NCBI GenBank assembly: GCA_015056385.1
Contig: SVGI01000008.1
Span: forward strand, 1-42,173
Direction of reading: 5' to 3'
Origin: Clostridiales bacterium
GTDB taxonomy: Bacteria > Bacillota > Clostridia > HGM11327
Length of the DNA stretch: 42,173 nt
Shown: in pieces, positions 1 to 42,173 of the stretch
How the letters are laid out: each line of letters opens with the position of its first letter
How positions within the stretch are numbered: position 1 is the first letter of the stretch
Program-made: the position numbers and the translations under genes
Notes under the pieces: model-generated
What the model saw: the letters and a program-made list of their open reading frames with translations, nothing else
Databases searched by the model: none
Told to the model about the DNA's origin: nothing

Positions 1-486
1 TGTAACGCCCTGGAAGGTTTTGAACTTAAGGTTAAATTGTCTTATATCGGTAAAATTCTGCTTGCCGCATTCAGGACATACAATACCGTGCTCGGCGATA
101 TACTTTTCCATTTCCTCATTGCTCCAGCCGTCTGCATTACCTTCAATACCGTTTTGAGCAAAATAATCCTCAATAAGCTTGTCTGCTCTGAATCTTGCCT
201 TACACTTACGGCAGTCCATAAGAGGGTCTGCAAAGTTGCCGAGATGGCCTGAAGCAACCCATGTCTGAGGATTCATAAGTATAGCGGAATCCATACCTAC
301 GTTGTAGGGAGATTCCTGAACGAATTTTTTCCACCAGGCACGCTTGACGTTGTTTTTGAATTCAACGCCCAAGGGGCCGTAATCCCATGTATTGGCTAAG
401 CCACCGTAGATTTCACTGCCTGGGTATATAAAGCCTCTTGATTTGCAAAGGGCAATGATTTTTTCCATTGTTGCTTTGTTTCCCAT
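1..486 (-). CDS. glyS: Glycine--tRNA ligase, N-terminal part (runs off the left edge)
   Basis: Charges tRNA-Gly with glycine in the cytoplasm. Reading leftwards from the ATG at 486-484 gives 162 uninterrupted codons to base 1, so the gene continues outside the window and only the N-terminal part is visible. The start reads [19 protein letters not shown], followed by the class II alpha2-type features [15 protein letters not shown] and [10 protein letters not shown] near the N-terminus. Four cysteines in two CxxC pairs (MDCRKCKAR and VCPECGKQ) form a likely zinc-binding insertion typical of the alpha2 (eukaryote/Firmicute-like) GlyRS. A GGAG lies about 13 bases upstream of the ATG and a strong promoter sits at 525-553, so the leader is short and there is no T-box. 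It is transcribed divergently from scfA. Confidence 0.95.
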
Positions 487-524
487 GATGTATATAAATC
501 TCCATCCAAATAAAAATTTCTATT

Positions 525-553
525 ATTCTAATATATTACACACCGAATGTCAA
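525..553 (-). promoter_or_regulatory. Sigma-A promoter of glyS
   Basis: On the minus strand TTGACA (553-548) is followed after exactly 17 bases by TAGAAT (530-525). The start of glyS is about 40 bases downstream. The match is five or six out of six in both boxes. Confidence 0.8.
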
Positions 554-618
554 GTAAAGGATTAGGTGTTTGAGGGTGGAAAACAGTATTTCTCTGGAAA
601 TAAAATATAAAAAAGGTC

Positions 619-647
619 TTTGCTTTTTTAACGAGATGTGTTATAAT
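619..647 (+). promoter_or_regulatory. Sigma-A promoter of scfA-scfB
   Basis: TATAAT at 642-647 is preceded by TTTGCT at 619-624 with a 17-base spacer (or TTGCTT with 16). The scfA start codon is 34 bases downstream, with GGAGG at 666-670 as the ribosome binding site. Confidence 0.65.
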
Positions 648-680
648 GTGTAATAGATTTTTTATGGAGGTGTTTTACAC

Positions 681-836
681 ATGACACATATCAAGGTTGC
701 ACATAGAGGAACAGTAAAAAATACAGCTAACACAGGTTGCGGCGAATGCCAGACATCATGCCAGTCTGCATGCAAGACATCTTGCACAGTAGGTAATCAG
801 CGCTGCGTTAGGAAAAGCAAGAAAACGGAAGCCTGA
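681..836 (+). CDS. scfA: SCIFF: six-cysteine ranthipeptide precursor
   Basis: A 51-residue precursor of the SCIFF family (six cysteines in forty-five residues), a ribosomally made, post-translationally modified peptide found almost throughout Clostridia. The six cysteines are at 20, 23, 27, 31, 35 and 42, in the near-invariant block NTGCGECQTSCQSACKTSC followed by TVGNQRC. The start ATG at 681 has GGAGG ten bases upstream. The family is known to receive Cys-to-Thr thioether links from its radical SAM maturase; Thr33 and Thr36 here are plausible acceptors by inference. The tail after the last cysteine is short and basic (VRKSKKTEA). scfB begins two bases after the stop codon, so the two are almost certainly translationally coupled. 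Confidence 0.95.
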   Translation: MTHIKVAHRGTVKNTANTGCGECQTSCQSACKTSCTVGNQRCVRKSKKTEA

Positions 837-838
837 AA

Positions 839-2197
839 ATGATACACAGATATAAGGCACTCGGGAAGTATGTTATTCTCGATACCGAAAGCGGCTCGGT
901 GTTCGATGTTGACCGCCTCGCATACGAGGTGGCTGCATTTGGACCCGAGTTTGATTTTGTAGGTATCCCGGATGAATTAAAGGATTGGTCAGAGGAAGAA
1001 ATCCAAGCCTGCGTCTGTGAAATGAAGCAGCTTATAGAAGAGGATTTGCTGTTTGCCAAGGCGCCGGAGGTGCCCGCAGCAATGGCCGATAATTCACCCG
1101 TAATTAAGGCAATGTGCTTGCACGTAGCTCACGACTGTAATATGAGCTGCGAATACTGCTTTGCTCACGAGGGTTCTTTCTTGGGAGAACGCTCGTTATT
1201 GTCGTATGAAACAGGTGTAAAGGCATTTGATTTTCTTGTGGCGCATTCCGGTACGCGTCGTTTTCTGGAGGTTGACTTTTTCGGAGGAGAGCCTCTTTTG
1301 AATTTCGACGTTGTAAAGAGGCTTGTAGCATACGGCCGCGAAATTGAAAACAATACGAAAAAGCGTTTCCGTTTTACGTTAACCACTAACTGCCTTGCAG
1401 TAACCGATGAGGTTATAGAGTTTGCAGATAAGGAATTTGTAAATGTTGTTTTGAGCATAGACGGAAGAAAGTGCGTTAACGATACCGTCAGAAAAACCAA
1501 AAACGGCAAGGGTACATACGATCTTATAATTGACAACGTGAAGAAATTCGCAGAAGCAAGAAAAGAAAAGGATCATTATGTAAGAGGTACGTACACAGCA
1601 AGGAATCTTGATTTCGATAAGGATGTATTGCATCTTGCGGATTGCGGTTTTGAGCAGATATCTGTTGAGCCTGTTGTTCTGCCTAAGGATCATCCCCTTG
1701 CAATAAAGGAAGAGCATCTTCCTGAAATTCTTGCATCATACGACAGATTGGCAGAGGGTATGCTTCAGAGGAAGAGGGACGGTAATGAATTTAATTTCTT
1801 CCATTTTATTATAGACCTTGAGGGTGGTCCTTGTGCCGCAAAGCGTATGTCAGGCTGCGGTGCGGGCCGTGAATATATTGCAGTTACTCCCGAGGGTGAT
1901 ATCTATCCCTGCCACAGATTTGTAGGTGAAAAGAGATTCCTTATCGGTAATGTTGTAACAGGTGAATACAGCCTTGCTTTAAGGGATGAATTTGCTACAA
2001 ACAAGGTTACGTCAAAGCCTGAGTGCGATTCATGCTGGGCAAAGTATTACTGCGGCGGTGGATGTTCTGCAAACTCATACTACGAAACAGGAGATGTTTC
2101 CGGGCAGTATAAGCTTGGCTGCGATATTCAAAAAAAGCGTATAGAGCTTGCAGTAGCTCTTAAGCTTTACGATGATGAGCTTAATTTGGAAAAATGA
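839..2197 (+). CDS. scfB: SCIFF radical SAM maturase
   Basis: A 452-residue radical SAM/SPASM enzyme that installs thioether crosslinks in the SCIFF peptide encoded just upstream. Residues 1-80 resemble the peptide-recognition (RRE-like) domain of this family. The radical SAM cluster motif is C100-x3-C104-x2-C107 (CNMSCEYC), with the SAM-binding GGEP at 149-152. The C-terminal SPASM region carries cysteines 332, 340, 358, 396, 399, 405, 409 and 428, enough for two auxiliary iron-sulfur clusters. Length and all motifs are normal for the family. The maturase is immediately followed by secD/secF, a neighbourhood I recall as common for SCIFF loci in Clostridia. Confidence 0.95.
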   Translation: MIHRYKALGKYVILDTESGSVFDVDRLAYEVAAFGPEFDFVGIPDELKDWSEEEIQACVCEMKQLIEEDLLFAKAPEVPAAMADNSPVIKAMCLHVAHDCNMSCEYCFAHEGSFLGERSLLSYETGVKAFDFLVAHSGTRRFLEVDFFGGEPLLNFDVVKRLVAYGREIENNTKKRFRFTLTTNCLAVTDEVIEFADKEFVNVVLSIDGRKCVNDTVRKTKNGKGTYDLIIDNVKKFAEARKEKDHYVRGTYTARNLDFDKDVLHLADCGFEQISVEPVVLPKDHPLAIKEEHLPEILASYDRLAEGMLQRKRDGNEFNFFHFIIDLEGGPCAAKRMSGCGAGREYIAVTPEGDIYPCHRFVGEKRFLIGNVVTGEYSLALRDEFATNKVTSKPECDSCWAKYYCGGGCSANSYYETGDVSGQYKLGCDIQKKRIELAVALKLYDDELNLEK

Positions 2198-2210
2198 GCA
2201 AAATATCGGT

Positions 2211-2239
2211 TTGACAATATTCAATGTATATAATATAAT
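2211..2239 (+). promoter_or_regulatory. Consensus sigma-A promoter of secD-secF
   Basis: TTGACA at 2211-2216 and TATAAT at 2234-2239 are separated by exactly 17 bases, a perfect consensus promoter in the 77-base gap between scfB and secD. It would allow secDF to be expressed independently of the SCIFF genes. Confidence 0.85.
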
Positions 2240-2274
2240 ATTTGACATATTTATTTTTAGGAAAGGGAAGTTGT

Positions 2275-3534
2275 ATGAAAAATACACGAACCAAGAATAT
2301 TATTGCTTTTGTGGCAATTTTCTTTGTAGTTGCTTTTTTCACTGTAATATCATTTACAGGAATGCCCTTGTGGACTCCTTTTGAATTGGTAGATCTTTAC
2401 GGTGAGCTTATCACAGGTAACGAATTGAACGACAGCATGTGTGCATTGTACAAAATCGAGTACAATGATGATGTTGAGGATAAAGAGGCTGCTATTGCCG
2501 AAACAATAGAGATATACGAAAAAAGACTTATAAGCCTTGGCTTGAAGGATTTCAGCGTAAGCTATCAGAGTAATGATGACGTTATCATTGTTTCTATGCC
2601 CGGAATAGTACATGATGCAGACATTGCAGAATCATTTGCATCAGAGGGTCTTGTTGAAATTTATGCTCCCGACGAAAAGGAAGTAATAATGACAGCAAAG
2701 GATTTTGACTCCTTCTATGCAGGATACGATGCATCATACAATCCCGGTATCGTTATTGAGTTTACAGAAGAGGGTGCAGCCAACTTTAAGGAGATCACTA
2801 AAAAGTATGTAGGTAAAACTCTCCACCTCAAGCTTGACGGTGTAACAATAGCATCTCCTTCCATTACAAACGTTATGGATGTTGAGCATATTCTTCTCTC
2901 CGGAAGCCTTTCATTTACAGATGCGGCTACATATTGTGCATTTATGGATTCAGGTCTTATAAACGGTGAGGTTACCATGGTAAGCTCATATTCACAGCAG
3001 AGCACGTATAACGGTGCGGCAATAGTCCGTGCAATGGCTATCGGTTTTGCGGTAATCTGCCTGGCTTTCATTATTATATACAGAATGCCCGGCGTTATGA
3101 CTGCAATTTCCCTTGTAGTTAATATGCTTCTTACAGTATTGCTTCTCATTGTTTCACGTATATCAATGTCTTATGCAGGTATAATCGGTGTTGCAACAGC
3201 AATGATCATAGCGGCTGTTATAAACGTTATCTACCTTGAAAAGGTAAGGGAAGAGGTTGCTGTTTCAGGCAGACCTATCAAAACATCTGTTGACGTTGCT
3301 TTCAAAAAGACAATTTATCCTGTATTGGGTACAGCCGGAACAATATTCGTACTTTCACTTGTTTCAGTTACGTTCGCAAACGGTGGTCTTGCAGATTTCT
3401 GCAGCGCAGTAATTGTTGGTTCTGTTATAACAGCAATTATCCACTTTACAGTAAACAAGCTTATGATGAATATTTTGTGCGGTATGCAGATATCAAATAA
3501 AAAGATGTTTGCAGCAAAGCGTGTGGAGGATTAA
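2275..3534 (+). CDS. secD: Divergent protein translocase subunit SecD
   Basis: Membrane partner of SecYEG/SecA that, with SecF, assists release of exported proteins using proton motive force. ATG 2275 is chosen over an in-frame upstream start because GGAAAGGGA lies 7 bases before it; this gives 419 residues. There is an N-terminal membrane segment (about 9-28), a periplasmic region, then about five membrane segments after residue 245. The periplasmic part keeps a recognisable SecD stretch (GIVIEFTEEGAANFKEIT, then DGVTIASPSI). Two hallmarks are missing: the GLDLxGG motif after the first membrane segment, and the conserved Asp of VDANVLIFERI, where this protein reads AAVINVIYLEKVREE. It overlaps nothing; secF follows after 5 bases. 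Identification as SecD rests on the remaining motifs, topology and the paired secF. Confidence 0.88.
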   Translation: MKNTRTKNIIAFVAIFFVVAFFTVISFTGMPLWTPFELVDLYGELITGNELNDSMCALYKIEYNDDVEDKEAAIAETIEIYEKRLISLGLKDFSVSYQSNDDVIIVSMPGIVHDADIAESFASEGLVEIYAPDEKEVIMTAKDFDSFYAGYDASYNPGIVIEFTEEGAANFKEITKKYVGKTLHLKLDGVTIASPSITNVMDVEHILLSGSLSFTDAATYCAFMDSGLINGEVTMVSSYSQQSTYNGAAIVRAMAIGFAVICLAFIIIYRMPGVMTAISLVVNMLLTVLLLIVSRISMSYAGIIGVATAMIIAAVINVIYLEKVREEVAVSGRPIKTSVDVAFKKTIYPVLGTAGTIFVLSLVSVTFANGGLADFCSAVIVGSVITAIIHFTVNKLMMNILCGMQISNKKMFAAKRVED

Positions 3535-3539
3535 TAACC

Positions 3540-4406
3540 ATGAAAGCATGTTGTTCAAATCTGAATAAAATCAAATTAGCAGTTGTTATTGCTTGTGTTG
3601 CCTTAATTCTTGCAGGTGTTCTTGTTACAGTTATCGCAGGTGCAAACTTCGATATCGCTTATGAGGATCATTACTACGTTCTTATCAAAGCAGATAAAGA
3701 GGTAGATGTTGCATCAGCAGAGGAGGCTATTGCCGGATATACAAGCTTATACACACTGTATAAGACGTATAACATTGAAGGAAATAACGATGGCTTTTCA
3801 GCAGATATCCGCTTAAATGATGCAGATAAATCTGTGGATGAGCTTGTCAAGGATTTGTGCGATAAATACGGTGTTGACCCTAAAACAGCAGTTGTAAGCT
3901 CTGTTGAAGGCACGTCATATTTTGCAGACTGCCTCGTACCTGTTATAGCTCTTGTTGTTATGGTTGTTGTTGCAGGTATTTATGCAGCTATTAAGCATAA
4001 CGTCAGAACAGGCGTACTTGTTGCTGCAGGCTCATTGCTTTCAGCGCTTGCTTCTGTAGGTCTTTCACTCATAATTCAGACAAGGCTTACAGCTTCATTC
4101 TATGTAGTACCTCACGTTGCAGCTATAATCTCAATGGTTATCGCATTTATAGCATTGGATAAAATTGACGAGGTTTCAGTTTCTATGCAGAACAAGGAGG
4201 ACAGACAGGTTGTTCTTGCAAAGGGCATCAAGGAGGCTATGCCTGCCTGCGCATTCCTTTGCGTAGTCGCAATAGCTGCATTCCTTGTTATAGGAATCCT
4301 TGGCGGACATTTCTCATCAATATTCCTGCCTTTGGCATTGTCAGCAGTTATTGCTTTCGTAACATCACTTTACGGAATGATACCTTACTACGTTATAAGC
4401 AAGTAA
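3540..4406 (+). CDS. secF: Divergent protein translocase subunit SecF
   Basis: Partner of SecD in the Sec export machinery. It has 288 residues, an N-terminal membrane segment (about 12-34), a short periplasmic domain, and about five membrane segments from residue 130 on. The ATG at 3540 has GTGGAGGA ten bases upstream and lies 5 bases after the secD stop, so the two form one unit. The usual DFTGG motif is replaced by FDIAYED, and the conserved SINDTxVVFDRIRE segment is replaced by ISMVIAFIALDKIDE, which removes the conserved Asn-Asp pair. Gene order (secD-secF-recJ) and topology support the name. An intrinsic terminator at 4427-4467 closes the unit. Confidence 0.85.
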   Translation: MKACCSNLNKIKLAVVIACVALILAGVLVTVIAGANFDIAYEDHYYVLIKADKEVDVASAEEAIAGYTSLYTLYKTYNIEGNNDGFSADIRLNDADKSVDELVKDLCDKYGVDPKTAVVSSVEGTSYFADCLVPVIALVVMVVVAGIYAAIKHNVRTGVLVAAGSLLSALASVGLSLIIQTRLTASFYVVPHVAAIISMVIAFIALDKIDEVSVSMQNKEDRQVVLAKGIKEAMPACAFLCVVAIAAFLVIGILGGHFSSIFLPLALSAVIAFVTSLYGMIPYYVISK

Positions 4407-4426
4407 GATAGTTAAGTTGAATTTTC

Positions 4427-4467
4427 AAAGGGGTATGGAATTATAAGCTATACCCCTTTTTGCTTTT
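4427..4467 (+). terminator. Intrinsic terminator after secF
   Basis: AAAGGGGTAT (4427-4436) pairs with ATACCCCTTT (4450-4459), and is followed by a T-rich tract up to 4467. It ends only 2 bases before the recJ ribosome binding site. Confidence 0.85.
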
Positions 4468-4483
4468 TGGGAGATTATTATCT

Positions 4484-6913
4484 GTGTATAGGTCATTGTG
4501 TTCAGCAGATCCTGCGTTGCTTAGCTTTCTGGCGGCGGAATTAGGCGTATCTGTTACTACGGCGGCAGTGCTGTATAACAGACATATGGATTGTGTTGAA
4601 GATGCTAAGGCGTTTCTTGATTGCGGTGAAGAATTAAGAAATGATCCTTTCTTAATGTACGGAATGTATGAGGCAACAGATCTCATTAATGAGGCTGTTG
4701 AATCGGGGCAAAAAATAACGATATACGGCGATTACGATGTAGACGGCGTATCATCTGTTGCTATGCTTTACAGATGCTTAAGAAGCTCAAATGCAAACGT
4801 ATCCTACTATATACCGGACCGAAACAAGGAGGGATACGGCCTGAATAAAAACGCCGTAGCATCTCTTGCTGAATCAGGCACAGAATTACTTATTACAGTC
4901 GACTGCGGAATTACATCTCTTGAGGAGGTTTCTATTGCCAAGGAAATGGGCATGGACGTTATAGTTACAGACCATCACACTCCTCTTGAAATACTCCCCG
5001 ATGCTGACGTTGTACTTAATCCCAAGCAAAAATACTGTATATATCCCTTTAAGGATTTATGCGGCGCGGGTATTGTTATGAAGCTTATTGAGGCATTGGT
5101 AGGTGAGGAGGAAGCTTCAAAATACTACGATATTCTGGCTTTGGCAACAGTTGCTGATGTTGTCAGCCTTTCGGGTGAAAACCGTTTTTACGTAAGAAAA
5201 GGCCTCGAAAAAATCAACAAACAGCCGGTACAGGGCATCGCATCCTTAAAGCTTGAAGCATATAAGGTTGAAAAAAGCGTCGATTCATACGGTATTGCCT
5301 TTATATTGGCGCCCAGAATAAATTCAGCAGGCCGTATGGATTCTGCAATAACTGCATTAAGGCTTCTTATAAGCGATGACAGAAAGGAAACCGATGCTTT
5401 GGCGCACAGGCTTTGTGAATGTAACGACTTCAGAAAGCAGGTTGAGGCAGATATTTTAAGCGATTTATCAAAGCAGCTTGATAGCCGTAATCTTACAAAA
5501 GAAAAAATAATCGTTGTGTCCGGTGAAAGATGGCATAAGGGCGTTATAGGTATAGTAGCCTCCAGAATAACGGATAAATTTTACCGCCCTTCAATAGTTA
5601 TGTCCCTTATGGGGGATACCTATGTTGCCTCTGCACGAAGTATACAGGGCTTCAACATATTTAATGCGTTAAACCCCTGCAGTAGCCTGTTTGACCGCTT
5701 TGGCGGGCATGCCCAGGCGGCGGGATTTTCCCTTAAAAAGGACAAATACGATGAATTTATAAGAAAAATAAACGAATATGCAGAAAACAATCTTTCAGAA
5801 GAAATTATGGTTTCGTATGATGATTATGAATGCCCCGTAAGCGTTTCATCGGTGGATTATTTTTTGGCAAAGGAATTGGAAGGGCTGGAGCCCTATGGGG
5901 AGGATAATTCTCCGCCGGTATTTCTTTCCGAAAACGTATCTCTTACCAATCTTGCAGTTATAGGTAAGGATAAATCTACAATCAGAAGCGTTATGGAGCA
6001 CGGGATATCAGGTGTAGACTGTATTTCCTTCGGACAGATAGATTCATTCGAAAGATATAACATAGATGTACATAAGGATGTACTGTACTCCATTGAGCTT
6101 AATAAAAGGCAGGGTGTTGAAAAGGTACAGGCAAACGTACATAAGATATCGTTAAGAATAGTAAATGACGCGGATATTGACGCCATAAAAAAATATATGC
6201 TTACTGTAACCCCCGAGCTTATTCGTACAGGTGTTATAGGGTCCGATGATACAGCAAAGGGTACACTTTCAGGCAAGGACATTGTTGAAAAAATAAGCGA
6301 AAGCGTAAAGGGTACGCTTGTAGCCGTTACCGGTATAGATTCTGTAATAGATGTTTTAAGCGGATTGTATAAAAAAGGCGTATTAAAGAAATTCGAAATA
6401 TATCTTTCGGAGCTTCCCAAAAAAAGAAAATGGGGAGAAAACTGTATACTTATTTCACCCGGCGCGCATACTGTTCCCGTAAATGAATTCAACAGCATCT
6501 ATTTGGGGAATAAAGTGAATAATACTGTATTTACGTGTAACGAAGGTGTAAGTAGTGATATAATATACTATAATGAAGGGGAAAATAAAATTCTTTCCGA
6601 AAAATATACACGTGAGGATTTTGCGCGTTTTTATGTTTTTTTGAAAAATATTGCCCCAAAGCTTATTGGATGGTTTTCACAGAAGGATTTTTATGATACA
6701 ATATTCAAATTACACGGAATGTATTATAAGGACGAGAAAAGCCCGATAGATGAATTCTCGGTTACGTTAATGCTTGACGTTTTTTATGAGCTTGGCTTTA
6801 TAAAAAAAGATAAAGCAGACGGTATGATAAAAATCGAGATATTGAGTAACGTAAATAAAAAATCATTAGCCGAAAGCGTACTGTATTCGGCATATATGAA
6901 TTTATCAAAATGA
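4484..6913 (+). CDS. recJ: Single-stranded-DNA-specific exonuclease RecJ
   Basis: 5'-3' single-strand DNA exonuclease for recombination and mismatch/base-excision repair. GTG 4484 is preferred to the in-frame TTG at 4460 because GGGAG (4469-4473) sits ten bases upstream of GTG, while TTG lies inside the terminator T-tract; this gives 809 residues. The DHH domain shows DYDVDG (83-88), VDCG (139-142), TDHH (162-165) and ATVADVV. The DHHA1 domain shows [11 protein letters not shown] and GGHAQAAG (about 407-414). A C-terminal extension of roughly 250 residues is usual for Firmicute RecJ. The last four bases overlap an in-frame ORF extension of apt, but apt most likely begins later. Ordinary except for the terminator immediately upstream. 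Confidence 0.95.
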
Positions 6914-6939
6914 TAATAACAGCAGGAGGATTAACGAAA

Positions 6940-7461
6940 ATGGATTTACGCAAGGTAATCAGAGAAATTCAGGATTTCCCCAAGGAGGGTGTAAGCTTTA
7001 AGGATATCACTACTCTTCTTAAAAACCCAGAGGCATACAGGTTTGCTATTGATAAGCTTGTTGAAATTTGCCGTCCCCTTAATGCAGATGTAATTGCATG
7101 CCCAGAGGCAAGAGGCTTCGTTGTAGGTGCACCTATGGCATATATACTTGGTACAGGCGTTGTTCCCGTAAGAAAGCCCGGAAAGCTTCCTGCAGAAACT
7201 GTATCTCAAAGCTACGGCCTTGAATACGGCGAGGATGAGCTGGAAATACACGTAGATGCAATTCTCCCCGGTCAGAGAGTTATCATAGCAGACGACCTTC
7301 TTGCAACAGGAGGAACAGCCCTGGCAGCTGCAAAGCTTGTGGAAAGGCTTGGCGGGGTAGTTGTGGGCTTTGCATTTATAAGCGAATTGCTTCCCTTGGG
7401 AGGAAGAAAGCTTCTTTCAGATTATAATGTTATATCACTTGTAGAATACGAGGATGCTTAA
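6940..7461 (+). CDS. apt: Adenine phosphoribosyltransferase
   Basis: Salvages adenine to AMP using PRPP in the cytoplasm. The start is set at ATG 6940 ([10 protein letters not shown]) because AGGAGG lies at 6924-6929, ten bases upstream, and because homologues begin with this sequence; the protein is then 173 residues, the usual size. The PRPP-binding loop is [13 protein letters not shown] (114-126), and PEARGF (55-60) and RKPGKLP (78-84) are the other family signatures. It lies 26 bases after recJ and 8 bases before rel, so it is part of the recJ-apt-rel operon common in Clostridia, which places purine salvage beside (p)ppGpp metabolism. Confidence 0.97.
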
Positions 7462-7469
7462 TTTTTCAA

Positions 7470-9668
7470 ATGGCTAAAAACAACAAGACTACCGCAGATA
7501 AAGAATTACAGTTAAGGGAAGCCCTTGTAAAACATTACGGACAGAATGCGTGGGACACATTTGCCAAGGCGTACGCTAAGGCAAAGCTGTTGCACGACGG
7601 TCAGACACGCTTTTCAGGAGACGAATATATAATTCACCCTATAAGCGTGGCAATTACTCTTGCAGAGCTTGGTATGGATAAAAATACCGTTATTGCAGGC
7701 TTGCTTCACGATACTGTGGAGGATACCCCTTATACCAAGGAGGAGCTTACTGCGGATTTTGGCATAGACGTTGCAAATCTTGTTGATGCTGTTACAAAAA
7801 TAGAAAAATACGAATTTTCAAGCTCTCAGGAGGCACAGGCAGAAAACTGGAGAAAAATGCTTGTTGCTACGGCAAAGGATATAAGAGTTATCGTAATTAA
7901 ACTGGCAGACAGACTCGATAATCTCCGCACAATGGAATTTATGCGTGAGGATAAGCAAAGGCAGAAGGCTTACGAAACTCTTGAAATATTTGCCCCCCTT
8001 GCTCACAGGCTGGGTATGTTTAAGATGAAGTGGGAGCTTGAGGACCTTTCATTAAGATTTATCGATCCGGTAGGCTATGCCGATTTAAGTAAAAAGGTTG
8101 CCTATAAGCGCGTTGAAAGAGAGCAGTATGTACAAAGCCTTATTTCAGCCTTAAAGCAGAAGCTTGACGAAGCAGGTATTGAAACGCAGATAGAGGGTAG
8201 ACCGAAGCATTTTTACAGTATTTACAGAAAAATGTACCTTCAGGGTAAGGAATTTGGCCAGATATACGACCTTATAGCATTAAGAGTTATCGTAAAAACG
8301 AAAATGGAATGCTATATGGCAGTAGGTATCGTGCACGATTTATGGAAGCCCGTTCTCAACAGATTTAAGGACTATATTTCAACACCTAAGCCAAATATGT
8401 ATCAGTCCCTTCATACTACTGTTATTGACGCAAGGGGAGAGGTGTTTGAGGTTCAGATAAGAACGGAGGAAATGCACCGTGTTGCCGAATACGGTGTTGC
8501 GGCTCATTGGAAATACAAGGAGGGAAAGGATGCAGCGCAGTCTGCAAACGATTCCTTCGAAAGCCTTATGCTTCGTTTGCGTGAGCTTCTTGAATGGCAG
8601 AGTGAGGATCACGATGCAGAGGACTTTATAAATGCCGTTAAGGAGGACCTTGTAGTAGATGAGGTGCTTGTATTCACTCCCAAGGGTGATTTGAAAAGCT
8701 TACCCAAGGGCTCCACACCTATCGACTTTGCATACCACGTTCACAGCGAGGTAGGTAATAAGTGCGCAAGCGCCCAGGTAAACGGTAAACAGGTTCCTTT
8801 GAACTATACTCTTCAGACAGGCGACGTTGTATCTATAAGAACACTTTCAATGGCGCGTCCCAGCCGTGATTGGCTTAATATTGTAAAGAGCACACAGGCA
8901 AGGGAAAAAATTAAGGCGTATTTCAAGAAAACCAACCGTGATGAAAACGTTATACGCGGTAAGGATATGCTTGAAAGGGACGCAAAGCGCCAGGGCTATC
9001 TTTTGAGTGAGCTCGTCAAAAAGGATGCTCTTTCAAACGTTTTGTCCCGCTATTCATTCAAAAATCCAGACGATTTGTACGCGTCTGTCGGATACGGCGG
9101 CCTTACTACAAACAAGGTTCTGTTTAAGCTTATAGAATACTATAAAGAGGAACAGAAGAATAATCCCGATGCTGTTCTTGCAGAAGCAAATCTCAAGGGC
9201 AAAAAGCCTTCGAAATCAACGTGCCACGGCGTTTATATCCCCGGCGTTGATAACGTTATGGTTCGCTTTGCGAATTGCTGTAATCCTATACCGGGAGATC
9301 CTATAGTAGGCTACATTACAAAGGGTAACGGTGTAAGCGTTCACAGGCTTGATTGCTCGAATATAGCCTCAACGGAAAACAGTGATTACAGAATGGTTGA
9401 TGTAAAGTGGGACGACGGTTATAAGGGTATGTTCCTTTCCAGAGTTACGGTTATAGCTGATGCAGGAGTGAATATTAACAAGCTTTCCGCTGATATTACA
9501 CTTATGATAGCGGATATAGGCATGGAGCTTGTAATTATATCACTCGATAGACATAAAAACGTTATTAAAATATCCGTTAACCTGAAAAATGTTGACCAGT
9601 TGAACAATTTTATAAATAAGATAAAAGCAAAGCAGGGCGTAAAAAACGCCTTCAGAACCAATGAATAA
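7470..9668 (+). CDS. relA: Bifunctional (p)ppGpp synthetase/hydrolase Rel
   Basis: Makes and degrades the stringent-response alarmone (p)ppGpp. Full length at 732 residues. The HD hydrolase domain shows H56, H80-D81 and D147/D150 in LADRLDNLR, so the hydrolase site is intact. The synthetase domain shows GRPKHFYSIYRKM and the RFKD motif (298-301), the RxKD form found in bifunctional enzymes, then YQSLHTTV. TGS follows at about 390-455, then the Cys-containing RIS/zinc-finger region (CCNPIPGDPIVGY) and a C-terminal ACT domain. There is no strong ribosome binding site; GAGG in the end of apt may serve, suggesting translational coupling to apt 8 bases upstream. Confidence 0.97.
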   Translation: MAKNNKTTADKELQLREALVKHYGQNAWDTFAKAYAKAKLLHDGQTRFSGDEYIIHPISVAITLAELGMDKNTVIAGLLHDTVEDTPYTKEELTADFGIDVANLVDAVTKIEKYEFSSSQEAQAENWRKMLVATAKDIRVIVIKLADRLDNLRTMEFMREDKQRQKAYETLEIFAPLAHRLGMFKMKWELEDLSLRFIDPVGYADLSKKVAYKRVEREQYVQSLISALKQKLDEAGIETQIEGRPKHFYSIYRKMYLQGKEFGQIYDLIALRVIVKTKMECYMAVGIVHDLWKPVLNRFKDYISTPKPNMYQSLHTTVIDARGEVFEVQIRTEEMHRVAEYGVAAHWKYKEGKDAAQSANDSFESLMLRLRELLEWQSEDHDAEDFINAVKEDLVVDEVLVFTPKGDLKSLPKGSTPIDFAYHVHSEVGNKCASAQVNGKQVPLNYTLQTGDVVSIRTLSMARPSRDWLNIVKSTQAREKIKAYFKKTNRDENVIRGKDMLERDAKRQGYLLSELVKKDALSNVLSRYSFKNPDDLYASVGYGGLTTNKVLFKLIEYYKEEQKNNPDAVLAEANLKGKKPSKSTCHGVYIPGVDNVMVRFANCCNPIPGDPIVGYITKGNGVSVHRLDCSNIASTENSDYRMVDVKWDDGYKGMFLSRVTVIADAGVNINKLSADITLMIADIGMELVIISLDRHKNVIKISVNLKNVDQLNNFINKIKAKQGVKNAFRTNE

Positions 9669-9678
9669 GGGGTTTTAG

Positions 9679-10125
9679 GTGAGAGTTGTAATTCAGCGCG
9701 TTTTAAGGGCAAGCGTTACTATTGATTCAGAGGTAACTGCCACTATCGGCAAGGGGCTTCTTGTTTATGTAGGAATAGGCAAAAACGATACACAGAACGA
9801 TGCGGATTGGATGGTTAACAAAATAACCTCCATGCGTATTTTTGAGGATAACGAGCAAAGGATGAACCTAAGCGTAAAGGACGTGGGGGGAGAAATTTTG
9901 GCAGTATCCCAGTTTACTCTTTACGGTGATGCTGTAAAGGGTACGCGCCCCAGCTTTTCATCTGCAATGGCGCCAACAGAGGCGAAGGCTATGTACCGCT
10001 ATTTTGCAGACCGCCTTATTGAAAGCGGTATTCCAATTCAAGAGGGCGTTTTTGCGGCTGATATGAAGGTTGAAAGTATAAACGACGGTCCTGTAACTAT
10101 AATTCTGGAAGGTAAAAATGCTTAA
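9679..10125 (+). CDS. dtd: D-aminoacyl-tRNA deacylase
   Basis: Hydrolyses D-amino acids mischarged on tRNA, and glycine on tRNA-Ala. 148 residues, the normal length. It shows the N-terminal MRVVIQRVxRASV, the active-site SQFTLYGD (77-84), and near the C-terminus NDGPVTI with the cross-subunit Gly-Pro motif. It uses a GTG start at 9679 with AAGGGG 6 bases upstream. It follows rel by 10 bases and overlaps the next gene by 8 bases. Confidence 0.97.
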   Translation: MRVVIQRVLRASVTIDSEVTATIGKGLLVYVGIGKNDTQNDADWMVNKITSMRIFEDNEQRMNLSVKDVGGEILAVSQFTLYGDAVKGTRPSFSSAMAPTEAKAMYRYFADRLIESGIPIQEGVFAADMKVESINDGPVTIILEGKNA

Positions 10126-10762
10126 TTTTACTGTTATGCCCTTGGGTATTTTAGGCGCAAACTGTTACATAGTATATGGCAAGGAAAAATCTGCCGCAAT
10201 AATAGATCCGGGCGGAAACGTGGATATTGTTAAGAGTAAGGTAGAGGAGCTTGGGCTTAATGTTAAGCACGTTATACTTACTCATGCTCATTTCGACCAT
10301 ATTTTTGCAGCGCAGGATATAGCTCAAAATTACTGTGCAGACATAATTGCAGGTGTAAACGAAAAAGAATTGCTCAACAATCCCGAGCTTAATTTAACCT
10401 CAAAATTTTCAAGAAGGCCGTTGTCGTTTGACGCAGACGTATACGTAAGCGACGGGGATAACATTACCCTTGGCGACGTAACGCTTTCTGTAATAGAAAC
10501 TCCTGGCCATACTCCCGGAGGAATTACGCTTTATACTAAAGGCTACGCGTTTACGGGAGATACACTGTTTGCCTCGTCCGTAGGCAGATGCGATTTTCCC
10601 TTGGGAAGCGAAAAAATGCTTGCTCAGTCATTGAAAAATAAGCTGTTTAAGCTGCCTGGTAAAACCTGTGTCTTGCCGGGCCACGGATCTCAAAGCACAA
10701 TCTCCAAAGAAAAAAAGGAAAATTACGCTGCGCAGGATATTATAACGGCGTACAGAGTATAA
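10118..10762 (+). CDS. Metallo-beta-lactamase-fold hydrolase (glyoxalase II-like)
   Basis: A 214-residue zinc hydrolase of the YqgX/glyoxalase II-like group. The metal-binding motif THAHFDH supplies H56, H58, D60 and H61; GHTPGG and the FTGDTLF block supply further ligands, and GHGSQS provides the last histidine. The substrate cannot be told from sequence; thioester hydrolysis (hydroxyacylglutathione-type) is the usual annotation but is not proven for these short Firmicute forms. It starts inside the end of dtd with GGAAGG before the ATG. In Clostridia this gene commonly sits between dtd and hemZ. Confidence 0.9.
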   Translation: MLNFTVMPLGILGANCYIVYGKEKSAAIIDPGGNVDIVKSKVEELGLNVKHVILTHAHFDHIFAAQDIAQNYCADIIAGVNEKELLNNPELNLTSKFSRRPLSFDADVYVSDGDNITLGDVTLSVIETPGHTPGGITLYTKGYAFTGDTLFASSVGRCDFPLGSEKMLAQSLKNKLFKLPGKTCVLPGHGSQSTISKEKKENYAAQDIITAYRV

Positions 10763-10785
10763 CTGAAAATAAATACTAAAGATTT

Positions 10786-12243
10786 ATGATTGTACTGTAT
10801 GTTGATGAAAAAGGGCTTGCAAATGAAGCGGGAGAGCTTATAAGGTCCTTTTATCCCACCGAAAAAGTAATTATTAAGGATTCAAAGGATAAAACGGAAG
10901 AGGATTTTTTGTTTTATCTTTCCTGTACCCATAATTTCACACCTCAAAAATGGTGCGTTACTCTTTCGTACCCTCAAAAGGGCGGTGAAATCACACGTTA
11001 TTCAGATGTAATTGAAGAATATGATGATAAAATTCTTTACAGGCGCGCTTTGAAGGGTAAAATGAAAAGCACAGTATATTCCGTATTAAAGGAAAATAGC
11101 GGTGCTTCTTTGCCTTACGGTATGCTAACGGGTGTTAGACCTCTTACAATAGCCCAAAGGGTGGTTGAGGCAAGTAATAATCCTGTTTATGACCTTCAAA
11201 AAGAGTACGATGTTTCCCGCGAAAGGGCGAAACTCCTTGTTGAAACCTGTATAGAACAGCAAAAGTATCCTCTTAAGGAAAATGCCGTTTCATTCTACGT
11301 GCATATCCCTTTTTGCACAACAAAATGCAGCTATTGCTCATTCCCCTCGGATACGGTAGCAAGGGCAAAAAAGTATCTTGATAAATACGTATCAGCTATA
11401 AAGAAGGAGCTTGAGGCGATAGACGCCGGTTACAAAGGCGAGGTTGAATCCCTGTATATCGGTGGAGGTACGCCTACATCTCTTTCAGAGGAGCAGTTTG
11501 CTGAGCTTATGGAGGCTGTGGGGAAGATAGTAATTAAGCGCAATATTCCGGAGTTTACTGTTGAATCAGGCAGGCCGGATACGATATCATACTCGAAATT
11601 AAAGGCTATGAAAAATGCAGGGGTTACAAGAATTTGTATAAATCCCCAAACTCTGTCTGATAAAACCCTTTCTCTTATAGGAAGAGCGCACACCTCACAG
11701 GATTTCTTTAACTGCTTTTACATGGCAAGGGAATTAGGTTTCCATAACATAAATACAGATATTATATTGGGGCTTCAGTCTGAAACACAAGCAGATATGC
11801 TCAATACTCTTGAGGGGCTTATTGCCTTATCTCCCGAGGGTATTACGGTACATTCTCTGGCAAAAAAGCATGCCTCAATTATAAACCAGCTGAGCGTAAA
11901 TATATATGAATCAAGTGATATAGATTTTGTTTCTCTATCTGCTGATATATACGGCAGACTGTTTGAAAGCGGATATATTCCGTATTATCTTTACAGGCAA
12001 AAATACACCCTGGGTAATGCTGAAAACGTAGGTTTTATTAAGCCCGGACACGCCTGTATATATAATATCAGAATGATGGATGATAGGTGCAGTGTTCTTG
12101 CCGCAGGGGCAGGGGCTGTAAGTAAAATGTATTACGGAGATAATATGCTGCTTGAAAGGCAGTGTAATTATAAATACGCTCCCGATTATATTGAAAAAAT
12201 AGATATTCAAATTGAAAACAAGCTTAAAATGCTCAAAAAATAA
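10786..12243 (+). CDS. hemZ: HemZ-type coproporphyrinogen III oxidase-like radical SAM protein
   Basis: 485-residue radical SAM protein of the HemN/HemZ group. The cluster motif C177-x3-C181-x2-C184 lies in YVHIPFCTTKCSYCSFP; YIGGGTPTSL, the VESGRPDTI block and INPQTL follow. An N-terminal region of about 165 residues precedes the radical SAM domain, as in HemZ. HemZ proteins are named for anaerobic protoporphyrin synthesis, but in Clostridia without other haem genes the true role is unknown. It is the last gene of the recJ operon, and its 3' end forms the left arm of an intrinsic terminator. Confidence 0.88.
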   Translation: MIVLYVDEKGLANEAGELIRSFYPTEKVIIKDSKDKTEEDFLFYLSCTHNFTPQKWCVTLSYPQKGGEITRYSDVIEEYDDKILYRRALKGKMKSTVYSVLKENSGASLPYGMLTGVRPLTIAQRVVEASNNPVYDLQKEYDVSRERAKLLVETCIEQQKYPLKENAVSFYVHIPFCTTKCSYCSFPSDTVARAKKYLDKYVSAIKKELEAIDAGYKGEVESLYIGGGTPTSLSEEQFAELMEAVGKIVIKRNIPEFTVESGRPDTISYSKLKAMKNAGVTRICINPQTLSDKTLSLIGRAHTSQDFFNCFYMARELGFHNINTDIILGLQSETQADMLNTLEGLIALSPEGITVHSLAKKHASIINQLSVNIYESSDIDFVSLSADIYGRLFESGYIPYYLYRQKYTLGNAENVGFIKPGHACIYNIRMMDDRCSVLAAGAGAVSKMYYGDNMLLERQCNYKYAPDYIEKIDIQIENKLKMLKK

Positions 12244-12258
12244 TTTGAGCATTTTTTC
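12226..12258 (+). terminator. Intrinsic terminator at the end of hemZ
   Basis: AAAATGCTCAAA (12226-12237) pairs with TTTGAGCATTTT (12244-12255), with a run of six T at 12252-12257. The left arm lies inside the hemZ coding sequence. Confidence 0.88.
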
Positions 12259-12305
12259 TTTTATTGGACAGTATAATTATACAAAAGAATAAAGGGGCTG
12301 TCCGT

Positions 12306-13364
12306 ATGATGAAAACACTGAAGCTTGTATTTGCGTGCGTTATTTTATTTTGTTCTATAGTAATGATATCCTTCAGCACTTTTCTGTTAAAGGCAAGTGC
12401 TGATTTTATTTTTGATGTCAAAAAGGAGCCGGATACATATATTACAGATGTTTCGGGTGAAACGGATATAAAGGAAAACAATTCGTTGCATACTCCGTAT
12501 GACAGTAATTTGAAGCTTACCGTATATAATCATCAGGAAAAGGAGTATGAGGAGCTAACTCTCCGTGAGTATTTAATATGCGCTGTTGCAGGAGAAATGC
12601 CTACAACGTTTGAGGCAGAGGCTCTTAAGGCCCAGGCTATTGCGGCGAGAACCTACGTTATGGCAAGGCACAGTACGTATTCCACAGCGCACTGTAAAAC
12701 CCATAAAGAGGCAAGCGTTTGTACAAACAGCTCGTGTTGTCAGGCGTATAAAAGCCCTGAAAAAATGGCTTCATCCTGGGGAGATAAGTATGATAAATAT
12801 TACAGTATGTATGCAGATGCCGTAGACAATACAGACGGTCAGATAATAACGTACAACGGTAAGCCTATTTCAGTATTCTATTTTTCAACAAGCAACGGAT
12901 ATACCGAGGCCTGCGAGGATGTTTTTGTGGCAAAATTGCCCTATTATACCTGTGTAAAAAGCGAAAACGAGGAAAATGCCCCAAGATATTACAATTCAAA
13001 GAAAATAGATATCGATGATTTTATAAACGGGTTAAGAGCCTTGTCAGGGGATAACTCTATAACCAAAGAAAACGTAAGGGATAAGGTAAAGGTTTTGTCT
13101 TATACCGAAGGGGGAAGAGTAGATAAAATTCAGATAGGGAATAAGGTTGTAAAGGGCACCTCATTCAGAGGAGAATTTTCTCTTAATTCTGCAGATTTTA
13201 CCGTTAAATACAGTGAAGATTACGTTACTGTGGAAACCTACGGCTGGGGACACGGTGTAGGTATGAGCCAGAACGGCGCAAATCAAATGGCTAAAAACGG
13301 CTCTGATTATTTTGATATTTTGTATCATTACTACGTAAATACGTTGATTCAAAGGGCGAAATAA
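12306..13364 (+). CDS. spoIID: Stage II sporulation protein D (lytic transglycosylase)
   Basis: Peptidoglycan lytic transglycosylase that, with SpoIIP and SpoIIM, drives engulfment of the forespore. Start ATG 12306 follows AAAGGGG by 8 bases, giving 352 residues. There is one N-terminal membrane segment (about 5-28). The catalytic region AVAGEMP puts the expected catalytic glutamate at 97, followed by ALKAQAIAARTY; a cysteine/histidine cluster (HCKTH...CTNSSCC, about 129-145) fits the zinc site, and the C-terminal GWGHGVGMSQNGA is diagnostic. A TATAAT at 12272-12277 lacks a partner -35; the gene is expected to be sigma-E dependent but I see no convincing sigma-E site. Confidence 0.95.
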   Translation: MMKTLKLVFACVILFCSIVMISFSTFLLKASADFIFDVKKEPDTYITDVSGETDIKENNSLHTPYDSNLKLTVYNHQEKEYEELTLREYLICAVAGEMPTTFEAEALKAQAIAARTYVMARHSTYSTAHCKTHKEASVCTNSSCCQAYKSPEKMASSWGDKYDKYYSMYADAVDNTDGQIITYNGKPISVFYFSTSNGYTEACEDVFVAKLPYYTCVKSENEENAPRYYNSKKIDIDDFINGLRALSGDNSITKENVRDKVKVLSYTEGGRVDKIQIGNKVVKGTSFRGEFSLNSADFTVKYSEDYVTVETYGWGHGVGMSQNGANQMAKNGSDYFDILYHYYVNTLIQRAK

Positions 13365-13376
13365 AATATTATAAAT

Positions 13377-13406
13377 GTATTTTTTTCCTTGATTAAGGCA
13401 AATATA
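13377..13406 (+). promoter_or_regulatory. Possible sigma-F/G-type promoter of the spoIIQ-like gene
   Basis: GTATT (13377-13381), a 15-base spacer, then GGCAAATATA (13397-13406) matches the forespore sigma-F pattern (GYATA, then GGNNANANTR) with one mismatch in each box. It lies 48 bases before the start codon. The match is suggestive only. Confidence 0.3.
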
Positions 13407-13453
13407 TATGTGAAGCAAAAAGGCTTGATATATTTAACTGTAAGGAGAAAAAT

Positions 13454-14221
13454 ATGCACAGTAAAAATGATGATACAAAGTATAAAAACAACCCTGCATC
13501 AAAAGCAAAAAGTACAATCAGAAGAAACGTTGTATATGCCGCTCTTGCATTTGTTTTACTTTCTGCAGGCTTGGGCGCAATAATTGCAGGCGTATCAGGC
13601 TCAAATGAGCCCATTGTCAGCCCTCCGTTGAACACCAATGATATAATAAACAATTATACACCCCCGGTAAATTCCCAGGAGGTTATTACGCCAAGGCCTA
13701 CGGCAACTATACCTATCGTAAGCACACCTACCCCTGTAATACAGGTAACTCCACCTGTTATTGAAACGCCAACGCCTACCTCGGGGCCTGTTTCAAGTGA
13801 TACAGAGGTTTCCTTTTTTATCGAACTACCCTTTGACGCACAAAGCGTTATAAACGATTTCAGCGATGATGAGCTCGTTTTTTCAGAAACTCTTGATGAA
13901 TGGACCACACACGCAGGCGTTGATTTCAAATGCTCAATAGGTGAGGAGGTTCGCTGCGCAGCAGACGGAATCGTATCAAATATTATTGACGATCCTCTGT
14001 ACGGCACAACTGTAATTGTACAGCATAAGGATGGCTTCAGTACGCTTTACAGCGGCATAGATCCTTCAAGTGTACAGTATGATGAATTGGTTGCCCGTGG
14101 ACAGATTCTTGGTACAGTATCGGGAGAGATACCTATTGAGGAATCAATTAAGGAGTCCCATATTCACTTTGAGCTTTTTAAGGATGGGCAGATAATTAAT
14201 CCCCTGGAATATACAAGATGA
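13454..14221 (+). CDS. spoIIQ: SpoIIQ-like M23 (LytM) family protein
   Basis: 255-residue membrane-anchored LytM-domain protein. It has one membrane segment (about 27-46), a Thr/Pro-rich linker (about 79-112), then the LytM domain (about 118-252). Zinc ligands H153 and D157 (HAGVD) and H236/H238 (HIHFEL) are present, but the usual YxHL histidine is replaced: the sequence reads TLYSGIDPS. AAGGAGA lies just before ATG 13454. Position directly after spoIID, 89 bases apart, is typical of clostridial spoIIQ, which forms a channel with SpoIIIAH between mother cell and forespore. Whether this copy is an active endopeptidase is uncertain. Confidence 0.8.
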   Translation: MHSKNDDTKYKNNPASKAKSTIRRNVVYAALAFVLLSAGLGAIIAGVSGSNEPIVSPPLNTNDIINNYTPPVNSQEVITPRPTATIPIVSTPTPVIQVTPPVIETPTPTSGPVSSDTEVSFFIELPFDAQSVINDFSDDELVFSETLDEWTTHAGVDFKCSIGEEVRCAADGIVSNIIDDPLYGTTVIVQHKDGFSTLYSGIDPSSVQYDELVARGQILGTVSGEIPIEESIKESHIHFELFKDGQIINPLEYTR

Positions 14222-14228
14222 ATTTTAC

Positions 14229-14261
14229 AAAAGGACGAGAAAATGTTTTCCCGTCCTTTTT
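14229..14261 (+). terminator. Intrinsic terminator after the spoIIQ-like gene
   Basis: AAAAGGACG (14229-14237) pairs with CGTCCTTTT (14252-14260), extended by GAAAA/TTTTC, followed by T residues. It stands between convergent genes and may work weakly in both directions. Confidence 0.8.
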
Positions 14262-14283
14262 AAGATAATTACATTGATGCCGA

Positions 14284-14718
14284 TTATATCTTCTGATGTT
14301 TTTTGTTATTCAGGTTTACTCCGATTATTCCGCCTATAATACCTACGCCTACTGCAAATATTATATCTGAAATAAGAATATTGGTGAGCATGAATTCATC
14401 AAAAAATAACGCCCCGATTACTATTGAAAGCAATATATAAACAGCGCCGCACACACCACCTAAAAGCCACCCCTTATGCTTAACGGATACAGCGCAAAGT
14501 ATAGCGCCTATAAGAATACTTATCAGGCGTACGATCTGTACCCACAAGGGTATTACGTTGTCAGGAATCTCAAACAACCAAAGTATTAATGCGCTTATAA
14601 GTAATAATACAATTGTTAATGCAATAGATATTGCAACCGATCTCAATACCGTGATACTGCATTTCAAAACGAAGTTTGAAAGTATATTTTTTTTATTTTG
14701 TATAGCCTTGCCTTCCAT
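14284..14718 (-). CDS. TIGR04086-family membrane protein
   Basis: 144-residue integral membrane protein with about four segments (roughly 25-48, 60-80, 85-108, 112-135) and a basic, Lys/Asn-rich N-terminus. The GWLLGGVCGAVYILLS stretch is the recognisable family signature. AAGGAG (14731-14726) precedes the ATG. Members occur in many Firmicutes, often near yajC or SCIFF genes; the function is unknown. Here it lies about 10 kb from the SCIFF locus. Confidence 0.7.
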   Translation of the reverse strand: MEGKAIQNKKNILSNFVLKCSITVLRSVAISIALTIVLLLISALILWLFEIPDNVIPLWVQIVRLISILIGAILCAVSVKHKGWLLGGVCGAVYILLSIVIGALFFDEFMLTNILISDIIFAVGVGIIGGIIGVNLNNKKHQKI

Positions 14719-14781
14719 ATTTCAACTCCTTGTAATCAGTGATAGTTAAATTTATGTTGTGAAAGGGAAAGCTATTACAAC

Positions 14782-14812
14782 AAAAAAAGAGCGAATATAA
14801 ATTCGCTCTTTT
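14782..14812 (-). terminator. Intrinsic terminator of the 14835-15233 gene
   Basis: A perfect 12-base stem, AAAAGAGCGAAT (14785-14796) with ATTCGCTCTTTT (14801-14812) and a 4-base loop. Read on the minus strand it ends in seven T residues, so it terminates leftward transcription. Confidence 0.9.
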
Positions 14813-14834
14813 AATACTTGAATAAATGCTTTGC

Positions 14835-15233
14835 TTATGCAGCAGGTGTGGGAGCAGGTGTAGGTGTAATGCTTACATCAATCTTTACATGGTTGGGGCA
14901 CTGAACGAATCCTGTGTGCTCATTATAAAGCGCAATAATGTTTCCTGTGGTTGAATCGGGGCATACAGGGATAGCGCCGTTTTTGAAATACGTTACCAGC
15001 TCGTTTGAAGTGGGGAATTCAGTTTCGGACTTATTGTTTTCCAAACGCCACTTTTCAATGTTTGTTTTTATTGCTTCCTGGAAATCCAGGCAAGTTTCAA
15101 ACTTTTCAGATGATGAACCGATGATATTTACTAACTGCCAAGCAATGAAAGCCATTATGATAATCATAAGAAGGCAGATTGCTATTTCAAAAATTGAAGG
15201 CGGATTTCTTGTTATGTCTTTTTTCTTAGCCAT
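14835..15233 (-). CDS. Small single-pass membrane protein, pseudopilin-like
   Basis: 132 residues from the ATG at 15233 (MAKKKDITRN), chosen over an upstream in-frame start because GGAG (15244-15241) lies 7 bases before it. A short basic N-terminus leads into one hydrophobic segment (about 17-37, IFEIAICLLMIIIMAFIAW), then an extracytoplasmic domain. The distal part has two cysteines in an arrangement seen in the C-termini of minor pilins (AIPVCPDSTTGN ... GFVQCPNH). The protein ends in a TPTPAPTPAA tail. There is no canonical prepilin GF cleavage site, so pilin assignment is inference. I do not recognise a named family. Confidence 0.7.
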   Translation of the reverse strand: MAKKKDITRNPPSIFEIAICLLMIIIMAFIAWQLVNIIGSSSEKFETCLDFQEAIKTNIEKWRLENNKSETEFPTSNELVTYFKNGAIPVCPDSTTGNIIALYNEHTGFVQCPNHVKIDVSITPTPAPTPAA

Positions 15234-15265
15234 ATTAGTTCTCCTACATAGTATGTACTTCAAAC

Positions 15266-15294
15266 ATTATACACTATGTTTTCAAATAAAGCAA
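15266..15294 (-). promoter_or_regulatory. Sigma-A promoter of the pseudopilin-like gene
   Basis: Minus-strand TTGCTT (15294-15289), 17 bases, then TATAAT (15271-15266), 33 bases before the start codon. Confidence 0.75.
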
Positions 15295-15344
15295 CAACAA
15301 AAAACAAAAAAATAGCGGAGATTTATATATATAATAAATAATAC

Positions 15345-15373
15345 TTTACACAAAAAGCTTTTTGGTGTATAAT
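15345..15373 (+). promoter_or_regulatory. Sigma-A promoter of rpsO
   Basis: TTTACA (15345-15350), exactly 17 bases, TATAAT (15368-15373). The expected transcript begins near 15380, giving a leader of about 80 bases. Confidence 0.85.
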
Positions 15374-15378
15374 ATTAG

Positions 15379-15445
15379 CGTTGCCTTATCCCAGCTTTCC
15401 GAAGCTCCGACGCAGGCTTGGATAAACGGCGTATTATTTTACTTA
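15379..15445 (+). promoter_or_regulatory. Structured rpsO leader, candidate S15 autoregulatory RNA
   Basis: TTATCC (15386-15391) pairs with GGATAA (15420-15425), reinforced by GCC (15383-15385) with GGC (15428-15430). Inside, AGCTT (15393-15397) and AAGCT (15402-15406) close a TCCG tetraloop. AGC at 15393-15395 can instead pair with GCT at 15416-15418, so two mutually exclusive folds are possible. Firmicute rpsO leaders are known to bind S15 and repress translation; that this one does is inference from position and structure. Confidence 0.5.
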
Positions 15446-15461
15446 AAGGAGATTGCTTGTT

Positions 15462-15725
15462 ATGGACAAAGCAAGAAAACAGGAAATTATCGAATCGTAC
15501 GGTCTTCATGAGGGAGACACAGGCTCAGCAGAAGTACAGATTGCTCTTCTTACAGAAAGAATCAATCATCTTAATGCTCATCTTAAAACTCATCCTCATG
15601 ATTTCCACTCCAGAAGAGGTCTTCTTATCATGGTTGGTAAGAGAAAAGGTCTCTTGAGCTACCTCAATGATATTGATGTAAATCGTTATCGCGAGATAGT
15701 TAAGAAGTGCGGTTTGAGAAAGTAA
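15462..15725 (+). CDS. rpsO: 30S ribosomal protein S15
   Basis: Primary 16S rRNA-binding protein of the small subunit platform. 87 residues from ATG 15462, preceded by AAGGAGA at 15446-15452; an in-frame TTG nine bases earlier is too close to that site. Family signatures are [32 protein letters not shown] and the C-terminal KKCGLRK. pnp follows, the usual rpsO-pnp order, with a hairpin between them. Confidence 0.98.
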
Positions 15726-15731
15726 AAGCTT

Positions 15732-15755
15732 TGAGCGGCTTATGCCGCTCATTTT
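15732..15755 (+). terminator. Hairpin after rpsO (terminator or processing site)
   Basis: TGAGCGGC (15732-15739), loop TTAT, GCCGCTCA (15744-15751), then only TTTT. It is a strong stem with a short T-tract. It may attenuate transcription into pnp, or act as a processing/stability element as in other rpsO-pnp operons. Confidence 0.65.
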
Positions 15756-15838
15756 ACTGAAAATTAATGAATTAATATATGAGAATTTGCACGCTGCATT
15801 AAGGAATGCGGTTTTGGATGCAAATAGAAGGAGAAAGA

Positions 15839-18055
15839 ATGAATATCAAATCGTATTCTATGGACCTTGCAGGTAGGGTTTTAACCGTAGAAATGGGTAG
15901 AATAGCTGAACAGGCTGGCGGCGCATGTACAGTTAAGTACGGCGATACAGTTGTTTTCGTTTCCGCAACAGCGTCTACATCCATTAAGGCTGGCCTGGAT
16001 TACTTCCCCTTAAGTGTTGAATTCCAGGAAAGACTTTACTCTGTAGGCAGAATCCCCGGTGGATTTATTAAAAGAGAAGGCCGTCCCACAGACAAGGCAA
16101 TACTCACATCAAGACTTATAGACAGACCTATCCGTCCCTTGTTTCCCCACGGAATGAGAAACGAGGTTCAGGTTGTTGCAATGCCCCTTTCAGTTGACCC
16201 TGATGTTCCGCCGGATGCATTTGCTATGATCGGATCATCTGTTGCTCTCTGCATTTCAGACATTCCCTTTAACGGTCCTACAGGCTCAGTTGTAGTTGGC
16301 CTGGTAGACGGTGAATTCGTAATCAACCCCAACTCTGCAGAGCGTGAAAAGAGTGATCTCCACCTTACAGTTTCAGGTACAGAGGATGCTATCCTTATGG
16401 TTGAAGCAGGTGCAAACGAGGTTCCTGAGGATCAGATGCTGGAGGCAATTATGCTTGCTCACGATTACATCAAGCAGATTTGCGAATTCCAGAAGCAGAT
16501 TATTGCTGAATGCGGCAAGGAAAAGAGAGATTTCCAGCTTTTCGTTCCCGGTGATGATATTGACGCAGACGTTCGTGCATTCGGTACAGAGCTTATTCGT
16601 GAGGCTCTTACACATATGGACAGACAGGAGCGCCAGGCTGCACAGGATGCTGCAGATGCACAGATTTTCGAGCATTTTGCAGATCTTTATCCTGAAGACA
16701 GACAGTGGGAAGTTGGCGAGGTAATTTATAACATTACAAAAGAAATTGTTCGCAAGAAAATTCTTAAGGAAGGCGTACGTCCCGACGGAAGAGATCTTAC
16801 CGAAATCAGGCCTATCAACGTTCAGGTTGGCTTACTCCCGAGAACACACGGCTCAGGCTTGTTTACACGCGGTCAGACACAGGTAATGTCTGTATGTACT
16901 CTCGGTGCTAAAACAGATATTCAGATTCTTGACGGTCTTTGGGAGGACGATTCCAAGAGATATATTCACCACTATAACTTCCCGCCTTACAGCACAGGCG
17001 AGGCAAAGCCCATGAGAGGCACAGGCAGAAGAGAAATAGGCCACGGTGCTTTGGCTGAAAGAGCTCTTGAGCCCATTATCCCTTCAGAGGACGATTTCCC
17101 GTACACAATTCGCGTTGTATCTGAGGTTATGAGTTCCAACGGTTCAACATCACAGGCATCTGTTTGCGGCAGCACATTGGCTCTTATGGATGCAGGCGTA
17201 CCCATTAAGGCTCCCGTAGCAGGTATTGCAATGGGTCTTATTAAGGATAAGACAAGTGATGATATGGCTGTTCTTTCCGATATTCAGGGTATGGAAGACT
17301 TCCTTGGCGATATGGACTTCAAGGTTGCAGGTACTTCAAAGGGTATCACAGCTATCCAGATGGATATTAAGATTGACGGTATCGACAGAAGGGTTTTCGA
17401 AAAGGCTCTTGATCAGGCAAAAATGGGCAGATTCTTTATCCTTGGCAAGATGACAGAGATTATTGATAAGCCTAACGAGAATGTTTCAAAGTACGCACCC
17501 AAGATTATCACTATCACAATCCATCCCGATAAGATCCGTGAGGTTATCGGACCCGGAGGCAAGGTTATCAACGGCATTATTGCTGAAACAGGTGCAAAGA
17601 TCGATATCGAGGATGATGGCCGCGTATTTATTTATGCAGTTAACCAGGAATCCGGAGATAAGGCTCTTCAGATGGTGAAGGATATCGTTGCAGAGGTAGA
17701 GGTCGGCAAGATCTATAAGGGTAAAGTTGTAAGAATAATGGACGGACTCGGTGCTTTTATTGAGATACTCCCCAATAAAGAGGGTCTTTGCCGTATGTCT
17801 CAGCTTGCTTATGAGTTTGTTGAAAAGGTTGAGGATGTTTTGAACATAGGTGATGAGGTTGAGGTTCTTGTTACAGAGATAGACGCTCAGAATCGTATCA
17901 ATCTTTCAAGAAAAGACGTTCTTCCTAAGCCCGAGGGTTACGTTGAGCGTCCCAGAAGAAACAACTCTGAAAGACCTTCCAGAAATTCCTCCTCAGGCAG
18001 AGAGCGTCCCCGCCGCGAGAACAGAGAATTCAAGGGTAAAAAGAATAACGACTGA
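15839..18055 (+). CDS. pnp: Polyribonucleotide nucleotidyltransferase (PNPase)
   Basis: 3'-5' phosphorolytic exoribonuclease of mRNA decay. ATG 15839 is chosen because AAGGAG (15828-15833) lies directly upstream, giving 738 residues; in-frame starts at 15806 and 15818 lack such a site. Two RNase PH-like domains are separated by an alpha-helical region. The KH domain carries the GxxG loop ([15 protein letters not shown]), then an S1 domain ([21 protein letters not shown]). The tail is Arg/Ser/Asn-rich. A small hairpin GCATT-AAGG-AATGC (15796-15809) sits in the short leader and could take part in PNPase autoregulation, which is known in other bacteria but not shown here. Confidence 0.97.
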
Positions 18056-18092
18056 TTTTGTTGGCGGTTATTCACATAGATAAATCAAAATG

Positions 18093-18133
18093 CACTCGGG
18101 AGTAAGCGTAATATATTCCCGAGTGTTTGTTTT
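18093..18133 (+). terminator. Intrinsic terminator after pnp
   Basis: CACTCGGGA (18093-18101) pairs with TCCCGAGTG (18117-18125), followed by TTTGTTTT. The next gene's ribosome binding site begins immediately after the T-tract. Confidence 0.85.
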
Positions 18134-18147
18134 AAGAAGGAAACTTA

Positions 18148-19413
18148 ATGAAATCAAATTCAGCTGATTTTTTGAAATATAAGGGTGTTTTGGATACCGT
18201 TGTTGAAAGCATGCCACATTCTTACACGGTTACTCTTGGTGTGTGGATTAAGTGCGGTGGCTTCAGTGAGGAGGGCTTTAATTGCGGTATAGCCCACTTT
18301 ACAGAGCATATGCTTTTCAAAGGTACACAAAACAGGTCTGCCAAGGATATTTCCAGAGAAATGGATATTATTGGCGCAGGCCTTAATGCGTACACCTCTG
18401 AGGAGTATACTTGCTTTTACGTTAAAATAATAAAGCAGGATATGGAAAAGGCATTTTCACTCCTGTTTGATATTCTTCAAAACCCTTTATTTAACGAAAA
18501 TGATATAGAGCAGGAAAAACGTGTTGTTATTGAAGAGATAAATACCAGTGAGGATGATCCTGAGGATATTGTACAGGATACAATGCTTAAAAAATTATAC
18601 GGCTCTCATCCTGCGGGTAATCCTATTTTGGGAAAAAGGGAAGATGTTGAGAGGATAACACGTGATGAATTGATTTCTTTTTACAATAAATTCTACACAC
18701 ATTCCAATATGATAGTTTCTGTTGCGGGAGATACGGATATCGGTGAGGTTGTAAAGCTCCTTGACAGTAATATAACGAATGTTAGAACAGGGGCTCCGCT
18801 TGTTGTTTTACCGGAGGTTAAAAGGATCTCTAATGAATTTATTCACATAAAGCGCAATACGTCCCAAATGCAGCTTTCCTTTGGATATTTATCGTATAAC
18901 AGGAACGACAGCAGAATATATTCGCTTTTACTTTTGGCAAATATAGTAGGCAATTCGGGCTCATCAAGGCTTTTTTCCGTATTACGTGATGAATACGGGC
19001 TTGTTTACAATGTAGAGGCTACGGTGCACGAATATCCGTTTAGCGGTGTTTTTGCAGTTTCAACGGGATTTTCTGCAGAAAATTACACTAAAATCATAGA
19101 ATTATGCCGAAATGAATTGTGTGATATTATGAATAACGGTGTAAGTAATGAGGAATTGGACCGCGCGAAGAAATTTTTTGAAATTTCTTATATTTTTGAT
19201 AAGGAAGGCACGTATTCAGCTATGGAGCGTAATGCAAAAAAGATATTCTTATCCCGTGAAAAATTTGATGAGGATTACGTTTTACAAAGAATAAAGGATA
19301 CAACCCCTGAAGAAATAAGACAATGCGCCGCAGATACGTTTTCCACAGGAGAGGTACAGGCTGTTTGCGGAAAAATAAATAAAAACGCCTTAATCCATAT
19401 ATGCGGAATATAA
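18148..19413 (+). CDS. M16 family zinc peptidase (MlpA/YmxG-like)
   Basis: 421-residue pitrilysin-family (M16) peptidase. The inverted zinc motif HxxEH is H50-F-T-E53-H54, and E130 in VVIEEINTSEDDPED, 76 residues after H54, is the expected third ligand. Both M16 subdomains are present, the second with FGYLSYNRND and SSRLFSVLRDEYGLVYNVEA. AAGAAGGA lies just upstream of ATG 18148. A homologue (mlpA/ymxG) lies downstream of pnp in Bacillus too, so the neighbourhood is conserved. The only visible path for expression is read-through of the pnp terminator, since no promoter fits in the 14 bases between. Confidence 0.93.
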   Translation: MKSNSADFLKYKGVLDTVVESMPHSYTVTLGVWIKCGGFSEEGFNCGIAHFTEHMLFKGTQNRSAKDISREMDIIGAGLNAYTSEEYTCFYVKIIKQDMEKAFSLLFDILQNPLFNENDIEQEKRVVIEEINTSEDDPEDIVQDTMLKKLYGSHPAGNPILGKREDVERITRDELISFYNKFYTHSNMIVSVAGDTDIGEVVKLLDSNITNVRTGAPLVVLPEVKRISNEFIHIKRNTSQMQLSFGYLSYNRNDSRIYSLLLLANIVGNSGSSRLFSVLRDEYGLVYNVEATVHEYPFSGVFAVSTGFSAENYTKIIELCRNELCDIMNNGVSNEELDRAKKFFEISYIFDKEGTYSAMERNAKKIFLSREKFDEDYVLQRIKDTTPEEIRQCAADTFSTGEVQAVCGKINKNALIHICGI

Positions 19414-19443
19414 TCTAACGGTTGATAAATTATGTTGTTACTC

Positions 19444-19473
19444 TTGACAATATCGTGATTGAAAACATATAAT
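19444..19473 (+). promoter_or_regulatory. Sigma-A promoter of ribU-tsaE-tsaB-rimI
   Basis: TTGACA (19444-19449), an 18-base spacer, TATAAT (19468-19473). Only about 25 bases of leader remain before the ribU ribosome binding site, too little for an FMN riboswitch. Confidence 0.85.
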
Positions 19474-19503
19474 ATTGTATCGTTTTTGATGGAGGTACAC
19501 TTA

Positions 19504-20085
19504 ATGAACAATAAGGTCAAATACATAACAAAGGTAGGGATATTATCTTCCATAGCCCTTGCGCTTATGTTTTTGGAAATATCACTGCCAATTTTTCCAT
19601 CATTCCTAAAAATTGATTTAAGCAACATACCGTCCCTTATAGGTGGCTTTTCAATGGGACCTGTTGCGGGTACGCTGATAGTTTTTATAAAGAACATTCT
19701 TCATTTTATCATAAAGAATGACGGCACTGCAGGCGCAGGAAACATAGCAGATATAATCGTAAGTATGTCCTTCATTATACCTGCCGCACTTATGTATAAG
19801 CATAAAAAAACATTCAAAACAGCGTTACTTGGAATGATTGTGGGAATAGTATGTGCCGTTACAGCCTCTATTTTTACAAACCTTTATATCAGTATTCCTG
19901 TTTTCAGCAAGATAATGCCTATTGAAACGATAATCGCAGTTATGAACAGTGCAAATAAGCATATCATAGATTTAAGAACTTATGTTCTCTGGGCGGTTAT
20001 ACCGTTTAATTTGTTAAAATATACGGTAATTTGTCTTGTATCTCTTCCTTTGTATAAGCGTGTTTCGGGAGTTTTGCATTTATGA
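19504..20085 (+). CDS. ribU: ECF transporter S component, RibU-like (riboflavin)
   Basis: 193-residue substrate-binding membrane subunit of an energy-coupling-factor transporter, with about six membrane segments. ATG 19504 follows GGAGG (19491-19495) by 8 bases. RibU-type features are FLKIDLSNIPSLIGGFSMGP, the GTLIVFIKNILHF segment and the following glycine-rich stretch with NIADI. Riboflavin is the likely substrate from family resemblance, but no FMN riboswitch is present to support it. The stop overlaps the tsaE start by 4 bases; pairing with tsaE is not functionally obvious. The ECF ATPases and T component must be encoded elsewhere. Confidence 0.8.
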   Translation: MNNKVKYITKVGILSSIALALMFLEISLPIFPSFLKIDLSNIPSLIGGFSMGPVAGTLIVFIKNILHFIIKNDGTAGAGNIADIIVSMSFIIPAALMYKHKKTFKTALLGMIVGIVCAVTASIFTNLYISIPVFSKIMPIETIIAVMNSANKHIIDLRTYVLWAVIPFNLLKYTVICLVSLPLYKRVSGVLHL

Positions 20086-20510
20086 CAGATATAAAAACAT
20101 ACGTATCGCATTCAACAGAGGAAACTATAGATATCGGTTATCAAATAGCTTCATACCTGAAAAAGGGTGACTGTGTTCTTCTTTACGGAGATTTGGGCGC
20201 AGGAAAAACTGCTATAACAAAGGGGATAGCCTCTTATTTTGGGTTTAATAAGGATAATGTTATAAGCCCTACCTTTACCATCGTAAATCAGTATCCGGCA
20301 AACGTAAACATATATCATTTCGACCTTTACCGCCTTGACAGTGAGGATATGCTGGATGATATAGGCTTTGATGAATATATTTATTCTGATGCAATTTCTA
20401 TAATAGAATGGCCCGAGTGCGGTGGTTCCAGGCTGCCACTCAACCATATAGACGTACAAATTAAATATGGCGAGGATATGTCGTCAAGAGAAATAACGGT
20501 TAAGTTTTAA
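20082..20510 (+). CDS. tsaE: tRNA t6A biosynthesis ATPase TsaE
   Basis: ATPase of the TsaB-TsaD-TsaE complex that makes N6-threonylcarbamoyladenosine at position 37 of ANN-decoding tRNAs. 142 residues. The Walker A is GDLGAGKT (36-43), followed by SPTFTIVNQY, HFDLYRL and IIEWPE, all diagnostic. It is translationally coupled to ribU through ATGA and followed 18 bases later by tsaB. The operon has tsaB and rimI as usual, but tsaD is not in the window. Confidence 0.96.
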   Translation: MTDIKTYVSHSTEETIDIGYQIASYLKKGDCVLLYGDLGAGKTAITKGIASYFGFNKDNVISPTFTIVNQYPANVNIYHFDLYRLDSEDMLDDIGFDEYIYSDAISIIEWPECGGSRLPLNHIDVQIKYGEDMSSREITVKF

Positions 20511-20528
20511 TTTACAGAGGCATTTCAT

Positions 20529-21269
20529 ATGAAGATACTTGCAGTTGAATCTACGTCAGTACCTGCATCTGTTGCAGTAATTGTTGACGGGCGTGTTTTA
20601 GGGGAATTTACCCTGAATATTGCCAATACTCATTCCGAAAAGCTGATTCCGCTAATAGATAATTTAATGGCGGCTACGTCACTGTCTCTGAGGGATATTG
20701 ACGTGTTTGCTGTATCAATAGGCCCCGGCTCATTTACAGGTATACGTATAGGTATGTCTGCTGTAAAGATGATGGCGGTTACCTGTGATAAGCCGCTTAT
20801 AGGCGTTTCTGTATTGGATTCTCTTGCGTATGGCGTTGGTTCGTTTGGTGATATTGTTGTTCCCATAATAAACGCAAGAAACGAAACGGTATATACATCA
20901 TTTTATGAGGCCTGTCTTGTGGATAACGGTAAGTCCCGCCTTAACGAGCTTTCGTCAGCAGAGGCAATAAAGGTTGATTCTCTTTGTGATAAAATAGCAG
21001 AGCATGTAAAAAACGGCAAACGCATTAACGTATGTGGGGATGGTATCTATGCTTACGCTGAAAAAATTCAAAAAAGGCTTATGGAGTATGAGGGTGTTTG
21101 GGGTAATGTTTCCTTCTCGTCAGAAAGAAATATTATGCCGAATGCTGTAAATATAGGTCTTATAGCATTCGATAGATATATGCAGGGTAATGTTACGTAC
21201 CCACAGGATGTAGAGCCGCTATACGTAAGAGAGGCACAGGCAACTCAAAAGCTGATGAACAATAATTGA
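20529..21269 (+). CDS. tsaB: tRNA t6A biosynthesis protein TsaB
   Basis: Scaffold/dimerisation partner of TsaD in t6A synthesis. 246 residues, slightly longer than the common 230. The start MKILAVESTS and the block SIGPGSFTGIRIGMSAVKMMA are diagnostic of the ASKHA fold in this family. CAGAGG lies about 8 bases upstream of ATG. It ends within 3 bases of the rimI start. Confidence 0.95.
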   Translation: MKILAVESTSVPASVAVIVDGRVLGEFTLNIANTHSEKLIPLIDNLMAATSLSLRDIDVFAVSIGPGSFTGIRIGMSAVKMMAVTCDKPLIGVSVLDSLAYGVGSFGDIVVPIINARNETVYTSFYEACLVDNGKSRLNELSSAEAIKVDSLCDKIAEHVKNGKRINVCGDGIYAYAEKIQKRLMEYEGVWGNVSFSSERNIMPNAVNIGLIAFDRYMQGNVTYPQDVEPLYVREAQATQKLMNNN

Positions 21270-21271
21270 TT

Positions 21272-21709
21272 ATGATAAGATACAATTTACTTTCGTACAG
21301 GGATGCAGATGCCATATATCCCGTTGAATATAAGTGCTTTCCGTCTCCGTGGAGTCAGGCAGAGCTTAAAAAGGATATGGCAGAGAAGAACAGAATTTAT
21401 TTAGGCGCCTTTGATGAAGAGGTGGCAGTAGGCTATATCGGTATGATGTGCTTTCTTGATGAGGCGCACATACTTAACGTTGCCGTATTACCTGAATACA
21501 GAAGGCAGGGAATAGCCCAAGAGCTTTTAGAGGAGGCTATTGCCACTGCTAAAAGCAAGGGTGCACAGTATGCTTATCTTGAGGTGCGTGTTTCCAATAC
21601 TCCTGCGATAAATTTATATAAAAAGTATGGCTTTTATCAGATAGGCCTTAGAAAAGAGTATTACAGCGATAATCTTGAGGACGCTCTAACAATGGTTAAA
21701 ATGCTCTGA
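21272..21709 (+). CDS. rimI: Ribosomal protein S18 alanine N-acetyltransferase
   Basis: GNAT-family acetyltransferase, by gene context RimI. 145 residues from ATG 21272; an in-frame TTG two codons earlier is less likely. The acetyl-CoA-binding motif is VLPEYRRQGIAQELL, followed by YLEVRVSNTPAINLYKKYGF, which is characteristic of RimI. Position after tsaE-tsaB is the common arrangement. It converges with the DUF4363 gene with only 6 bases between stop codons and no hairpin I can see. Confidence 0.93.
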   Translation: MIRYNLLSYRDADAIYPVEYKCFPSPWSQAELKKDMAEKNRIYLGAFDEEVAVGYIGMMCFLDEAHILNVAVLPEYRRQGIAQELLEEAIATAKSKGAQYAYLEVRVSNTPAINLYKKYGFYQIGLRKEYYSDNLEDALTMVKML

Positions 21710-21715
21710 TTTGCT

Positions 21716-22117
21716 TCAAAATACGTTTTTAATACTGAATTTTTCATTTTCCATAAATTTATTCAGGTAAAATGCAAGAATGGATATGTCGCTGTATATG
21801 TCTTGCTTGCTGTTTTTATTTATGCTGAGCTCGAGGGATAATATAGCTTTGTCTATTTCCTCAATGAGCTGATGATTACATACTAAATAGAGCGCATTTT
21901 TTCTTTTATTCCACATATTGATTATTTGATTGATTTGTTTTGCAATATCATCCGTAATTTCTGCTTGATCCGATGAAGGGCTCATGTCAACGGCGTTTAG
22001 GATGTTATTGCATTTTGTGTATATATCCATAAAGTATCTGTTTAGAAATATGTTGTACGCAATCATGCTTAATAGCGTAATTAATGTAATGCATATGGCA
22101 ACGGCTACGTTTTTCAC
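21716..22117 (-). CDS. DUF4363 family protein
   Basis: 133 residues with one N-terminal membrane segment (about 5-25) and an alpha-helical remainder (KQINQIINMWNKRKNALYLVCNHQLIEEIDKA). This matches the DUF4363 family, which almost always follows a DUF421 gene in Clostridia, as here (5-base gap). The function is unknown; co-occurrence suggests that the two proteins work together in the membrane. Confidence 0.8.
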   Translation of the reverse strand: MKNVAVAICITLITLLSMIAYNIFLNRYFMDIYTKCNNILNAVDMSPSSDQAEITDDIAKQINQIINMWNKRKNALYLVCNHQLIEEIDKAILSLELSINKNSKQDIYSDISILAFYLNKFMENEKFSIKNVF

Positions 22118-22122
22118 AGTAT

Positions 22123-22803
22123 TTATTTTTCCTTATAGATGATTTTAACATTGTCGCTTACCGAGTAGGCAAGAAGTATATCCTTTTGTTCTTTTTTATC
22201 TGTTGTAAGAACATTACGGATTTTCTTTATTATACGGTTATAATTTTTAGGCTTATCCGTAACCTCTTTTCCGTCAATAACAACCGGAATAGCAAAGCTG
22301 CTTTTTATAGTACCGCTATTATCAATGCTTGTTATGTCAGACAAAGAAAGCGTTGAATATTCACCCTTTTTGAAAACGGTAATGCTTCCGTTTGTTTCAA
22401 GTATGGCGTAATCTATTTGTGCAATATCCGATATTTCCTGAGAATGCATGGCTTCTAATATATCACTTATGGTTGTAAGCGTTCGTTTCATATTTTGTTG
22501 AATTATTACTCCGTTTTCTATGAGAGTAATAGGCTTACCGTTTATAAAGCGTCGAACACTTTTGCTTTTGAAGCATAATACGGACAATATAATTTGAACA
22601 AATAAAAGGGCAATCAATGGAATTATCCCTCGTATTAAGGGTAGCTTTTCGTCCTGCATGGGAAGGGATGCAAGGTCTGCAATTATAATAGTAATCACAA
22701 GCTCATACGGCTGCAACTGTCCAAGCTGGCGCTTTCCCATAAGCCTCATTGTAACAATAACGATAACGTAAAGGATTATAGCTCTTAAAAATAGATTAAT
22801 CAT
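22123..22803 (-). CDS. DUF421 (YetF-like) membrane protein
   Basis: 226 residues starting at the ATG at 22803 (MINLFLRAI), preferred over a GTG at 22815 because GGAG lies between them, correctly spaced for the ATG. Three membrane segments occupy roughly 1-22, 33-52 and 58-80, then a cytoplasmic YetF-type domain. MGKRQLGQLQPYELVITIIIADLAS is the clearest family signature. Members are sometimes linked to spore or envelope functions in Bacillus; the biochemical role is unknown. Confidence 0.88.
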   Translation of the reverse strand: MINLFLRAIILYVIVIVTMRLMGKRQLGQLQPYELVITIIIADLASLPMQDEKLPLIRGIIPLIALLFVQIILSVLCFKSKSVRRFINGKPITLIENGVIIQQNMKRTLTTISDILEAMHSQEISDIAQIDYAILETNGSITVFKKGEYSTLSLSDITSIDNSGTIKSSFAIPVVIDGKEVTDKPKNYNRIIKKIRNVLTTDKKEQKDILLAYSVSDNVKIIYKEK

Positions 22804-22820
22804 ACTTCTCCACACATTTT

Positions 22821-22848
22821 TTTATATTTTTTACACGATGAGCGTCAA
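22821..22848 (-). promoter_or_regulatory. Promoter of the DUF421-DUF4363 unit
   Basis: Minus-strand TTGACG (22848-22843), 16 bases, TATAAA (22826-22821). It lies back to back with the ABC exporter promoter. Confidence 0.6.
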
Positions 22849-22855
22849 TATACAT

Positions 22856-22884
22856 TTGCCAAAAAAACTGTGCTTTGATATAAT
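22856..22884 (+). promoter_or_regulatory. Promoter of the first ABC exporter pair
   Basis: TTGCCA (22856-22861), 17 bases, TATAAT (22879-22884), 34 bases before the start codon. Confidence 0.7.
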
Positions 22885-22917
22885 ATATATAATAATATAA
22901 ATTGGGAAAATACTGTA

Positions 22918-24642
22918 ATGATTAAATTGTTCCGATATGTACGTCCGTATATAGCCGAGTTTGTTTTCGGACCTCTTTTTAAGCTTATAGAGGCGATAAT
23001 AGAGCTTACCTTACCTACCATAATGGCTTTTATTATTGATAATGGTGTTGCCAATAGCGACACTGCTTATACTTTGAAATATGCCTTAATAATGATAGGC
23101 CTTGCCAGTACAGGTGTATGCTTTGCTCTTATGTGCCAGTATCTGGCATCAAGCTCATCACAGGGTATAGGTACAGCGTTGCGCCGTGATATGTTCAGAA
23201 AAATAATGCAGTTTTCCCCAAGGGAGATGGACAAATTTGGTGTTAACTCCCTTTCTACAAGAATAACAAACGACGTAAACAGGGTACAGCAGGCATTTGC
23301 TATGGTAATCAGGCTTCTTTTAAGGGCTCCATTTATCTGTATTGGTGCTTTTATTATGGCGTTTATGATAAATAAGAAGCTTTCTCTTATATTTTTATGC
23401 GTTATGCCATTGTTTGCCGTTATTCTTGCAGTAATTATAAAAAAGACAACCCCCTTGTACAAAACAGTACAAAAAAAGCTGGACAGAGTTTCTGTGCTTG
23501 CCGCCGAGGATATGGCGGGTGTACGTGTAATACGTGCGTTTAATGCTGCCGATAAGCATAAAAAGCGCTTTACCCGGGCTAATGACGAATTGTTTGTCAT
23601 TGATAAGCTTGTAGGAAAAATTTCAGCAATACTTAATCCTGCAACTACCCTTATAATTAACTTTGGAATAGTTGCTATACTGTGGCTTGGCGGTATTGAA
23701 ATAAACAGCGGTAATTTTTCACAGGGAGAGCTTATTGCATTCATCAACTATATATCCCAGATGCTTCTTGCCCTTATTGTGGTTTCTAATCTTATTGTCC
23801 TTTTCACTCGTGCCGGTGCCAGTGCATCAAGGGTAAACGAGGTGCTTGACTGTCATATTTCAATTACAGAGGGAACGCTTGATAAAGCCGATTTCTCACA
23901 AGATAAGATAATCGAATTTAAGGACGTAACCTTCAGCTACACTTCATCAGGTGAAAACGTTCTTACGGGAATAAACTTTTGTATACGTAAGGGTGAAAAA
24001 ATAGGTGTAATCGGCGTAACAGGGTCCGGAAAAACATCTCTTATAAATCTTATAGAGCGCTTTTACGATACAACAGAGGGTGAGGTGCTTTACTACGGTA
24101 AGAATGTAAAGGAATACACCTTTAAGGCTTTAAGAGATGGAATAGGTGCTGTAAGGCAGAATATGTCTTTTTTTCACGGAACAATACGCAGTAATATTCT
24201 GTGTGGACGTACGGGCTTTAGTGATGAGGATATTTTAACTGCATCCAAAATATCACAGCTGTATGAGGTTGTTCAGCTTAAAGAAAACGGTTTTGATTCC
24301 GTTGTAGAGGCCAAAGGAAAAAATCTTTCAGGCGGTCAACGGCAAAGGCTTGCTATTGCAAGAGCAGTGCTTGGGTTGCCTGAGCTTTTAATATTGGATG
24401 ACTGCACCAGCGCCTTGGATTTTGCTACGGAGGCAGAGGTAAGGAAGGCTGTTTCAAGCGAGTTCAAGGAGAAAACGGTTATTACGATTTCTCAAAGGGT
24501 TTCATCTGTCATCCATTGTGATAGGATAATAATAATGGATAACGGTGTTATATGCGATATCGGAACACATGATGAGCTTATGAAGCGTTCCGATATTTAC
24601 GTAGGGCTTTATAATTCACAGACAGACGGAGGAGGCTTATGA
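22918..24642 (+). CDS. ABC exporter half-transporter with degenerate ATP site (pair 1, subunit A)
   Basis: 574-residue membrane-domain/ATPase fusion with six N-terminal membrane segments. The nucleotide-binding domain has Walker A GVTGSGKT, signature LSGGQRQR, and Walker B LLILDD, where Asp replaces the catalytic Glu. The switch position is Gln (TISQRVSSV) rather than His. These two changes define the degenerate subunit of heterodimeric type IV exporters such as TM287/288 or BmrCD. It overlaps the second subunit by 4 bases (ATGA). The substrate cannot be predicted; drug or lipid export is typical of the family. Confidence 0.93.
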   Translation: MIKLFRYVRPYIAEFVFGPLFKLIEAIIELTLPTIMAFIIDNGVANSDTAYTLKYALIMIGLASTGVCFALMCQYLASSSSQGIGTALRRDMFRKIMQFSPREMDKFGVNSLSTRITNDVNRVQQAFAMVIRLLLRAPFICIGAFIMAFMINKKLSLIFLCVMPLFAVILAVIIKKTTPLYKTVQKKLDRVSVLAAEDMAGVRVIRAFNAADKHKKRFTRANDELFVIDKLVGKISAILNPATTLIINFGIVAILWLGGIEINSGNFSQGELIAFINYISQMLLALIVVSNLIVLFTRAGASASRVNEVLDCHISITEGTLDKADFSQDKIIEFKDVTFSYTSSGENVLTGINFCIRKGEKIGVIGVTGSGKTSLINLIERFYDTTEGEVLYYGKNVKEYTFKALRDGIGAVRQNMSFFHGTIRSNILCGRTGFSDEDILTASKISQLYEVVQLKENGFDSVVEAKGKNLSGGQRQRLAIARAVLGLPELLILDDCTSALDFATEAEVRKAVSSEFKEKTVITISQRVSSVIHCDRIIIMDNGVICDIGTHDELMKRSDIYVGLYNSQTDGGGL

Positions 24643-26375
24643 AAAACAGAGATAAAACACTTCGTCGGTTACTTTCATTTATAGGTTCTTACAGAAAAAA
24701 TATTATAATTTCCGTTTTTGCGGCATTCGTATACGTCCTTGGTACTCTTATAGGAACAAGGCTTATAGGTAAGGCTGTTGATATTATGGGAAGCGGCAAC
24801 GGTGAGCTTTTAGGCGCTGTTATTGCCGTGCTTGTGGTGTACGTATTTTCGTCGTTGGCACAATGGATCCTTACTGTTTGTACAAACAGTATATCCTTTG
24901 GTGTATCAAAAAACATGAGGGACAGCCTTAAGGATAAAATGGATAGTCTGCCTGTTTCATATTATGATACACATGCCCATGGAGATCTTGTAAGCAGATT
25001 TATTAACGACGCGGATTCAGTTGGCGAGGCGCTTCAGCAATCTCTCTCACAGCTTTTAACGGGTGTTATAACTGTTGTAGGCGCCGTTATTTTAATGCTT
25101 TCAATGAGCCCTATATTGGCGTGTATCGTTGTTATTTCCGCACCCCTTACGTTCTATACGGCAGGGCTTATAACCTCAAGGTCAAGAACGTCGTTCAAAA
25201 AGCAGTCCCAGTCCTTGGGAGAGTTGCACGGGTATTCCCAGGAAATATTTGCGGGATACAATGAAATTATTACGTATAATGCCATTGGCAATGCACAGGA
25301 AAATTTTGATACAAGTAATGCAGTTCTTCACAAAAACGGGTTGTGTGCCCAGATATATTCAGCCTTTGTTAATCCCGTAACGAGATATATTAACCATATC
25401 GCATACGTTGCAGTAGGCCTGGTGGGCTCAATACTTGTTATTAAGGGCGTTGGAAATATATCCGTAGGTATTGTTACAAGCTTTTTGCTGTATGCAAACC
25501 TGTTTGCCAAACCCTTTAATGAAATATCCGGCGTTATATCACAGATTCAGGCGGGTATAGCAGGCGCGAGAAGGATATTTACTGTTTTTGATGCCAAGGA
25601 GGATATAGAAGCCCCGTCAAATGTTATAGACAGAGATGCTGTTAAGGGAAGCGTTGAGTTTCGAAATGTATCATTTTCCTATGAAGAGGGTAAGGCGCTT
25701 ATTCAAAACATTAATTTGAGTGTTGCCCCCGGAAGCAGAGTTGCTATCGTAGGAAAAACAGGTGCAGGAAAAACAACCCTTGTAAACCTCTTAATGCGTT
25801 TTTATGACTGTAACAGCGGCAACATTTATATTGACGGTGTTGACGTAAATACACTTACAAAAGAAAACGTAAGGGAATGTTTTGGTATGGTTCTTCAGGA
25901 TACCTGGCTTTTTGAAGGACGTGTAAGGGACAATATTGCTTACGGAAAGCCTGATGCAACTATAGATGAAATACAGCAGGCTGCAAAAAATGCAAATGCT
26001 CACGATTTTATAATGCGTCTGGAAAAGGGATACGATACTGTAATATCTGATGTTTCAACACAGATATCACAGGGTCAAAAGCAGCTTCTTACAATAGCCC
26101 GAGTATTTATGGCAGATCCGCCAATACTTATACTTGATGAGGCAACAAGCAATATTGATACCTATACAGAAAAGAAAATACAGATTGCATTAAAAAGGCT
26201 TATGAAGGAAAGAACAAGCTTTGTTATTGCCCACAGGCTTTCCACAATCAAGGATGCAGATTTGATACTTGTTATGAAAAACGGTAACATTGTGGAGCAG
26301 GGAACACATAACGAGCTTCTGGATAAAAAACAGGAATACTATAATCTTTACATGAGTCAGTTTGATACAGTATAA
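24639..26375 (+). CDS. ABC exporter half-transporter with consensus catalytic site (pair 1, subunit B)
   Basis: 578-residue partner of the preceding half-transporter. It has six membrane segments, Walker A GKTGAGKTT, Walker B LILDEATSNID with the catalytic Glu, and switch His in VIAHRLSTI. The signature is ISQGQKQL instead of LSGGQ, as expected in the subunit that supplies the degenerate site of the heterodimer. Substrate unknown. No terminator is evident before the next promoter at 26386. Confidence 0.93.
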   Translation: MKNRDKTLRRLLSFIGSYRKNIIISVFAAFVYVLGTLIGTRLIGKAVDIMGSGNGELLGAVIAVLVVYVFSSLAQWILTVCTNSISFGVSKNMRDSLKDKMDSLPVSYYDTHAHGDLVSRFINDADSVGEALQQSLSQLLTGVITVVGAVILMLSMSPILACIVVISAPLTFYTAGLITSRSRTSFKKQSQSLGELHGYSQEIFAGYNEIITYNAIGNAQENFDTSNAVLHKNGLCAQIYSAFVNPVTRYINHIAYVAVGLVGSILVIKGVGNISVGIVTSFLLYANLFAKPFNEISGVISQIQAGIAGARRIFTVFDAKEDIEAPSNVIDRDAVKGSVEFRNVSFSYEEGKALIQNINLSVAPGSRVAIVGKTGAGKTTLVNLLMRFYDCNSGNIYIDGVDVNTLTKENVRECFGMVLQDTWLFEGRVRDNIAYGKPDATIDEIQQAAKNANAHDFIMRLEKGYDTVISDVSTQISQGQKQLLTIARVFMADPPILILDEATSNIDTYTEKKIQIALKRLMKERTSFVIAHRLSTIKDADLILVMKNGNIVEQGTHNELLDKKQEYYNLYMSQFDTV

Positions 26376-26385
26376 TAATTTTATA

Positions 26386-26414
26386 TTTACATATAACGTT
26401 AAAAATAATATAAT
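26386..26414 (+). promoter_or_regulatory. Promoter of the HIT-cdaA-cdaR unit
   Basis: TTTACA (26386-26391), exactly 17 bases, TATAAT (26409-26414), 22 bases before the HIT start codon. Confidence 0.8.
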
Positions 26415-26435
26415 ACAATAAAAGGAGTGGTGATT

Positions 26436-26780
26436 ATGAAGGATTGTTTGTTTTGTAAAATAGTATCAGGTGATATTCCGTCAAAAAAGGTTTATGAGGA
26501 CGAAAAAATACTTGCATTTTATGATATATCTCCTATGGCAAAGGTGCACGTACTTGTTATACCGAAAATGCACATTTCATCAGCGCAGGATATAACAGAT
26601 GAAAGCAGTGCAGTTATAGGATATCTTTTCTCTAAAATACCCTACATCGCCACGCTTCTTGGTATTAACGAAAGCGGATACAGAGTTATAACAAACTGCG
26701 GTGAGGACGGATGCCAGTCTGTCAAGCACATACATTTCCATATTTTAGGCGGTCAGCAGCTTAGCGTAAATATGGCGTAA
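26436..26780 (+). CDS. HIT family nucleotide-binding protein
   Basis: 114-residue Hint-branch HIT protein, a likely AMP-lysine or dinucleotide hydrolase. The catalytic triad HxHxH is H98, H100, H102 (HIHFHILGG). C4 and C7 (CLFCKI) are the first half of the zinc site seen in many members. ATG 26436 has AAGGAG 8 bases upstream. It is a housekeeping gene of unclear physiological substrate; 55 bases separate it from cdaA, so co-transcription is likely. Confidence 0.93.
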   Translation: MKDCLFCKIVSGDIPSKKVYEDEKILAFYDISPMAKVHVLVIPKMHISSAQDITDESSAVIGYLFSKIPYIATLLGINESGYRVITNCGEDGCQSVKHIHFHILGGQQLSVNMA

Positions 26781-26835
26781 GATTTTGATTTTGTTTTACA
26801 TACATTGTGATAAATGTTGAGGTGAAATAGGTTAA

Positions 26836-27696
26836 ATGGGTTTCTTTCAAAATATCATTCACTATATAGAGCCGTATTTGAGGTTTCCGGATATTATATT
26901 TAATATTCTGGATATCGTTATTCTTACGTTTTTGATATACAAGCTCTTGAAGTTTATATTCAAAACAACGGCAGAGCAGGTTCTTAAGGGTCTTGCCATA
27001 GTTCTTGTTGTAACCTGGATAACAAGCCTGCTTGGGTTGACAACAATAAACTGGATACTAAAAAACGCCTTAAGCGTAGGTGTAATTGCCATAATAATTC
27101 TCTTCCAGCCGGAGCTTAGAAGAGGCCTTGAAAAGTTCGGCAGAAAATCCATTGTAGGGCTGTTTGTGTTCAAAACACCTGAAATAGAGGTGCCTACAGC
27201 GGTGAATGACATTGTTTCTGTTGCGCAGGAGCTTTCAAGGCAGCGCCTGGGTGCTATAATAGTTATAGAAAAGGTTACAGGCCTTCAGGAGTATATCGAA
27301 AGAAGTATTCCTATTGACGGCGTACTTTCCGAGGAATTGCTGCTTAACATATTTACTCATAATGCCCCCTTGCACGATGGCGCTGTTATCGTAAGAGGGA
27401 ACAGGATTGTTGCTGCAGGCTGCGTTTTACCGTTAACACAAAATCCCTTCCTGTCAAGCCAGCTTGGTACAAGGCACAGGGCAGCTATTGGTATAACCGA
27501 GGTTACAGATGCGCTTTCAGTAGTCGTATCCGAGGAAACGGGTTATATTTCTATTGTTGAAAACGGAAAAATATTCAGGAATATAGATGCAGATCGTTTG
27601 CGCAACAAGCTGACAGAGGTATTCCAGCCTAAGACCGTAGAAAAGAAAACCTTTATTACAACTGTGAAGGAGAAGCTTAACCGTGGAACAAAATAA
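26836..27696 (+). CDS. cdaA: Diadenylate cyclase CdaA
   Basis: Membrane-bound synthase of the second messenger c-di-AMP. 286 residues. Three N-terminal membrane segments lie at about 21-40, 52-70 and 76-92, then the DAC domain with the catalytic DGA (181-183, in LHDGAVIV) and RHR (213-215, in GTRHRAAIG). It is followed by cdaR, which starts inside its 3' end (14-base overlap). The usual third gene, glmM, is not next but lies about 1.8 kb further on as an XRE fusion. Confidence 0.97.
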   Translation: MGFFQNIIHYIEPYLRFPDIIFNILDIVILTFLIYKLLKFIFKTTAEQVLKGLAIVLVVTWITSLLGLTTINWILKNALSVGVIAIIILFQPELRRGLEKFGRKSIVGLFVFKTPEIEVPTAVNDIVSVAQELSRQRLGAIIVIEKVTGLQEYIERSIPIDGVLSEELLLNIFTHNAPLHDGAVIVRGNRIVAAGCVLPLTQNPFLSSQLGTRHRAAIGITEVTDALSVVVSEETGYISIVENGKIFRNIDADRLRNKLTEVFQPKTVEKKTFITTVKEKLNRGTK

Positions 27697-28930
27697 TTCA
27701 AAATTTTCCTTCAGAGCTCTTGCTCATTCCAAAGTATTGATTATTATATTTTCACTTATAATTTCGCTCATTCTTTGGTATATGGCAACGTCCCAAAATC
27801 AAACGCCAATATCCCGTATATACGATAATGTTGCAATAGAAATTCTCAACGAGGACCTTCTTGCAGAGCGTTCTCTTGCGATAAAGGCCGTTTCATCAGA
27901 TAATACAGACGTTACACTGGGAGGTCTGTACAGTGATTTGAGAAATATTGATTCTAAAATGCTCGTTGCTCAGATAGACGTAGGCCGTGTTATAACCTCA
28001 GGTGAATATTCCTTCGTACCCAAGGTATCTAATTTACAGGACGGTGTTTCTGTTGTGTCATCAGGCGCAATTAACGTTGTTATTGAAAGAGTAGTTACAA
28101 AAAACGTTCATCTTAATGTTGAAATCACAGGTACAGTAGCTAACGGACGCCATTTGATGCGTGATATGATCGAGTATACCGAGGAGGTTACTATAAGGGC
28201 GCCGAAATCTGTTTGCGATACTATCGTGCAGGCGAATGCCACGGTAGATGTTTCAGGAATGCAGAATTCGTATTTTATATCAGCAGGAATAACCTTTGCA
28301 GATAAAACCGGAAAGGCTGTGGACTCCTCGCTTTTTACGGCGGATTCATCTGATATAACGGTTTATGTACCGATTTTCTCAGAAAAGGAGGTTCCCATAG
28401 ATTACGAATCTAATATAGTAGGGAATCCTGCAAACGGTTATTTCATTTCCGGAATAAGCGCTTTGCCTGACAAAATTGTGTTGTACGGCGAACCGTCAAT
28501 TCTTGAGAATATTGAATCTATTCCTGTATCCCGTATTGATATAGCCTCTGTTACTCAGGATGTTGATATGGATGTAAACGTGCTTTTGCCTGACGGTGTA
28601 TACTTAAAGCCGGGTCAGAGAGATACCGTAAACATTCTTATTAGAATTGACAAGATGGTTACACATACGGTTACTGTTAGCACTATTACCTTGCTTAATA
28701 CTCCCTTTGGTGTAACGGTGGAGCAGGCAATTCCCTTTTCTATGGATATAACGGTTAGGGCAAGCCAGAAGGTTATAGAGAACATCAAACCGGAGGATAT
28801 AATTGTTTACGTGGACCTTTACAATGCAACTGTTGGAACGGGCTGGTATAACATAAAGGAAATTAAATTACCTGAGGGCGTGGAGCTTATTTCACAGTCA
28901 GGGGATAAGGTTGAATTTATAATTTCATAA
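27683..28930 (+). CDS. cdaR: CdaA regulator CdaR (YbbR-domain protein)
   Basis: 415 residues from a GTG start overlapping cdaA, with GAAGGAGAAG just upstream. One N-terminal membrane segment (about 17-35) is followed by several extracytoplasmic YbbR repeats, recognisable by their repeated VxVxxVxxxNVHLNV- and VxVRAxxxV-type strands. Known CdaR proteins modulate CdaA activity at the membrane. A Gfo/Idh/MocA oxidoreductase begins 11 bases downstream, so it probably belongs to the same transcript. Confidence 0.93.
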   Translation: MEQNNSKFSFRALAHSKVLIIIFSLIISLILWYMATSQNQTPISRIYDNVAIEILNEDLLAERSLAIKAVSSDNTDVTLGGLYSDLRNIDSKMLVAQIDVGRVITSGEYSFVPKVSNLQDGVSVVSSGAINVVIERVVTKNVHLNVEITGTVANGRHLMRDMIEYTEEVTIRAPKSVCDTIVQANATVDVSGMQNSYFISAGITFADKTGKAVDSSLFTADSSDITVYVPIFSEKEVPIDYESNIVGNPANGYFISGISALPDKIVLYGEPSILENIESIPVSRIDIASVTQDVDMDVNVLLPDGVYLKPGQRDTVNILIRIDKMVTHTVTVSTITLLNTPFGVTVEQAIPFSMDITVRASQKVIENIKPEDIIVYVDLYNATVGTGWYNIKEIKLPEGVELISQSGDKVEFIIS

Positions 28931-28941
28931 CGGAGGTACTT

Positions 28942-30171
28942 ATGATAAAAAAATATGCGTTTGCCGGTGCCAGTGCAAGAGCTCTTATGATGTATGCACA
29001 GCCACTTGTAAATGATTTTAGTGATGTCGCAAAAATTGTCGGTGTTTACGATATTAACTATAAGCGCAGCGAAATGCTTGTACACGAAATAGGAATTGAC
29101 GTTCCCGTGTATAGGGATTTTGATGAAATGGTTGCAAAGGAAAAGCCTGATGCGGTGATAGTTACAACAGTAGACAGATTCCATCACGAATATATTATAA
29201 AATCACTTGAGGCAGGCTGTGATGCTATTACAGAAAAGCCTATGACAATTGATGCTCAGAAATGTAATGCTATACTTGAGGCAGAAAAGCGCACAGGCAA
29301 GCGCGTTATCGTTACGTTTAACTATCGCTTTATGCCCTTTATTACAGAAGCAAAAAGACTTATCAACGCAGGTGAAATAGGGAAGATTCACAGCGTTCAT
29401 TTTGAATGGCAATTGGATAGAAGTCATGGCGCAGATTATTTCCGCCGTTGGCATAGCGACAGAAATAATTCAGGCAGTCTTTTCGTGCATAAGGCAACAC
29501 ATCATTTTGACCTTGTAAACTGGCTTATAGACCAGGAGCCTGTTAAGGTAAATGCGTTTGCAAACAGGCAGTTTTACGGTGAAAACGGAAAGTATCGCAG
29601 TGAAAGATGTATGACGTGTCCTCATAAAAACGAATGCGAGTTTTATTGGGATATAACACAGAATGAATTCTACAAAAAATTCTATGTTGGTGCCGAGGAT
29701 GTAGATAATTATTACCGCGACCAGTGTGTTTTCAGAAACGAAATCAATATTTTTGATACAATGACTGCAAACGTGCTTTATTCAGGCGGCGCAATGATGA
29801 GCTACTCTTTGACAACGAATTCACCCTACGAGGATTTCTCTATTTGTATCAACGGAAGTAAGGGCCGCATGGTAATAGGTGATGTGGATAGAAACAGATT
29901 CCCTGACCCTTACAAGAAGATTAAAATATACGATATCAACGGCACACAGCGTGATATTAAGTTTCCTGTTGAAAACGGAGGCCACGGCGGCGGAGATTCA
30001 AAGCTTCGCGATATGATTTTCCGTGGAGCTGCAGACCCGTTAGGTCATTGTGCAGGAACACGTGCAGGCGCTATGTCTATTATGACGGGTATTGCCGCAT
30101 ATACCTCTGTTGACGAGGATAGAGCTGTTTATATTAATGAACTGCTTGATATGACTCTTTTAGGTGAGTAA
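28942..30171 (+). CDS. Gfo/Idh/MocA family oxidoreductase with a cysteine cluster
   Basis: 409-residue NAD(P)-dependent sugar/inositol-type dehydrogenase. The N-terminal Rossmann domain begins KYAFAGASARA, the active-site EKP is at 98-100 (Lys99), and the catalytic histidine region THHFD is at 186-190. Unusual for the family is a cysteine set C223-x2-C226-x5-C232, with C262 further on, in an insertion that could bind zinc or an iron-sulfur cluster. GGAGG lies before ATG 28942, 11 bases after cdaR. The substrate is unknown; linkage to the c-di-AMP genes might mean an envelope sugar. I recall similar Cys-bearing homologues in gut Firmicutes but not a tested function. Confidence 0.85.
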   Translation: MIKKYAFAGASARALMMYAQPLVNDFSDVAKIVGVYDINYKRSEMLVHEIGIDVPVYRDFDEMVAKEKPDAVIVTTVDRFHHEYIIKSLEAGCDAITEKPMTIDAQKCNAILEAEKRTGKRVIVTFNYRFMPFITEAKRLINAGEIGKIHSVHFEWQLDRSHGADYFRRWHSDRNNSGSLFVHKATHHFDLVNWLIDQEPVKVNAFANRQFYGENGKYRSERCMTCPHKNECEFYWDITQNEFYKKFYVGAEDVDNYYRDQCVFRNEINIFDTMTANVLYSGGAMMSYSLTTNSPYEDFSICINGSKGRMVIGDVDRNRFPDPYKKIKIYDINGTQRDIKFPVENGGHGGGDSKLRDMIFRGAADPLGHCAGTRAGAMSIMTGIAAYTSVDEDRAVYINELLDMTLLGE

Positions 30172-30174
30172 CAA

Positions 30175-30198
30175 AAATATAGTTGCAAAACTATATTT
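30175..30198 (+). terminator. Perfect 10-bp hairpin with GCAA loop between the oxidoreductase and tRNA-Leu
   Basis: AAATATAGTT (30175-30184), loop GCAA, AACTATATTT (30189-30198). Without a T-tract beyond TTT it is a poor terminator. It overlaps the tRNA promoter -35 box, so it may instead be an operator-like palindrome. Confidence 0.4.
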
Positions 30199-30211
30199 GA
30201 TATGATATAAT
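30183..30211 (+). promoter_or_regulatory. Promoter of tRNA-Leu
   Basis: TTGCAA (30183-30188), exactly 17 bases, TATAAT (30206-30211), about 30 bases before the tRNA. Confidence 0.75.
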
Positions 30212-30241
30212 AAATAAGTGCTTTTTAAGTACTTATTTTAT

Positions 30242-30326
30242 GCCGCTGTGATGGAATTGGCAGACGTTCCGCACTCAAAATGCGGTGGGTAACACCGTGC
30301 CGGTTCGAGTCCGGCCAGCGGCACCA
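30242..30326 (+). tRNA. tRNA-Leu (anticodon CAA)
   Basis: 85 bases including an encoded 3' CCA. The acceptor stem GCCGCTG pairs with CAGCGGC. The anticodon stem CCGCA/TGCGG encloses CTCAAAA, giving anticodon CAA (reads UUG). The long variable arm (TGGGTAACACC) makes it a class II tRNA, and the T-arm contains GGTTCGAGTCC. Confidence 0.97.
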
Positions 30327-30327
30327 T

Positions 30328-30366
30328 AAATCCCGTTCTCGTAAGAGGGCGGGATTTTTGCTTTTT
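30328..30366 (+). terminator. Terminator of tRNA-Leu
   Basis: AAATCCCG (30328-30335) pairs with CGGGATTT (30350-30357), with an inner CTC/GAG, followed by TTTTTGCTTTTT. Confidence 0.85.
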
Positions 30367-30721
30367 ATTTCTTCACTTATATAGGATTTTTAACAACAGA
30401 GAATTGGTTTTCAGACGTGATTCGTTTATACAGTTAACCATAAACCTACATGAATGTATTTAAGAACGAATATCTTGCTGCTTTATGAAGCGTTGGTTTT
30501 TGCTGTTTTCCTAAAAATGCTAAAAACGTTATTTTGTATTGACGCAGAATAGTTTACTTGATGTTGTTTTTTATTATTTGGTATAATTTACTTAAAAACG
30601 GAAATCAATACGGGTGATTAGCAACCTGCGGTTGCGTGTTTTTGTAATTGAAGTTGGTTGACATCTGTGCATACATTGCTTAAAATCAGCATAGTTTTCA
30701 ATTATGAAAGGCGGTTTTTAT
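30367..30721 (+). promoter_or_regulatory. Long leader/intergenic region before the XRE-glmM fusion
   Basis: No gene is visible in about 350 bases. It holds two candidate promoters. Distal: TTGATG (30558-30563), 18 bases, TATAAT (30582-30587). Proximal: TTGACA (30658-30663), 17 bases, TAAAAT (30681-30686). Between them, GCAACC (30621-30626) and GGTTGC (30630-30635) form a small hairpin followed by GTGTTTTTG, which could attenuate the distal transcript. Confidence 0.6.
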
Positions 30722-32344
30722 ATGACTCTTGGAGAAAAAATATCTAACCTTCGTTCGAATGCGGGTCTTACACAGCAAGAGCTTGCAGAAAAGGTCAATG
30801 TTTCACGTCAATCTGTTTCAAAATGGGAAATGAATATAGCGCTACCTCAAATAGACAAGGTTCTGACGCTTTGTGAATTATTCAATATTTCTACCGATGA
30901 GTTATTATATGACAAAATTGAGGTAAATATAAATAGCGAATCTAAAAATCAGAGATTAAGGTACTTTGGTACTGACGGCTTCAGAGGTGAGGCAAACATA
31001 AACCTTACCTCCCTTCAGGCGTATAAAGTCGGCAGATTTTTAGGATGGTATTTTTCTTCTGCGCTATCGGGATGCAGCGAGCCTAACTATCGACCTCGCA
31101 TTGTTATAGGTAAAGATACCAGGCGTTCAAGCTATATGATCGAATACTCTATTGTAGCAGGTATTACCGCCTCGGGCGCAGATGCGTATATGCTACACGT
31201 AACCACAACGCCAAGTGTTTCCTATGTTATCTGTCATGATGAATTTGATTGCGGTATTATGATTACTGCCTCACACAATCCTTTCTATGACAACGGTATT
31301 AAGGTAATCAACCGCTACGGTGAAAAATTAAACGATGAAACAACGTTATTAATTGAGGACTACCTCGACAATGATCTAAAGGCGCTTGGTGTATCGGGTA
31401 ACGACTTGCCACTTGCTACAAGAAACAAAATCGGTTGTATTGTGGATTATGTATCAGGTAGAAATCGATATTTAGGTTATCTTATTTCTCTTGCTTCAAA
31501 CTCATACAGAAAGCTGAGAATTGGTCTGGACTGCGCTAACGGTGCATCCTGGATGATAGCAAAAAACGTATTCAGCGCAATAGGTGCACAAACCTATGTG
31601 ATAGGAAATGAACCCGACGGTCTTAATATAAATCGGGATTGTGGATCAACACATATTGAAAATCTCTGCAATTTAGTCAAGGAAAAACACCTGGATATGG
31701 GATTTTCCTTTGATGGAGATGCGGACAGATGTATAGCTGTCGATGAAAAGGGAAATGTGGTAGACGGAGATGCTATTCTGTATATTTTGGCAAAACGCCT
31801 AAAAAACAGAGGAATGTTAACTGATAATACCGTTGTTTCAACGATTATGTCTAACAGCGGCCTTATTTCTTCCTTAAAGGAAATAGGTATTAAGTGTGAG
31901 CAAACAGCCGTTGGCGACCGCTTTGTTTATGAATGCATGCAAAAGAACGATTATTCGTTAGGTGGTGAGCAGTCGGGTCATATCATAATTAAAAAATACG
32001 CTACAACGGGGGACGGTATTTTAACGTCGATTATGTTAGCCGAAGAGGTTTGTGATTCAAAGCTCTCTCTTTCTGAGCTTAAAAAGCCCATTAGGCTTTA
32101 TCCGCAAAAAATAAAGAACATTCGTGTAACGGATAAGGAGGCTGTTTTAGTTGATGAGGCCGTTTTGGCATCAAAGGCGGCAATCGAAACACTTATTAAC
32201 GGTAACGGCAGAGTTTTACTTCGCAAAAGCGGTACAGAGCCTGTAATCCGCATAATGATTGAGGCAGACAGTCAAGAGCTGTGTAACGAATATATAGATT
32301 TAATTACGAATGTTATAATTGAAAGAGGGTACTTACATGAATAA
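30722..32344 (+). CDS. glmM: XRE helix-turn-helix domain fused to phosphoglucosamine mutase (GlmM)
   Basis: 540 residues in a single uninterrupted frame. ATG 30722 is preferred to ATG 30704 because AGGCGG lies 8 bases before it. Residues 4-62 are a complete XRE/HTH_3 domain (TQQELAEKVNVSRQSVSKWE at 17-36). Residues 80-535 are a complete GlmM that converts glucosamine-6-P to glucosamine-1-P for UDP-GlcNAc. It begins YFGTDGFRG, with phosphoserine loop TASHNP (Ser184), metal loop DGDADR (331-336), sugar loop GGEQSGH (414-420) and phosphate loop RKSGTEP (501-507). All catalytic motifs are intact. The next gene overlaps its end by 8 bases. The fusion suggests an enzyme that senses flux and binds DNA, but that is inference; the catalytic part could also be a related hexosephosphate mutase. 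Confidence 0.93.
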   Translation: MTLGEKISNLRSNAGLTQQELAEKVNVSRQSVSKWEMNIALPQIDKVLTLCELFNISTDELLYDKIEVNINSESKNQRLRYFGTDGFRGEANINLTSLQAYKVGRFLGWYFSSALSGCSEPNYRPRIVIGKDTRRSSYMIEYSIVAGITASGADAYMLHVTTTPSVSYVICHDEFDCGIMITASHNPFYDNGIKVINRYGEKLNDETTLLIEDYLDNDLKALGVSGNDLPLATRNKIGCIVDYVSGRNRYLGYLISLASNSYRKLRIGLDCANGASWMIAKNVFSAIGAQTYVIGNEPDGLNINRDCGSTHIENLCNLVKEKHLDMGFSFDGDADRCIAVDEKGNVVDGDAILYILAKRLKNRGMLTDNTVVSTIMSNSGLISSLKEIGIKCEQTAVGDRFVYECMQKNDYSLGGEQSGHIIIKKYATTGDGILTSIMLAEEVCDSKLSLSELKKPIRLYPQKIKNIRVTDKEAVLVDEAVLASKAAIETLINGNGRVLLRKSGTEPVIRIMIEADSQELCNEYIDLITNVIIERGYLHE

Positions 32345-32999
32345 ACAGGTCAGGACAAGTGAGCTTTTCAGCTGTACCACAGAATATCTTGTTTCCCTTT
32401 TTGATTCCTGCGAATATCCCTGGGAAATGCTTCCGAAGATCAACGATTATATTATTTCCGTTATAAAAAATGGGATAACAGGGTATATAACGTATTCCGA
32501 TAATGTACTTATCGGTGAGAACGTTAAGATATATCCTACCGCTACTATTGAGGGACCCGCCATCATAGGGTCTAACTCCGAGGTTCGTCCGGGCGCGTTT
32601 ATTAGAGGAAATGTTATAACGGGTGAAAATTGTGTGCTTGGAAACTCCAGCGAATTTAAGAACTGTATTTTATTAAAAAATGTTCAAGCACCGCACTATA
32701 ATTATGTGGGCGACTCAGTATTGGGAAATTTCTGCCACTTGGGCGCCGCGACCGTTTGTTCAAATCTAAAGTCCGATAAAAAAGCTGTTGTTATACACGG
32801 GGACGAGGATTACAATACAGGTCTTCGCAAGGTTGGAGCAATTCTTGCAGATTATGCCGACGTAGGATCGGGCTGTGTTCTGAATCCGGGTACAGTTATC
32901 GGCAGGAACACGTCTGTATATCCAGGAAATACCTTGAGGGGTGTATTTCCTGGTGGAAGTATAATAAAATCAATGAGTAATATTGTAATCAAAAGATAG
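32337..32999 (+). CDS. Left-handed beta-helix acyltransferase, GlmU C-terminal-like
   Basis: 220 residues starting at ATG 32337 inside the end of the fusion gene (overlap 8 bases), with AGAGGG just upstream. After about 50 helical residues it consists of hexapeptide repeats (about 55-205: IGENVKIYPTATIEG, IGSNSEVRPGAFIRG, and so on). The stretch HYNYVGDSVLGNFCHLGA resembles the acetyl-CoA-binding region of GlmU (HLxYIGDAxIGxxxNIGAG). The GlmU pyrophosphorylase domain is absent. It is therefore either a stand-alone glucosamine-1-phosphate acetyltransferase working next to GlmM, or another sugar acyltransferase. Followed by a strong terminator, so the unit is bicistronic. Confidence 0.85.
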   Translation: MNKQVRTSELFSCTTEYLVSLFDSCEYPWEMLPKINDYIISVIKNGITGYITYSDNVLIGENVKIYPTATIEGPAIIGSNSEVRPGAFIRGNVITGENCVLGNSSEFKNCILLKNVQAPHYNYVGDSVLGNFCHLGAATVCSNLKSDKKAVVIHGDEDYNTGLRKVGAILADYADVGSGCVLNPGTVIGRNTSVYPGNTLRGVFPGGSIIKSMSNIVIKR

Positions 33000-33019
33000 G
33001 ATTTACTGTAAATAAATAT

Positions 33020-33045
33020 CCACCCGCATAGCGGGTGGTTTTTCC
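33020..33045 (+). terminator. Terminator of the XRE-glmM unit
   Basis: CCACCCGC (33020-33027), loop ATA, GCGGGTGG (33031-33038), then TTTTTCC. Confidence 0.9.
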
Positions 33046-33050
33046 TTTTC

Positions 33051-33142
33051 GGGCATAGCCCTAACCACTACTGGCAACGCACAAGTGCGTTTATTTTTGG
33101 CCTACCAGCCATGAAATTATTACTTACTACCCATAAATGGGT
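33051..33142. repeat. Cluster of four very short hairpins
   Basis: Within 92 bases: GGGC-ATA-GCCC (33051-33061), ACGCAC-AA-GTGCGT (33077-33090, followed by TTATTTTT), GGC-CTACCA-GCC (33099-33110) and ACCCAT-AA-ATGGGT (33129-33142). Each has a tiny loop. No gene is visible. It directly precedes the MITE-like element, and may belong to the same repeat family. Confidence 0.65.
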
Positions 33143-33156
33143 TTTATGTATTGTAT

Positions 33157-33426
33157 GCCTCCCTTGTGTAAAGGGAGGTGGATTTTTGCCTTAAGCAAAA
33201 AGACGGAGGGATTGGATTGGACTACTTAAAACTCCTCACAATCGTAAGGTATATAACATATCCAAAATATTCTGCTCTGAAAAAATACAAACAGGTTTTG
33301 AACATAAAAAAGAGAAAACATAAAAAAGACATTTCACAATTCCCATTAAAACAATCCCCCAGTCTTCGCTTTCACGAAGACAGCCCCATTCACAGTTATT
33401 GGCTTCGCCATAACCAAGGGGCCTTT
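33157..33426. repeat. MITE-like element with inverted repeat ends
   Basis: About 270 bases without a credible gene. Left end: CCTCCCTT (33158-33165) pairs with AAGGGAGG (33171-33178), then TTTTTGC/GCAAAAA (33183-33201), then GACGGAGGGATTG (33202-33214). Right end, inverted: CAATCCCCCAGTC (33352-33364), a hairpin TTCG/CGAA (33365-33378), GCCCC (33383-33387) pairing with GGGGC (33418-33422), and inside that GTTAT-GGC/GCC-ATAAC (33395-33414). The two ends mirror each other in order and in sequence type. I recall similar repeats scattered through Oscillospiraceae genomes, but cannot verify it here. Confidence 0.65.
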
Positions 33427-33455
33427 ATTATATTTTCATCAGTTAACCTCTTTTG

Positions 33456-33481
33456 AACCACGCGACTATCGCGTGGTTTTC
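33456..33481 (+). terminator. Hairpin with T-tract downstream of the repeat element
   Basis: AACCACGCGA (33456-33465), loop CTA, TCGCGTGGTT (33469-33478), then TT. No plus-strand gene immediately precedes it. Confidence 0.6.
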
Positions 33482-33487
33482 GGTATA

Positions 33488-33525
33488 CAAAAACGAGCCC
33501 GGCTGTATATACCGGGCTCATTTTA
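33488..33525 (-). terminator. Terminator of the RbsD/FucU gene (bidirectional)
   Basis: GAGCCCGG (33495-33502) pairs with CCGGGCTC (33512-33519). The minus-strand reading ends in GTTTTTG, and the plus-strand reading in ATTTTA. Confidence 0.8.
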
Positions 33526-33543
33526 TGTAGTCTGTTATTTATT

Positions 33544-33990
33544 TTAATTAATCACTACACCCTTTTGAAGCATAATGTTTGCGTAAATTGCCGTTTCACT
33601 TGTTGCTATTATGCAGTAAGCTTTTTTTGCTTCGTCGTAAAAATCAAATCTGTCGATGTTGTCAACAGCAGCTGCGCCGCGTTCGTCGTGCTTTGCGATA
33701 ATTCCCTTATACGTATCCCAAATAGGAGTTTCTACCTTACCTATGTCGCATTCCATCAGCTGCATAAGAATAGCAGGGGTATCAACGTATGTATCAAGAG
33801 GGAATACTGTAAGTATAGCGTCTAATATCTCGGGAACGCCATGCCCATCCATTCTTATAACAATTGCGTTTTTTCCAATTGTTTCTGCAGGAAAATTGCC
33901 GTCTGCAATTACGATTCTGTCGCTGTGGCCCATTTCGCACAGTATTTTCAAAAGCTCCGGGGAGAGAATAGAGGGGATTCCTTTTAACAT
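33544..33990 (-). CDS. RbsD/FucU family sugar mutarotase
   Basis: 148 residues from the ATG at 33990 (MLKGIPSILS), with AAGGAG 6 bases upstream; an upstream in-frame extension has no ribosome binding site. The GHSDRIVIADGNFPAE motif near residue 20 is the family signature. RbsD/FucU enzymes interconvert sugar anomers or pyranose forms. The length and sequence lean towards fucose mutarotase (FucU), but no fucose or ribose genes are nearby, so the substrate stays open. It is a single-gene unit with its own promoter (34025-34053). Confidence 0.88.
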   Translation of the reverse strand: MLKGIPSILSPELLKILCEMGHSDRIVIADGNFPAETIGKNAIVIRMDGHGVPEILDAILTVFPLDTYVDTPAILMQLMECDIGKVETPIWDTYKGIIAKHDERGAAAVDNIDRFDFYDEAKKAYCIIATSETAIYANIMLQKGVVIN

Positions 33991-34024
33991 GATTGGCTCC
34001 TTAAAATGTAATGTATATAGGACA

Positions 34025-34053
34025 AGTATAACAGTTTTACTATGTATGTGCAA
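34025..34053 (-). promoter_or_regulatory. Promoter of the RbsD/FucU gene
   Basis: Minus-strand TTGCAC (34053-34048), exactly 17 bases, TATACT (34030-34025). Confidence 0.65.
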
Positions 34054-34061
34054 GACAAATT

Positions 34062-34091
34062 ATAAAAAATGGGACAAAGCTTTGTCCCATT
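34062..34091 (-). terminator. Terminator of the 34099-34533 gene
   Basis: Perfect palindrome AATGGGACAAAG (34068-34079) with CTTTGTCCCATT (34080-34091). Read leftwards it ends in TTTTTT. Confidence 0.88.
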
Positions 34092-34098
34092 AAATGTT

Positions 34099-34533
34099 TT
34101 ATAAATAATCACGAAGCTGATTAGAAAGATCCTCTTCAATTTTTATAAGCTTTTTTGTTATATCCTTTGATTTTTCATCGGCTGCTGCGTATTCGTTAAG
34201 ATATTTACTTAATGACTTAATCCCCATATTACATCCGTCTGTCATAAGGTCTGCTATTGTATTATCGGAATAATCAACTGCAAGCTTTACGTTCGTTTTG
34301 ATCCAGGACATTCCCTTTAACATAGGACCCGGCTCTTTACCCTCATCGTGATATTTTGAAAGAAGGGCATCTATTTCCTTTGAAAGCTCGCTGTGCTTTT
34401 CTTTTGATTTTGAAAGAAAGCATTTAAGCTCCTTGCTTGTTACATTGTCAATAACGTCGTCAATGGAGGATATGCCCATTTTCACTCCTGAATCGCATTC
34501 ACGCAGCAGCCGTATTGTATCTTGCTCTATCAT
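34099..34533 (-). CDS. Conserved helical (ferritin-like) protein of unknown function
   Basis: 144 residues, almost wholly alpha-helical, with heptad-like spacing suggesting a four-helix bundle. Conserved-looking blocks are RECDSGVKMGISSID near the start, KGMSWIKTNVKLAVDYSD in the middle, and LMTDGCNMGIKSLSKYLNEY. I recall homologues in many Clostridia annotated only as hypothetical or DUF2383-like; no metal-binding ExxH motif is obvious. Divergent to spoIVA, 127 bases apart. No function is claimed. Confidence 0.75.
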   Translation of the reverse strand: MIEQDTIRLLRECDSGVKMGISSIDDVIDNVTSKELKCFLSKSKEKHSELSKEIDALLSKYHDEGKEPGPMLKGMSWIKTNVKLAVDYSDNTIADLMTDGCNMGIKSLSKYLNEYAAADEKSKDITKKLIKIEEDLSNQLRDYL

Positions 34534-34594
34534 ATTTTACCTCCGCATATTGTTTTCGGTAGTATTCTGTGTATTTTTTCAAAATATAAACATG

Positions 34595-34623
34595 GAATAT
34601 TTTGAGCAGCAAAAAAATATATT
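34595..34623 (+). promoter_or_regulatory. Weak sigma-E-like site upstream of spoIVA
   Basis: GAATATT (34595-34601), 14 bases, then AATATATT (34616-34623), resembles the sigma-E pattern (ATATT, then CATACAAT) with about three mismatches in the -10. It is reported because spoIVA is a known sigma-E target. Confidence 0.22.
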
Positions 34624-34660
34624 TGTTTGTGTAACGAGGATAATCAAGGGAGGGATTTTT

Positions 34661-36139
34661 GTGGATTATAATAAGATTTATGATGATATTACAAAAAGAA
34701 CGGGCTCTGAGCTTTATATAGGCGTTGTGGGGCCTGTAAGAACGGGAAAATCGGCGTTTATAAAGAGGTTTTCGGAATTATATATTTTACCCGGAATCGA
34801 CGAAAATTACAGCAAAGAACGCCTTTTGGATGAGCTGCCTCAAAGCGGTGCAGGCAGAATGATAATGACGAGTCAGATGAAGTTTGTGCCTGAAAAAGCC
34901 GTACGTATTAACCTGTGCGATAAGATAAATGTTAAGGTAAGGCTTATCGATTGTGTCGGATACCCAATAGAGGGTGTATCAGGGCGTACGGAAAACGGTA
35001 TGCCCAGAATGGTACGTACTCCTTGGTTTGATAAGGAAATATCATTTGATGAAGCGGCGCAGATAGGTACGAAAAAGGTTATAGAAAATCATTCTACAAT
35101 AGGTATTGTAATGACATCAGACGGGACTATAAGCGATATACCCCGCGAAAACTATATCGAGGCGGAGGAAAGGGCAGTAAAGGAATTAAAGGCAATAGGG
35201 AAGCCCTTTGCAGTTGTTATAAACAGTAAAACTCCTATGTCAAACCAAGCCTATCAGCTCAGGGACGAGCTTGAAATGAAATATAATGCCCCTGTACATA
35301 CCATAGATGTTTTGAATATGGATGAAAACGATATTTCATCTGTTTTCAGTGATATTTTATACGAATTTCCTGTAAAGACGTATAAGTTTAATATACCCGA
35401 ATGGATATTCACCCTGGAAAAAGAGCATTGGCTTTTTAAGGAAATGGTAAGCATTGCATCAGCCTCTGCCGATTCCATAGCACGAATAAAGGACGTAAAC
35501 ACGTTTTCTGAAGGTACAATAGAAAATAATTATTTGGATTTTTTCCGTGTAACAAGTGTAGATATGGGGGAGGGCGCAATACACGCAGAAATAAAAACAA
35601 AGCCCGAGGTGTTATATAAAATACTGTCGGAGCGTTGCGGATGTGAGGTTAATAATGATTATGAGCTTTTCTCTGTATTAAAGGATTATTCTGCTATTAA
35701 AACAGATTATGAAAGAATTCTTCCTGCGTTAAAAAGCGCCAGAAGCGGCGGTTATGGGGCGATTCAGCCTATACAAACAGAAATGACGTTGGATGAACCG
35801 GAGCTTATAAAGCAGGGAAACAGATTCGGTGTGAAATTTCAGGCAAGCGCCCCGTCTCTGCATATATTAAGGGCCGATATAAAAACTATTGTTTCACCTA
35901 TCATAGGCGCAGAAAAGCAGTGTGAGGAGCTGTTGGATAAAATGGTAGATGAATTTGCAACGGATCCAAGCAAGCTTTGGCAAACGGATATATTTGGAAA
36001 ATCCCTCTATGAGCTTGTCAATGAGGGATTGTCAAATAAGCTTTCCGTAATGCCTGATGATGTAAGCTTCAAAATGCAGGAGGCATTTCAAAGGATAATA
36101 AATGAAGGCTCTGACGGAGTAGTATGCATTATATTGTGA
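34661..36139 (+). CDS. spoIVA: Stage IV sporulation protein A
   Basis: Cytoskeletal ATPase that forms the basement layer of the spore coat on the forespore outer membrane. GTG 34661, with AAGGGAGGG (34647-34655) upstream, gives 492 residues, the same length as the Bacillus protein. Walker A is GPVRTGKS (24-31), followed by IDCVGYPIEG and VMTSDGTI. The C-terminal SDGVVCIIL is the conserved end needed for localisation in the family. It converges on rsmI with a 6-base gap. Confidence 0.97.
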   Translation: MDYNKIYDDITKRTGSELYIGVVGPVRTGKSAFIKRFSELYILPGIDENYSKERLLDELPQSGAGRMIMTSQMKFVPEKAVRINLCDKINVKVRLIDCVGYPIEGVSGRTENGMPRMVRTPWFDKEISFDEAAQIGTKKVIENHSTIGIVMTSDGTISDIPRENYIEAEERAVKELKAIGKPFAVVINSKTPMSNQAYQLRDELEMKYNAPVHTIDVLNMDENDISSVFSDILYEFPVKTYKFNIPEWIFTLEKEHWLFKEMVSIASASADSIARIKDVNTFSEGTIENNYLDFFRVTSVDMGEGAIHAEIKTKPEVLYKILSERCGCEVNNDYELFSVLKDYSAIKTDYERILPALKSARSGGYGAIQPIQTEMTLDEPELIKQGNRFGVKFQASAPSLHILRADIKTIVSPIIGAEKQCEELLDKMVDEFATDPSKLWQTDIFGKSLYELVNEGLSNKLSVMPDDVSFKMQEAFQRIINEGSDGVVCIIL

Positions 36140-36145
36140 TATCTA

Positions 36146-37012
36146 TCAACTGTTAAATATATTTTTGAGATTGATGGAGGCATCAAAAATATCACGTTTT
36201 GATATGTCTGGGCGCTGTTTCCTTAATATGGAAATGGCGCTCTTTATATCTGTATTTTCTTTTATCAGAGTATCTACAAGTAACGCCTCAACAGATATGC
36301 TTTTGTCTGCCACGGAACCTTGGGGCTCTCTTTTTTGTGGAGATGTCAGAACTACACAGTATTCACCCTTCTGGGCGTTTTCGTTTTCCTTAAGCTCGTT
36401 TAGCACGTCAGAAGCACTGCCTCGGTATATTTTTTCGTGAAGCTTTGTCATATCGTTACATACGGTTAAATTGCCTCCGATTTCATTGGAAATAAATTCT
36501 ACCGTATCAATAATCCTTAATGGAGATTCATAAAACACAAATGTATCTGCGCTGCTTGAGGATATTTTTGAAATAAAAGCCCTTTTGTCCTTTGTTTCAC
36601 GAGGGAAGAAGCCCATAAAAGCAAATTCAATAAATGGATGTCCGCAAATAGACAGGGCGGAGATTATAGCACAGGCGCCCGGTATTGCATACACGTCAAT
36701 ACCGGCTTCTATTGCCTTACCCACCAATATACTTCCGGGGTCGCTTATACAAGGCGTTCCCGCGTCTGTAACAAGGGCAGCATCCTCGCCTGTGGAAAGG
36801 ATTCTATCTATAATAGAATCCCCCTTATCATATTCGTTAAATTTATGGTAAGCAACAAGAGGGGTTTTTATATCAAATCTTGCAAGAAGCTTTGATGTCT
36901 GGCGTGTATCCTCACAGGCGATAAAGCCTACGGAACCCATTATATCAAGGGCTCTTTGCGAAATATCCCCCAGGTTACCTATGGGAGTTGCAATTACGTA
37001 TAAAGTGCTCAT
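36146..37012 (-). CDS. rsmI: 16S rRNA 2'-O-ribose C1402 methyltransferase RsmI
   Basis: 288 residues; 2'-O-methylates C1402 of 16S rRNA in the decoding site. It begins LYVIATPIGNLGDIS, then ACEDTRQT (32-39) and the SAM-binding TDAGTPCISDPG (82-93). AAGGAA lies 8 bases before the ATG. It follows the second ABC subunit by 18 bases in the same direction, so it is probably the third gene of that operon. Confidence 0.96.
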   Translation of the reverse strand: MSTLYVIATPIGNLGDISQRALDIMGSVGFIACEDTRQTSKLLARFDIKTPLVAYHKFNEYDKGDSIIDRILSTGEDAALVTDAGTPCISDPGSILVGKAIEAGIDVYAIPGACAIISALSICGHPFIEFAFMGFFPRETKDKRAFISKISSSSADTFVFYESPLRIIDTVEFISNEIGGNLTVCNDMTKLHEKIYRGSASDVLNELKENENAQKGEYCVVLTSPQKREPQGSVADKSISVEALLVDTLIKENTDIKSAISILRKQRPDISKRDIFDASINLKNIFNS

Positions 37013-37030
37013 AGCTTTTATTCCTTACAA

Positions 37031-38875
37031 TTACGTAGCTATACCTGAAAATTGGTTTTGATAAAGAGAATAATAACAGCCCTTTTTAGCAAGCAGCTCC
37101 TCGTGGTTGCCTGCCTCAGCCACAACACCGCCTGACAAAACTACTATAACGTCTGCATCCCTTATTGTAGAAAGGCGGTGCGCAATTATAATGCTTGTTC
37201 TGTTTTTCATCAGCTGTATCATAGCCTGCTGTATATGCATTTCTGTTCTTGTGTCAACGCTTGAGGTCGCTTCATCAAGTATGAGAATTTTAGGGTCTGC
37301 AAGTACGGCTCTTGCTATGGATAAAAGCTGGCGCTGACCCTGGCTTATTGTAGTGGCGTTTTCATTAAGCTCTGTATCGTATTTTTCAGGCAATACCTTA
37401 ATAAATTTGTGAGCATTGGATATTTTTGCCGCGTCAATAATTTCTTCATCTGTTGCGTCTGTTCTGCCAAAGCGTATATTTTCCTTGATGGAATTTGAAA
37501 AGAGAAGAGTATCCTGCAAAACTATTGCCATTATACCTCTTAAGGAATCCTTGCTGATATCCTTAATATCAACGCCGTCCAGCGTTATTCTGCCTTCATC
37601 TATTTCATAGAAGCGCGTAAGAAGATTAACAAGTGTGGTTTTACCCTCGCCTGTTGCTCCTACAACTGCAACCTTACTTCCTTTTTTGATATTAAGGTTA
37701 AAGCCTTTAAGAACAGGCTCCCCCTCCTTGTAGGAGAATACCACGTTTTCAAAGGAAATGTTACCTTCAACCTTATCAGCGTCAAGAACAATAGTCCCAT
37801 CATCTATTTCAGGAGGAGTATCCATCATTTCGAACACTCGTTCGGCGGCGGCGATAGCCGTCTGAAGCTGTGTGTATTGGTTGGCAAGCTCATTTATGGG
37901 GCGTGTAAACTGCTTTGAATACTGTATAAATGCCTGAATGGCGCCTATTGTCATTATGCCCTTTAACGCAAGTGAGCCTCCAACAGCGGCAACCGTAAGG
38001 AAAGAGATGTTGGAAATAAGGTTCATTGTCGGGCCCATAACACCGCCGAATATCTGTGCGCGAATACCGATTTTTCTGAGCCTTTTGCTTGTTTCGTTAA
38101 AGGATTCGATACAATCATCCTCTTTTGTGTATGAAACGATTGTCTGATATCCTGATACCGTTTCTTCGATCTTTGAGTTTAATTCGCCTAAAACACGCTG
38201 CTGCTCGCTGTAATATTTACGCATAAGCTTTCCGAGCTTTAAGGAAATAAACATGCTTATAGGCAGAATAAGTACAATTATACCTGTAAGCAAGGGGCTG
38301 TAATACATCATAAATACAATACAGCCTAATATTGATATAACGGCAGAGAATATTGATGAGATAGACTGTGAAACTGCGTGAGAAATATTCTCTACGTCAT
38401 TTGTCATTCTGCTCATTATATCTCCGTGGCGGTGGTTATCTATGTATTTAATAGGAAGCTTGGATATACAGGAGAAAAGGTCCTTTCGCAGAGATTTAAC
38501 TGTAACCTGAGATACAACAGCGGCGATGTAGTTTGTAAAAAATGTAATTGCAGATCTTAAAATGAATGCAACACCCATACAGATAAGGAATTTATAGAGT
38601 GTTGCGAAATCAACGCCTATACCGCCCTCGTTTGCAATAGCGTCGATAGCATTTGCCTGGAAATATGGGTCAAGCAGCGTTACGATTGACGTGATTGCAA
38701 CAAGCACAATAAGAGTGATAACAAGCTTTATATTACGTCCTAAATAGGATATAAGCCTTTTTAGTGTTTTTTTTGCATTTTTTGGCTTTTCTGCAAACAT
38801 AGGCATCGGGCCTCTCCCTGTCATTGCTCGGGGATGCATTGCAGGTGCGTTTTTTTGCTGTGTTTTACTGCTCAT
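37031..38875 (-). CDS. ABC exporter half-transporter with consensus catalytic site (pair 2, subunit B)
   Basis: 614-residue membrane-domain/ATPase fusion. A 35-residue Met/Pro/Lys-rich N-terminal extension precedes six membrane segments. Walker A GATGEGKTT, signature ISQGQRQL, Walker B LILDEATSSVD with catalytic Glu, switch His in IIAHRLSTI. It starts at ATGA overlapping the stop of subunit A. With subunit A it forms a heterodimer of the same layout as the pair at 22918-26375. Substrate unknown. Confidence 0.93.
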   Translation of the reverse strand: MSSKTQQKNAPAMHPRAMTGRGPMPMFAEKPKNAKKTLKRLISYLGRNIKLVITLIVLVAITSIVTLLDPYFQANAIDAIANEGGIGVDFATLYKFLICMGVAFILRSAITFFTNYIAAVVSQVTVKSLRKDLFSCISKLPIKYIDNHRHGDIMSRMTNDVENISHAVSQSISSIFSAVISILGCIVFMMYYSPLLTGIIVLILPISMFISLKLGKLMRKYYSEQQRVLGELNSKIEETVSGYQTIVSYTKEDDCIESFNETSKRLRKIGIRAQIFGGVMGPTMNLISNISFLTVAAVGGSLALKGIMTIGAIQAFIQYSKQFTRPINELANQYTQLQTAIAAAERVFEMMDTPPEIDDGTIVLDADKVEGNISFENVVFSYKEGEPVLKGFNLNIKKGSKVAVVGATGEGKTTLVNLLTRFYEIDEGRITLDGVDIKDISKDSLRGIMAIVLQDTLLFSNSIKENIRFGRTDATDEEIIDAAKISNAHKFIKVLPEKYDTELNENATTISQGQRQLLSIARAVLADPKILILDEATSSVDTRTEMHIQQAMIQLMKNRTSIIIAHRLSTIRDADVIVVLSGGVVAEAGNHEELLAKKGCYYSLYQNQFSGIAT

Positions 38876-40620
38876 GCTTCAATTCCTCCTGTCTTCATCT
38901 GGGAGTTATAAATATCCTTGTAAATTTCACTTGTCTTAAGAAGCTCCTCGTGAGTTCCTTGTGCAGAGATCGTTCCATTGTCAAGCACAATAATATTGTC
39001 AGCATTTTTTATACTTGCAACTCTCTGTGCAATAATTATTACGCAGGCAGATGAAATTCTTTGCTTAAGAGCTGCCTGAAGCCTTGCCTCTGTGGTAAGA
39101 TCCAGGGCAGAGGTTGAATCGTCCATAATAAGAACGTCGGGGTTTTTAAGTATTGCACGGGCAATAGACATACGCTGTTTTTGACCGCCTGAAAGAGAAG
39201 CTCCCTTTTCCGAAACAGCGGTTTCGTATTTGTCACTAAAGCCCATTATAAAGTCATCTGCCTGAGCAATACGTGCGGCATCAATTACATCACTGTCTGT
39301 AGCGTTTTCATCACCCCAACGTATGTTTTCAGCAATTGTACCGGAAAACAATTCACTCTTCTGCAAAACAAATCCTATTTTATATCTGAGATCCTCCAAT
39401 GAATAATCTTTAACGTTTGTACCGTTCAAAAGGATTTCGCCTTCATCAGCATCGTAAAAACGGGGAATAAGCTTTATCAGGGTAGATTTGCCTGAGCCTG
39501 TGGCGCCGAGTATGGCGGTGGTTTTTCCCTTTTGAGCAGAAAACGAGATATTATGAAGTATGCGGTCTTCCTCCTCGCCATGATACGAGAATGAAACGTT
39601 TCTGAATTCAACGCCCAGAGATGAATCTGCACCTTCGCCAACGTAATCGCCTGACAATACTGTAGGCTCGCTTGCAAGAACCTCTTTTATTCTTGCGGCA
39701 GAAGCAGAGCCACGGGATATTGTTTGAAACATCATTCCAACCATCATTATAGACATAAGTATTTGTGAAATGTATGTAACGGCAGCCATAATTTCGCCTA
39801 CACCCATTTTTCCGGCATCTACCTGATATCCGCCTATGAGAATAACTGCAATTATTGAAACGTTCATTACTATCATAATGCAGGGCATAAGCCAGGACAT
39901 GATTTTCATAACCTTAAGATTTGTCATCATCAAATCTGTGTTGGCGTCGTCAAAACGCTCCTTTTCGTGCTCCTCCCTTACGTATGCCTTAACAACTCTT
40001 GCCCCGGATACGTTTTCCTGTACAACAGAGTTTACCTTATCCAGCTTTTGCTGAACTTTTTTGAACATAGGTCTGGCAAGGAAAAGCATAAGAACGATAA
40101 ATATGATTTGCACGGGGAGGGCGCACGCAAGCACAAGAGAAAACTTGGCGTTTATTGACAGGCACATTATTATACCGCCAACAAACATTATGGGAGACCT
40201 TATAAACATTCTTAATATAGACGCAACAAGCTCCTGTACCATTGTTACGTCATTGGTAAGCCTGGTAACAAGTGAGCCTATGGTGAATGAGTCGGTTTGA
40301 GATATGGAAAGATGCATTACCTTGTTGTAGAGTGCGCACCTTAAATCGTTGCCGAAGCTTTGTGATGCGGCGCTTGCAAAGCCTGCAGCGCCAAGACCTG
40401 TAATACCTCCGATAACAACAAACATAAGCATTTTTAATCCGGTAGAGATTATTACAGCGCTATCACCTGCAATAACGCCTTTATCAACGATTGTTGACAT
40501 TAATGTAGGCTGTAAAAGGTCGCATAAAACCTCAGCCACCATAAATAAGGGTGAGAGTATTGCGAAATACCAATAAGGCTTGAGATATTTAATAAGAGAT
40601 ACCTTGTTTTTCTTTTTCAT
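38872..40620 (-). CDS. ABC exporter half-transporter with degenerate ATP site (pair 2, subunit A)
   Basis: 582 residues from ATG 40620 (MKKKNKVSLI), chosen over a GTG at 40662 because AGGAAA lies 8 bases before the ATG. Six membrane segments. Walker A GATGSGKST, signature LSGGQKQR, Walker B VLIMDDSTSALD (Asp for Glu), and Gln at the switch position (IIAQRVASI). It is the degenerate partner of the following subunit. First gene of a three-gene minus-strand operon ending in rsmI. A TATAAT-like box (minus strand, near 40684-40679) lies upstream without a well-spaced -35. Confidence 0.93.
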   Translation of the reverse strand: MKKKNKVSLIKYLKPYWYFAILSPLFMVAEVLCDLLQPTLMSTIVDKGVIAGDSAVIISTGLKMLMFVVIGGITGLGAAGFASAASQSFGNDLRCALYNKVMHLSISQTDSFTIGSLVTRLTNDVTMVQELVASILRMFIRSPIMFVGGIIMCLSINAKFSLVLACALPVQIIFIVLMLFLARPMFKKVQQKLDKVNSVVQENVSGARVVKAYVREEHEKERFDDANTDLMMTNLKVMKIMSWLMPCIMIVMNVSIIAVILIGGYQVDAGKMGVGEIMAAVTYISQILMSIMMVGMMFQTISRGSASAARIKEVLASEPTVLSGDYVGEGADSSLGVEFRNVSFSYHGEEEDRILHNISFSAQKGKTTAILGATGSGKSTLIKLIPRFYDADEGEILLNGTNVKDYSLEDLRYKIGFVLQKSELFSGTIAENIRWGDENATDSDVIDAARIAQADDFIMGFSDKYETAVSEKGASLSGGQKQRMSIARAILKNPDVLIMDDSTSALDLTTEARLQAALKQRISSACVIIIAQRVASIKNADNIIVLDNGTISAQGTHEELLKTSEIYKDIYNSQMKTGGIEA

Positions 40621-40767
40621 AAAGCCATTTCCTGATATATTTATTTTGTTTAGTAAATTCACTGAAATACTAACTTACATTATACTACTTTACGTACTAT
40701 AAAATTGTAAAAATAATAATACGTGTACATTTAAGAACGAACATTAGAAAAGAAATCACATTGTTTC

Positions 40768-40797
40768 TTGATATAAAAAACGATTTTATGATATAAT
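40768..40797 (+). promoter_or_regulatory. Promoter of miaB
   Basis: TTGATA (40768-40773), 18 bases, TATAAT (40792-40797), 36 bases before the start codon. Confidence 0.7.
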
Positions 40798-40832
40798 AGT
40801 AAAAATATGTGCTTATTTGAAGGTTAATGTAA

Positions 40833-42173
40833 ATGTACGAATTTGAAACTATAGATTTAAGACGCTATGAGGAATACGAACAATATATAGGCTTAGTACG
40901 TTCAGAGCATAGCCAAAATGAAAAATACTGTATTTTGTCATATGGATGCCAGATGAATGTACATGATTCCCAAATTATTGCGGGAATGCTTGAGGAAATG
41001 GGGTATATTGAGGCAGAAAATGAAAACGACGCTGACGTTATCATCTTAAATACCTGTTGTATAAGGGATCATGCAGAGCAAAGGCTTTTCGGTGTGCTTG
41101 GCGCATTAAAGCCCCGTAATTCCAGAAGAGAAAAAATAGTAGGGGTTTGCGGCTGTATGTCCCAGCAGGAGGCATCACGCCTTAAGATGCGCAGGTCATT
41201 CCCGTTCCTTAACTTTCTTATAGGAACTCAAAGTATACATCACCTTCCCAAGGCTATCTATCAGTCGTTAAGATCAAAAAAAACAGTTGTTTTTGTTGAC
41301 GAGGGAAAGGATAATATTCTTGAAAACGTGCCCTTGGCAGGAGGAAGAGAGCTATCCTCATTCGTAAATGTAATGTATGGCTGTAACAACTTTTGCTCGT
41401 ACTGTGTTGTTCCTTACGTGCGGGGTCGCGAAAGAAGCAGGGAAAAGGCTGTTATTATAGATGAAGTAAAAAGATTGGTTGACGCAGGCGCCAAAGAAAT
41501 AACGCTTCTCGGCCAGAACGTCAATTCGTATGGCGGAGGCGGTACAGCGTTTGCGGAACTTATTTCATCAATCAACGATATAAACGGGCTTGAGCGTATC
41601 AGGTTTATGACGTCGCACCCCAAGGATATGTCTGATGAGCTTATAAGTGCATTTGGCTCCTGTTCAAAGCTGTGCGAGCATCTTCATTTACCTATGCAGT
41701 CGGGAAGCGATACGGTGCTTTCTGCTATGAACAGAAAATACAACATGGAAAAGTATATGTCCCTTGTTGAGAAATTAAGGGCGGTAAAGCCCAATATAGA
41801 GCTTTCTACGGATATGATTGTAGGCTTTCCCGGTGAAACGGATAAGGATTTTATGGATTCTGTTGAGGCTATGAAAAAAATCCGCTTCGCATTTGCTTTC
41901 CTGTTTGCCTTTTCTCCAAGAAAGGGTACGGTTGCTTATACTATGCCTGATGCAATAGATGAGGCCGTAAAGAAAGAAAGATTAGCGGAGATTATGGCTG
42001 TTCAGGATTCTATTTCCAAGGAAATCAGCAGCTCTTACATCGGTAAGAGGGTAGAGGTGCTTTCCGAGGGGATGAATGATGACGGCGTATACGTGGGCAA
42101 AACAAGGACGAATAAAAAGGTATTTTTTGAGAATGGGTGTAACACCTACGGAAAATTGGTTACAGTAGAAATC
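40833..42173 (+). CDS. miaB: tRNA-2-methylthio-N6-dimethylallyladenosine synthase MiaB (3' end cut)
   Basis: 447 codons from ATG 40833 to the window edge with no stop, so only the last few residues are missing. MiaB adds the methylthio group to i6A37 of tRNAs reading UNN codons. The N-terminal MTTase domain has C39, C75 and C108 for the second iron-sulfur cluster; the radical SAM motif is C184-x3-C188-x2-C191 (CNNFCSYC); then LLGQNVNSYG, HLPMQSGSD and the C-terminal TRAM domain. AAGG lies about 9 bases before the ATG. It is a single gene here, divergent from the ABC operon. Confidence 0.96.
   Translation, partial: MYEFETIDLRRYEEYEQYIGLVRSEHSQNEKYCILSYGCQMNVHDSQIIAGMLEEMGYIEAENENDADVIILNTCCIRDHAEQRLFGVLGALKPRNSRREKIVGVCGCMSQQEASRLKMRRSFPFLNFLIGTQSIHHLPKAIYQSLRSKKTVVFVDEGKDNILENVPLAGGRELSSFVNVMYGCNNFCSYCVVPYVRGRERSREKAVIIDEVKRLVDAGAKEITLLGQNVNSYGGGGTAFAELISSINDINGLERIRFMTSHPKDMSDELISAFGSCSKLCEHLHLPMQSGSDTVLSAMNRKYNMEKYMSLVEKLRAVKPNIELSTDMIVGFPGETDKDFMDSVEAMKKIRFAFAFLFAFSPRKGTVAYTMPDAIDEAVKKERLAEIMAVQDSISKEISSSYIGKRVEVLSEGMNDDGVYVGKTRTNKKVFFENGCNTYGKLVTVEI

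Follow-up and report, generated by a model that had tools for sequence, protein, structure and literature searches.

The window, by which we mean the whole 42,173-nucleotide stretch of clostridial DNA analysed here (Table 1), carries a secD-secF pair whose proton relay no longer has any of its charged residues: lost are SecD Asp340 and Asp365 as well as SecF Asp637 and Arg671 (T. thermophilus numbering). We consider it probable (about 0.6) that this is the native secDF of a small-genome clostridium, which descended in place, lost the whole relay and is still functional without coupling to the proton-motive force (PMF).

The pair is regarded as native because it lies at the ancestral clostridial locus, scfA-scfB-secD-secF-recJ-apt-relA. 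In three genomes of a sister genus from the same family, secD-secF-recJ-apt-relA and the next genes follow in an order identical to that of the window, and other Clostridia share the order scfB-secD-secF-recJ-apt-relA, with scfB upstream too. The small ORF preceding scfB resembles scfA, the SCIFF precursor peptide. From gene order we take the gene downstream of secF to be recJ, and the next two genes are presumably apt and relA/spoT. Since the ancestral locus is retained, horizontal replacement of secDF is unlikely. A sequence-only reading of this DNA had noted a perfect promoter, and in the one upstream of secD all 12 positions indeed match. The genome assembly consists of 71 contigs and is 85% complete, so that absences reported for it are provisional.

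Table 1. Features of the secDF locus; positions are those of the window.
Feature	Position	Strand	Remarks
Source: Clostridiales bacterium (Bacillota; Clostridia; HGM11327), GCA_015056385.1, contig SVGI01000008.1	1-42,173		
scfA-like small Cys-rich ORF (MTHIKVAHRGTVKNTANTGCGECQTSCQSACKTSCTVGNQRC...)	681-836		directly 5' of scfB
scfB, SCIFF peptide maturase (radical SAM)	839..2197	+	TIGR03974, 9.3e-187; conserved upstream neighbour
Promoter, sigma-70 type, TTGACA-17-TATAAT	2211..2239	+	12/12 matches, 5' of secD; predicted by position
secD, relay-less	2275..3534	+	419 aa, ATG start, complete ORF
SecD P1 head subdomain, residues 134-227	2674..2955	+	PF22599; best-kept part of SecD
SecD TM4 helix, residues 300-331	3172..3267	+	Asp340 equivalent is Val315, codon 3217-3219
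secF, relay-less	3540..4406	+	288 aa, complete ORF
SecF Ile201 codon, Asp637 equivalent	4140..4142	+	alignment; Asn in sister genus
SecF Ala236 codon, TM11 Arg671 equivalent	4245..4247	+	alignment
Terminator-like hairpin then T-run, 3' of secF	4427..4459	+	-16.5 kcal/mol, z -3.1
recJ-like gene, conserved downstream neighbour	4460..6913	+	39-41% identity to sister genus
apt-like gene	6910..7461	+	59-60% identity to sister genus
relA/spoT-like gene	7470..9668	+	64-67% identity to sister genus

Both proteins score far under the curated family cut-offs. SecD matches TIGR01129 with 105.2 bits (4.2e-30; cut-off 244.4) and SecF matches TIGR00966 with 30.3 bits (2.8e-7; cut-off 160); only the P1 head of SecD lies above its cut-off (PF22599, 2.1e-9, 37.7 bits against 27), and PF02355 (Pfam SecD_SecF_C) has no match in the window SecF or anywhere in the genome. 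The AlphaFold models, which are moderately confident (pLDDT 71.5 for SecD and 62.5 for SecF, the latter with six TM helices and a P4-like domain), have SecDF as their top PDB match in Foldseek (5xan, 9.8e-18, and 5xap, 2.6e-5), with TM-scores of about 0.4-0.5 by query length. Because of the family-profile matches and these top structure matches, the proteins are a true, very divergent SecD and SecF. With canonical SecDF, a proton-driven accessory of the translocon that belongs to the RND superfamily (T. thermophilus 3aqp, 5xan and 5yhf; E. coli SecDF-YajC), they share the gene pair and its order, the P1 head, the membrane architecture and the clostridial locus. Two models of other divergent SecDFs show weak likeness, the variant type NF037998 to SecD (27.9 bits) and SecDF_plasm NF046001 to SecF (33.8 bits), but each describes a single long protein (1237 and 878 positions, respectively), unlike the separate SecD and SecF of the window.

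To place the relay, residues were mapped to T. thermophilus SecDF, in which it comprises Asp340, Asp637 and Arg671, across 54 canonical pairs, namely 48 clostridial pairs (three of which belong to the window genome's own family) and six from family f6. SecD Asp340 and SecF Arg671 are present in 54/54 of these pairs and both absent in the window. Of the 55 SecDs with Asp340, 54 also have the TM5 residue Asp365, which the window likewise lacks. The Asp637 site is more variable: when families f1 and f6 are set aside, the remaining 45 canonical clostridial pairs have Asp 28 times, Asn 13 times and Ala four times, and Asn is found in 3/3 sister-genus genomes and 6/6 canonical f6 pairs. Judged from these alignments, SecD Asp and SecF Arg form the strictly conserved relay pair, SecF Asp637 being the poorer marker. 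This agrees with E. coli genetics, in which SecD Asp519 and SecF Arg247 are crucial (PMC3643904; PMC8669966).

In the window SecD, AAVINVIYLEK aligns with VDANVIIFER or near-variants in the 54 canonical clostridial SecDs, so that Val315 takes the place of the TM4 Asp; the equivalent of Asp365 in TM5 is Gly. In SecF, ISMVIAFIALDKIDE aligns with GYSIN(D/N/A)TIVIFDRIRE, which puts Ile201 at the Asp637 site, and the TM9 Asp is Ser. Arg671 corresponds to Ala236, where a nearby alignment gap makes the absence of Arg surer than the exact residue. The sequence-only reading had reported paired loss of the Asp residues in both subunits, and both are indeed replaced. Its choice of residues holds for the SecD Asp, which is diagnostic, but less so for the SecF Asp, which is not generally conserved (Asn or Ala in 17/45), and it overlooked the second essential residue, SecF Arg, which is also lost. 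The GLDLxGG and DFTGG motifs are gone as it had stated, their positions being occupied by TGNELNDS and AYEDHY. An Asp at a shifted position was rejected, since the hydrophobic segments TM4, TM5, TM10 and TM11 of the window SecD and SecF hold no acidic residue. A clade-wide trait was rejected as well, since the three same-family genomes of the sister genus retain both SecD Asp and SecF Arg. A search of the 85% complete genome for a second SecDF gave none.

The divergence of the pair is extreme. Identity to the sister genus is 25-26% for SecD and 21-23% for SecF, as against 39-67% for neighbouring genes, and the end branches leading to the window amount to 6.5 and 10 changes per site, estimates that are rough at such lengths, with medians of 0.49 and 0.59. 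Compared with these medians, the window branches lie far beyond chance; branches as long as these also fit strongly relaxed selection. Despite the divergence, the genes remain paired, and the P1 head and the hydrophobic segments are retained. When the sister genes were evolved neutrally to the observed identity (100 runs each), 5-21 stops arose in SecD and 2-17 in SecF, compared with none in the 707 codons of the window. The intact ORFs, together with the promoter and the terminator, speak for a pair that is expressed and under selection, and in the window lineage it is from these three features that we infer selection. No close relatives of the window genome came from a SecD scan of genome contigs; a ScfB scan returned distant Clostridia only, and where these ScfB loci lacked a recognisable SecD, a divergent one was not present either. 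Since the scores of SecY, SecA, YidC and YajC in this genome are like those in relatives, the change is confined to SecDF within the tested Sec system, and a general rate increase across that system was rejected.

Loss of the SecD Asp is not unique to the window. A TIGR01129 screen of 393 genomes of the class, with follow-up of low scorers, found it lost in 13 genomes of family f57, in 5/6 of f68, in one of f81 and in 3/9 of f6, the last forming part of one genus. These relay-less families share adjacent secD and secF genes, loss of the TM4 Asp and small genomes (0.9-2.0 Mb), and a second canonical SecD was not found in their relay-less genomes. About 60 of the 393 genomes had no SecD match at all (E 0.001), which indicates that SecDF is dispensable in the class, and some 17 more had weak or fragmentary matches only. 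The losses in f57, f68, f81 and f6 are separate from that in the window and form a graded series: the f6 pairs lost the SecD Asp (in 1/3 the Arg too), f68 lost Asp and Arg, and the window and f57 lost nearly all. The TM5 Asp, lost in the window, is retained in the relay-less pairs of f6, f68 and f81, and the SecF Arg is retained in 2/3 of those of f6. In both the SecD and the SecF tree the f6 losers fall as one pair and one separate branch, which implies one or two losses. The f68 locus is ancestral, with scfB upstream and recJ downstream, and the SecF Arg is missing from the same five genomes that lost the SecD Asp. The sixth f68 genome, L081, encodes a very divergent SecDF in which SecD Asp and SecF Arg persist but Asp637 and the TM9 Asp do not; the genome also retains a rotary-ATPase c subunit.

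Further changes are seen in the f57 pairs. Their SecF is only about 180-240 aa long and stops soon after TM10 (L085, L087, L089, L090, L092-L098, L100 and L106), so that, in contrast to the 288-aa SecF of the window, the last part of the membrane bundle is lost. Both f57 loci that were read lie in a gene neighbourhood different from the ancestral one, and none of the eight f57 genomes tested has a YajC over the family cut-off. Values of dN/dS (NG86) for relay-less genes are 0.15-0.27 for SecD and 0.07-0.29 for SecF in f57, and 0.14 and 0.16 for the f6 pairs, compared with 0.08-0.17 for canonical pairs. These values show that relay-less genes are under purifying selection in two lineages, f57 and f6. 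The sequence-only proposal of a changed mechanism rather than decay is partly supported: it gains from other lineages that lost the SecD Asp, where dN/dS is well under 1; for the window lineage itself it draws, by inference, on the conserved locus, intact ORFs, promoter and terminator.

Relay loss coincides with a reduced complement of rotary ATPases. The F-type a subunit, present in the sister genus, was looked for in the window genome (85% complete) and in 17 further relay-less genomes and was found in none of them. The c subunit common to F- and V-type enzymes is absent from 17/23 relay-less genomes, as against about 17 of 294 others, these being the genomes with a canonical-scoring SecD as counted from the screen, in a minority of which the Asp was checked singly. 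This contrast is strong when relatedness is ignored (Fisher 2.8e-14), but the link is confounded by ancestry: six relay-less genomes possess a c subunit, and all f6 genomes lack one, although most of them have an intact relay. As the canonical f6 genomes also lack it, ATPase loss would have come first there, if the link is causal.

We propose that a canonical SecDF at the ancestral locus lost its intramembrane relay but preserved its P1 head, its membrane architecture and the pairing of its genes. P1 would then, most likely as a passive ratchet or holdase, bind the polypeptide as it emerges at the outer face and limit backsliding, and the relay-less complex would still organise SecYEG, YidC and YajC, serving the translocon as an accessory that is not coupled to protons. 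SecA with ATP would be the main drive for export. The relay may have become dispensable because these presumed fermenters lost the rotary ATPase and lean less on the PMF. To what extent SecDF is a proton-powered motor at all is still debated. In E. coli, the Asp519 mutant does not support growth, and the SecDF proton wire is required for outer-membrane protein maturation, while ATP- and PMF-driven passage through SecYEG proceeds without it (PMC7695460). The Clostridia in question are probably monoderm, and the wire may therefore matter less in them; together with its dispensability for passage through SecYEG, this favours a passive accessory. That SecDF evolved repeatedly into a proton-independent accessory in Clostridia without rotary ATPase, its essential service there being passive (holding the substrate or organising the translocon) instead of a proton-driven pull, is a more tentative proposal, to which we give somewhat less than even odds.

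The main rival to a functional, uncoupled SecDF is relaxed selection in a pair that is heading for loss: SecDF would be little used, its genes would drift and the pair would simply not yet have been hit. The very long branches of secD and secF fit this reading, and the window state could be a step towards the absence of a SecD match seen in about 60 of the 393 genomes. One f57 genome (G113) has no SecD match though its relatives carry a divergent one, and in f68 dN/dS (NG86) reaches 0.52, at divergences too deep for the method. We nevertheless regard this explanation as rather unlikely, since simulated neutral drift introduced 2-21 stops per gene where the window has none, the genes are still paired and keep the P1 head and the hydrophobic segments, and dN/dS is well under 1 in the relay-less pairs of f57 and f6.

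Recruitment of the pair to another task, as a dedicated exporter, membrane scaffold or cell-wall factor away from the general Sec translocon, appears improbable for the window, where the locus is still ancestral, SecY, SecA, YidC and YajC are present and no particular new substrate is indicated. The loss of relay and signature motifs from a protein that keeps its P1 head and fold would suit such a change, as would the truncated SecF, the two relocated loci and the missing YajC of f57. A complex still driven by ions, through other residues or another ion, is very unlikely: SecDFs using Na+ in place of H+ exist, and Asn317 lies inside TM4 of the window SecD, but the known Na+-type proteins retain the same Asp, and the four segments named above hold no acidic residue. 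Finally, we give almost no credence to an artefact such as an assembly chimera, a wrong frame or misaligned residues; the assembly is fragmented, but the locus is continuous, flanked by scfB on one side and by conserved genes on the downstream side, and similar states recur in other genomes with a completeness of 97-100%.

A survey of a library of open-access papers found none on relay-less, selected SecDFs. Such proteins, which have cousins with an intact relay in several lineages, are ready-made separation-of-function mutants and allow one to ask what SecDF does when protons are taken away. If the link to the ATPase is true, they would also illustrate the adaptation of protein export in cells that make sparing use of the PMF. 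Within one genus with genomes of about 0.8-1.2 Mb, the SecD Asp is kept in some members and lost in others (L080, L132 and L133 versus L115, L116 and L121-L123), which provides a natural series for tracing its loss.

Follow-up and report, generated by a model that had tools for sequence, protein, structure and literature searches.

In E. coli, NadR, PutA and BirA are named as trigger enzymes with a DNA-binding domain in a passage of PMC8249747 that cites Commichau and Stulke 2008, and PutA is described as a single-target regulator (PMC8249747). BzdR, in which an XRE helix-turn-helix (HTH) is joined to a shikimate-kinase-like domain, controls benzoate genes; no kinase activity was detectable for its C-terminal domain, and Q1, a chimera in which the enzyme is active, is synthetic (PMC3602430). 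The GlmM enzymes of B. subtilis and S. aureus are encoded in a dacA/ybbR/glmM operon (PMC6368335; PDB 7ojr, 6gyz, 7olh).

Here, a fusion of an XRE HTH to GlmM is described in a window of 42,173 nucleotides (the whole stretch of DNA that was analysed) from a Clostridiales bacterium. Similar to NadR, PutA and BirA, XRE-GlmM unites by its anatomy a metabolic enzyme and a DNA-binding regulator in one polypeptide, with the difference that the enzyme is GlmM, which acts at a cell-wall precursor step, and that the system is known from sequence alone. With BzdR and Q1 it shares an N-terminal XRE HTH, a linker and a C-terminal enzyme fold. Unlike BzdR, it keeps intact catalytic motifs and is the only GlmM in the assembly, hence it resembles a natural form of Q1. 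The BzdR pattern, in which catalysis is lost and the enzyme domain serves as an effector-binding domain, does not describe XRE-GlmM, whose catalytic motifs are retained. The GlmM fold and catalytic motifs are those of the B. subtilis and S. aureus enzymes, the latter being a dimer, whereas these lack an HTH and are encoded with dacA and ybbR, unlike the fused glmM. Finally, standalone XRE regulators with the recognition helix RQA[VI][ST][KR]WE, one of which (L155) is encoded in the same genome, have a similar helix and the same palindrome upstream, without an enzyme domain. A literature search that lay outside most subscription journals turned up neither an XRE-GlmM fusion nor this palindrome. 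The gene, the parts of its product and the gene that follows are:

30722..32344, plus strand: XRE-GlmM fusion gene, 540 aa plus stop (Pfam, NCBIfam, alignment of 64 distinct fused proteins)
30731..30907, plus strand: XRE HTH, residues 4-62, recognition helix at about residues 28-36 (SRQSVSKWE) (Pfam HTH_19/HTH_3, invariant residues, AlphaFold2)
30908..30958, plus strand: poorly conserved linker without internal Met, residues 63-79 (column entropy, pLDDT)
30959..32317, plus strand: complete phosphoglucosamine mutase, residues 80-532 (TIGR01455, 486.8 bits; solved GlmM relatives)
32337..32999, plus strand: left-handed beta-helix acetyltransferase-like gene, 220 aa, GlmU C-terminal-like, overlapping the glmM stop (profile matches)

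The 540-aa product is thus a single protein made of an XRE HTH, a 17-residue linker and a complete GlmM. The reading frame is open to the stop at 32344 from either ATG 30704 or ATG 30722; a Shine-Dalgarno-like AAAGGCGG lies upstream of ATG 30722, and the start that follows from this codon, M(T/K)(I/L)GEK, is conserved in the fused family. Pfam HTH_19 matches residues 4-62 and HTH_3 residues 10-61 (E 3e-13, 49.9 bits versus a cut-off of 23), all four PGM_PMM domains are detected by Pfam, and the NCBIfam glmM score of 486.8 bits exceeds the curated cut-off of 447.55. The catalytic loops TASHNP, DGDAD, GEQSGH and RKSGTEP are all found, in alignment columns that are mostly invariant. In the AlphaFold2 model (36-sequence alignment, mean pLDDT 89.8), the HTH is predicted with confidence (block pLDDT 82-92) as five helices of the XRE/Cro-C1 type (3-13, 18-25, 29-36, 44-54 and 58-62), residues 71-76 of the flexible linker fall below 50, and the remainder adopts a GlmM fold; the best structural matches are the GlmM enzymes of B. 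subtilis, B. anthracis and S. aureus (7ojr, 3pdk, 6gyz), and the closest solved HTH by sequence is 7t8i, an Xre-family protein of ICEBs1. Across the 64 aligned fused proteins, HTH residues R11, Q18, R29, Q30, S33, W35, E36, P42, F54 and D59 are invariant, and mean column entropy, uncorrected for kinship, is 2.68 bits in the linker, 1.11 in the HTH and 0.87 in GlmM. The first-pass annotation had read this frame as a complete XRE domain (4-62) and a complete GlmM with all four catalytic loops, which is confirmed.

The fusion is common to 64 distinct proteins from metagenome-assembled genomes (MAGs) of gut Clostridia and Bacilli, 56-76% identical to the window protein. A survey of 391 genomes from this class recovers the full-length fusion in 14, its own included, with 70-77% identity across the first 228 residues. 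In a scan of named genome contigs, from which the best 80 loci were kept, about 53 encode the full-length fusion at 56-76% identity; these are labelled Clostridia, Oscillospiraceae, Erysipelotrichaceae, Bacillales or Bacilli and come mostly from ruminant-gut MAGs, MAG contigs making up most of the loci compared. Such recurrence means that the fusion is neither a chance event nor a frame error, and the joining of two genes by a frame error, named in the first-pass annotation as a possible refutation, is ruled out by its presence in 64 distinct proteins. The fusion is restricted to some lineages, since among 399 genomes sampled evenly across the phylum it was present in its own genome and in no other.

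A tree built from the GlmM part places 64 of the 65 fused proteins in one well-supported group (SH-aLRT 99), which also holds five unfused members (L042, L043, L102, L106 and L107); L108 takes no firm position. Six gains or losses of the HTH are needed on this tree, four of them forced by well-supported branches, and a single clade of all fused proteins is not rejected by the AU test (p 0.2). A single gain of the HTH followed by several losses is the simplest reading of this pattern, which falls short of proof.

The fused protein also appears to be the sole copy of the enzyme in most of these bacteria. A single protein scores above the TIGR01455 cut-off in 21 of 22 genomes of the fusion group, a count which includes two unfused close relatives (G152 and G290). 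The exception, G393, encodes a second, ordinary GlmM beside its fused one (L081), whose palindrome is degenerate (8/10), and partial second copies below the cut-off occur in G218 and G290. The first-pass annotation had asked whether the genome holds a second, unfused GlmM: by TIGR01455, none is seen in the 1.45 Mb assembly, which is 84.6% complete.

The acetyltransferase-like gene that overlaps the glmM stop adjoins the fused glmM at 46 of the 53 fused loci. Among 11 genomes of the fusion group, no GlmU scores above its cut-off, and in the window's own genome a separate GlmU N-terminal half with the motif LAAGRGKRL is encoded elsewhere (G000 C65, L205). Because this separate half coexists with a GlmU C-terminal-like gene after glmM, the sequences suggest a split GlmU, with the product of 32337-32999 as its acetyltransferase half. 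A UDPGP-type pyrophosphorylase (PF01704) was also sought, and no match scored above the cut-off.

Upstream, cdaA and cdaR, for c-di-AMP synthesis, are located at 26836-28930 of the window, 2-4 kb before the fused glmM. They are followed by a Gfo/Idh/MocA gene in place of the usual glmM, and cdaR is set apart from the fused glmM by this gene, by a tRNA and by a separate promoter-like site; the cdaA-cdaR-glmM order, with glmM directly after cdaR, is not the arrangement of the window. A conserved link to cdaA is ruled out, as cdaA lies near the fused glmM in only 1 of 53 other loci, in opposite orientation, and cdaR in none of them. The leader is longer than the 350 bases first given, with 398 bases separating the end of the tRNA (30323) from the ATG. 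Further downstream, spoIVA (34538-36139; TIGR02836, 648.9 bits) points to spore-forming ancestors of this MAG, whose genome is small.

Within the leader, four elements are of concern here:

30558..30587, plus strand: possible second, upstream promoter TTGATG-18-TATAAT (scan, about chance level)
30621..30635, no strand: O1, palindrome GCAACCTGCGGTTGC, predicted operator (sole perfect match in the window; 49/64 versus 0/45)
30643..30657, no strand: O2, weak second site TGTAATTGAAGTTGG, right half abutting the -35 box (automatic element search)
30658..30686, plus strand: sigma-A-like promoter TTGACA-17-TAAAAT (promoter scan; aligned loci alike)

A perfect GCAACY-NNN-RGTTGC is found within 300 bp upstream of 49 of the 64 fused genes, a palindrome which was spotted by eye in side-by-side upstream regions and then counted on the same sequences, versus none of the 45 close relatives without the fusion, for which 330 bp were searched and which include the five HTH-less members. 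These five (L042, L043, L102, L106 and L107), which lack both HTH and palindrome, are natural controls. The association of palindrome and fused HTH (Fisher 6e-18, uncorrected for kinship) comes down to about 4 comparisons that are independent once well-supported branches alone are counted, and nearly all of these agree (sign test 0.125). After dinucleotide shuffling of the regions upstream of the fused genes, an average of 0.01 sequences hold a site, and about 742 kb of fused-gene loci contain only 51 perfect matches to GCAAC-N5-GTTGC. The window has no perfect match besides O1, and allowing two mismatches returns 9 matches versus 14.8 in shuffles, hence the perfect site alone is meaningful. 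The suggestion that the protein acts on its own promoter, in the region 30540-30720, gains from this a predicted operator (30621-30635) inside that region.

A second GTTG element was found automatically in 36 of the 49 loci, in 33 of them 22-24 bp past the O1 half-site. In Clostridia this O2 is a weaker copy, 22-24 bp downstream of O1 and abutting the -35 box; in the window the match is good in its right half only. The main promoter of the window (-35 box at 30658-30663, -10 box at 30681-30686) is one of 2 promoter-like sites versus a shuffle mean of 1.4, and its 17-nt spacer recurs in 28 of 39 aligned loci, many of which have -10 boxes near consensus and moderate to good -35 boxes. In most Clostridia, the position of the -10 box gives estimated centres near -43 and -65 for the two sites. 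In the Bacilli L094-L097, O1 follows the -10 box and precedes the start codon, and 14 of 16 Bacilli members carry a diverged 16-bp palindrome, GTAAA-N6-TTNAC (0.13 in shuffles), a pattern defined after inspection of those same sequences.

Copies of the palindrome elsewhere bear on both its nature and its reach. About 45-110 bp before standalone XRE genes that encode the recognition helix RQA[VI][ST][KR]WE, the palindrome recurs (L155, L156, L159, L163), with perfect intergenic copies in G000 C60 (L155), G001 C6, G037 C6 and G392 C145. By sequence, this ties the palindrome to the class of HTH with such a recognition helix, and GCAAC-N5-GTTGC may be a general autoregulatory operator of that class. 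Perfect sites were searched in 17 genomes (14 non-self sites examined) and one-mismatch sites in 5 genomes: most of the other perfect sites examined and nearly all one-mismatch sites are inside coding genes, and the few intergenic non-self sites comprise those before these four XRE genes, a single site in G037 (L162) and a small number with one mismatch. One of the latter lies 113 bp before metK (L170, G391 C15, near position 49262) and could be due to chance. The control of other envelope genes, put forward in the first-pass annotation, is not supported by these positions, since sites elsewhere in the genomes checked are nearly all intragenic or before unrelated XRE genes, and the same holds for a wider envelope regulon. 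Because most other genomic sites fall in coding genes, the protein has one likely target, its own promoter, and hence the operon of glmM and the acetyltransferase-like gene.

The palindrome could be read as an RNA hairpin, an attenuator or terminator, rather than an operator: in the window, GTGTTTTTGT comes after the palindrome, this copy was called terminator-like, and a promoter-like site lies upstream of it. This is very improbable. Positions 6 and 10 of O1 are always Y and R (49/49 each) and combine freely (C-G 14, T-G 14, C-A 12, T-A 9), which favours a DNA site read by a protein over an RNA stem; C-A would occupy the closing positions in 12 of 49 sites, without covariation between positions 6 and 10. 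Moreover, the sequence after most copies is rich in A rather than in T, the main promoter of Clostridia is downstream of the palindrome, and the palindrome also precedes unrelated XRE genes. Its presence there raises the question of whether it serves a different regulator, for instance a standalone XRE protein of the same class, with the fused HTH a passive structural or protein-contact extension. XRE proteins with a similar recognition helix coexist with the same palindrome in these genomes, so that cross-binding is possible, and the HTH is missing from some relatives. We nevertheless consider a passive HTH improbable, as the palindrome tracks the fused HTH (49/64 versus 0/45) and the recognition helix stays invariant in the 64 fused proteins.

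If the HTH does act at O1 and O2, the sign of its action has to be weighed. Lambda cI activates at PRM, and an activator of this type would sit near -43/-65, where the sites of Clostridia are centred; with O2 directly abutting the -35 hexamer and O1 22-24 bp further upstream, the protein might activate its own promoter. This is unlikely, although less so than a passive HTH. The many near-consensus -10 boxes and moderate to good -35 boxes leave no obvious need for an activator. Repression is favoured because O1 of the Bacilli L094-L097 is placed after the -10 box and ahead of the start codon, where a repressor would sit, and because repression is the usual role of standalone XRE regulators of this kind.

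Taken together, the fusion is probably a self-regulating, or trigger, enzyme, a working GlmM that is also a local regulator and would repress its own operon. The fused protein would be the cell's working GlmM, converting GlcN-6-P to GlcN-1-P. Its XRE domains, we infer, would be paired through the GlmM dimer to bind the O1 palindrome GCAACY-NNN-RGTTGC and, in Clostridia, also the weaker O2, about two helical turns downstream and abutting the -35 box. The promoter would most likely be repressed once GlmM is sufficient, leading to a homeostatic supply of UDP-GlcNAc precursor. Such control by the HTH would be dispensable, as the HTH is missing in some close relatives. Active-site occupancy or the phosphoserine state may tune DNA binding via the linker, and the analogy with trigger enzymes (PMC8249747) and with the work on BzdR (PMC3602430) makes sensing of either plausible. 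A fuller version of this analogy, in which GlmM, an essential enzyme of peptidoglycan-precursor synthesis, reads its substrate or phosphoserine state, the linker relays it to the XRE domain and flux thereby sets transcription of glmM and the acetyltransferase gene, would make the fusion a one-protein flux sensor for cell-wall supply, an idea which we put forward tentatively and regard as doubtful.

The predicted operator is defined well enough for immediate testing, with the HTH-less members as natural controls. The stage of an intact enzyme bearing a DNA-binding domain had to be built artificially to study the evolution of enzymes into regulators (PMC3602430); XRE-GlmM, if the proposal is true, would be a natural, intact and apparently sole-copy enzyme with a fused DNA-binding domain. 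The supply of UDP-GlcNAc precursor in these gut bacteria would then be controlled by GlmM itself.
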